Shown one piece after another: positions 1-64,000 of a DNA stretch of 64,000 nucleotides (the stretch's first letter is position 1; each line of letters starts with the position of its first letter). The position numbers and the translations under genes are program-made. Source of the DNA: Tilletia caries (taxonomy: Eukaryota; Basidiomycota; Exobasidiomycetes; Tilletiales; Tilletiaceae); assembly GCA_032718865.1 (NCBI GenBank), contig JALUTQ010000004.1, positions 2,356,001 to 2,420,000 on the forward strand, given 5' to 3'. The notes under the pieces are model-generated. The model made no database searches. It was given only the letters and a program-made list of their open reading frames with translations, and had not been told where the DNA came from.

Positions 1-101
1 TGCACGGCAAACTTTCCTGCCAGTGTTGTGTGGTTAGGCACGTCGAGGGATGCCTTCCTCCAGAATTGAATTGACCTGGTATGGTACAGTATGATTACAC
101 G

Positions 102-305
102 TTAGTCATCATCGTCGTCCTCGCTCGAGCTGCAGTCGAAAATTTCATCGTCGTCGTTGTGGGCGATCTCGCCGAAAGAACGGCTTGCTTCCCACACTTT
201 GGTGGCTTCCTTCACCGTTTCGAGACCGAGGAATAACTGGATCATGTAGACGAAGTCGACAGGCCAACCTTTTTGTTGACCCTTGATAACCTCGGGATCG
301 TTCAT
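102..305 (-). CDS. Small acidic-tailed ORF overlapping the upstream gene
   Basis: A 67-codon frame whose ATG overlaps the stop of the 302-1414 gene in an ATGA arrangement, which is unusual for a nucleus. It ends in a run of Ser, Glu and Asp. Its middle (VWEASRSFGEI) resembles the segment VWARSKSYGETF near the C-terminus of the neighbouring protein, so it may be a duplicated last exon or a displaced C-terminus rather than a separate gene. I recognise no family. The link to the neighbour is inferred from this one shared motif and the overlap. Confidence 0.35.
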   Translation of the reverse strand: MNDPEVIKGQQKGWPVDFVYMIQLFLGLETVKEATKVWEASRSFGEIAHNDDDEIFDCSSSEDDDDD

Positions 306-1414
306 GATGCGGCTTTCCTTTTCGCGCTGCTTCTGCGCTGATTTTGTGGCGAGATTGACGTAGACGCGTGTGTTTGTGCGTGGCCAGACGTGGGGCTTCC
401 GGACGGGTCCTGGCTGTCGTTGTCTTGCGGCTGTTGCGGCTGCACGTCCATGTCCCCGTTCCCCTCGCCGTTGTCTCTCTCCTCGCTGTCCCCTTCATCC
501 CTGAACGTCTCCCCGTAAGATTTGCTTCGCGCCCAAACGTCGAGGGCGTCATCGAGTTCTACGCCCTGTTGGAACTCCATGAGTCCCGCCGCGGTGAGGG
601 GCATGAGAATGTAATTGGCGAACTGGCCAGCCGTAAGAGGTTTCAACAGGCTCGCATGATCGTGCATGTCCTTGTGCAATTCCTTGTGGATCCAGTCCAG
701 CATTATTCTTTCACCACGGGGCCCGAAGTATCCAGCGTGGGTTGCTTCTCCCCAAGTTTCGAATTCGGTCTTCTTTGCTTCTGCCGCCTCCAGGAACCTA
801 GGAACTTTACTGGGGTTCTTTATGAAGTCGCGAAGGACGGGAACGATGTTGGCTTTGAAGTAATCGCGCAGCATGCTCCAATCCGGCCGGGAAAGGGTAT
901 CCCATTCGGGAGGATATGAAGTTGGCGCCGGAGTGTCCGGATGAGCGAAGAGGCGATTATTGGTCTTGGTTGGATGGCGTTGGAAATGTCTCTTGTGTTT
1001 GGACATTTCGTCGAAGACCGTGGGGTTCGGACAGATGCGACACTTGACCCGCAGTTTCCTTTTCTTGAAAGCTTTGGCGCTGATGAAGCTGTAAAGTTCA
1101 CCATCCTTGTCTTTGCCGGAGTACATTCTGATGAGAACGGCGTCGCGGAGCGCATCTCCTTCCAGCGTGTGGCCTTGGGAATCGAGAATGTCGTAGCTGT
1201 CCTTGAAGCGAATATCCCCCCGGCCCAAAAGCTTGGTATTCAGGCCATGTACTATGCCTTCGCCAGCAAGGAAGGAGAGTTTTGACCTTGAACTGTCGAG
1301 GGGCCACCGTCCGAAAGCCAGCTCTGTCTTGGGTGGCAGATGAGCCATTCTGAGCTTGGCGAGGGGGACGAGAATGCCAGTCGAAGCTGAAGGAGAGCGG
1401 CTGCTCAGATGCAC
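302..1414 (-). CDS. Orphan protein with a C2H2-like finger
   Basis: An open frame of 370 codons. The start at 1414 is uncertain because a second Met lies about 22 codons in (MAHLPPK). Near the middle CRIC is followed by spaced His residues (HKRHFQRH), which looks like a C2H2-type zinc finger. The next part is charged and probably helical. The C-terminal 80 residues are Gln, Asp and Ser rich and end in a basic stretch (SSAKRKAAS) that could be a nuclear signal. No catalytic motif is visible. A DNA- or RNA-binding role is only inferred from the finger. Confidence 0.5.
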   Translation of the reverse strand: MHLSSRSPSASTGILVPLAKLRMAHLPPKTELAFGRWPLDSSRSKLSFLAGEGIVHGLNTKLLGRGDIRFKDSYDILDSQGHTLEGDALRDAVLIRMYSGKDKDGELYSFISAKAFKKRKLRVKCRICPNPTVFDEMSKHKRHFQRHPTKTNNRLFAHPDTPAPTSYPPEWDTLSRPDWSMLRDYFKANIVPVLRDFIKNPSKVPRFLEAAEAKKTEFETWGEATHAGYFGPRGERIMLDWIHKELHKDMHDHASLLKPLTAGQFANYILMPLTAAGLMEFQQGVELDDALDVWARSKSYGETFRDEGDSEERDNGEGNGDMDVQPQQPQDNDSQDPSGSPTSGHAQTHASTSISPQNQRRSSAKRKAAS

Positions 1415-1651
1415 GATGCTGACTCGAATGCTGCTGATGAAGAGCAGCTACGGCTGAGGCTGCGCTGCAAGATGTGGTATGGTCAAGAGCACGGAAGGAG
1501 GAGGTCAGTTTGTTGGACAAGCAAGCGCGTTCGATGCAGCGGCTGAGCTTACCTTGACCTTGGCCAGGGGAAAGATGCCGGATCGATGAAGCCGAGGAGA
1601 GCGGCTGCTGGGGATGCACGGTGCCGACTCGATGCGGATGCTTCGCGGTGT

Positions 1652-1678
1652 GATGGTGGTGGTGGTGGTGGTGGTGGG
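1652..1678. repeat. GGT microsatellite
   Basis: A perfect run of GGT units in the gap between two divergent orphan genes. Confidence 0.8.
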
Positions 1679-1818
1679 TAGGTGATGGGCCTACATATTT
1701 GATTTTGTCATGGCTCGACAAATGATAACGCGCTCGACAACACGCATGATCTTCCATAACGCAACGCGGTGCAGTTTATTCCCTGCCTTCACCACCACCA
1801 TCAACACCAACCAAACCG

Positions 1819-2166
1819 ATGTCGCGATCCACGAAGACGGCTAAGAGCCGGGAGCCTGCACTTGCATCCTCAGCAGCAGAACCGCATCTCCCTCATGCAC
1901 CGGACTCGCACGCCCTCCACTCCTCCTCCGGCTCCGGCAAGCGTTCTCCAACCAAAGCTACGACCTCCAAAGACAACTCTTCCCAAGCACCCGGAGGCAT
2001 GGCTCGTACACGTTCGCAGACCCATCACTCCGTCACCGAGGCCGCCGCCTCGCTCCGCGGCTTCCCCGGCTTCGGAATTGCTCCTAATCAGCCGTCCACG
2101 TCTTCAACTCGGAAAGAAGCCGAGATCACGGTCCCGCGAGTCGCTCCAGGGCCTGAGTCTCAGTGA
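1819..2166 (+). CDS. Ser/Pro/Thr-rich hypothetical protein
   Basis: A 115-codon frame divergent from the finger gene at 302-1414. The predicted protein is low in complexity, rich in Ser, Ala, Thr and Pro, with basic patches and no recognisable domain. Its codon-rich GC segment drops abruptly to AT-rich DNA after the stop. It could be the first exon of a longer gene or a chance frame. Confidence 0.35.
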   Translation: MSRSTKTAKSREPALASSAAEPHLPHAPDSHALHSSSGSGKRSPTKATTSKDNSSQAPGGMARTRSQTHHSVTEAAASLRGFPGFGIAPNQPSTSSTRKEAEITVPRVAPGPESQ

Positions 2167-3374
2167 GAGAATTTAGCAGCATTTCAGGATCTGCGGGGTA
2201 AAAACTGGATCTCTCCCATCTTGAATCTTCTCCGATCCAGAAATGCACTCCTTTTCAGGCACTGTTAAGCGTTGTGGATCAAATCGGGATTGCGGCGGAT
2301 CATATCAAGATCTTCACTTTTATTTTAATCGGATTGAGTTTTTTTTCTGGATTCGGGCATCCCCTCGTCCCGGGACAGATATGGAAGGAAGGAGAGTTGA
2401 ACCACACACCCGCAAGAAGATACTATACCACTGTTACTACACAAAAAGGACATAGCATTTCGCAGCATAGCATAATACCGTCATCACACGTTAATATTCT
2501 CTCTCTACTGCAATCCCCTACACTCTTATATCGCTAGACGCTACAGCTCCGTGTAGGCTTCTCGATCCTGGATCATAAAAAAGAGAGAGCAATCGATTCG
2601 TTGGAGCTGCGAAGTTCGAACATCCCTCCTTCTTGTAGCCGTATCCGAAAGCTTTACTTCTAGACCTACGGCCTACGACATTGACCAGTATTCGCATTTA
2701 GCATTATTACTGGAGCTTGATCTGTGCGTGGGACAGGTACGCGCAGTTTGGGGTGATCTTAGCAGCACTCGGTGGCAGCTTCCAAGAGGCAAGAATGGGT
2801 GAGGAAACTTGTGAGGATTAGTGCCATCAACATAACAAAGTACCAGATATACCAACAAACGAAAGAACCGATGTGAAAAAATGCGCTGTTAGTTATGTGG
2901 TTTGTGTGATGTGTTCGATAGTGTAACGGAGGCAAGCTCACGTTAATAGGAAGGAGTTGTGTGGATTGAATGATGAGTGCGAAAAGATGTACCAAGGGAA
3001 GCTGCTACAAGTGAAGTGGTGACAGGACGAGAGACCGTTCGGCCGAGAGACAATGAGGACAGAGAAAGAGAGAGATAAGATGTGGAAAACAGGACCTACT
3101 CCTCCGCTACAGATAGTTTACTATGTATAGTGCCCCCGTGTCTCCCGTTCGAATCACAGCGGCGGCATTAATTCGGGTCTGATTTTTTTCTTCTGCGCAC
3201 CTTTATCTCAAGGCAAAGGAGAGGAATAACGATCCTGAAATGATCCAGAACCAGGTGAATATGGGATGAAATCAGATTCATAATGGGGATCTGCGCTAAA
3301 AAAGAGGATTGAAATTGGACAAAACATGGAGAAAGGAACGAATCTCCTATCCGCAGGGCGGAAGCGTTGAAGGA
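2167..3374. other. Intergenic, no gene seen
   Basis: AT-richer sequence with a purine-rich tract near 2960-3090. That tract resembles other G/A-rich stretches at 7730-7860, 21550-21790 and 45560-45730. I see no convincing coding region or RNA gene. Confidence 0.5.
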
Positions 3375-4216
3375 TCAAATCAGGCAAAAATAGTGAAAAC
3401 GGGATCGTTTCAGGATAAATCCTGTTTTACTAATAGAAATTTCCCTGGTAATCCCGAAACGCCGCAGAATTTTTTTCACTGAGCCTGAGTTACGCGGGTC
3501 GCAACAGCACGAGAACTGGGAGGACTCGAAACTCGGGCAGCCTCCGCTCTTGCCACTGCCAGCCCTTGAAATTCCGCCGAGCGGGATCGTCTCGTCGCTC
3601 CCAGCGCTGGTGTCCGCGATCGGCTGATGGCGGTGGATCTCCCAGTGCCGAACCAGATTCGCCATACGGCTGAACGATTTGCTGCACTCGACGCAGCCGA
3701 AAAGGCAGCAGCGCTCGGCCGCCCTTCGAGTCGGATGCTGATCCGGGCCGACCTCAAACGTCTTCATGAAAGCCTTCTCCGGGGGCTCACCCCGTTGATC
3801 AGGATGTAGCCCCTGTCGACGAGGCCCTCGTATGTTTCGTCCGCTCCAGCCTCTCTGAAGAACTCCGACAACCTTGACAAGACACCCTTGCGGCGCCAAT
3901 TCGATTGCCTAGGAGACCGTGAGATAGAAAGAATAAAAAAAAGAGTAAGCGTCATTAGTCCGCCCAAGCCCCAAAAATATGTCACAGCATGTACTCACAG
4001 CTCAGCCCAGTGGGCGGGAGCCCTTGGCTTTGAGCGCTTCGTTTCTACTACTGACGCCTCAGCAGCAGTAGGAGCGGACGGCTGGACCAGTTCAGGCCCA
4101 GGAAGCGGAGCTTCCGGTGCCGCCGAGATGGGCGGTGTTGGATGTCGGGAGGCAGACACAGGCGCGGAAGTGATAGCGTCTCCTGTGTTGATAGGTGGGG
4201 GGTTGGTGGACGACAT
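3375..4216 (-). CDS. Spliced C2H2 zinc-finger protein
   Basis: Three exons join in frame. Exon 1 is 3999-4216, intron 1 is 3909-3998 (GTGAGT...CTAG), exon 2 is 3791-3908, intron 2 is 3738-3790 (GTGAGC...ATCAG) and exon 3 runs to the stop at 3375. The N-terminus (MSSTNPPPI) is Pro/Ala-rich. Exon 3 carries a clean C2H2 finger, CVECSKSFSRMANLVRHWEIH (C-x2-C-x12-H-x3-H). The single finger suggests nucleic-acid binding. The last 60 residues look like intron or non-conserved tail, so the true 3' end may differ. The next gene upstream on the same strand ends 65 bp away, and the two could be parts of one unit. Confidence 0.55.
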
Positions 4217-4280
4217 GTAGGCTGGATGAGGTTGAAGAGGTGGTAAAAGCCAAGAACTTGGCCATGTCCTCGCCCGCGTC

Positions 4281-5170
4281 TTAAATCAGCCTGCGCACCG
4301 CCTCTACAATCCCAGGGTGGATCTCCGAAGGGTCGAACGAGCCCAGATCGATCGAGCCAGGGTCGGCCTGTACGAGCACCGATCCAGGGTTGCGGATCAG
4401 GTCCGCCGCCGTCTTGAGATCGACGCCGTCCAAGAGGACGAGCCAGCGCGTCTTGCGAAGCCAAAGGTGAGTTCGTCCCAGAAGCAGCCGGGGCAGACGG
4501 GGCCACCGTGGCCAAGGTCGAAGGGTCGAGGCCCGCAGACGCTGCCGAGGCCGCAAAGGCAGACTCCAGCAGGTGTCTCCGACCCGACTCCGGAACGAGA
4601 GAGCGGGAGGACGAAGAGTCGTGTTGAGGATGCGAGAGGGAGACCGGGAACCAATGCGACCGCTCAAACCAGGTCTGCACCGCGCAGCTCCGGTACGAGC
4701 CGTCCGTACACTCTTGACGGTGCACCGCAGCTTTGTCCCGGCCGACCTTTGCAACTCCGCACGAGCACAACCAGCCCGAGTACTTCTTGAACAGCGCGTG
4801 TGGTGGGCCCGTGGGAGGCAGCGGAGCGAGATCCCCAGGTCCTCTGACATCCAACGCCGCCACGAGAGCACGGAGCTCCTTCCAATGAGCGGATACGTCG
4901 ATCCCAGCATAGCCTGTAGTGATAGAAGGGAGCCGTGTGAGAAGGCGGCAGGGAGAAAGAAGAAGAAGAAGGAAAGTCAGGCTGTGTATCGAAGTTCGCA
5001 GCTGAGCCAATGTATGATAACTTACCTGGAGCTAGTGGGCGGAGGTGTTGGATCCAGTCGGAGAGTAAAAAGGAGCGAAGCAAAATGTGTGAAGGGTGTG
5101 GGATTTTCTGCGAGCTGCTAAGTACACCGAGGAATGATATACGAAGTGGGTACCAAAAAAATTTACACAC
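4281..5170 (-). CDS. OrsD/DUF3505-like Cys/His protein, probably frameshifted
   Basis: A 112-nt intron (4914-5025, GTAAGT...CTACAG) joins exon 1 (LRPLAPG) in phase with exon 2 (YAGIDVSAHW). Exon 2 contains CSCG, then HRQEC, then CAVQTWF and WFPV. This spacing recalls the zinc-binding DUF3505/OrsD group of fungal proteins, often found near mobile DNA. The family assignment is from memory of the pattern and is tentative. The reading frame changes by one base near 4440; the downstream frame (LLDGVDLKTAADLIRNPGS) is clearly coding and ends at 4281. This is either a frameshift or an unseen short intron. Confidence 0.45.
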
Positions 5171-5231
5171 CCCCCCCCCCCCCCCTAAATTTTGAAATGA
5201 ACCAACACCACGCCACCATCACCACCACTCA

Positions 5232-5306
5232 TTCTTTTAACCCACACCTGCTGCACCTCACACAACACAAACACACACACACACACACTTTTTATACACA
5301 CACATA
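5232..5306. repeat. CA-rich simple repeat
   Basis: Stretches of ACACAC in front of the Tc1/mariner fragment. Confidence 0.6.
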
Positions 5307-5696
5307 ATGTCACCTTTCACTCCTCCGAATACATACGAGCATCGTTCTTCTAAGTTTGCCGAGTTCACACGAGGGCAGCGAGGAAGAATAATAGCTATGC
5401 GGGAGGTAGGAGTGTCACAAAATCAGGTCGCTGCAAAATTTGGCACCACCCCCAAAACTGTCCGCGAGACGCTCAAGCGCAATCACCAATTCAACATGCG
5501 GTCTTCCTTACCCAAATCTGGGCGGCCGCCAAAGCACGGCGCCCGCAACTATCGGCTCCTGATGAAGCTTGTTCGTCATCAGCCGTGGTTGACTTGGAAG
5601 GAAATTTTCAATGCATTAAAAGAACAGTACAGAATGAGCATCAGCAAATCCACTGTCAGGCGCTACTTATTGCAAAGGGGATATCGGAGGCAGTGA
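5307..5696 (+). pseudogene. Tc1/mariner-type transposase, DNA-binding part only
   Basis: A 129-codon frame with a paired, HTH-like architecture. The first helix-turn-helix is in RGRIIAMREVGVSQNQVAAK, followed by a Gly-Arg-Pro linker (KSGRPPK, an AT-hook-like GRPR box equivalent). The second is in WLTWKEIFNALKEQYRMSIS with SKSTVRRYLLQRGY. This layout is that of Tc1/mariner transposases. The protein stops at about residue 129, before any DDE catalytic core, so it cannot cut DNA. It may be a truncated relic or a domesticated DNA-binding domain. The AT-rich flank after the stop contains repeated TGACATATATG-like motifs. Confidence 0.75.
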
Positions 5697-6010
5697 CCAT
5701 TATGATGCATATATGACAATTTTTTGGGCGATGTCATATATATGCATTATGCAAATGTTATTTTTCTGTCATATAACGTAGGCAAAATTTCCGCCTTTGG
5801 GTTGACCTTCATATCGCGTGGCGAAGCGCGTCTCGCCATGTGGTGATTCGCGAAGCGCGTCAAGCCGCGTCGCCGCGTTCCCTCTTTCACGTTGGCGCAA
5901 TTTCACCTCATATGCAGCCATCCAGGACAGCTCACTGCTCAACGTTATCGGTCATCGCTCTCTGCTCTCTTTCGTCTTTGGAGTTCCCACCAACCGCTTC
6001 CACATCCGCC

Positions 6011-6150
6011 ATGACTGAGGCCGTCGAGGGTCCGCCTCTCGACGCGGAGCTCCTCGCCGTGGAAACGATCGCACAATTCATGTATACCGATATAAAGATC
6101 TTTCAGTTCAGCCAGGCCATCGACGTCACCGACGCCGTCGGGGACGGACT
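6011..6150 (+). CDS. Short exon-like ORF cut by an AT-rich repeat
   Basis: An ATG in good context (CCGCCATGACTG) opens a frame beginning MTEAVEGPPLDAELL. It loses coding character where the TATAG-rich repeat begins near 6150. It looks like the 5' end of a gene interrupted by that repeat. No family is recognised. Confidence 0.3.
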
Positions 6151-6378
6151 ATGGGATGTATCTAGGATCATTGCAAAGAGCTGGTTGTATACTAAAGTAT
6201 ACTATTTATGTGCGAGAGTATACTTCTGGTGCATTATGTATGTCATATAGACATACTAGCTCTATCCTATAATACACTTTTGGTGTCATGCTAAGGCACA
6301 ATTCGGCCGGAATAGCATGAAAATAGTAGACTTCAAGTGCCATATAATTTACGCCGCATAATATAGTATACCATCAGC
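6150..6378 (-). repeat. TATAG-rich element, left part of split copy
   Basis: Aligns by eye with the reverse complement of 26700-26965, including the segments TACGCCGCATAATATAGTAT and CAATTCGGCCGGA. It continues at 17180-17326 on the other side of the gypsy element, so it is one repeat split by that insertion. Confidence 0.8.
6374..6378. repeat. Target-site duplication TCAGC, left
   Basis: The five bases before the left LTR equal those after the right LTR at 17180-17184. Confidence 0.85.
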
Positions 6379-7713
6379 TGTAATAGTTATACGGCCGAGA
6401 GTCAGACAAGGTTAGTAGTAACCGAAGTAATTGTAATCTTATCTTATCTCAGAGGTAGACACGACTGTTCACACGGTAGACTTAACTCTGCAATGTTCTG
6501 TGAATTGCCAAGTTGGTGTCTGTGATGTGAGTGAGGTGTCTGTTGATCGAAAGGGGGAGAAAGTTGGCGGTGAACTGGTCTCCTTTTATACCTTTTCGAC
6601 CTGGCCCGAGGAGCTCGCGAGGAGCACCCTGGTACCGAATCATGATCGAGTCATGCACTTTCAACACTACACACATCATTCCAGAGAGATCCAACAGTGG
6701 GATAGATACTAAGTACATAAGGGATGATGCTGTAGTAGACACCGACAGAGTATGGATATTAGAAGTATGAGTCAATGAGGAAATGCAGGCTTAAGTGAAT
6801 CACCATCACAAGGACGCGCTCGGGTCATGATTGCGTAATTATGACAAGTATGATCACAGTCATCTTGAAGTCATCGCAGAGACCGGAGTCATAATAAGAG
6901 GATGATACACTGAATATTGAGTAGTCTGAATTAAGGATGAGCACGGAGTAAGCCCCGGAGCGGCTTTGCCGGAGCGCCCCGGTTATCCGGGGTCGCACTC
7001 CGGGGGAGCCGGGAGTACGGAGTGAGAATCGAGAGGTTACCTCACCGTTGTCGGAGTACGGAGCTGACGCTTGAGCAATGTAGGAAGTTCCCCGGAGTAC
7101 GGAGCTGACCTCTGGGCGTTGCAAAAAATCCCCCGGAGTACGGAGTAAATACCTGTGATATGTGACGGAGTACGGAGTTACCGCCGGAGTCCGGGGCGCT
7201 CCGGGGCCTCCACATCTTTCTCATAAGGAAGGTATTTTGCTATAAACATGGGTATTTTGGGGGTCAATTTTCAGGATTTATTTTCACAAATCTCATCTCG
7301 CAGTCTAAATCTGACCAAAAAAACTCTTCAAGCGCTCTTAGCCTGTTCTCTTAACCACAGCTGCTACAAGCTTGATCATGAGCATACACATTTTTGAGAT
7401 CGTACCATATTTGGAGATTTGTGAGATCATCTCCCGGAGTACGGAGCTGCCCAGGATTATCCGGGCTCCGTACCTACGGAGTACGGAGTAGACTTTCTGA
7501 GACACTTCATAATTGGACGGAGCACGGAGTAAGTTTTCTCTGGTGCTCCTTATCTTGACGGAGTACGGAGTACGATGCTGGTGTAAATCTGAAAAGAGAC
7601 GGAGCACGGAGCACCACAGAAAGTCAGCGGAGCGCCCCGGAGTATGGGCCCCGCAGTACGGAGCACTCCGGGGCGCTCCGGGCTCATCCTTAGTCTGAAT
7701 ACTCAGTATTACA
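6379..7713 (-). repeat. 3' LTR of the gypsy element, MITE-interrupted
   Basis: About 566 bp of LTR plus a nested MITE at 6932-7692 with its 8-bp duplication. It contains a TATAAAA box on the minus strand at 6584-6590 and matches 16613-17179 throughout. Confidence 0.92.
6932..7692. mobile_element. hAT-type MITE, family TAAGGATG, copy 1
   Basis: A 761-bp element with terminal repeats TAAGGATGAGC and GCTCATCCTTA and an 8-bp target duplication GTCTGAAT (6924-6931, 7693-7700). Its interior is full of ACTCCGTACTCCGG-like units in both orientations. It codes for no transposase. The 8-bp duplication and short inverted ends indicate mobilisation by a hAT transposase. It sits inside the gypsy 3' LTR and is therefore younger than that insertion. 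Confidence 0.9.
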
Positions 7714-7725
7714 TCCTCCCCTTCT
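7714..7725 (-). promoter_or_regulatory. Polypurine tract
   Basis: On the minus strand AGAAGGGGAGGA lies directly before the 3' LTR, where plus-strand DNA synthesis is primed. It confirms the orientation and the LTR edge. Confidence 0.85.
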
Positions 7726-7952
7726 GGATTCATTGTGCTTGGAAAGAGCGCAAATGGATCAAGTAGTGAAAGTAAAAGGTGAATTGGAGGGAAGGGAAGG
7801 ATGTTTGACATCAGAGAAAGAGTAGACAATAATAAGAGTGAGGAGCGGAACGGAGAGTGATGTCGGCAGGGATAATTTTGTGGACTAAGAGGTAAGGGAG
7901 TCAGAGACTATAGGCCACTGATGTTAGGATTCAGGAGAAAAGAGAAGAGTCA

Positions 7953-8732
7953 TTAGAGAAGCTGGTAGCGACGAATGCAAGCAGAGTATACTGCGTTGCG
8001 CCGTATGATAGGGTGGTTGATATCGCCGTCGGCGGCAGCCAGGAGTTGGCGCGCCAGAGAGCGAACTTGAGCGGGAGCCATGTTGTCGAAGTCGGTCCGG
8101 CGAAATTTGTTCAGAGCCCATGCCGAGCGAGCGCCGAAACGGAAGCGACGCGTGGCATCTGGAAGGCGGGAAAGAAGCCGGCGGAGAGTGACCGTATCGT
8201 TGGAGAGAGTATTGATGCGGGCGTGAAGATGAGCCGTACGAGCGTCGACCTCGTGCTCGATCTCGGGCCGAAAGAAGCGTAGGACATAGCCTGACCAGTG
8301 CTCGCGTGGCTCCCCCTGCATGACACTGATGGCGCCGAGAAAGTCGTCGCCCCGTTCCCGGAAAGAGGGCATGGTGTAGGCCGGAGGCTGTCCATCTTGG
8401 CCGGCCGAAATGATATGATCCGCAGCTGCGGCAACCGCAACCGCCGTCGCGTCTTGAATGGCCTGGTCGACCATGTCCTCGTCGACGTCGACGTCGCTGA
8501 GATTGACCAGCCCGAGGCCGTCGTCTTCATCCTCTTCGGTGTGCTCGGAGTCGGAAACGACGTGAGGGTTGTCGACCGTGCCCGTGACTTCGTTGTGAAG
8601 CTCCTGCTGCTGTTCGTGCTGCTGTTGAACGGCGCCGCCCTCGAGGGCGAGGAAGAGGTAAGGGTTGTCGTCGGTACCGAGACGCGTGCAAAGCGCGCCG
8701 GCATGAGGTTGAGGGTAGACGAAACCGGACAT
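7953..8732 (-). CDS. Extra ORF downstream of gag-pol in the gypsy element
   Basis: An open frame of about 260 codons from Met at 8732 (MSGFVYPQPHAG). The frame is open further upstream to 8948 but that part looks non-coding. The protein has Gln-rich (QQQHEQQQ) and acidic (EHTEEDEDD) stretches, then an Ala-rich helical part and an Arg-rich C-terminal half. I see no signal peptide, membrane anchor, or known envelope or capsid motif. It lies inside the element between pol and the 3' LTR, the place where additional retrotransposon genes occur. Its function is unknown, and it could also be captured host sequence. Confidence 0.5.
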   Translation of the reverse strand: MSGFVYPQPHAGALCTRLGTDDNPYLFLALEGGAVQQQHEQQQELHNEVTGTVDNPHVVSDSEHTEEDEDDGLGLVNLSDVDVDEDMVDQAIQDATAVAVAAAADHIISAGQDGQPPAYTMPSFRERGDDFLGAISVMQGEPREHWSGYVLRFFRPEIEHEVDARTAHLHARINTLSNDTVTLRRLLSRLPDATRRFRFGARSAWALNKFRRTDFDNMAPAQVRSLARQLLAAADGDINHPIIRRNAVYSACIRRYQLL

Positions 8733-9953
8733 GCTGCGGAGGCAGAAGAAGAGTAGAGAGGGAGCGCAGAAGAGTGTATGGGTAAAGAGTGCTGGCAGAA
8801 TGGAAGCTGCTGAGTATAAGGCAAAGGGTTGAGCAGGTAAGGACTGGGGGAAGTGGTCAGCAACCAGCAGCGACCCGTTGCTCTTATACCTGTTCTGATG
8901 AGGAGAGAGCAAGTAGAAGCTATGAAGACTGCGCGACTGCGCAGTCAAGTGGATGCGTGGCCACTAGCTCTGTGAGGATAGAAGGGATTGCATATCCTAG
9001 TTGCTGATCACCGATCAGTGATAAGCATTGATGAACTTGCAGGTGGTGGTCAAGCTGCAAGCAGGAGAATGCAAGCGGCCGAAGTTCGTGGTTTTGTTGT
9101 TGCGTCAATCTCAATCACCGCGCCGCGGTGATTGCTGATAAGGGCGGCGGCCTAGCAACAGCACAGGTGTTCAGCGGGTTTGTGGTTGAACTTGGAAGAA
9201 GCGTATTTATTTGGTTTTTTATTTATTTATTTTTTCTCGCCTCTCGGAACTTCAAACCCGTTTTGCGCAGCAATGGCCGTATCAACCACTGCTGAAATTT
9301 GGGCTGCGAGGTCCTCTTATCACCGCCGTGCATATTAGTGCTGAAATCGGAGGTTCACCGATTCTTGATCTGAGAGCGGCGTTCGGAAGGGGGTCCACTA
9401 GTGCCCAATTCATCTCCGAGCCCTTACAAAAAAGGACCAGTTTTTCCACCGGGGGTCCCAGCGCTTCGCGCGATCTTAAAGGTTTGACCACCGCGCATGT
9501 CACGAGCTGGGGAGCAGATTTATCAGTAGGATTTTGCTCCAGAGCGGGTTGAAGATGCGTTCGAGGTGTTGGCGTGAGGTGCGGCCAACTCAACACACGG
9601 AGGTGCGCACGCGCGTGCGAAAGAAAGATCAACATCACGTGGCGCAGAAATGGTGTTGAGCGCGCGTCACGACCGACGCGTTTTTATGTGGTTTAATTGT
9701 TTTTATTTATGTGCTTGCCTCTTGGACCACCATAACAGGTCAACCCACATAACAAACCACCAGATAAGTTCGGCAGTAATTAGCGGAGACCAGCAGCAAG
9801 ATATGGTCCAAGTTTGAAGGCCGTACGACGAGTTTGAGGATGCGGATGCATCGATCGTAGTTTTCTAGTCGTCAACAGGTGTTGGTTCACACTGAAAACT
9901 GGTACCGTGCCGATACCGACCATACGAATCTCACCAACACCACAGCAAGTAAC

Positions 9954-10667
9954 CTGAATGTCCCGATCTATGGTCGATTCGCCCCGAGCATGAGGCGATT
10001 GGCCCCGTAAGCGTTTTTTGAATTGAGCCCGTAAGATGAGGCGATTCAGCCCGTAACTATCGGCGACTGAACCCATAAACAAAGGCGATTGAGCCCATAA
10101 AGATGGTCGATTGGCCCCATAAGGCAGGGCACTGGCCCCATAAAAATCTCAAATCGCCTTTGGCGACCTTCCCTGCTTCCAAATCTTCCAGATAAATTAT
10201 TCTACAGCGGCCAGGGTGCCTGAAGTAACTGTACTGAGCTTCCAGGGTCATATCCGGTCATAGGGGGCCGGGATGGCGGTCTTCGGCGACGTAATTCACT
10301 TTGAGAGCTCGTCGACGGGCGGAAACGCTTCACAGAAGCTCGACTTGTGTGTGAGTTGAACCCTCTTACATACCTGAAGGCCCGACCGGTCGTTTGGACA
10401 GTGTTAGTACACACTACCGCTCTATCCGGCTGAAATAGACATTACGGGCTCTGTCCACCATCTTTATGGGGCCAATCGACCATCTTTATGGGTTCAATGT
10501 ACTAATCTTACGGGGTCAATGCACCAAAATTGCGTTTTTTATGGGCTCAATCGACCATCTTTATGGGGTCACATGACCATCTTTATGGGGTCACTCAACC
10601 ATAGATCGGGGTCAGTGCCGGGGTGCTCGGGGCGAACCGACCATAGATCGGGACATTCACCCGTTCT
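9954..10667. repeat. Fold-back element built of short tandem repeats
   Basis: The ends are inverted copies (GAATGTCCCGATCTATGGTC at the left, its complement at 10630-10666). Inside each arm a unit of about 20 bp related to TTTATGGGGYCAATCGACCA is repeated several times: one orientation at 9960-10150, the opposite at 10450-10640. A unique spacer lies between the arms. No target duplication was found. It sits in the 3' non-coding part of the gypsy element. Confidence 0.7.
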
Positions 10668-11106
10668 CGAACACCACACCAAACACCGGCGCTTGTCACC
10701 TTGGTCGCTGTGCGCAGTAGAAAGACCTTCATCAATACCAATCAGAGGAACCCGTCGTTAAGATGCAGCGTTAGCTGTGTTGATAGTGCAGTAGACTCGA
10801 GAACGATAACGAGACGGTGTACCAAGGTCCAGGGATCTAGCCCAGCTGGTGTTATGCTTGTTTTGTGTTTTCGAGAAATATAATGAAACCTCACGTGACG
10901 CTCCGGGACGCTGGAGCTAAGTGAGTTTAGGGATGGCAGATTCATAATTAAATCGTATTCCCCGCTGTACTTTCACCACACAACTACTTGTAATCTTGAT
11001 ACCTTCTCAACGGTTGGCTGCCGATGAGTAGGTTTTTATTCCTTTTGCCTTTAATCCTGAAGTCACGACTCATGGATGTACGCATTAACTATCAGATATA
11101 ACTGTA
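10668..11106. other. Non-coding part of the gypsy interior
   Basis: No gene, RNA or repeat is evident between the fold-back element and the gag-pol stop. Confidence 0.5.
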
Positions 11107-14100
11107 TCATGATCTCACCAATGAGGGCGTGGTTGAGGCTTGTGGCAAAAGGTCAGGTGTCATTACACCATGGAGCTCCAAATACTTGGTCAATGCAGAC
11201 AACCGGTTACAGTTGTCAATGGGTTCCCAGGTCTTATCTCCAGTAGACCACTGAACTAACAGCTGAAGCTTTGCGGACATCCATCTATGAGCCAGAATGT
11301 CATCCACATTCCACTCCTCTTCTTCATCAATGCCGAAGTCGTAGAAAGCCTTAGGATCTCGTCCAGGGAAGAGCTTGTCGTCATTTGGAACGTGAGGCTT
11401 AAGAAGACTACTGTGGAAGGTAGGATGGATGCGTCGCTCTATCAGCTCTTGCGGTAATGCAAGTGTAAACGCATCTCGTTCAGAGAAACATTTGACAATC
11501 TTGTAAGGGCCAATGTACCGTGGAAGAAGCTTTGCCGCTCTTCCGGATGGAAGCTTCAGATTGATAGTGGAAAGGTAAACTAGGTCGTTCACACGAAACT
11601 GAGTAGTTTCGGCGCGATGCTTGTTGGCTTGTGTTGTCTGTCGAGTACGAGCTGCAATGATATTGTCATGGGCCGCCATGAGATTAAGATTGATTCGCTC
11701 GTGATACTCTTTGACACCTTTGAACGGACTGACGTATGCCGACGATCCCAGATTGCGGGACATTGTCGGATTGAATCCATACAGCAGCTCAAAGGGACTG
11801 AAACCCGTGCTGGCGTTGGCTTGAGAGTTCATTGCGAACTCGGTAGTGGTCAGACGGTCAACCCAATCAGTCTGGTCGCTCTGAACGGTTGAGCGCAAGA
11901 TCTGAATTGCGGTTCGATTAGCGCTTTCCGTGGCGCCATCAGTCTGAGGATGATAGGCTGTGGAGAACAGGAGCCGGATATTGAGGAGGCGATGAAGTTC
12001 TTGCCAAAAGGTGGACTTCCAGCGAGTATCCTGGTCCGATACGATGCTCTCCGGCAGCCCGTGAAGCCGAACTATGTTGTCAAACACCAAGCGTGCGGAT
12101 TGCGACGCTGTAACGGTCATCACCGTCGGGATCAGGTGGACCATTGAGCTGAGCCTATCAATCACCACTAGGAGGAAATCAAAGCCGTTGCTCTGTGGTA
12201 GTGGTCCGACAAAGTCAAGGGCGATACCCAGCCAAGGCCTGTCTGGAACGCGAAGAGAGTGTAGCTTTCCGGCCGGCGCTTTGAGGGCGCGCTTAGTAAC
12301 CGCGCAAGTTCCGCAGGATCTACAGAATGATTCTACATCTTTGACCATGGTGGGCCAAAAGAAGTATCGACGGAGCTCAGTGAGAGTCTTGACGGAGCCG
12401 AGGTGCCCAAGAGATTTGTGGGCGTTGTCGATGAGTAGCTCCGTCACCCTCCTTCCTTTAAAAAGGACCCCCGGGATGCAAATGGACCGTGAGTCGGAGT
12501 CCTTTTGTTTGAACCAGACATACTTATCGGAGATCTCAAAGGTACTTGAGTGATCCTCGGGGTGAGCCCAAATCTTTGAAAAGAACGAGTCGCTCTGGTA
12601 TGCGGCACGTACAACGGGGCCGACATCGTCAGTGAATCCATTGACGTTGATAGGGCCAGGGCGATTCTTAGCGAGCGATGGTGAAGTCGTAGAGTCGCCA
12701 TCGGTAGCCGCAGTGCTGGATTGGACACGTGTAAGAATAGCAGCGGTGTACGGATGCGGAGCGTCGTCCGAATCCTGGTCCAATCGTGCGTCAGCGTTGA
12801 CGAAATCGTGCGCCTGGGTGGGTACTGCCGGATCTTCCCAGAAGCGAGAAAGGTAGTCGGCCACTACATTGGTCTCCCCCGCTACGTAGCGAATTTTGTA
12901 AGTGAATTTAGAAAGGTATTCAAGCCAGCGGACTTGACGACCGCTCAAAGTCCTCTGAGTTTGAAGATACTCCAGGCTGCGATGATCGGTAATGATGACG
13001 AATTCGCGGCCCAGAAGTTGATCTTCCCACTTCATTAAAGCCTCAAGCACCGCTAGAAGTTCCTGCTCGTGGGTACGATAGTTCATCTGGGCGGAATTGA
13101 ACTTGCGGCTGTGGAATCCAGCAGGTCGCATGGCTTGCCAAGACGGCCCTTGCCCATACAGCGCGCCCACCCCCGAAGTAGAAGCGTCCGTGACAACAAA
13201 AATCGGATCTTTATTGTGGGCAGGATCAATTGGCTTCAGAATGGGTGCATTAGCTGCAGCACGCTGCAAGCGGGCCAAGCAGTCAACTTGTAAAGGGCCC
13301 CACTCGAAAGGTTGGCCTTTGTGCGTAAGTTTTGAGATGGGGCCAGTCATAGTAGAGAGGTTAGGAAAGAACTGTGCGAGATATTGCATCAGTCCAAGGA
13401 AGCGCTGAACCTCCTTGACGGTCTTCATCTCCTTCCAGGCAATAATCTTACTGAGCTTATCTTCGTCCGCATGCAAACCCTTGTCGTCAATGACATGGCC
13501 AAGGCACATCATAGACGTAGAGTATAGGTCCATTTTGTCCTTGGACAGATAGAGCTTAGCTTCCCGCAAGATTTTAAAGATCAGCCCGAGATGCTCTTCA
13601 TGCTCCTCGATAGAATCTGAGAAAATGAATGTGTCGTCAAGGTACACATGGACGAACTTGCCGATGTGCTTTCGAAAGAGGTACATGACAAGTTGTTGAG
13701 CAGTGCTAGGGACGTTACAGTCACCCTGTTGTGCGACAAGACTGACAAACGTTCCAAAAGGCGTCGCGAACGCTGTTTTCCAAATATCTTCCGTAACAAC
13801 ACGAATTTGTTCAAAGAAGTCAGTTTGATCGAGCTTGGATCTATACTTCGCTCGAGCAACATCTCTCCGAATCACGTCTTGATCAGGAAATGGAGTTACA
13901 TCTTTGACAGTATTGTCGTTTCGCTGTCGGGCATCTACTACAGTTCGGATACGACCGTCCTTCTTTGGAATAACCATCATAGGCATGGCGGCCGGAACGC
14001 TCGCGCGCTGCCACCAGCCTGCCGAAGTGTAGGTATTGATCTTTTCCAGGTAGGCCTCGCGATACTGTTCGGGACACTTGGCTGGACGACAGAAAGGTTT

Positions 14101-16566
14101 GTAATCCTCCTTGATTAGAGGGATCGAATGATTGATCTCTCGGAACGGAGGAAGTGTCAGAGGACGAGGTCCCCAGAGGTCCTTAGTTGTTTCCATCCAT
14201 GTTTCACGAAGTCGCCGAGTGATGTGGTCCTCTAGTTCCGCAGTAAACGCTAACGGGGTAATCGAAGAAGAGTCGACAGGAAGGGATTCCTCCGTGAAAG
14301 TTTCCGTCACTTTGACGATTACAGGAGATCGAGGTTTCTTGAGGATCTTGTCAAGCTTGGAAGATGCAATTCCGAAAGCTGAAAGGGTTGATGGATTCTC
14401 TGGCGCATTCTTTGCTGCCGATACGGCGGCAGAAATCTTTTGACCTGGATCCCGTTTGTACACAATCTCATTTGTAGCAATGTCCAGCATGACACCAAAA
14501 TCTTTTTGATACGACGTGCCCAGAATAGCATCATAGCGATCGATGTTCAGAATATCGAAGTAGCGCTTCTGTTGCTTGCAACTACCATGAGTCAATTCCA
14601 CTATGCAGGCACGATTGATCTTGCCTCGTGAACCCGTGATAGCCAACTGCAAAGGAGAAGGTTCTTTGAGCTTGAAGTTCGAGATTTTGTGAGCGTCCAC
14701 AAATGATGCAGAAATGAGATCTGCCGTTGATCCTGAGTCAAACAAAGCTTTGGCCTTGTGACCATTAATCGAGACAGTTCCAGTGATGAGAAGAACCAGC
14801 GGAGGTCGGCTAGCGGGGCTATTGGCAGGGTCGCCAAAGCGCGGCTTGGAACTGGAGATGTTCGATTCCCGGACATTCGACATAATTGTAGCGGTAGAGA
14901 TACAGTTGCAGGCCAAGGGAACTTCCTCGTCGCGACCATTGGAGTCGTGGTCGCTCGAAGGGTGATCCATCATGTCATCAACTTCAGGGTCCTGGTCGTA
15001 GTATTGACCTTGATTGTCTGCGTCTTCTTCATCGTCGAACATAATGAGATTCGGTTCTTGCTCGTCGTCATCATCGTAAGACGGAGTTTGAACGTCGCCA
15101 TCATCCTCTAGGTCGATTAGATTGGTCCTAAGACGCTTTGGACAATCATTGGCCCAGTGACCAAACCCTTGGCATGACCGACACTGATCCGTAGGTTTGG
15201 GCCCAGAGGGTCGGGTGGCGGATACTGAGGAATTTCTAGGTGGTCCAGATGGTACCGGCCTAGAGAAGCTTGGATTCGGCCTTTGAATGTTGACTGGAGC
15301 TCGAGGTCGGTTGAATATGATGTTGGTGGGAGTTCGGCTAACTTGAACCGGCCGAGTTGTCTTGATGTCCTTGCGTTCTTCAGGTCGATGAGCGGCGACC
15401 TTGTTTAGCGTACCAGCGTAGCGATGAGCTCGTTCTTGATCCATCGCCGCTTGGATGATCTCATCCCATCCGGATATCTCCGCGTCAATGCCTCTGTTTG
15501 CAACGATCGCGGAACTGATAGTGTTCTTCATACCCTTCAGCAGTCGACGATTGAGAGCTATCGGACTAGGGTACTCCGTCATCTGGTCGGCCAGCTTGAG
15601 TAGGTAAGTCTGGAAGGAGTGGATATCCTTGCTACCTTGCTCAGCGCTTTCGAACTTGTCAGCCGCCTGGCGTGAAAGCTCGTCCACCAGATACTGACGC
15701 CGCAGAGCGACCATCAAGTTTGTTGCGGTCCATTGCTGAGCATGTGGTGCGACGTGCCTCCAATACCAGTCGAGGGGATCACCCGAGAGGTATCCTCTGA
15801 TCAGATCGACTTTCAGTATCTCGGAGAGGGGTGAGTGTAGCTTGAAGTAGTGGGCCACGGATTGAGTCCAGTCTGTAAAGACCTGGATTGATCGATCGCC
15901 TTTCCATTTCTCCGGAGCTACGATCTTGATCCCAGCTTTAGCCAACTCAGATTTGTCACCCGGGGCAACTTGTCCAGGTCGGTGAGTTGAGCTCATGATG
16001 TCGGAGATCTTCCTGTCGATGCCATGCATGATGACCGAGCTGGGAATACTTTGATGGCGATAGGAGGGAACGGGAGCCGAAGGTCGATGAGATCGAGGAG
16101 CCGTGTCCCGAGGAGGAAGAAGTCCGGCGCGTCGGAGTCGTTCGTTTTGTCGTTCACGGAGAACTGATTCGGTGTCGAAAGGAGCGGAGTCTTGAGGTGC
16201 TGGAATCTTGCTGGATCGTTTTTTCTGAAGGATAGCCTTGCGAATAGTCTTGAGTTCGAGTTCGAGTTCGAGTTCTTCAAGGGTCATGTCTTGAATACCA
16301 ATTGCCGAAGGATGATTAGAAAGCGCAGGATTGCCTTGGACGCCGTCGAATGAGACGGTGCGTTGACGATGGTGGTCCGGGGAGTGTTGTTCGAAATCCT
16401 GTTCATTCTCGTCTTCTGGTTGATCGATGTCGCCGAGTTCGGGAGTGCCGTCCAACGCGTCGTTGCCTTGGGGCTGTCCTTGACCTTCAGCGGGAGATCC
16501 GAAGTCGGGATTGCCGGAGCCGCCAGGTGCGATGTCCTCTGGGTCCTTGCGCTTTTTAGGTGCCAT
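11107..16566 (-). CDS. Ty3/gypsy gag-pol polyprotein
   Basis: An intact 1819-residue fusion, as in Tf1-type elements. It begins MAPKKRKDPE, a PKKRK-type nuclear signal. Gag spans about residues 220-400, followed by a CCHC knuckle (CRSCQGFGHWANDC, about 462). The aspartic protease has LFDSGSTADL (about 610). Reverse transcriptase has FVHVYLDDTFIFS with the YxDD box as YLDD (about 970). RNase H has VVTDASTSGVGAL (about 1125) and ITDHRSLEYL. The integrase has an HHCC-type finger (HKSLGHLG...CRSCGTC) and a catalytic triad in ALDFVGPLP (about 1450), VSDQDTRW (about 1510) and DGATESANRT (about 1547). A C-terminal chromodomain-like part has LLVQWSTGDKTWEP (about 1755). All catalytic residues that I can place are present, so it may be active. 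Confidence 0.97.
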   Translation of the reverse strand: MAPKKRKDPEDIAPGGSGNPDFGSPAEGQGQPQGNDALDGTPELGDIDQPEDENEQDFEQHSPDHHRQRTVSFDGVQGNPALSNHPSAIGIQDMTLEELELELELKTIRKAILQKKRSSKIPAPQDSAPFDTESVLRERQNERLRRAGLLPPRDTAPRSHRPSAPVPSYRHQSIPSSVIMHGIDRKISDIMSSTHRPGQVAPGDKSELAKAGIKIVAPEKWKGDRSIQVFTDWTQSVAHYFKLHSPLSEILKVDLIRGYLSGDPLDWYWRHVAPHAQQWTATNLMVALRRQYLVDELSRQAADKFESAEQGSKDIHSFQTYLLKLADQMTEYPSPIALNRRLLKGMKNTISSAIVANRGIDAEISGWDEIIQAAMDQERAHRYAGTLNKVAAHRPEERKDIKTTRPVQVSRTPTNIIFNRPRAPVNIQRPNPSFSRPVPSGPPRNSSVSATRPSGPKPTDQCRSCQGFGHWANDCPKRLRTNLIDLEDDGDVQTPSYDDDDEQEPNLIMFDDEEDADNQGQYYDQDPEVDDMMDHPSSDHDSNGRDEEVPLACNCISTATIMSNVRESNISSSKPRFGDPANSPASRPPLVLLITGTVSINGHKAKALFDSGSTADLISASFVDAHKISNFKLKEPSPLQLAITGSRGKINRACIVELTHGSCKQQKRYFDILNIDRYDAILGTSYQKDFGVMLDIATNEIVYKRDPGQKISAAVSAAKNAPENPSTLSAFGIASSKLDKILKKPRSPVIVKVTETFTEESLPVDSSSITPLAFTAELEDHITRRLRETWMETTKDLWGPRPLTLPPFREINHSIPLIKEDYKPFCRPAKCPEQYREAYLEKINTYTSAGWWQRASVPAAMPMMVIPKKDGRIRTVVDARQRNDNTVKDVTPFPDQDVIRRDVARAKYRSKLDQTDFFEQIRVVTEDIWKTAFATPFGTFVSLVAQQGDCNVPSTAQQLVMYLFRKHIGKFVHVYLDDTFIFSDSIEEHEEHLGLIFKILREAKLYLSKDKMDLYSTSMMCLGHVIDDKGLHADEDKLSKIIAWKEMKTVKEVQRFLGLMQYLAQFFPNLSTMTGPISKLTHKGQPFEWGPLQVDCLARLQRAAANAPILKPIDPAHNKDPIFVVTDASTSGVGALYGQGPSWQAMRPAGFHSRKFNSAQMNYRTHEQELLAVLEALMKWEDQLLGREFVIITDHRSLEYLQTQRTLSGRQVRWLEYLSKFTYKIRYVAGETNVVADYLSRFWEDPAVPTQAHDFVNADARLDQDSDDAPHPYTAAILTRVQSSTAATDGDSTTSPSLAKNRPGPINVNGFTDDVGPVVRAAYQSDSFFSKIWAHPEDHSSTFEISDKYVWFKQKDSDSRSICIPGVLFKGRRVTELLIDNAHKSLGHLGSVKTLTELRRYFFWPTMVKDVESFCRSCGTCAVTKRALKAPAGKLHSLRVPDRPWLGIALDFVGPLPQSNGFDFLLVVIDRLSSMVHLIPTVMTVTASQSARLVFDNIVRLHGLPESIVSDQDTRWKSTFWQELHRLLNIRLLFSTAYHPQTDGATESANRTAIQILRSTVQSDQTDWVDRLTTTEFAMNSQANASTGFSPFELLYGFNPTMSRNLGSSAYVSPFKGVKEYHERINLNLMAAHDNIIAARTRQTTQANKHRAETTQFRVNDLVYLSTINLKLPSGRAAKLLPRYIGPYKIVKCFSERDAFTLALPQELIERRIHPTFHSSLLKPHVPNDDKLFPGRDPKAFYDFGIDEEEEWNVDDILAHRWMSAKLQLLVQWSTGDKTWEPIDNCNRLSALTKYLELHGVMTPDLLPQASTTPSLVRS

Positions 16567-16583
16567 GTTGATACACCGTTTGA

Positions 16584-16590
16584 CAGACAG
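16584..16590 (-). other. Leader before gag-pol
   Basis: Only 46 bp separate the 5' LTR from the gag-pol ATG at 16566. I see no obvious tRNA primer site starting TGG after the LTR, so self-priming of the Tf1 kind is possible but unproven. Confidence 0.3.
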
Positions 16591-16612
16591 AAGTCTTGAG
16601 AGTTAAAAAAGA

Positions 16613-17179
16613 TGTAATAGTTATACGGCCGAGAGTCAGACAAGGTTAGTAGTAATCGAAGCAATTGTAATCTTATCTTATCTCAGAGGTAGACACGACT
16701 GTTCACACGGTAGACTTAACTCTGCAATGTTCTGTGAATTGCCAAGTTGGTGTCTGTGATGTGAGTGAGGTGTCTGTTGATCGAAAGGGGGGAGAAAGTT
16801 GGCGGTGAACTGGTCTCCTTTTATACCTTTTCGACCTGGCCCGAGGAGCTCGCGAGGAGCACCCTGGTACCGAATCATGATCGAGTCATGCACTTTCAAC
16901 ACTACACACATCATTCCAGAGAGATCCAACAGTGGGATAGATACTAAGTACATAAGGGATGATGCTGTAGTAGACACCGACAGAGTATGGATATTAGAAG
17001 TATGAGTCAATGAGGAAATGCAGGCTTAAGTGAATCACCATCACAAGGACGCGCTCGGGTCATGATTGCGTAATTATGACAAGTATGACCACAGTCATCC
17101 TGAAGTCATCGCAGAGACCGGAGTCATAATAAGAGGATGATACACTGAATATTGAGTAGTCTGAATACTCAGTATTACA
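16613..17179 (-). repeat. 5' LTR of the gypsy element
   Basis: A 567-bp LTR with the same ends as the left copy, uninterrupted. It carries the probable promoter, TATAAAA on the minus strand at 16819-16825. Confidence 0.93.
16819..16825 (-). promoter_or_regulatory. TATA box of the 5' LTR
   Basis: TATAAAA followed by GGAG on the minus strand. The same GGTATAAAAGGAG core occurs in the other LTR family at 36535 and 54544. Confidence 0.7.
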
Positions 17180-17326
17180 TCAGCCCATCGGGAGATAGTA
17201 TATATTTATTGCATACTATGGATAATATGTGGCTCAAATAAAAATAAAAATAAAAACAGACTATATACTATAGTCTATAGTACATTCTGCGTCAAAAGAG
17301 ACATACTATAGCATAGTATGCATCAC
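17180..17326 (-). repeat. TATAG-rich element, right part of split copy
   Basis: Begins with the duplicated TCAGC and matches the reverse complement of 26574-26710. It ends TGCATCAC, equivalent to the GTGGTGCA terminus of the copy at 26574. Confidence 0.8.
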
Positions 17327-17334
17327 TGCCTCCA

Positions 17335-20300
17335 CCTTTGCGGGAGATCAGACTTACGCCTTGACGAACCTGCGATGGCGGGCTCGGAAGGACCGGAAGG
17401 GCTGTCGGAGAGCTCAGAGCGCCCGCACCCCGTCATTCAGCAGCTGCTTGACGTGATCCACCTGGTCGGCATAGTCGGCCTTGAAGGTGTTGAGCCGATA
17501 GCGGGGATGCAAGGTGCTTGCTAGAAGCAATGTCTTGTTCTGGCTGGCGGCCCCCTAATAGCGCTAAATATTGCATCGCATCTGCTGGAGGCCCATCTTA
17601 AGCTTGGCAGCGACCTAGCCCGACTTTCTGCTGGCTATTCCGATTTCCACAGTCAGGATGTGTACCAGGTCTCCAAACCTGTCAAGCACCAAGCACCCGT
17701 TGCTGGTGCTCTTCTCGAAGAGCAACGTCTGGCGATGCTCGTACAAGGGTACCAGCCTGATGTGCTGAGAAATCTCAAATTCACGATCCATGAGACCGAT
17801 AGCCGTAACCTTCGGCCGGTTGGAGTTCTTGCTGTATAGCAGGAGCCCGTCTTTGATCTTGAGGGCAGTCTGGACCTACTTGTACCGACTGTTCCACCGA
17901 GTTTGGTTCAACTTTGGCAGAGCAATAAGAGCCAGCTTGGGGTTCGGGTCGTCACGGTAAGCCATCTCCATCCACCTCTGGAACTCCCTCAGAGCTTCGG
18001 AGGAGCTGTAAATATGGACGACGAGGCGAGCGATCTTGTTTAGGGGGTTGGCAAGGTCCTCGTCATCATCATCTTCGACTAGCCCTCCTCCATCGCCCTG
18101 GTCTTTGCCTTGATCTCCGGCTCCGTTATTGTCATCGGTCTCGTTCTCTTCCGCCACCGTCGGCAACTTGCAGCGCATGTCGTCAAACAACTTGAGGGCC
18201 TCCTCTGCTTCCGGGTCGTCCGCAACCCCTTCGCCCGTTAGAACTCCTCCCTTCTCGGGACGCCCATCTTCTCCTTCGCCCACTCCAATTGCGTGGCCAG
18301 TCGGGGCAAGCTGGATGCCGTTCTCGTAACCGACGACATCGACCTCGTCTTCCAAACCCACGTCTTCGTCCGACTGCGATTCGTTATCGAAGTCATCGGC
18401 GGCGGCAGCAGAGGCAGCGGGGGCCTTAACCTCGTCCGGCTTGTCCGCGGATGCACACAAGACGGTATCGTTCTCGTCAGCTTTGAGACCCATTCCCCGG
18501 TAGAAGTCGACCATGCCTCGGTTGAACACATGGTTAAAGCAGAAGATTTTGTGATCGCCGCGGCGATATTCGACCAGATCGCTGTTTGCTTCAGAGACTT
18601 CGTACTCGAGCGCGTCACACATGCGGGTGTTTGCCGAGCCGGCATCGCCGACCAGGATGCCCGACCACAGATCGAGCAGACCGTGCTGCGAAAGTACTCG
18701 GATGAGGTGTCCGGCGAGAGCAGCTCCAGTATGTGGGCCCCGAAGGACGGTGAGGCTGAGCAGGAATTGCTTGTAGGACCAGTCCGAATCAACGTCATTG
18801 ATCACGAAGGCGAGGAAGGTGTATCGCCGGGAGGGTGACGTCCAGCCGTCGTGCGAGACGCTAAACGTAAGTCCGTTCCGCTCGACGTGACCAACGGCTA
18901 CTTGGAGGATCTCCTTATGGGCGGCATCGAGATCGCAACGAGCCGTCCGAGCCGAGGTGAGCGCCGGGGAGAGGGAAGGGTTGATCGTCCGGATGATCTC
19001 CCTGAAGTGAGGGTTCTGGGGCTCGGTGAACGGCTGGTTCGACGCGATTACTCACTTGAGTACCAGTCGGCGTACCTCGGTGATCTTGGCCTCCATCGCC
19101 TGAGCTTTCTGTGAGCTCATCCAACCGTCGGGTCCTTGCTGACCCCGTCCCAGCCGAACCGATGGAGTCGAGAAAGATGACATGGCGGGTGAGGCTAACT
19201 TGTCCTTTCCAGTGTTTTGCTGCATTCGCTGGAAGGCGCCGGCGAACGTCTTATCGATGGGATCGAAAAGCCGGCTGCAAAACGAGCCGTTGACCTTCTG
19301 ATTCAGATGCAACTCTAAGTTTGAGCGGTTCTCTGGATGGGCAGTGTAATGGCCGCCGCAGAGACGGCACTGCCACATCATCCGTCAGCTCATTGTATCT
19401 TAGCTTGAAGGCCTCACCCAGTGGACCTGTAGAGGCAAGCACTATTTGTTGCTGCGTGGTCAGCATCACAGCATCATTCCCTAGCACTGACACCCGATGC
19501 TCTGAGACGGTCTCACACTCAAAGCTCAGTATGGCGCACTCCATAGTGGACTCAAGCATCACCTTGGTATACCGGTCTGCAGTCCTATCAGACTTAGGTG
19601 CGAACCATACGGGCTCATGGGTGGGTCCTACGAATCCCAACTTAGCTGCTTGCAACGGACAGCGAGGGCACACCGTGATAGTGTTGGGTGCTTCGTCCGC
19701 CAACCTGGCCTGATAGACGGTTCGTATGAGGCTGGTGTTGCATACTGGGCAGGTTTGGTTGAGTGTTGTTGTTCGACCAGTGTCTACATCAGTTGGGAGG
19801 CGTCCCATCGGTGCCGACGTACTTTTCGCCGGTCCGCCGAGTCTTGGGCTTCTTGGTGGAGCGGATGAGCTTGAAGTACCGTGTCGAGGTACGATTTTCC
19901 ATCTCTGGGAGATCGTCCTCCTCGTCTACTCCATCCGAGCACTTGTCCTAGTCTTGGTCGACTTCGCCGGATTTGGATGATGTAGTCTGTTGCGGCCGTG
20001 CGTGTTCAAGTCGACGGGACGGGAAGTTGCGCCTCTTCGTCAGAGCTCATTCCGCCGGGATAACCTGAGTCTGAGACAGCCTTTACTGCCCTAGACTTGG
20101 CAATGATGCGTTTCTCGGACGCCTTAAGGGCGCGGCGCTTTTCGGAAAGCAAAGGGTTGGAAGTCTTACTCGTCGAGGACTGAGATTTCTTGGGGGGAAC
20201 CGCCTTGCCCTTCCCCTTCGAGCGCCCAGGAGGAATGGGGCGCTCGGTGTCGTTCCCGTCTGAGCCGGTGGTGGTGGGGGCGCCCTTCGGAGCGGCCACG

Positions 20301-20855
20301 TAGCGGGGCTGCTTTGCTTGTCGGATCGCCGTGGTGCTGCCAGAGCCTGCCGTTTCTTGCCGGAAAAGTCGCTCCTCTCCGTCGGTGGCATAGTCAGAGA
20401 GGTCGCCCGGCGCCCGACGCCGACGCTTGCCGAGTCCCGACTCGGAGGCGCCCGACTTGTACCCCTTGAGGAGCTGCCGCTGGTTGTCGACAGTGGGATC
20501 CGTCTGAAAAGCGGCCCAGAGCTTGTTCCCTTCTTGCATGGCGGAAGCAGGCTGAGGGAAGATCAGGGGGACAATCAGGCGTGAATCGTCAGTGCAATGA
20601 CCATGGCAAGAGCAGGAAAGAACTCACCACAATGGCCCAGCAATCGGACGTGGGCGTCAAGCCGTCGGTCAACTCGGCCTCGTCAAGTGCGCTCACGAAT
20701 GTGCCGAAGTTCTTCCGGCGAAGGAGACCGAGGGATAGCGCGTCGAGTTGTTCGCCACCCTGGAGTAATGAGATCGCCGAATAGGTACGAGCAAGCGATG
20801 TCGAAGCAGCGCCGGCCTTGCTCTGCTGGCGCGATAGCGGCGGAGGCGGCGGCAT
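17335..20855 (-). pseudogene. hAT transposase relic
   Basis: Coding pieces lie in order on the minus strand. The N-terminal exon ends TSDCWAIV, with a donor GTGAGT at about 20633 and an acceptor CCTCAG. A basic linker follows (GLGKRRRRAPGDLSDYATDG), then a BED-type finger (WQCRLCGGHY...HLNQKVNGSFC, 19250-19381). A catalytic Asp lies in VSHDGWTS (near 18860) and in ILVGDAGSANTRM (near 18640), and CFNHVFN is near 18530. TLHPRYRL lies near 17500. The frame is broken by stops and shifts, a 405-bp insert separates the BED finger from upstream coding, and the C-terminal ERVFS block is missing. It is therefore inactive. Confidence 0.82.
19381..19791. mobile_element. Insert inside the hAT relic
   Basis: Hat-like coding on both sides is interrupted by 405 bp flanked by ACATCA (19375-19380 and 19786-19791). 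The insert is open on the minus strand and contains CPVC and CPRC pairs, but I do not recognise it. It could be a small LTR or MITE. The ends are not decisive. Confidence 0.45.
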
Positions 20856-21109
20856 TGTCCTGCTCTGCTTCCGGCTAGTCTGGTTCGGCGGTAGCCTCGC
20901 GTCGCGAATGCGCCCAGCGGCCTGGGTGTCGAGTGACGAACTGGGGCAGGGCCTGCTCCTTGCTCGTCATGTCGTTGATGCCAGTCTTGAGCTAGTCGAG
21001 AGAGTAAAGAGAGGATGCGGTGAGAGGGGATATGGAGCTGCAGAAGAGTGGCAAGCTGTGGCAGCTTGTGGACTCTGGGAGACCGAGGATTCGTGTGAAA
21101 AGTCTCAGG

Positions 21110-21394
21110 TAAGAAGCCACAGACTGCGACGTGACTCGGTGGTCACTTGGAGTCACTGTAGCCACTAGTTCACGTGATCGTACTTTGGACTGGAATAGCT
21201 ACTAGGAGTTACTACGAGTCACTACGGCGACTATTTCACCAAAACGCCAGTCAAGATTTTGCATATCTGAAATAGTAACCATTAGTTTTTATAGTGGCTA
21301 GGTCTCACTTGACTATACCACGTCGCGCCGAGGCAACCACTCACTATAAGTTGACAAAAAAAAAAACGGTAACTCTAGAAGCTTGCCGAGTCTT
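21110..21394 (-). mobile_element. Partial MITE, family CAAGGCTCGGCAA
   Basis: The right end TTGCCGAGTCTTG differs by one base from the terminal repeat of the complete copy at 39336-39949. The interior (TATAGTGGCTAGG..., CACTATAAGTTGAC) matches it in inverted orientation. The left end was not found, so this copy is truncated or diverged. Confidence 0.6.
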
Positions 21395-22592
21395 GGGTGC
21401 GCTCTCCAGAGTGGAGCGGGGCAGGCCCTGCGCACAGCCGGCATACCGGGTGCTGAAGGGCTCAAGACCTGTTTGGGGGAGCTTCCTCTTTTTCTTGTTT
21501 CTTCTTTGTTATCGATGGTGGTGGTGGTGGTGATTTATTCTAGCGAGCCTGTGTAGGGAGCCAGTAAGAAGAGTAATGTGTGCAAGTAGCAGAGATTGAA
21601 GAGTAAGTAAATGACAAGGGGGAGAGAACTAAGTACAAGGGATGAGCTCCAACTTCGAGAAGGATGAATATGAGAGCGAGGGAAAACTGTGACGTGGGAA
21701 AAATAGAGGGAAGTGGAGGAACTGAGGAAGTGGTGTTGCTATGCGGTATGCGTGAGAGGAAAAGGGAAAGGAAGATAAGAAAACGAGATGAAACCTCTGG
21801 ATCGAGTGACTGTGCGGAATTCACCTATACCGTAGGGGCAGTAATTATGTCACTGCATCCCGGAGTCGTTAAATACGATCCTGTAGTCGCTCGCCAAAGG
21901 TCTCGACTCCTTTATCTTTCCGTGCTTCTACAGTGTGGAGCCGGAATTTTGGAATCAGCTGTTTCAATGCCGTCAAGATTCGAAAGTCTCTCATGGCTCA
22001 AGAGTCAAGAAGAGATTCAAGGCGAGATTTCTCGCGTCATGAAGGAGCTGCGGAATCTTTCTGACCCCATCTGGGCACTTCGTAATCGGAATTCGGCATC
22101 ACCGTCAAAGCCACCTCTGACCGTCTTGTTGCCGATTACCCAAGTAATTTGCCTCCAGTAAGCGGCTGATCTGGCCTTATTGAGCCTGCTGAATCGACTG
22201 ACCACCATAAACCCATGCATAGGTATAGCCCAGTCGGATTACGGGCAGTCTGACCGTACGCCGCCCCTTCACTGCCCAGTTCTTACGGTCTGTGCTCAGC
22301 ATTCTTCATTGCGCATGAAGTTTCAAAAATTATATGGATTACCTGTAAATTGAGTAGACCGCTCGGACATCCTACCCGTCTCGGAAAGGGAGGAGCGCAG
22401 CGCTGGGCGCCCTTTCTGACTAAGTTGAGGTGTGAGGCGTCAGGCGCCGCGCTGCTCAGGAACGATTTTAGGAACGACCTATAGAAAGCTCGGTCCTGGA
22501 GCAGTGTCAATTGTCTGGGATACGGTGGTGTTCACCTCCATAAGTATTCTAAGTTAGCAACCATCCTCTGGAGGGTAGCCGGGTAGCCCGTC
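21395..22592. other. Intergenic, no convincing gene
   Basis: Holds a (GGT)n run near 21515 and a purine-rich tract (21545-21790) resembling 45560-45730. Frames here lack domain or splice support. Confidence 0.4.
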
Positions 22593-23213
22593 ATGGCCAC
22601 AGCTGGCTCAGAAAAATCTTCACCTCTCACACGTCAGCGCATGCAGCAGCAGCAAGTTCCCCCTGCGAGAGGCACTGTCCCCGCCTCCCGAACCGTGACC
22701 CCAGAAGATGAACGAGACGAAGCCCTCCGCGCAGATCCTTGGCAGGTGGCGAACCGGCCCGAACAGCTCCCTCAACAGCAGCAAATGCCTCAACCCCAGT
22801 AAATCCTTTACCAGCAGCAACAGCCCATGGAGGCAGCCGAGGTGAAGTTTGCAGAAGCGACCTGCGATCTCTTTCGCCCCGCCCGCGAGGCTTGCTACAT
22901 TCTTTGCTGGACTGCAATGATCGACGCAGCCATCCGCGACCCTCTTAACTCCGTAGATCCCCACCGGGCCACGGTGGTACCTCCCTTCAGCCCGGTCTAC
23001 AAGCCTCCACGCAGCCCTGCAGCTCCAGCATCCTCTGCCACTCGCCGTGCATCGCACTCGCCACCCGCTCAAGTCTGGAGGACGTCCACTCGCCGGCGGT
23101 CGAACGTTCTAACCCTGACCCCCTTCCTCAAGAGAGCTCTCTCAGCAATCTCAAAACCCAAGACCTCCTCCTCGTGTCTTGGATATGTTAATCAGCTACA
23201 AGGAGAGGAGTGA
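22593..23213 (+). pseudogene. Gln/Pro-rich orphan protein with one in-frame TAA
   Basis: A frame from MATAGSEKSS runs 70 codons to a TAA at 22800-22802 and then continues in the same frame for 137 codons (ILYQQQQPMEAAEVKFAEAT). The stop lies in a Gln-rich run (QMPQPQ-stop-ILYQQQQ), so CAA to TAA is a simple explanation. The second half has a Cys-containing helical stretch and then a Ser/Pro/Arg-rich tail. No family is recognised. The 3' end abuts a fragment of another orphan gene on the opposite strand. Confidence 0.45.
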
Positions 23214-23350
23214 GGCTTCTTCACCGCGTTGGCGTTGGCCTGGGAGAAGACCTCTAGCAGGGCGAGCTGTTGCTTCGTGTGAAGGTGGGCCGCCTGCTCG
23301 CCGTGCAGGGTGGTCCGCTCGCTGCGCAAGGCTTGAACCTGCTCGGATAC
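23209..23350 (-). pseudogene. Decayed paralogue of the coiled-coil gene at 37 kb
   Basis: After an acceptor CCATTGCAG the frame reads KVSEQVQALRSERTTLHGEQ then AAHLHTKQQLALLEVFSQAN. This is closely similar to exon 2 of the gene at 37066-37668 (EQAAHLKTKQQLALLEV). Part of the intron also matches. The first exon and the donor site are lost and the 3' end is truncated. Confidence 0.7.
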
Positions 23351-25046
23351 TTTACTGCAATGGAAGTATGGTCAGTGAAATAGAGTTAAAGAGTGAGGAA
23401 GGGAATGTCGCTTGCAGCGGACACTTCGCGGGACAAGGGTGTTGCATCTGACTCCACTGGAAGGGAAGCCGTCAGTGATGTGCTTGAGCACAGCAACAGC
23501 AACACGGATGCGGATGAACAAATTGATGCGCTCGAGATTCGTGTGTTAAATCCACACGCAATTACGTTTCTTGCGACGTAACAACTGAGCCAGGAATGCC
23601 TACGCGTGTTGGTGGACATGATCCAAGGTTCCCAAATAAATGTCATGCGTGTTTAGCAGCGCGTTCCGCTGACCGTCGTTGCTGGGCGCCTGCTCGAATA
23701 TTCTTGCGTGGATCGCAGTAATCTGATCGACGGAGGAGGTTCAGGCAAGCGTTGTGCTCACGACCCACGGCTTCTTTGAAGCTTGACTGCGAAGGATGAG
23801 AACGCTGCTGTGTTGAAAGGACTATGCTACCGAAGGGTAAGACTGGACAGCTGGAGACAACGGGGTATCCAGTGGTCGCCGCCTTGATTAAAAAAAGTAG
23901 CCAGTGCTCTTAGTTCGTACTGGTGCGATCGCGATAGAGGTAAGGTACCGGCTTACCGCCTATGAAACTATCGCCGCACTCTTTAATTCACCCATCGGTA
24001 GAGAGTCGGCGATCACATTGAGTATTAGAGTGCAACACAATTCATGTCATTGGTCAGAATAGATTGGCCGTGGCAATCGATATGGCGTGCTCAGATGTGA
24101 ATATGCGATCTCCCCAGAGGGGCAACTCAGATGGTAGACAAAGGGGGAATCATGAAAGGGGCTCCATTTGAAGCCTACTTTCCTCTGTCCCTCTCTTTTT
24201 GCGGAGAAAGAATCATTCATTACCTTTGGCTTCACATGGCTTCCCAATCATGGATTGTACATCTGACATCTATGCCCGTAAGCGTGAGGTGTGAGGACGT
24301 CGACAAGAATCTGCACGAGTAAACTGTCCGTAAATGTCGACAAGCCACCCCTCCAGAGTCTGGCGTAGAAATAGTCTCGTGGACCTACTGTTTTGCATCC
24401 CTTGAACATATATACATCTACAGCCTGATAACCAAGGCTGTCAATCATGGTCAGGTAACGGCCATAAATACGACTCATAAATGTGTCTTTTTTTATCGGA
24501 CTCACCGTGGAGGACCATCCACTATCCAGGGCTGATTGACTGAGCATGTGCAGCATTGTGACCATCTCCATGTCGCATGCCGAAATCTCGGCCTCAGACG
24601 CGGTAAGACGGTGACCTCATTTCTTGATAACCGCGGCGGAAAGATGCGCTAGGAGATCGAAATGGCTCAACCAGCAGGGTACACTGTGCGTACAGCCAGA
24701 GCGTAGCGAACCAATTTGCTGGTTCCGCTGAGTTGGTTCCGGCTTCGAGTTCGGTCCGAGGATGATGGTGGTTGGAAAGGTGGACGGTGACGAGCCTTGA
24801 CCATCTATTTATCCTCAATGAGAAGTCACTTGACGTCTTGCCTCGCAGCAACGAGAACGCTGCGGTGGCGGCGGTCTGAAGTGAGAGGCATAGATACTGT
24901 GATTGCCAGGAGGCAGTTCGTTTGCAAGGACAGGGACGAGAGCCAGATAATATAGAGCCGAGAGCGCGGCCCGAAACAAGAGGGTTACGGACAAGCAGAA
25001 GGAAAATAGGAGACCGGGACACGAGATGGTATGAGAAGGGAAACAG
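23351..25046. other. No supported gene
   Basis: Short frames occur on both strands but none has a recognisable motif or splice pattern. Confidence 0.4.
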
Positions 25047-26582
25047 CTAATCATCGTCGTCGTCGTCGTCGTTATTGTCTTCGTCATCAGAGTTCGCCGA
25101 GCTGGTAAGGGGTTTAAGGGTGGCCGCGGGGATGGTGGGGAGGGCAAAGTTGGGGTCTGTCTAGTGAAATTGTATATTTCGCTCGCGAACATACTCAAGG
25201 GTCGCCACAGGAGGGAGGCCACTGATGAGGGACAGACCGTCTTCGCAAGCCTGCATAAGCGCCGCCATGTCGGCTTCATCCTCTGGGATAGAGAACCGGA
25301 GCCGATAGGATTCTCCGAAAAGTGTAGCGTCTGAGGGATCGGGCCGCAGGTTGACGGTACAGTCGTCGTCTCGAGGATTGTGAGCTGGATCGGCCTCAGG
25401 GATCCTCTTCGAAGTGAAGATGTCATTGAGGGTCTTCGAGGCCAGCTTCGCTGCGAGGTTGGGGTCCTGTTTCTTGAATCGATGATACCCCTTCGTGAGG
25501 AGCCATGGGGCGGGGAGCAGGTGCGGTTGGCGAAGACCGCCGTAGCCCGTCATGAAGCTGAAAGTAATCGGCGGCAATCGGTTCCCATCTGAATCTTCGC
25601 GAAGGTAGCAAGGCTGGGGCTGGGGAACGGGAGGTCCGACGGCGTTAGAGGGGAGGAGAGCTACGCTGGTACTCGTGGCGGGGGGCTGAGAGTTGACGTA
25701 GACGGTATTTCCGATAAGTTGGCCAGGACTGGGGTTATCGTGGGCAAGGGACAGGGCAGCCAGGAAGTGATTAAGAACCTTCGGAAGCACGTACTGCGCA
25801 GCGAAGACCCCGGCCTCGGCAAATCGCTTGTCTTCCGTCGGCAGGTGGTCCATCTTGGGTCGCCCTCCGCGAAGGAGGAGGGAAAGCGCGGACAGTGTTT
25901 TGCCGTCAATTCGGAGCAGCCGAGAGAAAGTCGCCGTTTTCCCACTGAGCATGAGGAAGACTGTGAAGGCGGGGCTGCCGAGCATCGCGGCAAGCCCGTT
26001 TATCCGGGCGCCGATGGTGTTGAAATGGACAATTGTGAGCGGCGATTCCGGCGTCGTCGAGTCCCTCGTATCGCCTAGGATTGGCATGGTTCCTTGGTGA
26101 ACGTTGGAGAGGAGGGGGTTGAGCGCTTGATCGAAATCCCGACCGTAAACAAAGGTGAGGCAACGGTGGATGGTGCTGAATGCCTCTGTGTCGATCATGA
26201 GTTGCAGTGTGCGTGGCACGAGGAGGAAGTGGGAACGGTCTAGGTTGTGTAAACGAGTCGCGCATTCCGAAACCATGGAGTTCGACGCCAGCGGTTCGTA
26301 AATGGACCGCTGTAGCTCCCCTGACAGTTCGAGCGGCGTAGTGACGAGGACCGCCTTGTCGCTGAGCTTAGCCACGCTGCTGGGTGCATTGCCGACGACG
26401 TCGAATATGATCTCAATGGCTTCTCGGAAGCCGAGGTCAACACCCGACCGCGGCTTTCGCGGTGTCTTGGGCGGTTGAATCTTGAGGGGGCGGTCGGTTC
26501 GAAATCCTCCTCCTCGTCCTCCTCCTCTACTGCAGAGGGAATTTCCCGGACGAGGGGTCGCCGCCCGGGTCCGGTGGTGCAT
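25047..26582 (-). pseudogene. Orphan protein of about 510 codons with one in-frame TAG and an acidic tail
   Basis: From a Met at 26582 (MHHRTRAATPRPG) the frame is open for 470 codons to a TAG at 25161-25163. It then continues in the same frame for 37 codons (TDPNFALPTIPAATLKP) into a terminal poly-Asp and a stop at 25047. The stop sits at a place where CAG would fit. The protein has a Gly/Arg-rich start, then a well-structured middle (AIEIIFDVVGNAPSSVAKLS, FLAALSLAHDNP) and no motif that I can name. The upstream border is the TATAG-rich repeat at 26574, which may have removed the true start. Confidence 0.5.
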
Positions 26583-27255
26583 ATTATAACTATAGTATGT
26601 CACTTTTGAAGCACAAAGTACTATAGTATATATGTGTATATATATATTATTTTTTTTGAAAATGAGCCACATTCTATCCATAGTATGCAAAAAATATATA
26701 CACTATCTCCTGATGGGCTGATGGTATACTATATTATGCGGCGTAAATTATATGGCACTTGAAGTCTACTATTTTCATGCTACTCCGGCCGAATTGTGCG
26801 TTAGCATGACACTAAAAGTGTATTATAGGATAGAGCTAGTATCTTTTTATGACATATATAATGCACTAGAAGTATACTATAGCCCACAAATAGTATACTT
26901 TAGTATACAACAAGCTCTTTGCAATCATCCTAGATACATCATATTGTGGATGTTTCCAACATATCATTTTCATATTACTCTGAAAGTGTATTATAGTATA
27001 AAAAGAGGATACATCCAGTATACTTTTTGAGTACTATAGTACACTTGTATGCTACAGTAGGATAGTTTTATTATGATTTTCTGCAAGTGAGGCAAACTAT
27101 AGTCATACTATATTACCGCCGCCAAAATCAAATAGTATATAGTATGACAATCGAAAAAATGCCGGCAATTCGCGGCATACTATAGTATATTACTGAAATA
27201 GTATATACTATTTGGTGTACTATCGTAGGATATTATTGATGGTATGTTGCACCAC
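26574..27255. mobile_element. TATAG-rich element, complete copy with inverted ends
   Basis: 682 bp of AT-rich DNA packed with ACTATAGTA-type motifs. The ends are GTGGTGCA and TGCACCAC. No target duplication was found. It is the intact relative of the repeat split by the gypsy insertion at 6150-6378/17180-17326 and carries the empty target site near 26712-26724. It lies between two orphan coding regions on the minus strand. Confidence 0.7.
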
Positions 27256-28192
27256 TGAAGCCAAGGTACCAACGGCCGGTCATCCTCGGTGGCATATCCA
27301 GTAAAGTTGGACCCCGCGCGGCTATCGTCTCCGCCACTGTCGACTGAAGGTGTGGGCTGGCGACGGCTTTGACTGGCCGACCCTGTCGTTTTGGAAACGG
27401 GGACCTTGTATCTAGTGAAGCTGTTCTGTTGAGCATGTAGCCTCGTCGCGGCAGCAGCCGCCGCTGCCTGGCCTACCCTGGAAGAGGTCCCCGGGTTCCG
27501 AAGGCCCAAGGTCTGGGCTTTAGCTGTCCTCTTGATGGGCATCTTGGGAGGCGGGGGCGACGCTGACGGGTTGCGCACGCGCCCCTTTCCTTTACCGGCG
27601 GATGCGGAGGCCATCTAAATGAACCCAAACCCTGGTCGGGCTTTGGCTGTAACAGATCTTTCAGCCCTTCGCTGGAATTGAAGGGGGGGAGCGGAGGAAA
27701 GAGCCGTCCCGGATGGGGAGCCGGCGGCGGACGACGGCTGATCAGATTCAGCATAATCTTGGAGAGGCTAGCCTGCATCCCCGGCGTATATGTAGTCGGC
27801 CGAATCGAATCCACGGGCGGGGCGGTCCCGGGCAGGTGGGTCTGCCCCAGGTGGGTGACCTTCCCAGAGAAGCCGAGGTGTATCCCCGGCGCGCCATGGT
27901 CAGCCGTAGACACAGGGGGAGACGCTGAACCCGGGCTGGACATGGGTGGAACGACCGGGCCGGAAGCGCCAGGCGGTGCTAGGTTGCTTAAGGCAGCCAT
28001 GCCGCCAGGCCGCGACAGAATGTCGGAAATGACCCGGAGGTCTTCGTTCATGTCGTGGTCCTCGTCTGCTGGACCAGACGCTGCAAGCCCCTCCTCAGCA
28101 CGGTAGAGTGAACTGGATAGACCGGGCAGGGTCTCAGCTTTCTGCCTCGTATTCCCGTCCGCCGACATATCAAAGTCGGCGTCCGGGTCCAT
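27256..28192 (-). CDS. Pro-rich orphan gene, two overlapping frames
   Basis: One frame begins MDPDADFDMSADG at 28192 and is Pro/Ser/Gly-rich (PPGASGPVVPPMSS). A second begins MASASAGKGKGRV at 27614, preceded by an acceptor-like TTCATTTAG, and continues to the TATAG repeat. The two are probably exons of one gene, but no clear donor was found. The segment GYATEDDRPL resembles DYATDGEERL in the N-terminal linker of the hAT relic at 20.3 kb, so this may be the 5' end of another hAT-like gene. That link is weak. Confidence 0.4.
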
Positions 28193-28239
28193 TGCTTTAT
28201 GTGGGTAGCCTGGGTAAAGATGGGCGTAAGACACCGAGT

Positions 28240-28452
28240 CGGCACGGAGCACGGAGGAGCATTATGAAAACGCACAGAAAAAATGCGGGACGCGGAGCTG
28301 GGATTTCAACTTTTGTAAAATTCCGTCGGAACGCGGAGCTGGTTATTTTCAGCCCTGTCTTAGTCTGCGGAGGCGGAGCTCGCCTCAAAAACTCAAAATT
28401 CCGGCGGAATTTGGAAGTGCGGAGGCGGAGCCCTCCGCGTTACTCTGGGGAC
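28240..28452 (+). repeat. CGGAGC-rich short repeat, copy 1
   Basis: Shares near-identical sequence with 39990-40203, including GAGGAGCATTATGAAAACGC, AAATTCCGTCGGAACGCGGA and AGGCGGAGCCCTCCGCG. The direct copies are 11.7 kb apart. The ends are GC-rich, with partial inverted similarity. Confidence 0.8.
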
Positions 28453-29266
28453 ATCATTACACTATAGTGCAAAATTTGGCTGCGCAAAAACCTGCGACTA
28501 AAGTCGACTATGACACTGTAGTCAGACTTGCGACTATGACTATTTCGAATTTTGAAAAAACGCCTACGACTACGATTATGACTATGCCAAAAAACGTGCG
28601 ACTATAGTCGGAGCCGAGCCATGGCAGTGGACACCAACCTTTCCGGTCAAGTTCACGCTGTCTTTCTGCTGCTGTTCGAGGTGCATATGCGCATTCTTAC
28701 TGTGTTTGTCCGACTCGCATGCGGCGGTCTTGGTCCTAACGACAAAGACGTGCGGTCACCTCCCCGTATAAGACCGGATAAGAACGCGGAGCAGCCTGGA
28801 ACACCCCTTCTCTCAACCTGGATCTCGTCTACCTCCTTGAACCCGTTATAGAGTCAGCAGCTCCGTTGTACCAGTGCATAGGGAGATGGACCAGTATGTG
28901 AAGGTATCAGTTCGTCAATCAAGAGTCCGAACGTCGTATGATATATTTTGTCTTCCGGTCTCGACTCTGCGCGTCTCCCGGTTCTTTTTTTGCTTCTTCA
29001 TCCGTTCACCGTTGTCTTCCGTCATTCCATGAGTGTTTTTTTTTCTTTTCTGTCAAGCAAGCTCGGACATTATTGATCTTTTCTCGTATCCATTAATCCA
29101 TACGGATGATAAAAAAAATAAACCGCTATATTTCGCTCGCCTGTGTATCCTCGGCAGGAGGAGCTCAAAATTTGTATTGCCCCGGCTCCGAAGGCTCGTC
29201 CTCCGTGACAGATCCGAATGCAGTCGTCAAATAGGTGTCGTCTGGACTGCACTCAAAGCGGGTAAG
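28453..29266. other. No gene seen
   Basis: 28480-28620 is rich in GACTATAGTCG-type motifs, perhaps another small element. The remainder to 29266 has no supported feature. Confidence 0.4.
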
Positions 29267-29568
29267 AGGGAGTTTCAAAGTCCGGCAAAACATATCATGA
29301 TATGTCCAAAGTGTGAGATAAAAAGTGGACTTCTCACGATGTGTCTATGAGTGCCCCCTGGGCTTAAGGTGTGAGTTGTGTGAGTTTTGGTGAAAAGTAG
29401 GTCGATGACGTAGGTTTTCCAGCTTCTCACACTTAGGGTTCCCACTTCTCATGGGTTTTGGCGGAAGAAGTCTCCTCCATAGTAAAATTGCCATCGTGAT
29501 ATCACAAACGTGAGAAGTGGGGTCAACTTCTCATCATCTCACGGTGTTTTGGGACTTTGAAACTCCCT
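29267..29568. mobile_element. About 300-bp MITE with 17-bp inverted ends
   Basis: AGGGAGTTTCAAAGTCC at 29267-29283 is the perfect complement of 29552-29568. The interior repeats ACTTCTCAC-type motifs. The flanks share TAAG on both sides, a possible short target duplication. There is no coding capacity. Confidence 0.72.
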
Positions 29569-32559
29569 AAGGGCGAATACGATAAGACGACGGAACAGGT
29601 CGACAAGTGGCACGAAACGAACACAAGGAACGCGGTAGAGAACGACTCGGGGAGTATTCTGGCTGTCGTGGCAAAAAGGGCTCGTAAACTGGTGGATGCC
29701 GCGATGTTCCCGCCTTGCGAAGCTTGTACTGAACCTTCTCAACAAGAAAGTATTTAAATTACCAGGTTCTAAAGATCTCTTATAGCCAGAAAGTATTTTT
29801 ATTTAATAGCCGAAGGCCTTTGAACACATAAAATTGAAATATAAAATTCAATCTCTGGCTATATAATCTGCCCCAAATGACACCCGTAGGCAGAGATCGG
29901 CATGAGTACAGTATCGGGTTGGATTGTGGCCCCCCATACTGTTCGAGACCAATACTCATACTCGCGAGTATACTCAAGTATTACTCTAAAGGACTTTCGT
30001 TAGCCATACAATTTTTCTTCGCATTTCCTCCGGAAAAGGCAAACTTCATTTGAAAATGCGCTGCAAGCGTGCCGAACCAGCTATATCAATTACAGTGCCG
30101 AGTCGCTATAGTTGATTCTCAACACTAAATTCTCACTACAGTCTCAAGTATGAGGTAAGGATGGACCCCGGAATCGCCCCGGACCTGGAATCCCCGGAGA
30201 CGTAGCGCAGAGCGCTCTAAAAGGGTTTCGGAGTTTGAGTATGCTCGCCGGAGCAAACTTGGCGGAGACATGGGCCGCCGCATGGACCTGCTTGGCTACG
30301 ATCTGCTGCCAGACGTGAGACGACGCCCTCGAACTTATTCTCTCCCTATACGGTCTCAAACAGCCTGTCGCTGATTGATTGATGTCGCTGATCACCTTCG
30401 TATCTATTTCTCTCCCCTTCGCCAACAGCTTAGTAGCTACGCGTCAACTGCTCGCGCTCATACTCTTATCCGCTCACTCTCTCGGCCATTTTTCGCCTTA
30501 GCTTTCTCCGTCAGGCTCCTCGCCCGCCTGCCGCCGACAACACGGGTCACCTTGGCAGTGCGTCGACTCGGTGTCTCTCCCCCTTCGTTTTTTACTGTTC
30601 CCTGTCCCTCGGGCTTCGCCCGCACTGCCCTTACTTTCTGAAGAGAAAAAAACCACCTTCCGCCGCAGCGCACATGCGCGTCCGCCTCACGCAAGCTCTC
30701 CCATTGCACACTCCTTTTCCCTTTTCATGCATTTATGTATCTTCTTTTGCAATAGATTTTCTCATCGTTGTTCCCTGCCATTTTTTCTTCTCTTTTCGTG
30801 ACATTTCACAGCAAAACAACGCAGGCGCGCGACTACAGTCATGAAGAGGACGAGCCTGGCACCCGGCGGACCGCGGACGGAAAACCCAACCAATAAGTAG
30901 AGAGAGGGTGAGGAGAGCAAGACAAGAGGAGAGAGAGATCAAGGCTGCTTTGCCGTGCGCGTGCGAGCGGATGTATGATCCTGAACGGAAGGCAGTAGCA
31001 GCCCGAAGCAGGCATCATCAAGGCTTTCAGTGCAGATTTTGCTCGCTCAACGTCCTGTCTCACCACCACCACTTCCGTATTCACCAACAATCACCACAAG
31101 TCACATCTCCAGTGACTTTCGGCTTTCCACCCATCCACACACACTTTTTACCGTCGGCGCTTTTGTTCAACTGTCAGATGCACGCAAGACGTGCGGGAAA
31201 GCATTGCTCATTGAGCGGTCAAGCGCCAAGTGGCAGCATCGTTGCAGCGCCGAATCTACGCGGTCCGCGACAACCGGACGAACACGCGAAAGCGCATCGA
31301 TCGCGGAAAGTAGGTCAGTAGTTGTCCATTCCTCAAGACCTGTAGACCTGTTTAATACCACCTTGACTCCATCCTTCCCCCTCTCCTTCTCCTGCTACTC
31401 CCCTAGCTCCTTCCTCTTCTCCCCCTCCGCGCTTCCACCCGCAATCAATCCCCGGACATCCCACCCTAACCCCGCGAAACGCTGATTAGCCAATGATCGT
31501 GGGCACGACACTCGTCCCCGTTCCGACTGGTATGATTGGAGTCTCTTGAGAGGACAGGAAGGGGCAGACGCTTATGGAAAGCGGCATTGAGACCTTGGCA
31601 GCTGACTTTCGCTGGGCCAAAGCCCATGTATGGCTCGCACCTCAGTAGGATATGGATGTACACTCTTGACCCATTAACAAAACTCGTAGAACGCGCCCAA
31701 GTAGCATCTCACTTTAGAAACGTTTAGGGGCAGTTCACGTTTGTCAAAGCCTTCATTTCCCTTCTGAATAAAATAACGTCGGTGTTTGGGACTGGAGGCG
31801 GGCTGGCTCCTTGATAGGATATCTTATTATGCTCAGATTGTGCACAATGATAGACAATGAATTTGTCTACCGTCCCTGCCAAACTCAGCTGAATTGACGC
31901 ATGAAACAGTTGAGCCGGACGATTTCGGCGGCAGCGGATCTAATTTCTTTCGAAGTGGTGTTAAATAGATACCCTAACCGCCTTATGATTTTTGGCGATT
32001 TCTTCAACTCCTCATGTTTCCTCCGGCACCGGATATGAGCTGTAAGAGTATTATACAGCGTCGTTAAGGCAAGGCTCAGCTCGTCAGCGCGACTGGGCTC
32101 CTTTTAACAGTCATTTGCGATTTGCGGGCATTTTTTTGGCTTCTGTTGGAGAAAAGTATCTTAAAGGATGGTCCCAAAATAACGACCGGAGGCAGTTCAA
32201 TTCTAGTTCGACTCTGCCGAACCTCCAACTCAGCCTCGGCTGCTGACACTAACTCCTAAACCCTAAGCTGTTAGTACTCGACGGTGGCACGGGAGTAGCT
32301 GGTAGTGGTGATGATGACACGCGCACCGCCCTGTAAGCCATGGATTGGAATCAAGACCAGGTAGGTAGAAGCTACTGAATCCCTCGAGGGTGGTGAAAAA
32401 AGAGAAGTTAGGCTTGAGCTGAATCATGGAGGGTGAAGGAAGGAGAGGAAAGGATGGGGATAGGATATCAGTAGGAAGAGGAAGAGAAAGAGGAAGACTG
32501 GGGGAGTGAAGAGAAAAGATGAGCTCACGTGTAGCAAACGGCGTCGTACAGCGAGCCGC
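29569..32559. other. About 3 kb without a supported gene
   Basis: Contains a TAAGGATGG sequence at 30155 followed by CCCCGG, like a lone end of the TAAGGATG MITE family, and several pyrimidine-rich tracts (30570-30800, 31370-31480). I found no domain, conserved splice pattern or RNA gene. Confidence 0.35.
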
Positions 32560-32732
32560 TCATACGAACAAGTGGACCAGGTCATCAAGGTTGCTGTAAC
32601 ACACCACCTTCTCCTTTAACCGCCCCCCTCGTCGCTTCTCCTCACTCCCAGCCGACTTGCACCGCCCTCCAGCACCTACAAGCAGCCACCTGTAACTTGT
32701 CCGTTCTCGTGTCTGTCGTCGTCGGATCCGGA

Positions 32733-33614
32733 TCAGCTCTCTGACCTGTTGTGAATGCGGGAGATGGAGCCCATGGTCGGCATCCTGTATACTGCACCGC
32801 CTGCTTCGACGACCACACTGCGCATGGAGTTGTAGTGCCTCCTGGCCAACATCTTCTGCGTTGAAGCCGGGTCGGCCGCTGGGGCGGGGGGATGCCCGAT
32901 CTGGACGCTCGACTTCGACGTCCTCAAGGCGGACGAACTGGGTTTGAGGCTCGGCTTCGCGGGCGACGTGAGCTTGATCATGTACGCCGCGGACGATCGG
33001 CACGCGGCTGCGGAGTTGAAGGGCATGTCCATGGGCCTCAGGGAGGAGTACCGTGGGGGGGCGGCCACCGGCGGTTGAGGCGTGGCTGTTGGCTGTCTCT
33101 GCTTGTGTTTTTGCCGTTGCTGCTGCTGCGGGTTCTGTGCCTGCTGCTCCCGCTGCTGCGGATTCTGTGCCTGCTGCTCCCGCTGCTGCCGTTCCTGTTG
33201 CCGCTGCGGCCGCTGCGGCTGCTCGGTCAGCTCGTACTCGCTCTCGTCCTCGCTCTCGTCCTCGTCTTCGTCCTCGATCTCCGCGCAATTGTGTGTCCTC
33301 ATGCAGCGCGGCTGAATTTTGCCGATGCGGCACTTGGGGCAGCCGAGGGTGAATTCGAAGGCGTCCTGCCTGTTTCATGAGTTGTAGGATCTCGGCGGGA
33401 GAGAGTGCGACCGGCGCTGTTGTGCGCGCGCATTCAGGCTTTCGAAGCACTACACATTCGCGCACGTCCGTCTTCTTCTTGTTGGTGGCCGAATTCCTGG
33501 TGTTGCTGTTATGCTAGAAGAATAGGTTGAATCGTTTAAGCCCACCACAGAGCGTCTCGATCGAGTGTGCCCTCTTGAGCTCTTCAGGCGACATTATCGG
33601 GTTTTTTGGCATCG
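32733..33614 (-). pseudogene. Gln/Glu-rich orphan protein with a Cys/His cluster
   Basis: The start is MPKNPIMSPEELKRAHS at 33614. After LKRFNLFF there is a TAG (33514-33516), then the same frame continues HNSNTRNSATNKKKTDVREC. Near 33370 the frame changes by one base and reads LGCPKCRIGKIQPRCMRTHN, a possible zinc-binding cluster. An acidic run, a long Gln/Arg repeat (QQREQQAQNP twice) and a Ser/Pro-rich end follow, with the stop at 32733. One TAG at a Gln-compatible site plus one shift suggests a recently decayed gene. The function is unknown. Confidence 0.45.
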
Positions 33615-33615
33615 T

Positions 33616-33680
33616 AAAATGTAAGTCGGGTATTGGGTAGTGGGTATTGAGTATTGAGTATTGAGTATTGAGTGAGGATT
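33616..33680. repeat. GTATTGA tandem repeat
   Basis: Four to five units of GAGTATT/GTATTGA, imperfect at the left. Confidence 0.75.
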
Positions 33681-33837
33681 AAAGGAAGTTCACAGGCTCA
33701 CAGGCAGAGGTAAGGCTACAAGTACCTGCGGTTTGAGAACTAGGATCAGCGAAATACGACGGTGACCGGTAGATACTTCTTCTGCGGCGCTGCCTTTTGG
33801 AAGTTGAGCTACTTATTTTTGTGCACTTTACGGCTCC

Positions 33838-34027
33838 GCCGATTATATATAATAAAAAAGAAAAAACTAGAACTACACCCTTTTAAAAAAGAAAATTATA
33901 AAAGGCTTATAGTAAGAACGAAAAAAGGAAGATAAACTTAACGAACAGAACAGAAGAATATAGGTTTTCAAAAACGTATAAAAAACAACAGAACGAACTT
34001 CTAATCTACAATACAATTTATAATTTA
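33838..34027 (+). other. AT-rich, probably mitochondrial-derived flank
   Basis: Very AT-rich and poly-A-rich sequence directly before the cob-like start. Composition is unlike the surrounding nuclear DNA. It is probably part of the same transferred mitochondrial fragment, which is inferred from position and base content. Confidence 0.45.
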
Positions 34028-34445
34028 ATGCGTCTACTTAAAAATATCCTATCCTAGGTCTAGCTAATAGTTTTCTAGTAGATTCCCCACAACCTGCTAA
34101 TCTATCATATATGTGGAATTTTGGATCTCTACTAGGTCTATGTCTAGTTATACAAATTCTTACTGGAGTATTTCTTAGAATGCATTATACACCTTCAGTA
34201 GATCTAGCCTTTGTAAGTGTTGAGCACATTTGCGAGATGTAAACTACGGATGGCTTCTGAGATATCTTCATGCTAATACATACTGCTTCATTTTGCTTTA
34301 CTTTTTTATACTTTCATATGGGGCGAGGACTATACTATGGTTCCTATAAATCTCCTCGTATACTTCCATGGTCGATAGAAGTTATAGAAGTTATAATTCT
34401 GGTACTAATGATGAGAATAGCTTTCCTGGGTTTTAATGGCCCAAA
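34028..34445 (+). pseudogene. cob: Nuclear copy of mitochondrial cob (NUMT)
   Basis: ATG at 34028 opens MRLLKN. After a one-base shift the translation reads [67 protein letters not shown] and GSYKSPR, then ILVLMMRIAFLGFNGP. This is the N-terminal third of cytochrome b, a subunit of respiratory complex III. It retains the first two membrane helices and the haem-ligand region (the WNFGSLLG and HMGRGLYYGSY motifs). Stops and shifts (after SVEHIC, and in the start region) show that it is not expressed as a protein here. The high AT content confirms an organelle origin. Confidence 0.9.
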
Positions 34446-34639
34446 ATGAATATATATGATAACCATTTTTTTCAATTATAGTGCATCTTGTAATATTAAA
34501 TATACTCAAATCATGCTGTGTCCGCCAGAAGTGGTGCTTGTGAAGGGTGCCTTGTTTGTGTGTTTGGTTGGTTGGAAGGGGAAGTGGGGCGGGGGCTGTA
34601 CTGGCTGCTGCTTCCGCTTCCAAAGCTCGAGCTATGAGA

Positions 34640-35697
34640 TCTGAGGCTATGAGGGTTGCGCGCGACTGGCGAGAGTGAGTATTGTGCTGAGCTTACTGCT
34701 GAGCAGGGCGATCGAGAACGAAGCATGGCTCGTTCTGAAACGATTGAGCAAATAAATTGCTGTTCCCACTGCCTGCACCATCGATCCCAGACGATCTTCC
34801 TTCTTTTCCTCGACATCGACACTTCAAGATCGGTTCGTAAACACAGAGTGCTTCAAGACCGAAAACACCTGGGCGTTGGACACGCCGTACCATATCCATC
34901 ATCCGCGACGACGCAATGCGTGAGGCCAGAAATGCCTCCTCGACAAACTTCGCCAAGCGTTAAAAAACCCCTCTCACGCGTTCACGATCAAGTTCAAGAA
35001 GAAACGGGCGGGGTTCGGAACCATCTCGATTGAAAAAGCAGCTTGGGTCAAAGGGATACCATATCCCCGCGCTTTCAAAGTCGGTCGCATTCGGGCTGAC
35101 GAGCCCATCGATGACACCCTGGCGGCCGACACACACACACCATGGTGGCATGGTCGAGAACGGCGAATGGTACATCTTTGTACCGAAGCGAGGCTCTTCT
35201 TGAAAATCAAGAGACCAGTCCTCAGCCGCCAAAAATTGCCCTATCGATCCTGGTGTACGTTGCTTTGCGATTGTGTACGATCCCCTTCGAGCCCAAGTCG
35301 TCAAGTGGGGGGAGGGAGACCAGCGCCGACTGCCGTATCTTCTGGCTTGGAATCTTTTTGGACAATCTGCTGTCTCTAATGACACAAGTACGGGCTAAAA
35401 ACCGGTACAGAATGCGGCGAGCTCCAAATCGGATGCGAAAGAAGATCAAAAACCTGGTCGATGATCTTCACAAGAAGTTTGCGGCTTGGCTGGCAAAGCA
35501 ATAAGAGTACATCTTGTGTCCGGCGTTGAATACTCACCAAATGTCTAAAACGGAGGATCACTCGGAAGACCTTACGAACGATAAGAAGCTGGGCCCACGG
35601 CCGCTTCCGGACCCGGCTCGGATTCACGACAGAATACGTCTCTTGCACAGCAGAATATACCAGCAAATACATAAGCCGCTGTAAGAATTACGGCTGA
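34640..35697 (+). pseudogene. Decayed Fanzor (TnpB-like nuclease) relic
   Basis: Pieces in several frames line up with the Fanzor at 43.8 kb. They are LLDKLRQALKNP with HAFTIKFKKKRAGFGTISIE (34960-35035), NGEWYIFVPKRG (35160), CPIDPGVRCFAIVYDPLRAQ with the RuvC-I Asp at 35246-35248, and YRMRRAPNRMRKKIKNLVDD (35405-35470). After these come LCPALNTHQM (35517), RKTLRTIRSWAHGRFRTRL (35580-35630) and AEYTSKYISRCKNYG up to a TGA at 35695. Stops and frameshifts separate the blocks, so no full protein can be made. The order and spacing are those of Fanzor/TnpB proteins. The zinc ribbon and RuvC-III are lost or damaged. Confidence 0.85.
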
Positions 35698-35892
35698 GTG
35701 TGCTGATCAGTCGTAGCCACTCTTCCATATTCTACTAGTTATCCCAGAATTACTACTTCTGTTAGTCCCTATTAGTCTCCCTCAACGTTCATAGTAGTGT
35801 GGGCATCAATGCTGAATTGTTGTTGCACCATCACTTAGTGAATAATGGGTTTGAGCATGGTGGTGTATAATGACCAACTGGTTATTATTTCC

Positions 35893-35980
35893 AACTTATG
35901 ACTGCATAGTCTAGTTGGTAATATGGTTGGCTAAAATTTGTGTCGACAAAAGGTCGTGTGTTCGAATCCTTTTGTCGGAG
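35893..35980 (+). ncRNA. tRNA-like pol III promoter, possible SINE head
   Basis: TAGTCTAGTTGGT matches the tRNA A box and GTTCGAATCC about 45 bp later matches the B box. The acceptor and T stems do not pair well, so it is not a functional tRNA. A SINE-like or tRNA-derived element is the best reading. Confidence 0.45.
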
Positions 35981-36283
35981 ACTTTTTGGTTATCAATTCT
36001 TTTTGCCTCCCGTTTATTTCCTCACTCACCACCCACTAGCCGCTATTTCCGGCGACGCGCGTCGAGCGTCCGTGCACCACCCGCACGTAACCTGCAGGGC
36101 GCAATGCCGCAATCACCGTTTCATCTTCTTTCACTAACTTGCCCACTTCCTCTCCCGTGCACCACCCGCACGGTAGCCGTAGGGCGCTATCACCATTCAC
36201 CTTCCCATCTTTCTCATTGACTCGCGCACTGCCTGTCCCCCTTTTTTTTCCTTCTTCCTTCTTCCTTCTTTCTTCTTTCTTCC

Positions 36284-36395
36284 ATTCACACCCTCACTGC
36301 TTGTTCCCCTTTTCTCTATCACACCCGCACTGCTTGTCCCCCTTTTTCTCTATCACACATTCACACCCGCTCTGCTTGTCCCCCTTTTTTACTAT
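36284..36395. repeat. Pyrimidine-rich tandem repeat
   Basis: About three units of CACACCCGCACTGCTTGTCC followed by CCCTTTTTCTCTATCA. Confidence 0.75.
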
Positions 36396-36534
36396 CAAGT
36401 ATCGACTACCCCCCGTCCTATGTCACTGATTTGACTGTGTCTGTACTTAGATAAGGTTGTGTCGACAGAGTGACTGGCACAATGGCACCGCGCAGTGTGC
36501 TGCGCACTGCTGCGCACCAGTGAAACCTGAAAGG

Positions 36535-36541
36535 TATAAAA
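36535..36541 (+). promoter_or_regulatory. TATA box in LTR family 2
   Basis: TATAAAA in the conserved core GGTATAAAAGGAGCGCC, shared with 54544 and, in shorter form, with the gypsy LTRs. Confidence 0.65.
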
Positions 36542-37065
36542 GGAGCGCCCCTCTCGCCCTTTCCTCCCTTTCTGTCCCCCCAGCTCTTTCCTCTCACACT
36601 TCCAGACAACTAACTTAGCAATCACAGATCATTGCAGAGTTAAGTCTACGGTGTGAAGTCTGAGTCTCATAAAGTTTCAACAAGTGATTGAGAGAGCTAT
36701 TTTTTCACACACCTGTAGGACCACTAGTATACTGGTTAGTTATCTGAACATAGTAGACGTAGGCCAAAGTTCAGCAGCGTGTCACTTCTGTCTCCATACA
36801 ACGAGCGGTACTACACGTGGACTGTCCAATACCGAAATCTATTGTGCTCGCAACAACCTTACAACTGGGAAATCTTACAGCCGCGGTGGGCAGCTATGCC
36901 GATCAGTGCCACGTCATCTAGCAAGAAAAAATGAAATATGAGAGTGATGTGGTTCCACGAGAGGAGCCGAGGAGGGGTGTGCTGTAGGGGATGCGAGAGA
37001 AGGCCGAAGAAATGCGAGCCGAGAGAGTCGGGAGGTATACCGCTGGGGTTGGAGGGCTGAACCGC

Positions 37066-37668
37066 TCAGACTTCAGCTGAGGGAAGGAGGGCGAACAAAG
37101 CGCGGAGCGAGGCTTGAAGGGTGTGAAGGCCGGCCCTAGTGGCCGCGTGCGCGTCGTGCTCCATGGCGAGGGTCTTCTTGGCGGCGTTGTTGTTCGCCTC
37201 CGACGTAACTTCGAGCAGGGCGAGCTGCTGCTTTGTCTTGAGGTGGGCGGCCTGCTCTTCGCACAAGGAGACACTCTCGGCCCGGGCGGCTTCGACTGAC
37301 TGCGACACCTTCCTGCAATCAGCAATGGAAACATGGTCAGTGAAGAGATACCGTGAGACAGTGGAAAGGGAAGAGACTTACCGGTCGCAGGCACGAAGGC
37401 GCTCGTCCAGTGTCTTGACGCGCGTGGTGGGTTCGGAGACGAGATCATCTGTGGTCGCGGACGCGACGCTGAATGTGAAGCTGTGCGTGCCGTTGTGCGC
37501 ATCCAGGTATCCGACCGTAGAAGAGCTTGCTGCGGGACGAGGACGGGCGGGCGGATCCTCGAGGTCTGCCGATGCCGCATTGCGACGCGCAGGAGTGGGG
37601 CCCTTCGGGGTCGGTGTGGTTGGTGCGCCAGGCGCGTTTGAGGCACTGCGAGTGCGAGTCTTGGTCAT
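37066..37668 (-). CDS. Orphan coiled-coil protein, two exons
   Basis: Exon 1 is 37382-37668 (MTKTRTRSASNAPGAP), intron 37313-37381 (GTAAGT...GATTGCAG), exon 2 37066-37312. Joined in phase it gives about 175 residues. The N-terminal half is Pro/Ala/Thr-rich with basic patches. The C-terminal half is predicted helical coiled coil (EEQAAHLKTKQQLALLEV, AAKKTLAMEHDAHAATRAGL). No catalytic motif is seen. A decayed paralogue with the same exon and part of the intron is at 23.2 kb, so the family has been duplicated within this region. Its role is unknown; oligomerisation is the only reasonable inference. Confidence 0.65.
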
Positions 37669-37954
37669 GGTGTGTTGGTGTAGTGTGCTTGAAGAAGGAA
37701 GTTCTGGAGTGGTGGGGTGGGCGACCGTAAAGAATGGGGGGGGGTGAGATTTTGTCCACAATTTGCCGACTTTTATATGGTCCCGTATCCGAAGACGCGA
37801 AGGCGAAGCTCACTTCATCGAGAAAAAAAATCGTTACGCAATGAAAACCTGTGTAAGTGAGGTGACGTTGTAACAATGATTGAGAAAGATTCGGAACCCT
37901 AATACACATAATGTCGTTGCGTTCGTATTTCAGAACGTCAACTCAAATGCAGAT

Positions 37955-38915
37955 GATTAATCTGCGCGGCCGCGCTTACGAATGGCTGATGTCTTCGGAG
38001 TAGAAGGAGGTCCGGTGAGAGATCCTGCTGGTTCGCTAGAACCGGTCGTTGCAGTCGTTGCAGTCGATGCGGTCGTTGTCGGCTCCGTTGCAGCGTCGTT
38101 CTTTTTCTGTTCCATGGCTGATCGGTTGGCCGCCCGCGCCTGTCGAAGGCGTTCTGCTCGATCGTTGTTCACCGGCACGTTGATATCGAGGGATTGAATA
38201 AGAGCGACTGGTGCGAGTCCCACCACCATGATGTGTCGGATGTGTACGTCGAGGATGTCGTGCGCTCCCATTTGCGCAACGATACAGTCAAAGTCGACCA
38301 GGTTCTGAGCAGCAGGGATCGTCCACGAAGCCCATTGAGCGGTGTCCTCGAATGTCAGTCATAATTTGAAGCCTTGCCACTGATGGGTCTTGTTGAGGTA
38401 GGTGAACCCTTGGACAAGTTCAACTCTTCGATCCGCGTCGACTGAGATGATGGCACTAACGCCGCGCAGTCAAATGAGAACAGGTAGGACCGTCGGAGAG
38501 TAGACCTGTACGTTTGCGGCAGCAACGGGCAAAGGAAGAAAGCACAGTTGCACTCACCGTCGAATTCATCGGGGAGACGGCGCATGGTAGTAGGGTCGGA
38601 GACGCTAAGGCGGTTGGGATGCGTTGCGAAAGGGACATGGTGTACAATGTACAATCCTTGTAGGGGTTGTTCTCGGCTCCAGCAGTTGAAGGTCACGTTG
38701 TGGATCTGGCCGGCCTCGTCGTCCATCGTGAACGCGATCTCATGAACACTGCTCGTGCTTGTGGCATCGCCTAGGATCAAGTCGGCTGATAAGGCGAAAT
38801 GTGTGCAGTACTTGGAGGTCTTCGCAAAGGACCCGTTGCCGGGAGGCGAAGCCACCGTAATGCAGACTGCAAGAGAAGATGATTGAGTGATGAGCAAAGA
38901 TCAAGCTAACTCACA
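37955..38915 (-). pseudogene. Orphan gene truncated at its 5' end
   Basis: A 48-nt intron (38867-38914) precedes exon 2 (CITVASPPGNGSFAKTSKYC). It continues to PTTMRRLPDEFDG, with a donor GTGAGT near 38560. A later exon reads SAIISVDADRRVELVQGFTY then LNKTHQWQGFKL, a TGA at 38359-38361, and the same frame goes on with LTFEDTAQWASWTIPAAQNL. It ends Ser/Thr/Ala-rich with RKRGRAD. The first exon is reduced to a few codons next to CGGAG-rich repeat DNA, which probably removed the promoter. The family is unknown. Confidence 0.45.
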
Positions 38916-38939
38916 AGCCTGCTTTAAAAAGCGCACAGT

Positions 38940-39200
38940 CCGCCTGGAGGACTCCGCTGGAATTTACGCGGAGCGCGGAGCCCAATCCTGGGCCCACTAG
39001 CCAAAAGTGCGGAGCGCGGAGTCGTCAAAATTGAGTGAAAAAACCGGCGGAATTTCCGCGGAATTCCGACGGAGCTGTGAGGTCACGTTATAGTCGAAAT
39101 AAGGGTCACGTGACCTATTTTGGATGCGCTCCACCGGAATTTGGCAAAAGTTCCGCGGAAATGTGCGGAATTCCGAGAAAAAAGGCATCGTCGATACATG
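38940..39200. repeat. CGGAG-rich repeat
   Basis: GC-rich units such as GCGGAGCGCGGAG and CGGCGGAATTTCCGCGGAAT, related in composition to the repeats at 28240 and 39990. Confidence 0.55.
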
Positions 39201-39335
39201 CGCAGGGGGTAAAACAGGCATCATCATCCATTGAGAACTCCAAAATAGCACTGGAGTCAATACCGCAACAATGTCGGATGGTAAATGTATAGCTCTGATT
39301 GTATTAGAGTCATTCTGAGAGCAACTTATACCACC

Positions 39336-39949
39336 CAAGGCTCGGCAAGCTACTAGAGTTACCACTTTTCTGCGAAATAGTATAGTCAAGTTATAGTGAG
39401 TTGTCACCTCGGCGGGAAATAGTATAGTCAAGTGAGATATAGCTACTATAAAAACTAATAGTTACTATTTCACCATGCAAAATTTTCGTTGGCTTTTTCG
39501 CTGAAATAGCCACTATAGTCACTTCCAGGAGCTACCTGTGACTTGTTCAGCACAAAGTGAGATCGACATAGTCACTATATGTGGCTATAAGTGACTGGAA
39601 CTACTATATAGTAACTGTTCAGCAGCTGTCTCAGCCAGCCCCTGTCCAACACAAAAAGTTACATTTGGGTGAAATAGTCACTATATGTGGCTATGAGTAA
39701 CAGAGATAGCGACTATATGTGACTAGGAGTAGCTGGAGCTACTACATAGTGACTATCTAGTGGCTATATCAGCCAAGTGCGATTTTTCATAACTATTTCA
39801 ACTATTAGTTACTCCGCGCCGATCTGAAAAAGTTATAGCTACTATTTTTTCTAGACGGCTTCGCCGCCCAAAGTATAGTCAAGTTATCACTATAAGTTAT
39901 AACTATATAGTTATCATAGTTACATAGTGAAGATAGTTGCCGAGCCTTG
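39336..39949. mobile_element. hAT-type MITE, family CAAGGCTCGGCAA
   Basis: 614 bp with perfect 13-bp inverted ends (CAAGGCTCGGCAA / TTGCCGAGCCTTG) and an 8-bp target duplication ATACCACC (39328-39335 and 39950-39957). The interior is full of GTGACTATA/CACTATAGTCAC motifs, typical of hAT subterminal repeats. Non-coding. A partial copy is at 21110-21394. Confidence 0.9.
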
Positions 39950-39989
39950 ATACCACCACTGCGCTCCGACGGAATTCCGAGCTCCGCAT

Positions 39990-40203
39990 ACACGGAGCAC
40001 GGAGGAGCATTATGAAAACGCACAGAAAAAATGCGGAGCGCGGAGCTGGGATTTCAACTTTTGTATAATTCCGTCGGAACGCGGAGCTGGTTTTTTTGCA
40101 GCTGTGTCTTAGTCTGCGGAGGCGGAGCTCGCCTCAAAAAGTCAAAATTCCGGCGGAATTTGGTGGTGAGGAGGCGGAGCCCTCCGCGTTAATCCGGAGA
40201 CAA
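39990..40203 (+). repeat. CGGAGC-rich short repeat, copy 2
   Basis: Same orientation and nearly the same sequence as 28240-28452. Confidence 0.8.
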
Positions 40204-40420
40204 CCCTAGTGGCCGCAGTGGTGTCGGGGTTTGGTGGTGGCGGCGGAGCCGACCAGGAACTCGAGATCGCGGTTTCACAAGTCTAAATATTTATCCGATG
40301 GGCCCGATTTCAGGCTAGGAACCGCAAAACTTTAAATGGCCGCCTCATATTCGCGGAGACGTCGCGACGCGCGACGCGACCGAAGCGTTTGGAAGTCATC
40401 CACCTATCCAACGTTCAGGC

Positions 40421-41205
40421 TAAGGATGGGCGCGGAGGGCCCCGGAGTGCTCCGGACTCCGGGGCCCCTACTTCGCCTGACTCCGGCTGATTTTGAGATG
40501 CTTTTTCGCGCTCCGTGCTCCGCTCATTTTTAGGCAGTCGCCCCAACTCCACTCCGCACTCCGCACAAAATTTCCCCATCTCATTGCGCCAGCTCCGTAC
40601 TCCGGCTAAATATATGAAAATTTCAAAGTCTACTCCGTACTCCGGGGTGACGGAGCGCGGCTATTCCCCCGAAACTCCGTACTCCGGGGAAAGTTCGCAG
40701 AGGTCCTACAAAGCTTGAGAAATATGGACCCTTACATTGATTGCCGCCCTTCCATCCACGTGTTTGTTCGACAAATCATCGTTGGCGGTTGTAGAGCTCA
40801 ACAACACACAATATGAACCCCAAATGAAAAAACAGAAAAAGATTTTTGCCCAATGTTTGAAAAACAGAGCAAAATATACCCATTTCTGACTGAAATTTTC
40901 AAAATTGTGACCTGATTTTGAAAAAGGCAAGGCCCCAGAGCGCCCCGGAGTTTCGGGGAAACTCCGGGCTCCGTCTGGCATGAGCTAGTCACTCCGTACC
41001 CCGGGGTAAAATCAGCTCCAGGCCTTGCCGTAATCCGTACTCCGGGGACATGACAGGCTTGCGCTCCGTACTCCTGCAGAATCCAATCAGCGGGAGTAAA
41101 TCCTCGAAAATGCACTCCGTACTCCGTACTCCCCCGGAGTAAGGCCCCGACTAGTCGGGGAACTCCGGTAAACCCACTCCGGGGCTTACTCCGCGCCCAT
41201 CCTTA
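40421..41205. mobile_element. hAT-type MITE, family TAAGGATG, copy 2
   Basis: 785 bp. Ends TAAGGATGGGC and GCCCATCCTTA; 8-bp target duplication GTTCAGGC (40413-40420 and 41206-41213). Its interior is closely similar to the copy at 47197, including TTTTGAGATGCTTTTTCGCG and repeated CTCCGTACTCCGG. Confidence 0.92.
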
Positions 41206-41458
41206 GTTCAGGCTACTACCTTTGTATCTGTTAATTGTTATGCTCTCGATGTTATTGCTTCTCTCAGTAGTCGAAAATTTTCACGATGTACGGTGTCGTG
41301 TAATAGCATGTTATCTGCTGTATAGTAGGCCATCACAACGACCAAGACTTACTCTCTCAAGGGCATCGAAGGCTTCCGATACACCATCAAGAAAACATAC
41401 ATCGTTAGTGGGAGTGAACATAGAGGATAATGTGTACTGAATTAGATTTCCTGGACAG

Positions 41459-41797
41459 ATGGTCATGCGGATGAATATGAGCTCCTTGGCCCCATTGGAA
41501 TTTGCCGGCCGTGCCCGCCAGGCCGCCCGCCATGATGCCGCCGTTGCCACTCATCAAGCCCGCCTCGCGGCCGAGGCGCATCAAGCCCGTGTCGCGGCCG
41601 AGAACCAACCTAGCGCTGCGAAAGAACGGCGAATCCAAACCCCTGTCCACAACCCCCGTCCACAACCCGGCACGTCTCCTCAAACCGCGATCGTCATTCC
41701 GAACGACGAAGAAAACGAAGTGGCCGGACCAAACGTGCAGTATGCGGAGGAGGAGGGGGCGTTGGGTTCCAAGAATAACCCGATTGTGATTGAGTAG
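41459..41797 (+). CDS. Ala/Arg/Gln-rich orphan protein
   Basis: A 113-codon frame. The N-terminal half is a charged, probably helical repeat (ARLAAEAHQARVAAENQ). The C-terminus has AIVIPNDEENEV and ends KNNPIVIE, resembling the IVIDD-type ends of fungal orphan proteins and SUMO-interacting motifs. The latter is only a pattern resemblance. It lies 5' to 5' with no known partner. Confidence 0.4.
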   Translation: MVMRMNMSSLAPLEFAGRARQAARHDAAVATHQARLAAEAHQARVAAENQPSAAKERRIQTPVHNPRPQPGTSPQTAIVIPNDEENEVAGPNVQYAEEEGALGSKNNPIVIE

Positions 41798-41915
41798 ACG
41801 CCGGAGGACTGTCAATGCCGGCGCCAATGGCGACGCGGGCAGGTTAATGCCGAGGAAGATTGGTACCTTGCCATAGAGCCCTACAATGTGTCGCAAAATA
41901 AACTTGATGGCGGCG

Positions 41916-42663
41916 TTAACTGAGCGCGTGGGACAGACGAGTGATGTTGGCGCCTTGGTCCGCGAGCGTAGTGTGAGCCTTGCGGAGCTGGGTCTTGAGG
42001 GTCTCGTTGTCTTTGATCATTGCGGCGATCTTGCTGTGAAGGTGAGAACAGACAGCGGGAGAAAGAAGTGTCCGAGAGGGGGGAGGGGGAAAGGGTGGGG
42101 GGGGGGACTCACGTCGACTGGCCTGAGATGGTTTGCTTTGCTTGCTCGTATTTGGCCGTGAGGTTGAAATAGTGCTCATATGGGCTCTTCGCGTCCGGCT
42201 CCGTGGTGTCTGGCAGCTTTGGCCAGCGGAGATCGATGCTTCCGGTATTGTTCGGGACGTTAACGATGTACACGACGTACATGTCGTTTGCGTTAGTCGT
42301 CCGCGAGCTCTTAAGTTACACAAAGCCAGAGTTCATAAACCAACCGGAGAGCTTGACCGGATGCCGCTGGTCAGTGCAGCTCCGATAGCATTTATCCGCT
42401 TCGGCTGACGTCGAAACCTTGCCGTAGAAGGCGTGAACTTCTTCGCTCGTAAAACGGCCGGAAGTGTGTTTTATCGTAAAAGGTGCTGGACGCAATTCAC
42501 TGGTTGCCAGTGCCTGCTTCCTCAATTTCACTGATGGGCTTGCGGCCGGACGACACGCCCGCGCTATTGCTTGGCGATGGCATCTCGCCCTCGTCTGGCG
42601 ACGTGTTGCTGGGTCCTTCTTTCACCGCCATCACGGGCGTCTCAAATCTCAATGTCGCTACCA
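41916..42663 (-). pseudogene. Orphan gene with C-terminal coiled coil
   Basis: The start is MVATLRFETPVMAVKE at 42663. After EEAGTGNQ there is a TGA or frame change, then LRPAPFTIKHTSGRFTSEEV and SWFMNSGFV-like coding to about 42316. A further exon reads FNLTAKYEQAKQTISGQS, then an intron (GTGAGTCCCCCC to CTTCACAG, about 42038-42113) and the last exon IAAMIKDNETLKTQLRKAHT with a heptad pattern, ending at 41916. The layout (Ser/Pro-rich start, coiled-coil end) resembles the gene at 37 kb but the sequence is different. Confidence 0.4.
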
Positions 42664-43053
42664 TGACCAAATATGACCAGCCTAACTTCACTCGTATTTG
42701 ACATGATCTTATACGAGCATATATGACCTCATAAATATTACCAGCACCATCAAATATGGCCGTGCAGGTCATTCTTCAATTAAAAAAAAATGACCAATAT
42801 GATGACATATCCTACATGGTGATATATGGTCGTATGTGACACAAAAGCCTCGTCATTTGGGGTCAGAATTTTGAGGATGTCTTCAATGTTTACTTACACA
42901 GCAAGTCTCGATAGGACGTGCTGCTCCCTCGGATGCCGGAGGGAGGTCTGTTAGATTTTCTGATCGGCCGATTGATCCTTGCCTTACAGCGTCGACAGAA
43001 AGCATATACGTTTATCACTGCCGACGCCCAGAACAAACATATTGATCAATCCT

Positions 43054-43201
43054 AAGGATGCACACGGAGATCTCCGCGGAGATTTGCTCATCTCCGGGCC
43101 GCGGAGATTTTGTACAGCGAAGATAATCTACGCGCAGATTCTCTCCGGGAGGGATCGCGGAGATAATCTCCGCCAAAGCAGCGGAGATGGAGTGCATCCT
43201 T
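43054..43201. mobile_element. Small 148-bp MITE
   Basis: Ends AAGGATGCAC and GTGCATCCTT, with GATCAATCCT directly on both sides (43044-43053 and 43202-43211). The interior repeats CGGAGATTT/AATCTCCG. The ends resemble the TAAGGATG family but the duplication is about 10 bp. Confidence 0.8.
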
Positions 43202-43684
43202 GATCAATCCTTTCACATGATGCTCAAATTTAAGTATCTGAGGGACGAAAAAAGTGGTACAAACTTACAATATAAAAGAGCATGGGAACTGATGGTGTCT
43301 TTCACGGCCTGTTGCATAGGAGACTGACTATGAACCTCAAGTCTTTTCGCTTTCACGCAGCGAAAACCTCGCGGCAGTTGCTTCATCCACAGAGCTAACG
43401 AGTAACTCCAGTCGTCCTATGACCATCTGTGATTTGGAATACAGTGCTTATCTAGAAACCCAGTCTATTCAGGAAGGGGTTTCAGCGAAGTTTGACGTGA
43501 AATGCTAACATTTTGGGCCTCGGGCTCTCAGCACTTGTGGATCTATAGCTCTTTGCACAGCTACGACGGCGCGGCTTCCTCATGTCCTTGTAGTCTCGTT
43601 GCTCGCACAGTCCCCAACGTAGAAAATTGCTGGGTGACAGAGCTGGAAATTTCAGTGAAGGAGCAGTCGCCAGTGTTTCGACTG

Positions 43685-43752
43685 CATACTGTATCCTGTC
43701 ACAGTATACTGTCGCAGTACTACTTTTTGCTAAAACATACTGTATCCTGTCG
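43685..43752. repeat. Direct repeat upstream of the Fanzor
   Basis: CATACTGTATCCTGTC occurs twice, about 51 bp apart, just before the Fanzor start, with CAGTATACTGTCGCAGTACT between. Confidence 0.7.
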
Positions 43753-43790
43753 GAAATTTGGGCGGTTTCGACTATTACATACAGATCACC

Positions 43791-45260
43791 ATGGCCGACC
43801 CTCCGCCTGCGCCCTGGATTGGGTCAGTAGCACCAGAATCGGTGCTGTGGCCTGGCGTAAGAGGCACACAACAGGCGGCGGAGTGGCATAATGCGCCGAT
43901 CGATTTTTGGTTTCTACCAAAGTACGCCCACCTGCCGCATCCAGTCGTGCCGGATGAAAATATCGGTGGAATGCTCACACAGCTGAGCGCTACACTCCGG
44001 CAGCGCCTCGACGCTGTGCCTCCAACACCGCCGCCTCGTAGGACCAGACCTGGAGAGCGCCAAGATAATTCGCGCTTGAAGACCTATCGCACCCGGCTTC
44101 GGCCGAATACACAGCAAATGGAGGCACTTCGCAAAACGGCTGGAATAGTCAGGTGGACTTACAACCGGGCGGTGGAGTACCTCAAGGCTCACCCAAACGC
44201 CTCTTTTCACGACGTCCGCGAACATTCAGTTACAGAGGATGGCCTTCCTCTTATGAACCTGTCATGGGTGACTCCGGTGCTATACAGCATCAGGGAGCAG
44301 GCGTTCTTTGACGCCCATACAGCGCTTCGGAATGGCTTGGCGGACGTTCGGGCCGGCGAAATTCCGAACTTCGAGCTGAAGTTCCGGAAAAAGCGGGCGC
44401 TCTTCTCCTCCTTCCGAATTCGGACACGTGACTGGGACGGAGGATGCCTCAAGATCCCGAATTTCAGTCTGGGTCCAGGTCAGCACCAGACCAAGATTCA
44501 GACGGGGATCGACGTTCCATCGCTGGAGCATGATGGGGCATGCATCAAGCAGGAGAACGGGTCATGGTTCCTGCTTTGGCAGAAGGACATGGGGGAAGAA
44601 AAGATGCGGGTTCCTGCAGCACGTGGGCCAGAAATGTGTGCCATTGACCCCGGCGTTCGGACATTTGCCACCATTTACGACCCTTTGCGGGGAACGGCGG
44701 CAAAATTTGGCGATGGAGACCACAAGCGTCTTTTCCGCCTCGATACGCACTTGGATGAGTTGATCTCGGGATCAACCCAAGCTTCAGCAAAAAAAAAGTG
44801 TTACCGCATGCGCCGCGCCGCAAATCGACTGCGTGCAAGAATCCGGCATCTGGTCGACGAGCTCCATTGGAAGCTGCGTAGCTACCTCAAGCAAAGTTTC
44901 GACACTGTGCTGCTGCCAAAATTCAACGCGCACCAGATGTCTCGGCGAGGTCAAAGGCGGATCGGGCGAAAGACAGTCAGAGCCATGATGACGTGGGCGC
45001 ACGGTCGCTTCAGAAGCCGATTAAATGAAGCTATGGAGGTCGTCTAGGTGGTGGAGGACTGGACATCCAAGGTCTGCTCAACGTGCGGCACGGTTAATCA
45101 CAGACTTGGAGGCAGCGAAATCCACCGCTGCCCCGGATGTCTCACAGTCTCGGATCGAGACGTCAATGCGGCAAAAAACATTTTCCTCCACTGGAAATAT
45201 GATTTCTCAACTAGTGACAGCGACATAATCTCTTTTTCTCACTCTAAACCTCAGCCGTAG
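43791..45260 (+). pseudogene. Fanzor RNA-guided nuclease family protein with one in-frame TAG
   Basis: The start at 43791 is chosen for its context (CACCATGGCC). The first 418 codons are open, then a TAG (45045-45047), then 70 more codons in the same frame. Motifs are an N-terminal RLKTYRTRLRPNTQQMEALR, RuvC-I CAIDPGVRTFATIYDP (Asp about 286), the Arg-rich bridge RMRRAANRLRARIRHLVDEL, RuvC-II LLPKFNAHQM with Pro (about 376) where TnpB has Glu, then WAHGRFRSRL. After the TAG come VEDWTSKVCSTCG with an alternative Glu (about 422), CPGC completing a zinc ribbon, and RuvC-III DRDVNAAKNI (Asp about 457). In this family RuvC cuts DNA guided by an RNA from the element's 3' end. If translation stops at the TAG the nuclease is dead. 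Confidence 0.92.
45045..45047 (+). other. In-frame TAG in the Fanzor
   Basis: GTC TAG GTG GTG GAG: CAG would restore Gln with one transition. It removes the alternative Glu, zinc ribbon and RuvC-III. There is no acceptable intron around it. Confidence 0.85.
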
Positions 45261-45872
45261 GAAGAGTACAGTCAGCGCCCGCTACAGTCATCATGTTGCA
45301 GCGCCGAGATTTTGGTGAATAGAATGAGATGTGACTATAGGCGGAATGTCACGTGCTTCCTGACCCAAAAGTTTCGGGGTCTCAAAGTCTCATTTACAGC
45401 CAAAATGACCCTTAGACCTGCACCTCATCTGAGGACTAAGCCCTGGAGCGAGGAGGCTTTGGAAAGAGCATGAGGTCGAGGACACATGGTGTGTTGGCAC
45501 CGCCAATAGTGAAGTGTGTAGCGAGTCGCTAACGAAACAAAAGCAAGTGCAGAGTGTGTAGAATGTGTGAATGGTGAAGAGAACTAAGTACAACTGAGGA
45601 ATGCGAGCTGAGTGAAAAGATGTGACTGAGGGAGATGCGTGAGAAAGTGGAGGTGCGGTGGTGTTGCTATGCGGGATGCGTGGGAAAGGCGTGAGAGAGC
45701 ACGAGAGAGAAAGGAAGAAATTAGATAAGATATGGAGATACCACGTGGAGTAGCCACGAGCTGCTTGCGAAATGCCAGCACACATGGAGCATGGGATTGT
45801 GGAGGTGTGAGGCATAAAGAGTGGGGCATGGGGGAATAGATGTCAGATGATACAATGGAAGTGAATCAGTGA

Positions 45873-48872
45873 TCACTGTTCGATCTCGTTGTCGTCGCCC
45901 ACAATGATGGTATCGGGATCGTCCACTACGATGGTGTTGTCGGTGGACGAGCCGGAAACTTGAGCGGATGTCTGGCTGTCGGTGACCTTCGAGAATAAAT
46001 CAGTGATTGGCTTCTGAGCCTTGCGCGCTGATTCGATTCGGCGCACGTCCCTCTCCAGCTGCGAGAGAAAGGTGAGGTGCGATCCAGAGTCCTGTTCGCG
46101 GAACTGACACCACAGGTTCAGCTTCTTGAGAGCACTGACCGATTCCGCCTCACTGGCAAGTTGGACAGGAACAGGCTCCTCCATCTCTTTTTCTTCCACC
46201 TGCTTCGCTGTTCCATTGATTTCCTCCTGTACCTGGCTGATGATCTCCTCGTCAGTGGCGAGAGAGAGCTCATCGAGGGCAGAGTCAATACTGAGGTACT
46301 CCTCCACCGTGATGTTTGAGCCCCCGCACTCGTGGATCACCTCCTTGTGAATGAGCATGGCCAGAATTTCCGCCCCCTCCTGTTCCTGATCCGTTCGCTT
46401 CTCGTGCTGCTGTTCGGCTGTCTCCACTACGCTAAGCCAGTTGTCAGGAATAATTCCAGTCTATCGCCAGCAATTGGCAATGGAAGAGGCCTTGCTGCCG
46501 CGCCAGTGTGCTGGCAATAGGCCAGGTAGTACAATGATCACTTCCTCTTTCCTTTCTCATGATCACTTTCCTTTGATCCATTCCGTTCCGCTCCGACCCG
46601 TTTCGCTTTCTTTCCGTTTCTCACTCTCGGCTCTTCTCGCCTTTCACACCTTCCAAATCGTTACGCAATGACCTGGCACATCCCTCGCTCCCTCTCACTC
46701 CTCCCTCATTGCGACGAATCCTTATAATCCTCCCCGAAGCAACCAAGCGCACCGATTGTATATAGCGGCTCGCTTTTCTTTACTTTCTTCCTTTGCAATG
46801 CAGACTTCCAGACACATCTTCTTCGTTCCTTTTGCTCCCCACTAGTCTTCCAGTCCTCTAGAATTTTCACACAGATACTTATCACTTCCAGTCTTGCCAA
46901 TATAGCCAGGCCTCATCGATCCAACAGAAAACCATCTTCATATTGACGAGCTTGACCAACTTGAGGTCCGCGTCGCTTGTGGAACCTGTTGCGCTGCTGC
47001 TGATCAAATTGTCCAAAGCATTCACACAGTGTCGCGAAAGCAATGCGGAATACTTTCTCTTGAAATCAGAGATCAAACCCGCATCGAGAGGCTGTAGACG
47101 TGACGTAGTATTGGGAGGGAGGAAGTGGACCTTGACGTTGGTAGGCTCCCACTCTTAGAGGACCTTGTGGCCGGAAAAGTTGTCCACCAGAAGGAGTAAG
47201 GATGGGCCCCTACTCCGGCTGACTCCGGCTGATTTTGAGATGCTTTTTCGCGCTCCGTACTCCGCTCATTTTTTGGCAGTCGCCCCAACTCCACTCCGCG
47301 CTCCGCACAAAATTTCCCCATCTCATTGCGCCAGCTCCGTACTCCGGCTAAATATATGAAAATTTCAAAGTCTACTCCGTACTCCGGGGTGACGGAGCGC
47401 GGCTATTCCCCCGAAACTCCGTACTCCGGGGAAAGTTCGCAGAGGTCCTACAAAACTTGAGAAATATGGACCTTTATATTGATATCCGCTCTTCCATCCA
47501 CGGGTTTGTTCGACAGAATCATCGTTGGCGGTCGTAGAGCTCAACAACATACAATGTGAACCACCAAATGAAAAATCTGAAAAAGAATTTTGCCAAATGT
47601 TTGAAACTGATAGCAAAATATGCCCATTTCTGACTGAAATTTTCAAAATTGCGATCTGATTTTGAAAAAGGCAAGGCCCCAGAGCGCCCCGGAGTTTTGG
47701 GGAAACTCCGCACTCCGTCTGGCATTCGAGCTAGTCACTCCGTACTGAGGCGAAAAGTTAGCTCCAGGCCTTGCCGTACCCCTGAGACACTCCCAGTCAG
47801 TCTCCCAGGTCTGCTGGTGTACTCCGGCGAAAAGTTTGCTCTAGCCCTTATCGCACTCCGTACTCCGGAGACATGACAGGCTTGCGCTCCGTACTCCTGC
47901 AGAATCCAATCAGCAGGAGTTAACCCTCGAAAATGCATTCCGTACTCCCCCGGAGTGAGGCCCCGTCCGGGGCTTACTCCGCGCCCATCCTTAAGAAGGA
48001 GTACGATCCGTTTTCCTGCCTTCATGCATCCGTTCAAACTTCTGAGCCATTGCTCCCATTTCTCCGAATTCATCCATGCTGTCTTATTATTGCCATAAGA
48101 GACATGTGGATGATTTCGCAAGTCTACAGTACCACGCTTGAAAGGCTGTGGACACTGACTCTTGCCGATGACGAGCGGCTTGAAATATTCTGAGCCGTCG
48201 GCATTGACGCAAAATAGAACGCTGATTTGTGACTTGTCCTTCTTGATGCCGCTGAATTTCCCTTCGACCAGTCCACGCTTCGGCGGTGCTCTCCAGTACA
48301 GTACAGTCTCATCTGCATTGAGTACATCTGATGATTTGTATTTCGCAAGAAGAGCCTTGAGAGCGACCTGCTGGGATGCGATGTGTTCCATTGGAACTGA
48401 TGCTGCTTCGCCTTCGTAGACCCGAGTCGACACCCCGTTCCTTTTCTTGAACCTTCTTAGCCAGCCATCAGACGCCTTGAACTCCTCGACATCCAAAAGA
48501 CTTGCGAATTATATTGCTTTCTCTTTAATGAGTTTGCGATTGAGGGTAAAACTGTTATCCTTGAAGTTGAGGATTTGTACGATCCAGTGGAGAACGCACT
48601 TCTTGAGGTGCTCGTGTTTGGCCGAGGAAACCCTGCTATTTTCCTCTCCCATCATAGCATTCGTAAGGTCCCTAATCTTCTGCCGCTGGGGCTCTTTGAG
48701 AAGCTTGGTAACAGTGCTAAGATCTTTGAAGCCTATTTGATTGCGAGGTCTTGATGCGAGATCTTCTTTTTGTTGGCAAGCACGGTCTCGAACTCGTCGA
48801 TGAGCTTGCGCTTCTTGATGTTCTCACGCTGCGCGCGCTTCTTGTTGCTCCCTCAGGCTCAGACTCAGTCAT
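45873..48872 (-). pseudogene. pogo/Tigger (CENP-B-like) transposase, inactivated
   Basis: The start is near MTESEPEG at 48872. N-terminal CENP-B-type HTH coding follows (KRKLIDEFETVLANKKKISH, FKDLSTVTKLLKEPQRQKIR), then a second HTH ending DVEEFKASDGWLRRFKKRNG. The catalytic Asp residues are in DVLNADETVLYWR, LLLVDNFSGH and TTSRLQPLDAGLI. The C-terminus has CW-stop-TGIIPDNWL and ITVEEYLSIDSALDE, then an acidic tail. Known damage is stops at 48509-48511 (TAA), 47155-47157 (TAA) and 46461-46463 (TAG), frameshifts near 48750-48860, and a 797-bp MITE between the first and second catalytic Asp. About 400 bp between 46470 and 46880 is not recognisably coding. Confidence 0.88.
47197..47993. mobile_element. 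hAT-type MITE, family TAAGGATG, copy 3
   Basis: 797 bp with ends TAAGGATGGGC and GCCCATCCTTA and an 8-bp target duplication AGAAGGAG (47189-47196 and 47994-48001). It splits the pogo transposase just before LLLVDNFSGH. The interior is almost the same as copy 2 at 40421. Confidence 0.93.
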
Positions 48873-49433
48873 ATTGATTTGGTGCAATAATGAAGAATTA
48901 ATTTTGGGGGACGTGGTGTATGGGGACTACCGGCAGATGGAGGCCCTGGAACGCGCTGTACGCGCCGGGGGAGGATGCGCAAGGGAGAGTAGGGGCAGAT
49001 GAGGCTGTATGTGCGGATGCTAGTAAAAAATCAAGGGCTTCGCTAGTCGCTTTGATGCGCGTCGGACGGTCGATGAGCTCGAGAACCTGCTTGCTGATGG
49101 CCTGGAGGTCCTCAACTCCAAAGGCTCAAGAAGAAAAAATACAGCCAACTCAGACGAGCAAATGATTAATGACGCAATGCTCAGGGTCCTAGACCCGACG
49201 GCCGCCCGATGGTGACTATACTGAGCTGAAATTGCTATGGAAAGAAGTGATTGCGGTTCGAGAGCCTGGGGAAAGTGACTAGCACATAGTGAGGTGACTG
49301 TAGCGGGCGGATCTCATTGGGGAAAGTTCACAGCGCCAGCTTTTTGATGACTTAAACGGGATTGTGACTGAGGTGCGGCGTGACTATAGCGGGCGCTGAC
49401 TGTAGTGAGTAACGCTCCTGCCGTTACAGCACT

Positions 49434-49694
49434 GTGATAAATAGGTCCACGTGGTTAGTCCACGTGGCCACTATCTTATCTCTTCTCTTCACCATCTCTT
49501 CTAATCCCACGACCTCAACCCTATCGAGAAGTGAGAACCCCTGGTTCGTCCTAAAAGTCAAGCTCAAAAAAAATCCCAACATGGGGACCATCCTCGGGGG
49601 CCCGGACGCTGTGACTGGGGCACTGGAGGAGTACCTCAAAGAAGTTTGGGAGGACATTGATGTGCAGCTCGTGGATAAATACGTGAGTATGTGA
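49434..49694 (+). CDS. Short orphan ORF beyond the pogo element
   Basis: An 86-codon frame. The first third is probably not coding. The rest (SENPWFVLKVKLKKNPNMGT, ALEEYLKEVWEDIDVQLVDK) looks like a structured exon ending before a donor GTGAGT at about 49685. Before the pogo insertion this lay about 180 bp after the Fanzor stop, so it could belong to the Fanzor-bearing element or to host DNA. Unrecognised. Confidence 0.35.
   Translation: MINRSTWLVHVATILSLLFTISSNPTTSTLSRSENPWFVLKVKLKKNPNMGTILGGPDAVTGALEEYLKEVWEDIDVQLVDKYVSM
49447..49467. repeat. CCACGTGG hairpin
   Basis: CCACGTGG-TTAGT-CCACGTGG, itself palindromic and able to form a perfect 8-bp stem. It lies 45 bp beyond the pogo right end, that is about 50 bp after the Fanzor stop in the pre-insertion arrangement. 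Confidence 0.7.
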
Positions 49695-50164
49695 CTTCAA
49701 TGCCAAAGAGGGTCAGGGACGTGCTCCGGCCTGCGGGCGAAGGGGAGCTGGACCAAGTACTAGTTTCAAAACTTCAACTTTGTTTTTTCCGGTTTCACAC
49801 ACGCTATCTGCTATCTGATATCCTTTCGAAATTCGAACGTATGCTCATTTATGTTGTATGTATTGATATGTGAGAAGATAGGGCTACGGCCTACGATAGT
49901 GGTCAACGGAGAAATGTTGGTGGCGTTTGTTTATTTTGGGTACAAACTTTTGCACGCTACTGTGCACTACACCGCCAAATGAGGTCGAGCTCTCGGGAGA
50001 TACTCCGGCGAAAATAGCTCGGGAAGGGTTACACAGAGTCTCAGAAATATATTCCCGAATAGCAAGCTCCGCGCCCCCCTCCCGACATACCGGAGGCCCA
50101 CGGCGGCGAGGACAACGAAGACGCTCTTCCGGTTGTCCACGGTCTGGTATCTGCTTCCACGACG
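49695..50164. other. Intergenic, with a MITE end
   Basis: TTTTGGGTACAAACTTTTGC near 49935 matches the terminal repeat of the MITE at 56258-57218, so a partial copy of that family lies here. No gene is evident. Confidence 0.45.
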
Positions 50165-51610
50165 ATGTCCCCGGCTCCGAACGTTATGCAGCGGCTCTCA
50201 AACTCCCAGCTCGTGCCTCTCTGGCATTTCACGGACGAGGGCATGAACGCAGGTTACCAGCGACTCCTCTCGATGAAGGAATACGGATCTTCGGTTACGG
50301 GCCTTCTCGAATCGTTGAGCAAGTCGACCGAGCCTGGTCACGCCAAGAAGGACGACGCTCTCCTATCGCTTTCGGAATTCGTTTCCGCGACCTGCGTTCT
50401 TCTTGACGCCATGCGCGCTATAGCCAACGAGGCTTCGGACCCGGCCTCTCGTCGACTTCTCCACATCGAGGCCGACATCTGGTCAACCCAGTTCGACCTC
50501 ATCCTCAAGCACCCGCTTCGTCGTGAGAGTGAGGCCAACTGGCCGGTGCTCGCAGAGTATTGCCAAACGATGCGGCGCAAATACTACTCGCTTCCGGTTG
50601 GGTCAAGAATCTCACTCAAGACTCGACATGACCTTCATTCATCAGGCTGTCCTCGATCATTTCGGCTCGATTCACTACTCGGCTCGCGATACAGGAGATA
50701 CTCGCGTCGCTCAAGTCCTCGACTGCCTCGTCCAGCTCCTCCGCTGCTGCTTCGTCGTCCTCTGCCGCCAAGGGCAAGTCTTCCGGCTCGAAGCCGGCAG
50801 CTGCTGCCGCAGCCAACCCGAAGCCCTTTCGACAGGGCGGCGAGTCGCGTCCCACTCGGCTCGGCGCCTGCATCGTCTGTGGGGCCAAAGAGTACAACCA
50901 CGCCTTCGGGAGCTGCTCGAAGCGTGCGGACGGCAAGCCCGCCTTCGCCGCCCGCGATGAGCGCAACCACCTCATCCGCTCCTCCGACCGAGCCCCGATC
51001 TGTCGGTTCTACAACCTCTCGATCGGTTGCAACCTCTCCGCCACCGCCTCCTGCTACCGAGGGGACAACATCTGCTCCCTCTGCGGCTCGAGTGCCCACA
51101 ATGCACAAGCTTGCGGGGGCGATTCCAAGTCCGCTTAGCGCGGACGGGTACGAGAAGTCACTCAAGGACCTCGCCCTCTTCCATGCTTACGGTGAAGTCG
51201 TCGAAGGCCTTCGCTCCGGTTTCGATTTTGGAATTCCTCCAGTTTCCTCGTTCCGCTCTCCTCCAAGCCATGGCTCTGCTACGAACGATTTCGACACGCT
51301 CAACGCCTCCATCGACAAGGAGGTTTCTCTCGGCCGTTCCCTTGGCCCTTTCTCTCAAGATCAGGCGGAAGACATGTTGGGTCCTTTCCAGACATCACCT
51401 CTCGGCCTAGTCCCCAAGCCTAATGGGAAATGGCGCATGATACAAGACTTCTCGTACCCCAAGAAGGGCGTGTACGCTTCGGTCAACTCCTACATCGAGT
51501 CAGACGAGTTCGTCTGCGCTTGGGATGAATTCCTTGCTCTCGTTGACCTGGTGAGTATTCTCCGCTCGGTCCATCTCCGTCTCCTCGCTCTCGTGACTCG
51601 AGCACAGTGA
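50165..51610 (+). pseudogene. Truncated DIRS-like gag and reverse transcriptase
   Basis: The gag start is MSPAPNVMQRLSNSQLVPLW. A shift to another frame near 50600 gives a Ser/Ala-rich linker and then Cys/His motifs: CIVCGAKEYNHAFGSC, ICRFYNLSIGCN and NICSLCGSSAHNAQAC (a CCHC knuckle). Back in the first frame, pol begins near 51100 with DLALFHAYGEVVEGL and GRSLGPFSQDQ, then RT blocks 1-2: TSPLGLVPKPNGKWRMIQDF. The coding ends near 51553, before the YxDD box. The gag/RT style matches basidiomycete DIRS-like (tyrosine-recombinase) elements. No recombinase or RNase H is present here. Confidence 0.72.
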
Positions 51611-54543
51611 GAGCGCTCGAGAAATTTATGACTGCAACAGGCTTGACTTCGTCTGGGTATTCTGTCCTCTCCGCTGCGTGCGGCTCAATTCCATGCACGC
51701 ATTTCGTTGTTTACCATTCTTGGGCAACAAAGTGTTGGCAGCAGTGGTATATAATTTCCATTCCAGAATTAATCAACGATGAAAATTCCCGATCGTAAAG
51801 ACGTTATAATGTGTGATTGCGAAAGCGCCAGGTCTGGGGCTCGAGTCTCCCGGATGTCAAATATTTATTTATTTATTTTTGTTTTTAGTTATTTTTTAAA
51901 TTCATTCTGCAATCGCTGGACTTTCATCGCCCTCGCAGCACCTTTCTGCGGCGCTGGGAATTCCCAATTTGCTCCATTTCATGCTGTCCAGATCACTCCC
52001 ATGATACTCGGGAGTATTGCTCTGGAGCGTACCAGAGTATTCTGCTCCGGAGTGCTCCCGAAGACCGCAGAAAATACTCGGGAGTGAGAGGGAAGTTGTC
52101 TCCACTCAGACCCCGAGTCACTCTGGAGTACTCGGCCGAGGAGGTTTATCACAGGATGGTACGGTATTTTGATTTTTATCCCAGGATGGTACACCAGCGA
52201 AAATTATCCCAGGATGGTACAGTGGCAAAATTCAAATTCTCCTGCACCTCATTAATGCACGAAGCTCAGAGTAATTGAAGACTGTGTTTCAGCCCCAGGC
52301 GGCAGTCCATCACTGTTGAAAGGTCGTGGACCTCAGATCGCCAGTTTACTGTAACGCGCTTGGTATTGTTCTGCTCTAGCTGGTGGGCCTCTAGGTACAT
52401 TCGCTCGTACAGAGGGTTCGGAAGAAGGAAAAAGTGAAGAGAATGATCACGTGCAAAAGAGCGTGGGAATCGATCATGGATCGAAAGAAAGTAAAGGAAG
52501 TCACGGAAGAAGTAACGAAGGTATCCGAAGGGTCAGATGTCAGACCCTGCAACTGTCCAGTCCAAGCACAATCTCGACACTCCGCCTACAGCTGCCCTAC
52601 CTCTGACATGCCCACTGCTCTGCAGCCAGTCTCTTCCGACGACACCTACGCGTCGCTAGAGGACTTCAAGCATGCTGTTCGCCTCTATGCAATCAAAAAC
52701 AACTTCAATCCCACATGGGAACAGTCGAAGTCGACGTGGGTTGTGGCAGTTTGCGAGCACAAGAAGGCCAGTGGCTGCAGTTTTCGGATTCGGGCACATG
52801 TTGATCTAGACGACACTGACGTGGTGCGCGTCTCGACCTTCGACGAAGGGCATACATGTGCTGGCAAAGCGCCTTCGAAGCGCAAAGCCTATGCAGATCA
52901 CGGCTTTCTTGTTTTGCTGGTGAGAAATCAATCTATTCCCCTTCTTCCCCTGCCAGATTCCTACTGCTTGATGTTCACCCAGCAACAGCCAACAGGCCTG
53001 GTGCCGTCTGCTGCATGATCTGCAGGCTAGAGTACTGATTGGCGCTGTATTCCAATTTTACCTTTTTGTTCTGACTTCTGAGTTTCTGACACAGATCCAG
53101 AGCTGCATGAGCATCGATCACAAGACGACCGACGCCCAGGTGCTCGCCCAGCTGAAGCAGATACACGGAATTACACTTCCCCAGAATACGGTCAATAAAG
53201 CACGAAATGCTGTTATCGGTTCTGCAAAGGCGGCTCAGCAGGAGGAGTTCCGGTACATTGAGGCGTGGCTCACCCGACTCAGTGAGATTTGAGAAGGACC
53301 CCGGCGCCGTGACGGAGCATGTCACAGTCGACGGGACGTTCACCCGCGCGTTCCTCAGCCCCGGTCCTGCTCGGCGAGCGTGGACGGCGTGCAAGCCGTT
53401 CATGGCAGTCGACGGCACCTTCAGCAAGAACAAATTCAATATGGTTTTACTCCTTGCTGCCAGCATGGACGCCGACAGCAACCTCGTCATTCTCGCGTGG
53501 GCTCTCGTTCCGACTGAGAGTACGGACACGTGGGAATGGTTTCTTGGCAAGCTACTTATTACCTTTCCCTCTCTCGCCCAGTCGTCAAGCACAATCATCT
53601 CGGACCGAGAGAAGGGACTCCTTGCGGCAGTCCGAGCGGTGCTCCCCAATACCACCGAAGAATATTGCTGCTGGCATCTGGCTGAAAACGTGAAGAAGGG
53701 TTACGGAGCCGAGGCGCGAAAGCTGTTCTGGCCGCTAGTCTACGCGTCTCCGAAGGCTAAATTCGACACCTGTATGACGGCACTTCGCCAGTGCAAACCC
53801 GGAGCAGCGGACTACTTAGCCGACACCGCCGTTCCACACAAACACTGGGCCAGTTACGCGTTCCTGGGTCGACGCTTCGACCACGTGACGTCTAATCTGA
53901 GCGAGATCGCCAACTCTGCTCTGCGACAGCATCGGGAACTCCCTCCCCTCCAAATGATGGCGGGTCTAAGAAGTTTGTACAAAGGTACTATGTTACTATG
54001 ATGATTTCAGTCCGATGGTCCACATGGCACTAATATCACATAGGGAACGTACTGCTGAGAGATCCCATACCTCAGATACCTTACATACTTCTTCCAGTCC
54101 TTCTTGGTGTCTCACATAACATCCATAGTCATACCAGACCTCAGGTGTAATTACTATCTCTCACTCACATAGGAGTTAGTGGGTTCACTGTTGGTGGTGT
54201 ATATTGACTATTCAGGACCTCAACACCTCAACCCGCACCTCAACCCGCACCTCACCTATCGCCACCACCTATCTCGCCACCCACTGTGACCGCCCACGAC
54301 GGAACGTGCTCACGGCGGAACGTGCCCGGCTACCTTAACCCTTTCACATGTCTCCTGTTCCACTCGCTTCCCAGTCTCTAGCTCACTGTTGCTTCGTCGC
54401 CTATTGTGGCTGTGTATGTAGTTTAGGTTATCAGGTGATTTTGTGTTTTTTGGTTAACTGTGACTTAGGTTCTGACTCAGGGTCACGGCTCCCACAGTCA
54501 ACCAAGCGCAGCGATGGACTGCGCACCTGGGACACCTGAAAGG

Positions 54544-54550
54544 TATAAAA
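54544..54550 (+). promoter_or_regulatory. TATA box of the solo LTR
   Basis: TATAAAA in GGTATAAAAGGAGCGCC, as at 36535. Confidence 0.6.
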
Positions 54551-54850
54551 GGAGCGCCCTTCTCCCCCTTTCCGTCCTTTCTGTCCCCCCATCTCTTTTC
54601 TCTCACACAACTGACACCTAACTTGGCAATCACAGAACATTGCAGAGTTGAAGTCAACCGTGTGAAGTCTGAGTTTCAAGTCTCAACTAAGAATTCTTCA
54701 AGCAGTTACTACTTCTATTAAACCTGTTTATATTCCGTGGGACTACTAGCATATTGGTCAGTCACCTGACCTCAGAGAGACATAGGCCAAAGTTCCAGCT
54801 GCGTGTCACTTCTGTCTCTATACAACGAGCGGTACTACACGTAGACTGTC

Positions 54851-55518
54851 CAGTGTTGAACAACATACTATAGTATACTGTTTTCAGGGGCTCGGGTAGT
54901 ATACTCCATACTACCTTTGGTCGTCGGGAGGGCGAAGGTAGTATATAGGATAGGATAGTATGGTAGTATTTCCTATAATACTACTATACTCCAAGGCCAA
55001 AAAGGGGTAGTACTATAGTATTATGATAATACTACTATAGTATGCGCAAATTTTTCCATCATACTATAGTAGTATTGTAATACTTAAATACTTCCTTCTC
55101 AAACGCAATCCAGGCAAAAATGATATACTATAGTAGTACTATAGTAATAGTATATGCATACTATAGTCCTACCATGTACTATCGTAGAAGTATAGTATAA
55201 TTGGCAGGTAGTATAGTATACTGATGAGTATATGTATACTATAGTACTAATTTGTACTATCGTAGGAGTATAGTACAATTTGCAGGGAGTATAGTATACT
55301 ATAGATATACTATAGTACTTTGAGACGACGTGCTCGGGGTCTCGGACCAAAATTGGTACTATAGTATACTATAACCTCCGCCAGATTTTGAAATAGTATA
55401 TAGTATGTTTTCCAAAAAAAATCTCCCGGGACCCGATAGTTATAGTATGTTTTTGCAAATAGTATATATACTATAGTATATAGGAATACTCCATACTCCA
55501 ATAGTACGTTCAACACTG
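54851..55518. mobile_element. hAT-derived MITE sharing its left end with the hAT at 57.8 kb
   Basis: 668 bp with ends CAGTGTTGAAC and GTTCAACACTG and an 8-bp target duplication AGACTGTC (54843-54850 and 55519-55526). The first 140 bp are almost the same as 57783-57920. The rest is packed with TACTATAGTA motifs. Non-coding. It is therefore probably moved by the hAT transposase encoded at 58.2-62.1 kb. Confidence 0.93.
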
Positions 55519-56257
55519 AGACTGTCCAACACCAAGTCAATCTGGGTCGCGACGACCTCACAGCTGGGAAATCGTACAGCGGGGGTGTACGATCACGAGA
55601 TGGCGGCCTTCCACGGGCGCGCACAGGCTGCTGCGCTCTGGAAACAGCCGCTTGCCCCGCATCCCCACGCGATGTTTCTCAATGCAGTCCAGCTTTCCCG
55701 CGGGATGAATGTGGCTCCGGCCAGCGACACGCCTGGCCTCGTGGCTTGCAACATGGGAAAGACTTTCGAAGTCACTTTTGCGACAGACCCGACTAAGGAT
55801 GTCAGCAAATGCACGCAATGTTCCATGGTCCTAGTGACCTCTGCATGCTCATAACCACCCAGCGACCATACCGATGGTGTGAATGCCGCTCCCTACATTT
55901 GCCGAACATGCGGTGATGGAGGACACACCACCAAACAGTGCCGCAACTTCCATTAGTCCTCCTTTCTCTCCTAACTTTTTACCCATGCACCCTCTTTTCA
56001 TTATCATTGTTTCTTTCCCATGCCCAAAATTTCCTTTGAACTCAAACGCTTCAACGTGTCTGCTTCATCAGCCTTGACTCTTGATCTTTCATGGTTGATC
56101 AGTGTCTCTGAAAGTCTGAAGTATGGAAATATTTTCAATCATGAGCGCTCAAGCATGTCTACTTGTCGAGTGTCGATTGTCCAGGAGAGGAATATGAGGT
56201 GAAGGAGAATTTGAATTTTGCCACTGTACCATCCTGGAATAATTTTCGCTGGTGTAC

Positions 56258-57218
56258 AGCTACGTCTCATAAGTTTGTACCCAAACCCAAATTCGACCAT
56301 TTCACAACACCAAATTTTACACGTCGTCCTTATAAATGTATTACTTCACTACAATTGGCTACCATTGAGATTAGTCATGTAGGAAGAGGAGAGCAGTAGA
56401 AACGCGTTCCGCGTGCGATAGGTAGGTTATCACAAAAATTGGCTTGTCTATCGAATTTACCGCAAGAAGGAGGGACAGTCATCACATGTACCATACCATC
56501 CGAGTTTCCACCGCCCCCACTCGAAAAACATGAGCTGCAGCTCTAGCAAAATGGGAAGCGCTACATGTTACCTTAGGTATTGCTCTTTGAAGAAATGCGA
56601 TCTTAGTCCGGGCCTTGAAAATGGAAGCCGTGTGAAATACAGGTAGGCAAAGAGCCAACATCGAATAGATACTCTTACCTTGGGGAGCTCGATATGATAC
56701 CTCAAAAACTTCCTACGGTTCTAACAGAAGTCAAAGGCATGTAGCATTGCCGTACTCTGGCCGAGTCCTGCGTCTGTAGGGTCAGTTAAGGCCTTCCTAC
56801 TTCCTAGGCGCCTATGAAATGTTTGACTCCGATCCGATCTACATGGCTGAAACTTCACTTGGCTGTCAACCGCCAGCCACCTTGCGAAGGCCCAGATCGC
56901 AAAGTGAGAGACTTTTAGGAGAGTATAAAACCTACCATTAAAGCCTCTAACATTGTCAGTATGTGCTCTGTGGAAGGCGCTGTGGTCACGAGAAATCTGG
57001 GCACCGTGATATGAAATTATGATTTATGAGCAAGGTAACGTAGCCAGTCTGCGGCCCAGCGATCTTGAATGGGGCACGAATGAGTAGAAGACAACACAGG
57101 AAACCACTGGATACCAGTTTCATGTATTTCTTGTTGTGTGGTTGTGTATCTTGTCAAGGAGCGAAGGTGTCATGAAATGTTCTTGAAATTGTTTGGGTAC
57201 AAACTTTTGATACCCAAC
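56258..57218. mobile_element. MITE in the MULE right terminal repeat
   Basis: 961 bp. Imperfect 29-bp inverted ends with the shared core AAGTTTGTACCCAAAC, and TGTAC on both sides (56253-56257 and 57219-57223). It splits the MULE terminal repeat. I see no coding region inside. A partial relative is at 49935. Confidence 0.75.
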
Positions 57219-57248
57219 TGTACCATCCTGGGATAAAAATCAAAATAC

Positions 57249-57782
57249 AGCAAGATGCACAACGGTTGAGAATGGCGTTTTCTTGGGCCAAAAGTTATGA
57301 GGCATGCCCTGAAAATTATGAAGCATGCCATGAGGCGCAGCTTGTCCGGAGCGACAGTCTCTTCCCCCACAGCGAGACCAACGAGACGATGCCAGAAGCG
57401 GGTCTCAACTTTCGAAGTTTGGAAGCACATTTATATAAGCACAATGGAGGAAAGACAGGTCAACATGAAGCATGAAGCAGCGAGGGATGAGAGAGAAGGT
57501 GTCCGTGGAGAATGAATCACCAAGGAACCTGATGTCAATCTACCAGAACGCGATATGGTGAAGCAAGAGAAGATATCAATCGAAGAAGAGAAGGAGGGAG
57601 TAATTGAGACGTTGAGACTGCCGAGACTTGACTGACTATGAAGAGATCACCAGGTACAGTGACTTAAGACCATGCGAGTCTGTCCTTCTATGTCTCGTAC
57701 CTCATTATCGCCTCATCTTTGGAAAATGGAAAAGTGGGACTGAAAAATGAGCTGTATGCCTCTACGATCGCCTTCGCCAGGA
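57249..57782. other. Between MULE and hAT, no gene
   Basis: No supported coding sequence or RNA. Confidence 0.45.
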
Positions 57783-58211
57783 CAGTGTTGAACAACATAC
57801 TATAGTATACTGTTTTCAGGGGCTCGGGTAGTATACTCCATACTACCTTTGGTCGTCGGGAGGGCGAAGGTAGTATATAGGATAGGATAGTATGGTAGTA
57901 TTTCCTATAATACTACTATACTCCACGGCCAAAAAGGGGCATTACTATAGTACTACGATAGTATTACTATAGTACTCCTATACTACCCTTACGTAAGCAC
58001 ATGATTTTCGCGTTTTTTATGTGATACTATAGTAGTACTATAAGACTCAAATACTTCCTTCTCGGCCGGAAAAAAGGTACTATAGGATATCACGTGAACT
58101 ACTATAGTTCTCCCGGCTTCCCACGGGCCACCCTTCAGCCCTTCCACCCTGCTTCTCCTCACCATCGTCCACCGCACCCTCGCGCACCTCCAGCAACACG
58201 AAGACAGCATC

Positions 58212-61200
58212 ATGGCCGGTGCCAACCCGAGCGCAGCAATTGCTGCTGACGCCGAAGCCGAGGCGATTTAGTTGATCGCCCAATACCATTTCGGCAAAGT
58301 GGACAGGGAGGAGGTCGATACCAAGCTCGAGTCGCTGCAGATTCCGCCGAATATCAAGCGGGCATACAAGATGTTCCGCACAGATCTAATGCAAGCGGAA
58401 GAGGAGGAGGTTACGAAACAGCTGCTGAAAGACTTCGTAAGTCCCTCGCTCCCATCCCCATTCCTCCGTTGTCGATATCGTGGCCGGATGACCAAGGGCT
58501 GACACTCTCCTTCCCACACGGTGATCTCCTTCTTATCCTCACGTTACCCACGCCAGCAATCGCCACCTTGCGGAAGCGCTGCAATTCTGCGCAGACTACG
58601 ACGGATACGTTGCTTTCATCGAAGAACATCGCGTCGAAGAGGAAGCGCAGCAAGCCGAGAATCTACTCGGCTCGGTCGCTCCCAAACCCCCTCCCAACAG
58701 CGGATCACCGTCAAAAGGCGGCCCACAGAAGCGCAAGCAGGCATCTTCTTCCGCACTCGAAGTCCCCGGCAAAAGAACCCGCCCAACCCGGAAATCTGCC
58801 AGTCCGTCCCGTCTTTCCGACTTCCAGATCGAGAGTCACGGAAAGAACCGACGCGGCCGCGTCAGCGGAGCGCAGGGCAAGCAGTACGGCAGGGACAACG
58901 AAGGGCAGGAAAGTGACGAAGAGGAGGACTTCAGCGATGATGATGGCAACGAGGAAGAAGAGGGGGATGACGACGAGGATGGGGAGGAAGACGACGAGGA
59001 CGAGTCCGAAGACGACGAGGACGAGTCCGAAGAAGAGGATTCGTTACGCACACCCAAGCGGGCTACGGGGAAGGCAGGAGCCGTGGGAGGGAGTACTTCC
59101 GTCAAAGGGAAGGGTGAGGCTGTCGCCAAGAAACCCAAGAGCAAGGGCGTCAAGAAGAAAACCTCCTCCATCACCAAACGTGGTCGTACCAGCGGCGTCA
59201 AGCTCACCCCATTGACCGCTCAGGAGAAGAGCGAATTCGACGCCTCGGGTTCCCAGACGTCCCGGCTCATCCAGGCTCCCAAAAAGAAGGCGATGCTCAG
59301 CAAGGCCGCTCAAGATTCGTTGGACGGCGTTTCCCTCAAGGCCAAGGGGTACTTCGGCTTCAAGTTCTCCCACATGGAGTCCGAAGGAGGCAAGATCCGA
59401 GAGAAGTGGATCTGCCTGTTCTGCCTCGAGCAGAAGACGGTGCCGAAGGGGAAGAACAACAACTTGGGGAACCACCGAGGCTGCTGCCCCTTCAATCTCA
59501 AGCCGAAAAGTCCGGGGCTGGAGCCCTACTACCCCCCCGGTTCCAAACGCGCTCCCACAGAGGCCTCCAACATGTCGGAGGCAGGAGTCTCGTATCGAGG
59601 CCGCAGTCTTAAAGGCTGGCTCTCTGGCGACCAAGTCCTTTGCCTTCCTCTGGTGCGCCGCATGGGATTGATCGAGATCATCACCTACGCGCAGCCATTC
59701 ACTCATATGGCTTCGCCTGCTCACATCGCGCTGGTGTCGAGTATTGACCCCAACGCTGTCGCTGCCTGCGTCAGTCACACCACGGTCCGACGGGACCTCG
59801 AACTTCTGACCGACACGATGAAGGTCGAGGTCATGCGGATCCTCAACGAGCAAGATTCTCTCGTGACCCTGCAACACGACGCGTGGACGATGCGCGGGTA
59901 TCGCTTCGCGTTCGTGGCGATCATCGCTACCTACGTCGACCGCGATTGGAATTTCCGAAGTCTCCTGCTCTCTTTCCGGGTTCTCGACACCCGACATTCC
60001 GGCGCAAGCTTCGCCAGACATCTTGTCGAGACCATCCAAGAGTTCTACCTGGAAGCCAAGTGGTCTGGACTCATCGTCAGCGACTCAGCGTCGCCTAATC
60101 GGCGTATGGCTGCGGTACTGCAACAGGAACTCGCTCAGCGCAATGACAAGGTCAAGTTCCTGGCTGAGTGCCTGCATGGTATCGGCGACGGTCAAGCTGC
60201 ATTTCATCATGAAGCGACCAACCCCAACCCATTCGCATCAGCGACGCACGACGTGGAGTCGTCCGGTGCCTCAAACAGTGTCTCCGCCTTTCCCAAGGCT
60301 TCTCGGCGCTCCAACTTCGTCTGGCGTGCGGACGATTGCGGAATCCTCTGCTTCGCCCACCACCTGAACATCGCGATCCGTGACGCTTTCAACGCCATGG
60401 GGACCAAATTCGCTGCGCAAATGAAGGTCATCCCCATTCCAGAGATTGTCGAACCTGCACTTGATTCCAATCTTGGGTTCTCCGCCAATTCAAATGCAGC
60501 GGATGAAGGAGGCATGGACACAGCAGCTGATACTGCCGATATCGACGACGAAGGGCCAGAAGAAAGGTTCGATACCACGCCTATGTCCGAACACGCTCCC
60601 CCTTCGGACGAACGTGGCGGAGAAGACGACGACGACGAAGATCTGGTTTTCCTCAGCGCAGGACAGAGGGAGGAGCTCATCAATCGACTCGGGGACGGTC
60701 CATCAGAAGATGTCGCGGCGGGTACCGGTGGCGCCTGGTCGGCAGTGAAGCGGGTGGAAGGCTTTGTTGTCGCTCTCCACCGCAGTGCAGAACGAATCGC
60801 TGCGTTCAGAGCTGTCATGCGGAAGGAGTATCACAACGACCCAGCGAAGGTGGGTGCGGCAATTCCCACGAAGCCCAACGACACCCGTTGGAACTCTCAG
60901 GTGGCGACTCTACGCTCCGCGTTGCGCGTGAAGGAGGCCGTGGATCTATCGATCGCTCAGGAGAAAGACGCGAACCATCCTTACAAGCCTTTCAGCCTCA
61001 GTGATGACGACTGGAAGCACGTCGATTGGTTGGTGCAGTTCTTGAGCCTGGCTGAACGGACTTCGATGAAGATACAAGAGTCCACCTCAACGCTTTGCGA
61101 CGTGCTCGAATACCATGTCTTGATGGCGACGAGCATCGACTCAACACTCGAGGAACTCGGCGATCAGACAGGTGCCGACCTCGACGCGATGTCTGCCAAT

Positions 61201-62076
61201 GCCAAGGACATGAAGCCCGAAGACGCGCCTAACCAAGTCGCGGCGGCACTTCGCGCCATGAAGATCAAGCTGGGAAAGTACCGCGTCATCGCCGTAAACA
61301 ATCGGACTACGGTGCTTGCGACCCTGTTGCATCCCAAGCATCGTTTGATGCTGTTCGAGGCCGACTATCCGAGTCACGCCACAAAGGCGAGATCGATTCT
61401 GCTTGCGGCGGTCAAGGAGCTGGTAACCACACCGCGCGGAGGAGGGTTAGCTTCTCGATCGGCTGCGCAGTTGACGAGCGTACACTCGCCCCTGAAGAGG
61501 GCGCAGCAGGAACGCATGGCTCGGGTACAAGAACGGGTTGCAATCACGTCTGCGACAACCGGAGACCCGCACGAAGAGGAAGTCGGTAGCTACCTTCGGA
61601 ACGTGTTGCCCTGGAGGGATACGGACGGCAGTGCTCAGCAATGGTGGAAGGTCAACGAAACCGAGTTCCCGACGCTCGCTAAGCTCGCCCGTATCGTTTT
61701 ATCGGCACCAGGCAGTACAGCCGACGTCGAGCGCGTATTTTCGACTGCTGGATGGATGATGTCGTCGCGACGGGGCCGGATCAACGGTGAAACTCTCGGA
61801 TGGCTGGTCACAACGCACGGATGGATGCGCCAAGGAGTGGATAGGCTGGTCGGCTTAGACCAAGCGGCGCGAGCAACCGGGGCCCCCATCCTGGAGAAGA
61901 TGGATGCTGCGATCGCCAAAAAGAAGGAAAAACGAGACAACGCGCCGAATCATGGCGCCGTAGGGCTGTGCCCTCTTAGTTCTTTGTCTGCTAGCTCCGA
62001 GTCCTCAATTGAATGCCTTACTGTTGATTCATGCCCCCCACGACCGAGATTTGTAGGAAAGATCATACATATATAG
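58212..62076 (+). CDS. hAT transposase, long open frame with an early TAG
   Basis: Exon 1 begins MAGANPSAAIAADAEAEAI, has a TAG at 58269-58271, then IAQYHFGKVDREEVDTKLES to a donor at 58437 (GTAAGT). The likely acceptor is CCAG at 58556. A strict join is one base out of frame with the long exon 2, so there is further damage or a different splice site. Exon 2 is open for more than 1100 codons. It has an acidic run, a BED-like finger (WICLFCLEQKT...LGNHRGCC, 59405-59490), first Asp LQHDAWTMRGYRFAF (59878), second Asp LIVSDSASPNRRM (about 60082), CFAHHLNIAI, and the C-terminal dimer block with VLSAPGSTADVERVFSTAGW holding the catalytic Glu. It catalyses cut-and-paste transposition. The core triad is complete. 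Confidence 0.9.
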
Positions 62077-62089
62077 GGAAAGGGAGAGG

Positions 62090-62760
62090 ATGGTAATATT
62101 TGAATACTATAGTATGCCAGTAGTAGTACTATAGTAGTTGAATAGTATGAGTATAGTATACTATACTTCTTTGAACGGGGTTATACTACTACTATAGTAG
62201 AACAATACTACTCCTATAGAACTACTATAGTATAAGTAGTATAGTACTTACTATACTAGACTCATGTCGCACCGAAATTCATTATACTATAGTAGCACTA
62301 TAGTATGCATATACTACTACTATCCTAATACTATACTACTAGTATAGGATGGATATAGGATAAAATCCAGTGGGGTAGTATACTAGTAGTATAGGACTGC
62401 AATACTACTAGAATTCCTCCTCCGACCAGACATTTCTCACGAGTAGTATAGTATACTATAGTATGGGTATAGGATAGCTATAGTATATTTCATTGCTACT
62501 ATACTACTACTATATTACAAGTATAGTGTTACTATATTACTACTGTAGTAGTAGTATAGAGCCTTTATGAGTATCTCTATAATAGTATGATAGTATGGCT
62601 GCTCCCAGAGAAACAGGCCATGGAGTTCTCAGTAGTATAGAGTATAGTATATTATACTAGTACTATAGTCAACTATACTAGTACTATAGTATAAGTATAG
62701 TAGAACATCTGCCTACTATACTCATACTATATGATGACAGTAGTAGTAATATAGTACTTC
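62090..62760. repeat. TATAG-rich subterminal array of the hAT
   Basis: Dense runs of ACTATAGTA, AGTAGTATAG and their complements, like the arrays at 54860-55500, 57790-58090 and 26574-27255. Confidence 0.8.
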
Positions 62761-62842
62761 TCCCATCAACAGGATCGACAAAAAGACACGATGCTTCTTC
62801 AAATTGCTGGGGATATCATCGAGAGTCAGGTCAAATCAACCA

Positions 62843-64000
62843 TCAGAAGGGTTCTATCTGGCGCAGGGTACTTCTTCCAGGACGGATGCTGACGGATGCC
62901 TTGCGCGGATGGACGTCATTTGGGCTCCAAGACGAAGATGGACATGATGAACGACAGTTCGTCCTTGTCAAGAGCCAGAGCCGCGTTGGATCCGCTTTGC
63001 AAAGGGCAAAAGAACGCGCGCCATCAATGCTCGCATCGGCTTCCGGAAACTCATAGACGGTGCGACGATCGATGCCGGTCACCTCGATCATGCTCTTGAA
63101 GCATGCCAGATTTGAAGACGCATCGAAAAGCCGACCGCCCTTCCGTAGTTCGGCGTAAATCGTACCCAACGGCCAGATGTCCATAGACTCATCCGCAAAG
63201 TGGTTGTTGAACAGTTCTTCCGGTGGGCGATACCCAATCGTTCCACAGGGCCTCGCAAGACGCTGAGCGGGGTTCTTGACCTTGGCGAGGCCGAAGTCGG
63301 TAATTCGACAAGTGTAGTCCTTGAAGACAAGGACGTTTTCCGGCTTGAGGTCGCAATGGATCCAGCCGCGCTTATGGATCCAGCTAAGTCCAGCGACAAC
63401 CTGCTGGAGGAATGTTTTCGCAGTGATCACGTCGACCCCTGCCCTGTTGACGCGGATCACCTTGTCGAGAGACGCCGTCGTCAGTGGGAGGATGATGTCG
63501 ACGTAAGGGCCGGCTGGGTCTGCGTTGTATATAACATCCTTCAAATGGATGACGTTATTGTGACCGTTGCAGCGCCGCAGTGCGGCAACTTCGCGAAGGA
63601 TGTACCGATTCGGCACTGGGTCGCCTTCGTCCCACTGCTGCCTTTTTTTGGCGACCTCGAAGTTGGGCAAGAGTCTGTCGATGCAGTGATAAACCGTCCC
63701 AAACCCACCCTGTTCGATCGGCTGGGTTCCCTCCTTGACGGGGTACCGACCGGTCGACCGCCATTCCACAGGTGGTTTCCAGCCCTGTGGTTGCGCAGGA
63801 GCGGCCGCTTGTGGGGCAAGGGGTTGACGCGGGCCGGCTGAAGGAGGGGGCGACGGAGGAAGAGCACCAGCGACGCCAGGAGGACGAGGCGGAGGCGGAG
63901 GAAGAGAAGCTCCGGCTGGTGCGGCTCCGGCTCCAACGAACCCGGCGACAACGGAGGGTGAAGCTGCATGCGGAGGAATGGGAGACGGTGGTGCGGCTCC
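62843..64000 (-). pseudogene. Ser/Thr protein kinase (CDK-like), runs off the right edge, C-terminus damaged
   Basis: The frame is open from the window edge and starts in a Pro/Ala-rich part (SLPPPPPRPPGVAGALPP). The domain begins PIEQGGFGTVYHC (Gly loop), then EVAKKRQQW (probable Lys), WIHCDLKPENVLVF (catalytic loop, HCD for HRD), ITDFGLAKV (DFG), CGTIGYRPPEELF (activation segment, APE as PPE) and MDIWPLGTIYAELRKGG. Near 63000 the frame changes by one. In the other frame the last subdomain reads ALALDKDELSFIMSIFVLEP, then K-stop-RPSAQGIRQHPSW (TGA at 62916-62918). The nucleotide-binding and catalytic parts look whole. The C-lobe end is broken unless an intron was missed. It phosphorylates Ser/Thr; the substrate is unknown. 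Confidence 0.78.

What the first reader, a model, noticed from the sequence alone, without database searches (positions are those of the whole stretch)
43791..45260. A nearly complete Fanzor split by one TAG just before its alternative catalytic Glu
The sequence directly shows RuvC-I, the bridge, RuvC-II, zinc ribbon and RuvC-III in one frame, with one TAG at 45045-45047. RuvC-II has Pro where TnpB has Glu. A Glu 46 positions later (VEDWTSK) sits where the published rearranged Fanzor/TnpB active site places the replacement Glu. The TAG is three codons before it, so a truncated product would lose two of the three active-site acids and the zinc ribbon. The gene is otherwise undamaged. It may be freshly dead, or it may be expressed with stop editing or readthrough.
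Basis: partly seen in the sequence, partly recalled or inferred. Interest (0 to 1): 0.92.

Follow-up and report, generated by a model that had tools for sequence, protein, structure and literature searches.

The report
Decayed Fanzor gene in bunt fungus
This is one worn-out copy of a Fanzor gene (the eukaryotic relative of CRISPR enzymes) from a repeated mobile element in what appears to be a wheat-bunt fungus; unbroken copies sit elsewhere in the same genome, so the stop codon looks like ordinary decay.

Summary
In detail: one frame, window 43791-45260, encodes a Fanzor2/TnpB-type protein with DPG at RuvC-I, Pro at the canonical RuvC-II site, the alternative Glu 46 residues later, a zinc ribbon and RuvC-III; one TAG (45045-45047) lies three codons before that Glu. 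'Otherwise undamaged' does not hold. The host genome (38.1 Mb, unnamed; Tilletia by inference) has 19 further copies, 94-98% identical over the frame. None of the 15 informative unjoined copies has a stop at this codon; 5 of 19 are open through the zinc ribbon. The window copy also has a one-base frameshift near codon 471, in a run that varies among siblings too, and lacks the leader kept by 15 of 19 others and the folded 3' tail kept by 16 of 19. Its private changes, 9 nonsynonymous to 2 synonymous, look neutral. A T. laevis protein ends at the same residue and shares 9 of the window's 10 private residues, so the stop is neither an assembly error nor unique to this genome. Best reading: a pseudogene of a Fanzor2-type family. 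Readthrough or editing has no support, but no expression data were available.

The parts
43772..45239 (+). Remnant of the Fanzor element: the stretch here that matches the other copies (about 94-97% identical)
   Evidence: blastn against held copies; leader and tail pieces not found in the window
43791..45044 (+). Fanzor reading frame before the stop, 418 codons
   Evidence: Pfam; NCBIfam guided_TnpB E 3.4e-15 (56.2 bits, below its cut-off of 100)
44076..44186 (+). N-terminal HTH_OrfB_IS605 domain (residues 96-132)
   Evidence: E 2.1e-10, 40.4 bits against cut-off 21
44646..44654 (+). RuvC-I DPG (residues 286-288)
   Evidence: D286 and P287 invariant in alignment A1
44916..44918 (+). Pro376 at the canonical RuvC-II position
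45045..45047 (+). In-frame TAG, codon 419
   Evidence: stop at this codon in 0 of 15 unjoined informative other copies
45054..45056 (+). Alternative catalytic Glu422, downstream of the stop
   Evidence: the corresponding Glu (E439 of P0006) is invariant in the 43 relatives of alignment A2
45075..45140 (+). Zinc ribbon (Cys429 to Cys450)
   Evidence: Cas12f1-like_TNB E 1.2e-11
45156..45161 (+). RuvC-III RD (residues 456-457)
45195..45212 (+). Zone of a one-base frameshift near codon 471, after RuvC-III; this copy's frame runs past the siblings' usual stop (codon 474-475) and out of the element
43671..43769 (+). About 100-bp dispersed repeat abutting the left edge of the remnant
   Evidence: 38 other matches in the genome, 37 of them within query 96-212

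Best explanation
It is a dead copy (pseudogene), truncated at both ends, of a multi-copy Fanzor2-type transposable element in a Tilletia genome. Fuller copies are at least 2.4 kb: a leader of about 0.77 kb or more with a probable 5'-UTR intron, one Fanzor gene of about 474 codons, and a ~0.2-kb 3' part whose last ~130 bases fold into stem-loops and probably form the omega-RNA scaffold, with the guide read from DNA beyond the right end. In such copies the protein would bind that RNA and cut matching DNA, which helps the element persist. The window copy lost leader and tail, took a frameshift near the C terminus and a stop before the alternative Glu, and seems to drift neutrally. Shown here: homology, copy number, damage, missing ends, fold of one sibling's tail, the same protein end in T. 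laevis. Inferred: promoter, intron, omega-RNA role, nuclease activity of open copies, host identity.
For: 19 other copies in the genome. Stop at codon 419 in 0 of 15 unjoined informative copies. 5 of 19 open through the zinc ribbon (L010, L011, L013, L015 stop at 474-475; L016 shows no stop in the stretch examined). Window-specific frame near codon 471, unlike 18 of 18 other copies with that site. Leader found in 15 of 19 others and not in the window; tail in 16 of 19 others (two of them, L011 and L014, displaced by inserts) and not in the window. Private changes 9 nonsynonymous: 2 synonymous, neutral expectation 76% nonsynonymous, p = 1.0, against dN/dS 0.41 over 105 pairs of 15 other copies. 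T. laevis P0002 ends at the same residue and shares 9 of 10 private residues. Closest solved structure by sequence and by fold is the mimivirus Fanzor2 9b0l.
Against: No transcript data, so silence of this copy is not shown. The private changes are few, and nine of the ten private residues are shared with T. laevis P0002, so they cannot be dated to before or after the stop; weak selection on the first 418 codons is not excluded. The frame before the stop has no other stop or frameshift. Between the stop and codon 470 only one private change was seen, synonymous (which included three joined rows): no sign of decay after the stop. The frameshift lies after RuvC-III in a run whose length also varies among siblings (14 copies one length, 4 another), so it may matter little. 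The leader is also missing from 4 of 19 other copies. The left end of the element and its mobilising enzyme were not settled.
Confidence: 0.88

Rival explanations
1. The 418-residue product is kept as a nuclease-dead Fanzor that works like bacterial TldR: it binds omega-RNA made by sibling copies and represses matching DNA or the family itself.
For: The same C-terminal end occurs in a T. laevis protein that shares 9 of 10 private residues. The frame before the stop has no other stop or frameshift. RuvC-inactive TnpBs have become RNA-guided repressors in bacteria (TldR; passages of PMC13418256). The truncated chain gives a partly confident model (mean pLDDT 73.8) whose best solved match is the mimivirus Fanzor2.
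Against: No leader and no tail in cis. Private changes fit neutrality, though they are few. Part of RuvC and the whole zinc ribbon are lost. Several annotated neighbours in the window are transposon genes.
Confidence: 0.04
2. The gene is expressed full-length by stop readthrough or RNA editing.
For: The frame continues after the stop with zinc ribbon and RuvC-III, and that stretch shows no private nonsynonymous change.
Against: Other copies encode a sense codon there. Siblings L011 and L013 end their own frame in TAG (read), so TAG serves as a stop in this family. The frame is shifted near codon 471 and runs into flanking DNA. The leader is missing.
Confidence: 0.02
3. The stop lies in an intron or is an assembly error.
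For: None found beyond the general possibility.
Against: Sibling copies align through the site without an intron. A T. laevis protein from another record ends at the same residue with four differences elsewhere.
Confidence: 0.02

Closest known systems
Mimivirus Fanzor2 (TnpB-like protein L79, PDB 9b0l)
   Same: Best solved match by sequence (phmmer E 1.1e-18 with P0001; E 3.4e-63 with a profile of 43 relatives, window left out) and by fold of the truncated product (Foldseek E 2.1e-16); in the alignment it too lacks Glu at the canonical place and has one before the zinc ribbon
   Different: The window copy is truncated; whole-chain TM-scores are low (0.34 / 0.31); no serine recombinase found in this genome
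Fanzor2 and 'pro-Fanzor' TnpBs with DPG and alternative Glu (Yoon et al. 2023, PMC10711439; passages)
   Same: Both fingerprints are in the sequence; by pattern, 111 of the 120 listed relatives (of 340 found) carry both
   Different: No IS607-type recombinase match in the genome
Other Tilletia TnpB-like proteins (P0003, P0005, P0006, P0007, P0008, P0010, P0022)
   Same: 37-63% identity to the window frame
   Different: The four whose sequences I saw (P0003, P0006, P0008, P0010) run through the zinc-ribbon region; lengths of the seven are 399-655 residues, two labelled partial
TldR, bacterial nuclease-dead TnpB repressors (PMC13418256, passages)
   Same: Nuclease site lost
   Different: No guide-RNA tail in cis and no sign of selection here; loss by truncation

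Membership tests
Fanzor2 / Fanzor (sequence family) | DPG motif at RuvC-I | tested here: met
   Residues 286-288
Fanzor2 / Fanzor (sequence family) | Alternative Glu six residues before the zinc finger, none at the canonical site | tested here: met
   Glu422, six residues between it and Cys429; Pro376 at the canonical site. It lies after the stop
Fanzor2 / Fanzor (sequence family) | D-X(125,275)-[TS]-[TS]-X-X-C4 zinc finger-X(5,50)-RD (Bao and Jurka 2013, PMC3627910, passages) | tested here: met
   D286, T425-S426, Cys429/432/447/450, R456-D457
Fanzor2 / Fanzor (sequence family) | N-terminal HTH_OrfB (reported in some TnpB and Fanzor2) | tested here: met
   Pfam E 2.1e-10
IS607-type Fanzor2 element | Serine recombinase TnpA partner | tested here: not met
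   Resolvase PF00239: 0 matches in the six-frame genome search, which disregards introns; the same search rang in 10 of 14 control genomes
Fanzor2* in a cut-and-paste transposon | Terminal inverted repeats and target-site duplications | tested here: inconclusive
   No inverted match to the right end on the left side of held copies (14-base seed, up to 2 mismatches); left end not settled, target duplications not tested
Functional Fanzor nuclease (this copy) | Uninterrupted frame through RuvC-III | tested here: not met
   Stop at codon 419
Functional Fanzor nuclease (this copy) | omega-RNA scaffold at the element's right end | tested here: not met
   The sibling tail is not in the window; in one sibling it folds with z -4.26. 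That the tail is an omega-RNA is inferred
TldR-like repressor | Inactive RuvC with retained guide RNA | tested here: not met
   RuvC truncated; no tail in cis
TldR-like repressor | Selection to keep the truncated protein | tested here: inconclusive
   9 nonsynonymous: 2 synonymous private changes, neutral-like but few and not datable to the stop

The most novel reading that the evidence does not exclude
The 418-residue product, whose end is shared with T. laevis, is a domesticated nuclease-dead eukaryotic Fanzor that borrows omega-RNAs from sibling copies and represses the family or other targets: a eukaryotic counterpart of TldR.
Probability: 0.04. Interest if true: 0.75.

Novelty: new member of a known kind. 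Interest (0 to 1): 0.2.

Why it matters
As a single gene it matters little: it reads as a pseudogene. The family is of more use: a compact, multi-copy Fanzor2-type family in what appears to be a smut fungus, with five copies open through the zinc ribbon, sharp right ends and a tail that folds well in the sibling tested. I did not find it in print (Fanzor + Tilletia: 0 papers; Tilletia + TnpB: 0 papers; an open-licence library only). It could serve to compare open and dead Fanzor copies within one genome and to ask what moves a Fanzor2-type element when no serine recombinase is found.

Tried and rejected
Intron across the stop: rejected, siblings align through it. Assembly error: unlikely, T. 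laevis P0002 ends at the same residue. IS607 partner: the Resolvase search gave 0 matches. Inverted repeat of the right end: two matches in the held loci, one being the inverted copy L020b itself and one a 2-mismatch match inside L035. Locus L035 (same end pieces, about 8.9 kb of other interior) as a possible partner element: Pfam gave 0 families for 6 of 6 frame pieces tried, and the window's MULE protein gave only E 1.6 and 3.9 in it; left open. TATA pattern in the leader: found in only 2 copies, L016 and L025, so the promoter is a guess. A paper search on nuclease-dead TnpB gave three papers, one of them on TldR. Rfam on the window at gathering thresholds: 0 matches. The model of the truncated product is moderate (pTM 0.53) with low whole-chain TM-scores (0.34 for 9b0l): it agrees with the family and says nothing on function.

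Full report
What is there. Read in two pieces on either side of TAG 45045-45047, the first carries HTH_OrfB_IS605 and a sub-threshold OrfB_IS605 match, the second the Cas12f1-like TNB zinc ribbon; NCBIfam's guided_TnpB model matches both pieces below its cut-off. Motif numbers are DPG 286-288, Pro376, Glu422, CxxC at 429 and 447, RD 456-457. These are the Fanzor fingerprints given by Yoon et al. (PMC10711439, passages) and by Bao and Jurka (PMC3627910, passages). The closest solved structure by sequence is the mimivirus protein L79, 9b0l, titled a Fanzor2 ternary complex. So the family call and the rearranged active site are right.

Whose genome. The held genome (G000, 38.1 Mb, 40 contigs, unnamed) is assigned to Tilletia by inference: the best protein match is a 418-residue T. 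laevis protein at 99% identity (P0002), followed by other Tilletia proteins. The three wheat-bunt species are reported as 98.7-99.6% identical in aligned regions (PMC9172201, passages), so I do not name the species.

Other copies. Searches of the genome found 19 further copies with 94-98% identity over the frame (tabulated; three are interrupted by inserts). The tool states that its counts of repeats are lower bounds. The window copy differs from L020a/b by about 2.2%, from L009 and L012 by 3.1 and 3.8%, and from the rest by 4.7-5.9%. At codon 419 no informative unjoined copy has a stop (0 of 15). Five of 19 are open through the zinc ribbon: L010, L011, L013 and L015 stop at codon 474 or 475, and L016 shows no stop in the stretch examined. 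The other 14 carry frameshifts, stops, inserts or truncations.

Damage to the window copy beyond the stop. First, its frame near codon 471 differs by one base from all 18 other copies with that site; the run there also varies among them, 14 of one length and 4 of another. The shift carries the window's frame past the usual stop and out of the element, so that the terminal stop at 45258-45260 lies beyond the matching DNA. It falls after RuvC-III and may matter little. Second, the leader is absent. Fuller copies have about 0.77 kb or more before the ATG. A CAAG|GTRAGT donor pattern is found in 14 of the 15 copies that keep the leader (and once in L009, which lacks it), and TACAG|ATCACCATGG in 15 of 19 copies and in the window; a TATA pattern was matched in only two. 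The leader piece itself is in 15 of 19 others and not in the window. Third, the 3' tail is absent from the window; it is in 16 of 19 others, displaced by inserts in L011 and L014 (for L010 a tail lies about 8 kb away). In sibling L016 the 132-base piece folds at -45 kcal/mol, z -4.26, with 0 of 200 shuffles folding as well. The left edge of the remnant abuts a ~100-bp repeat with 38 other matches, 37 of them in that part.

Age and selection. Private changes before the stop are 9 nonsynonymous to 2 synonymous, as expected under neutrality (76% nonsynonymous, p = 1.0), whereas 105 pairs of 15 other copies give dN/dS 0.41 and the five open copies 0.39. The T. laevis protein P0002 ends at the same residue, differs at 4 of 418 residues, and shares 9 of the 10 window residues seen in none of 16 other rows. 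Because most private changes are shared with P0002, they cannot be placed before or after the stop, and the neutral ratio is only moderate evidence. Between the stop and codon 470 a single private change, synonymous, was seen (joined rows included).

How fuller copies probably work. From established knowledge of TnpB and Fanzor, the protein of an open copy would bind an omega-RNA that ends at the right end of the element and use the adjoining flank as guide to cut matching DNA. The sharp right ends and the folded tail fit that; no activity was shown here. No serine recombinase of the IS607 kind was found and no terminal inverted repeat was seen, so the moving enzyme is unknown.

Verdict. The stop codon is one of several defects in what reads as a dead copy. 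Readthrough, editing or a kept truncated repressor are not excluded, since no expression data were available, but little in the sequence favours them. The truncated product was folded as it stands (46-row alignment, mean pLDDT 73.8, pTM 0.53) and matches Fanzor2 and TnpB structures by Foldseek with low whole-chain TM-scores.

Noticed in passing
window 35126-35552: A second, more decayed Fanzor fragment (two matches of 42% identity with a stop in each) about 8 kb upstream of the remnant.
   Followed up: no
L035 (G000 C5:897500-907400): A locus with the same left-leader and right-tail DNA as the Fanzor elements but about 8.9 kb of different interior in place of the gene; possible partner element or nested insertion.
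   Followed up: partly
L028-L032 (G000 C34 about 1.247, 1.264 and 1.271 Mb; C28 about 0.824 and 0.840 Mb): A second Fanzor lineage in the same genome, 29-50% identical to the window frame over most matched stretches.
   Followed up: no
L020 (G000 C5:1947400-1957300): The two closest copies, in inverted orientation about 4.6 kb apart, share a 4-base deletion and the same DNA just beyond the right end.
   Followed up: partly
window 11107-16566 (-), 53207-54001 (+), 59083-62076 (+): Transposon-rich surroundings: an 1819-codon frame with reverse transcriptase and integrase domains, a MULE transposase match, and a hAT dimerisation match (Pfam).
   Followed up: no
window 45267-45472: Part of the right flank matches one other place at 93% (C7:1350965-1351170); a separate 40-base piece matches C5.
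   Followed up: no
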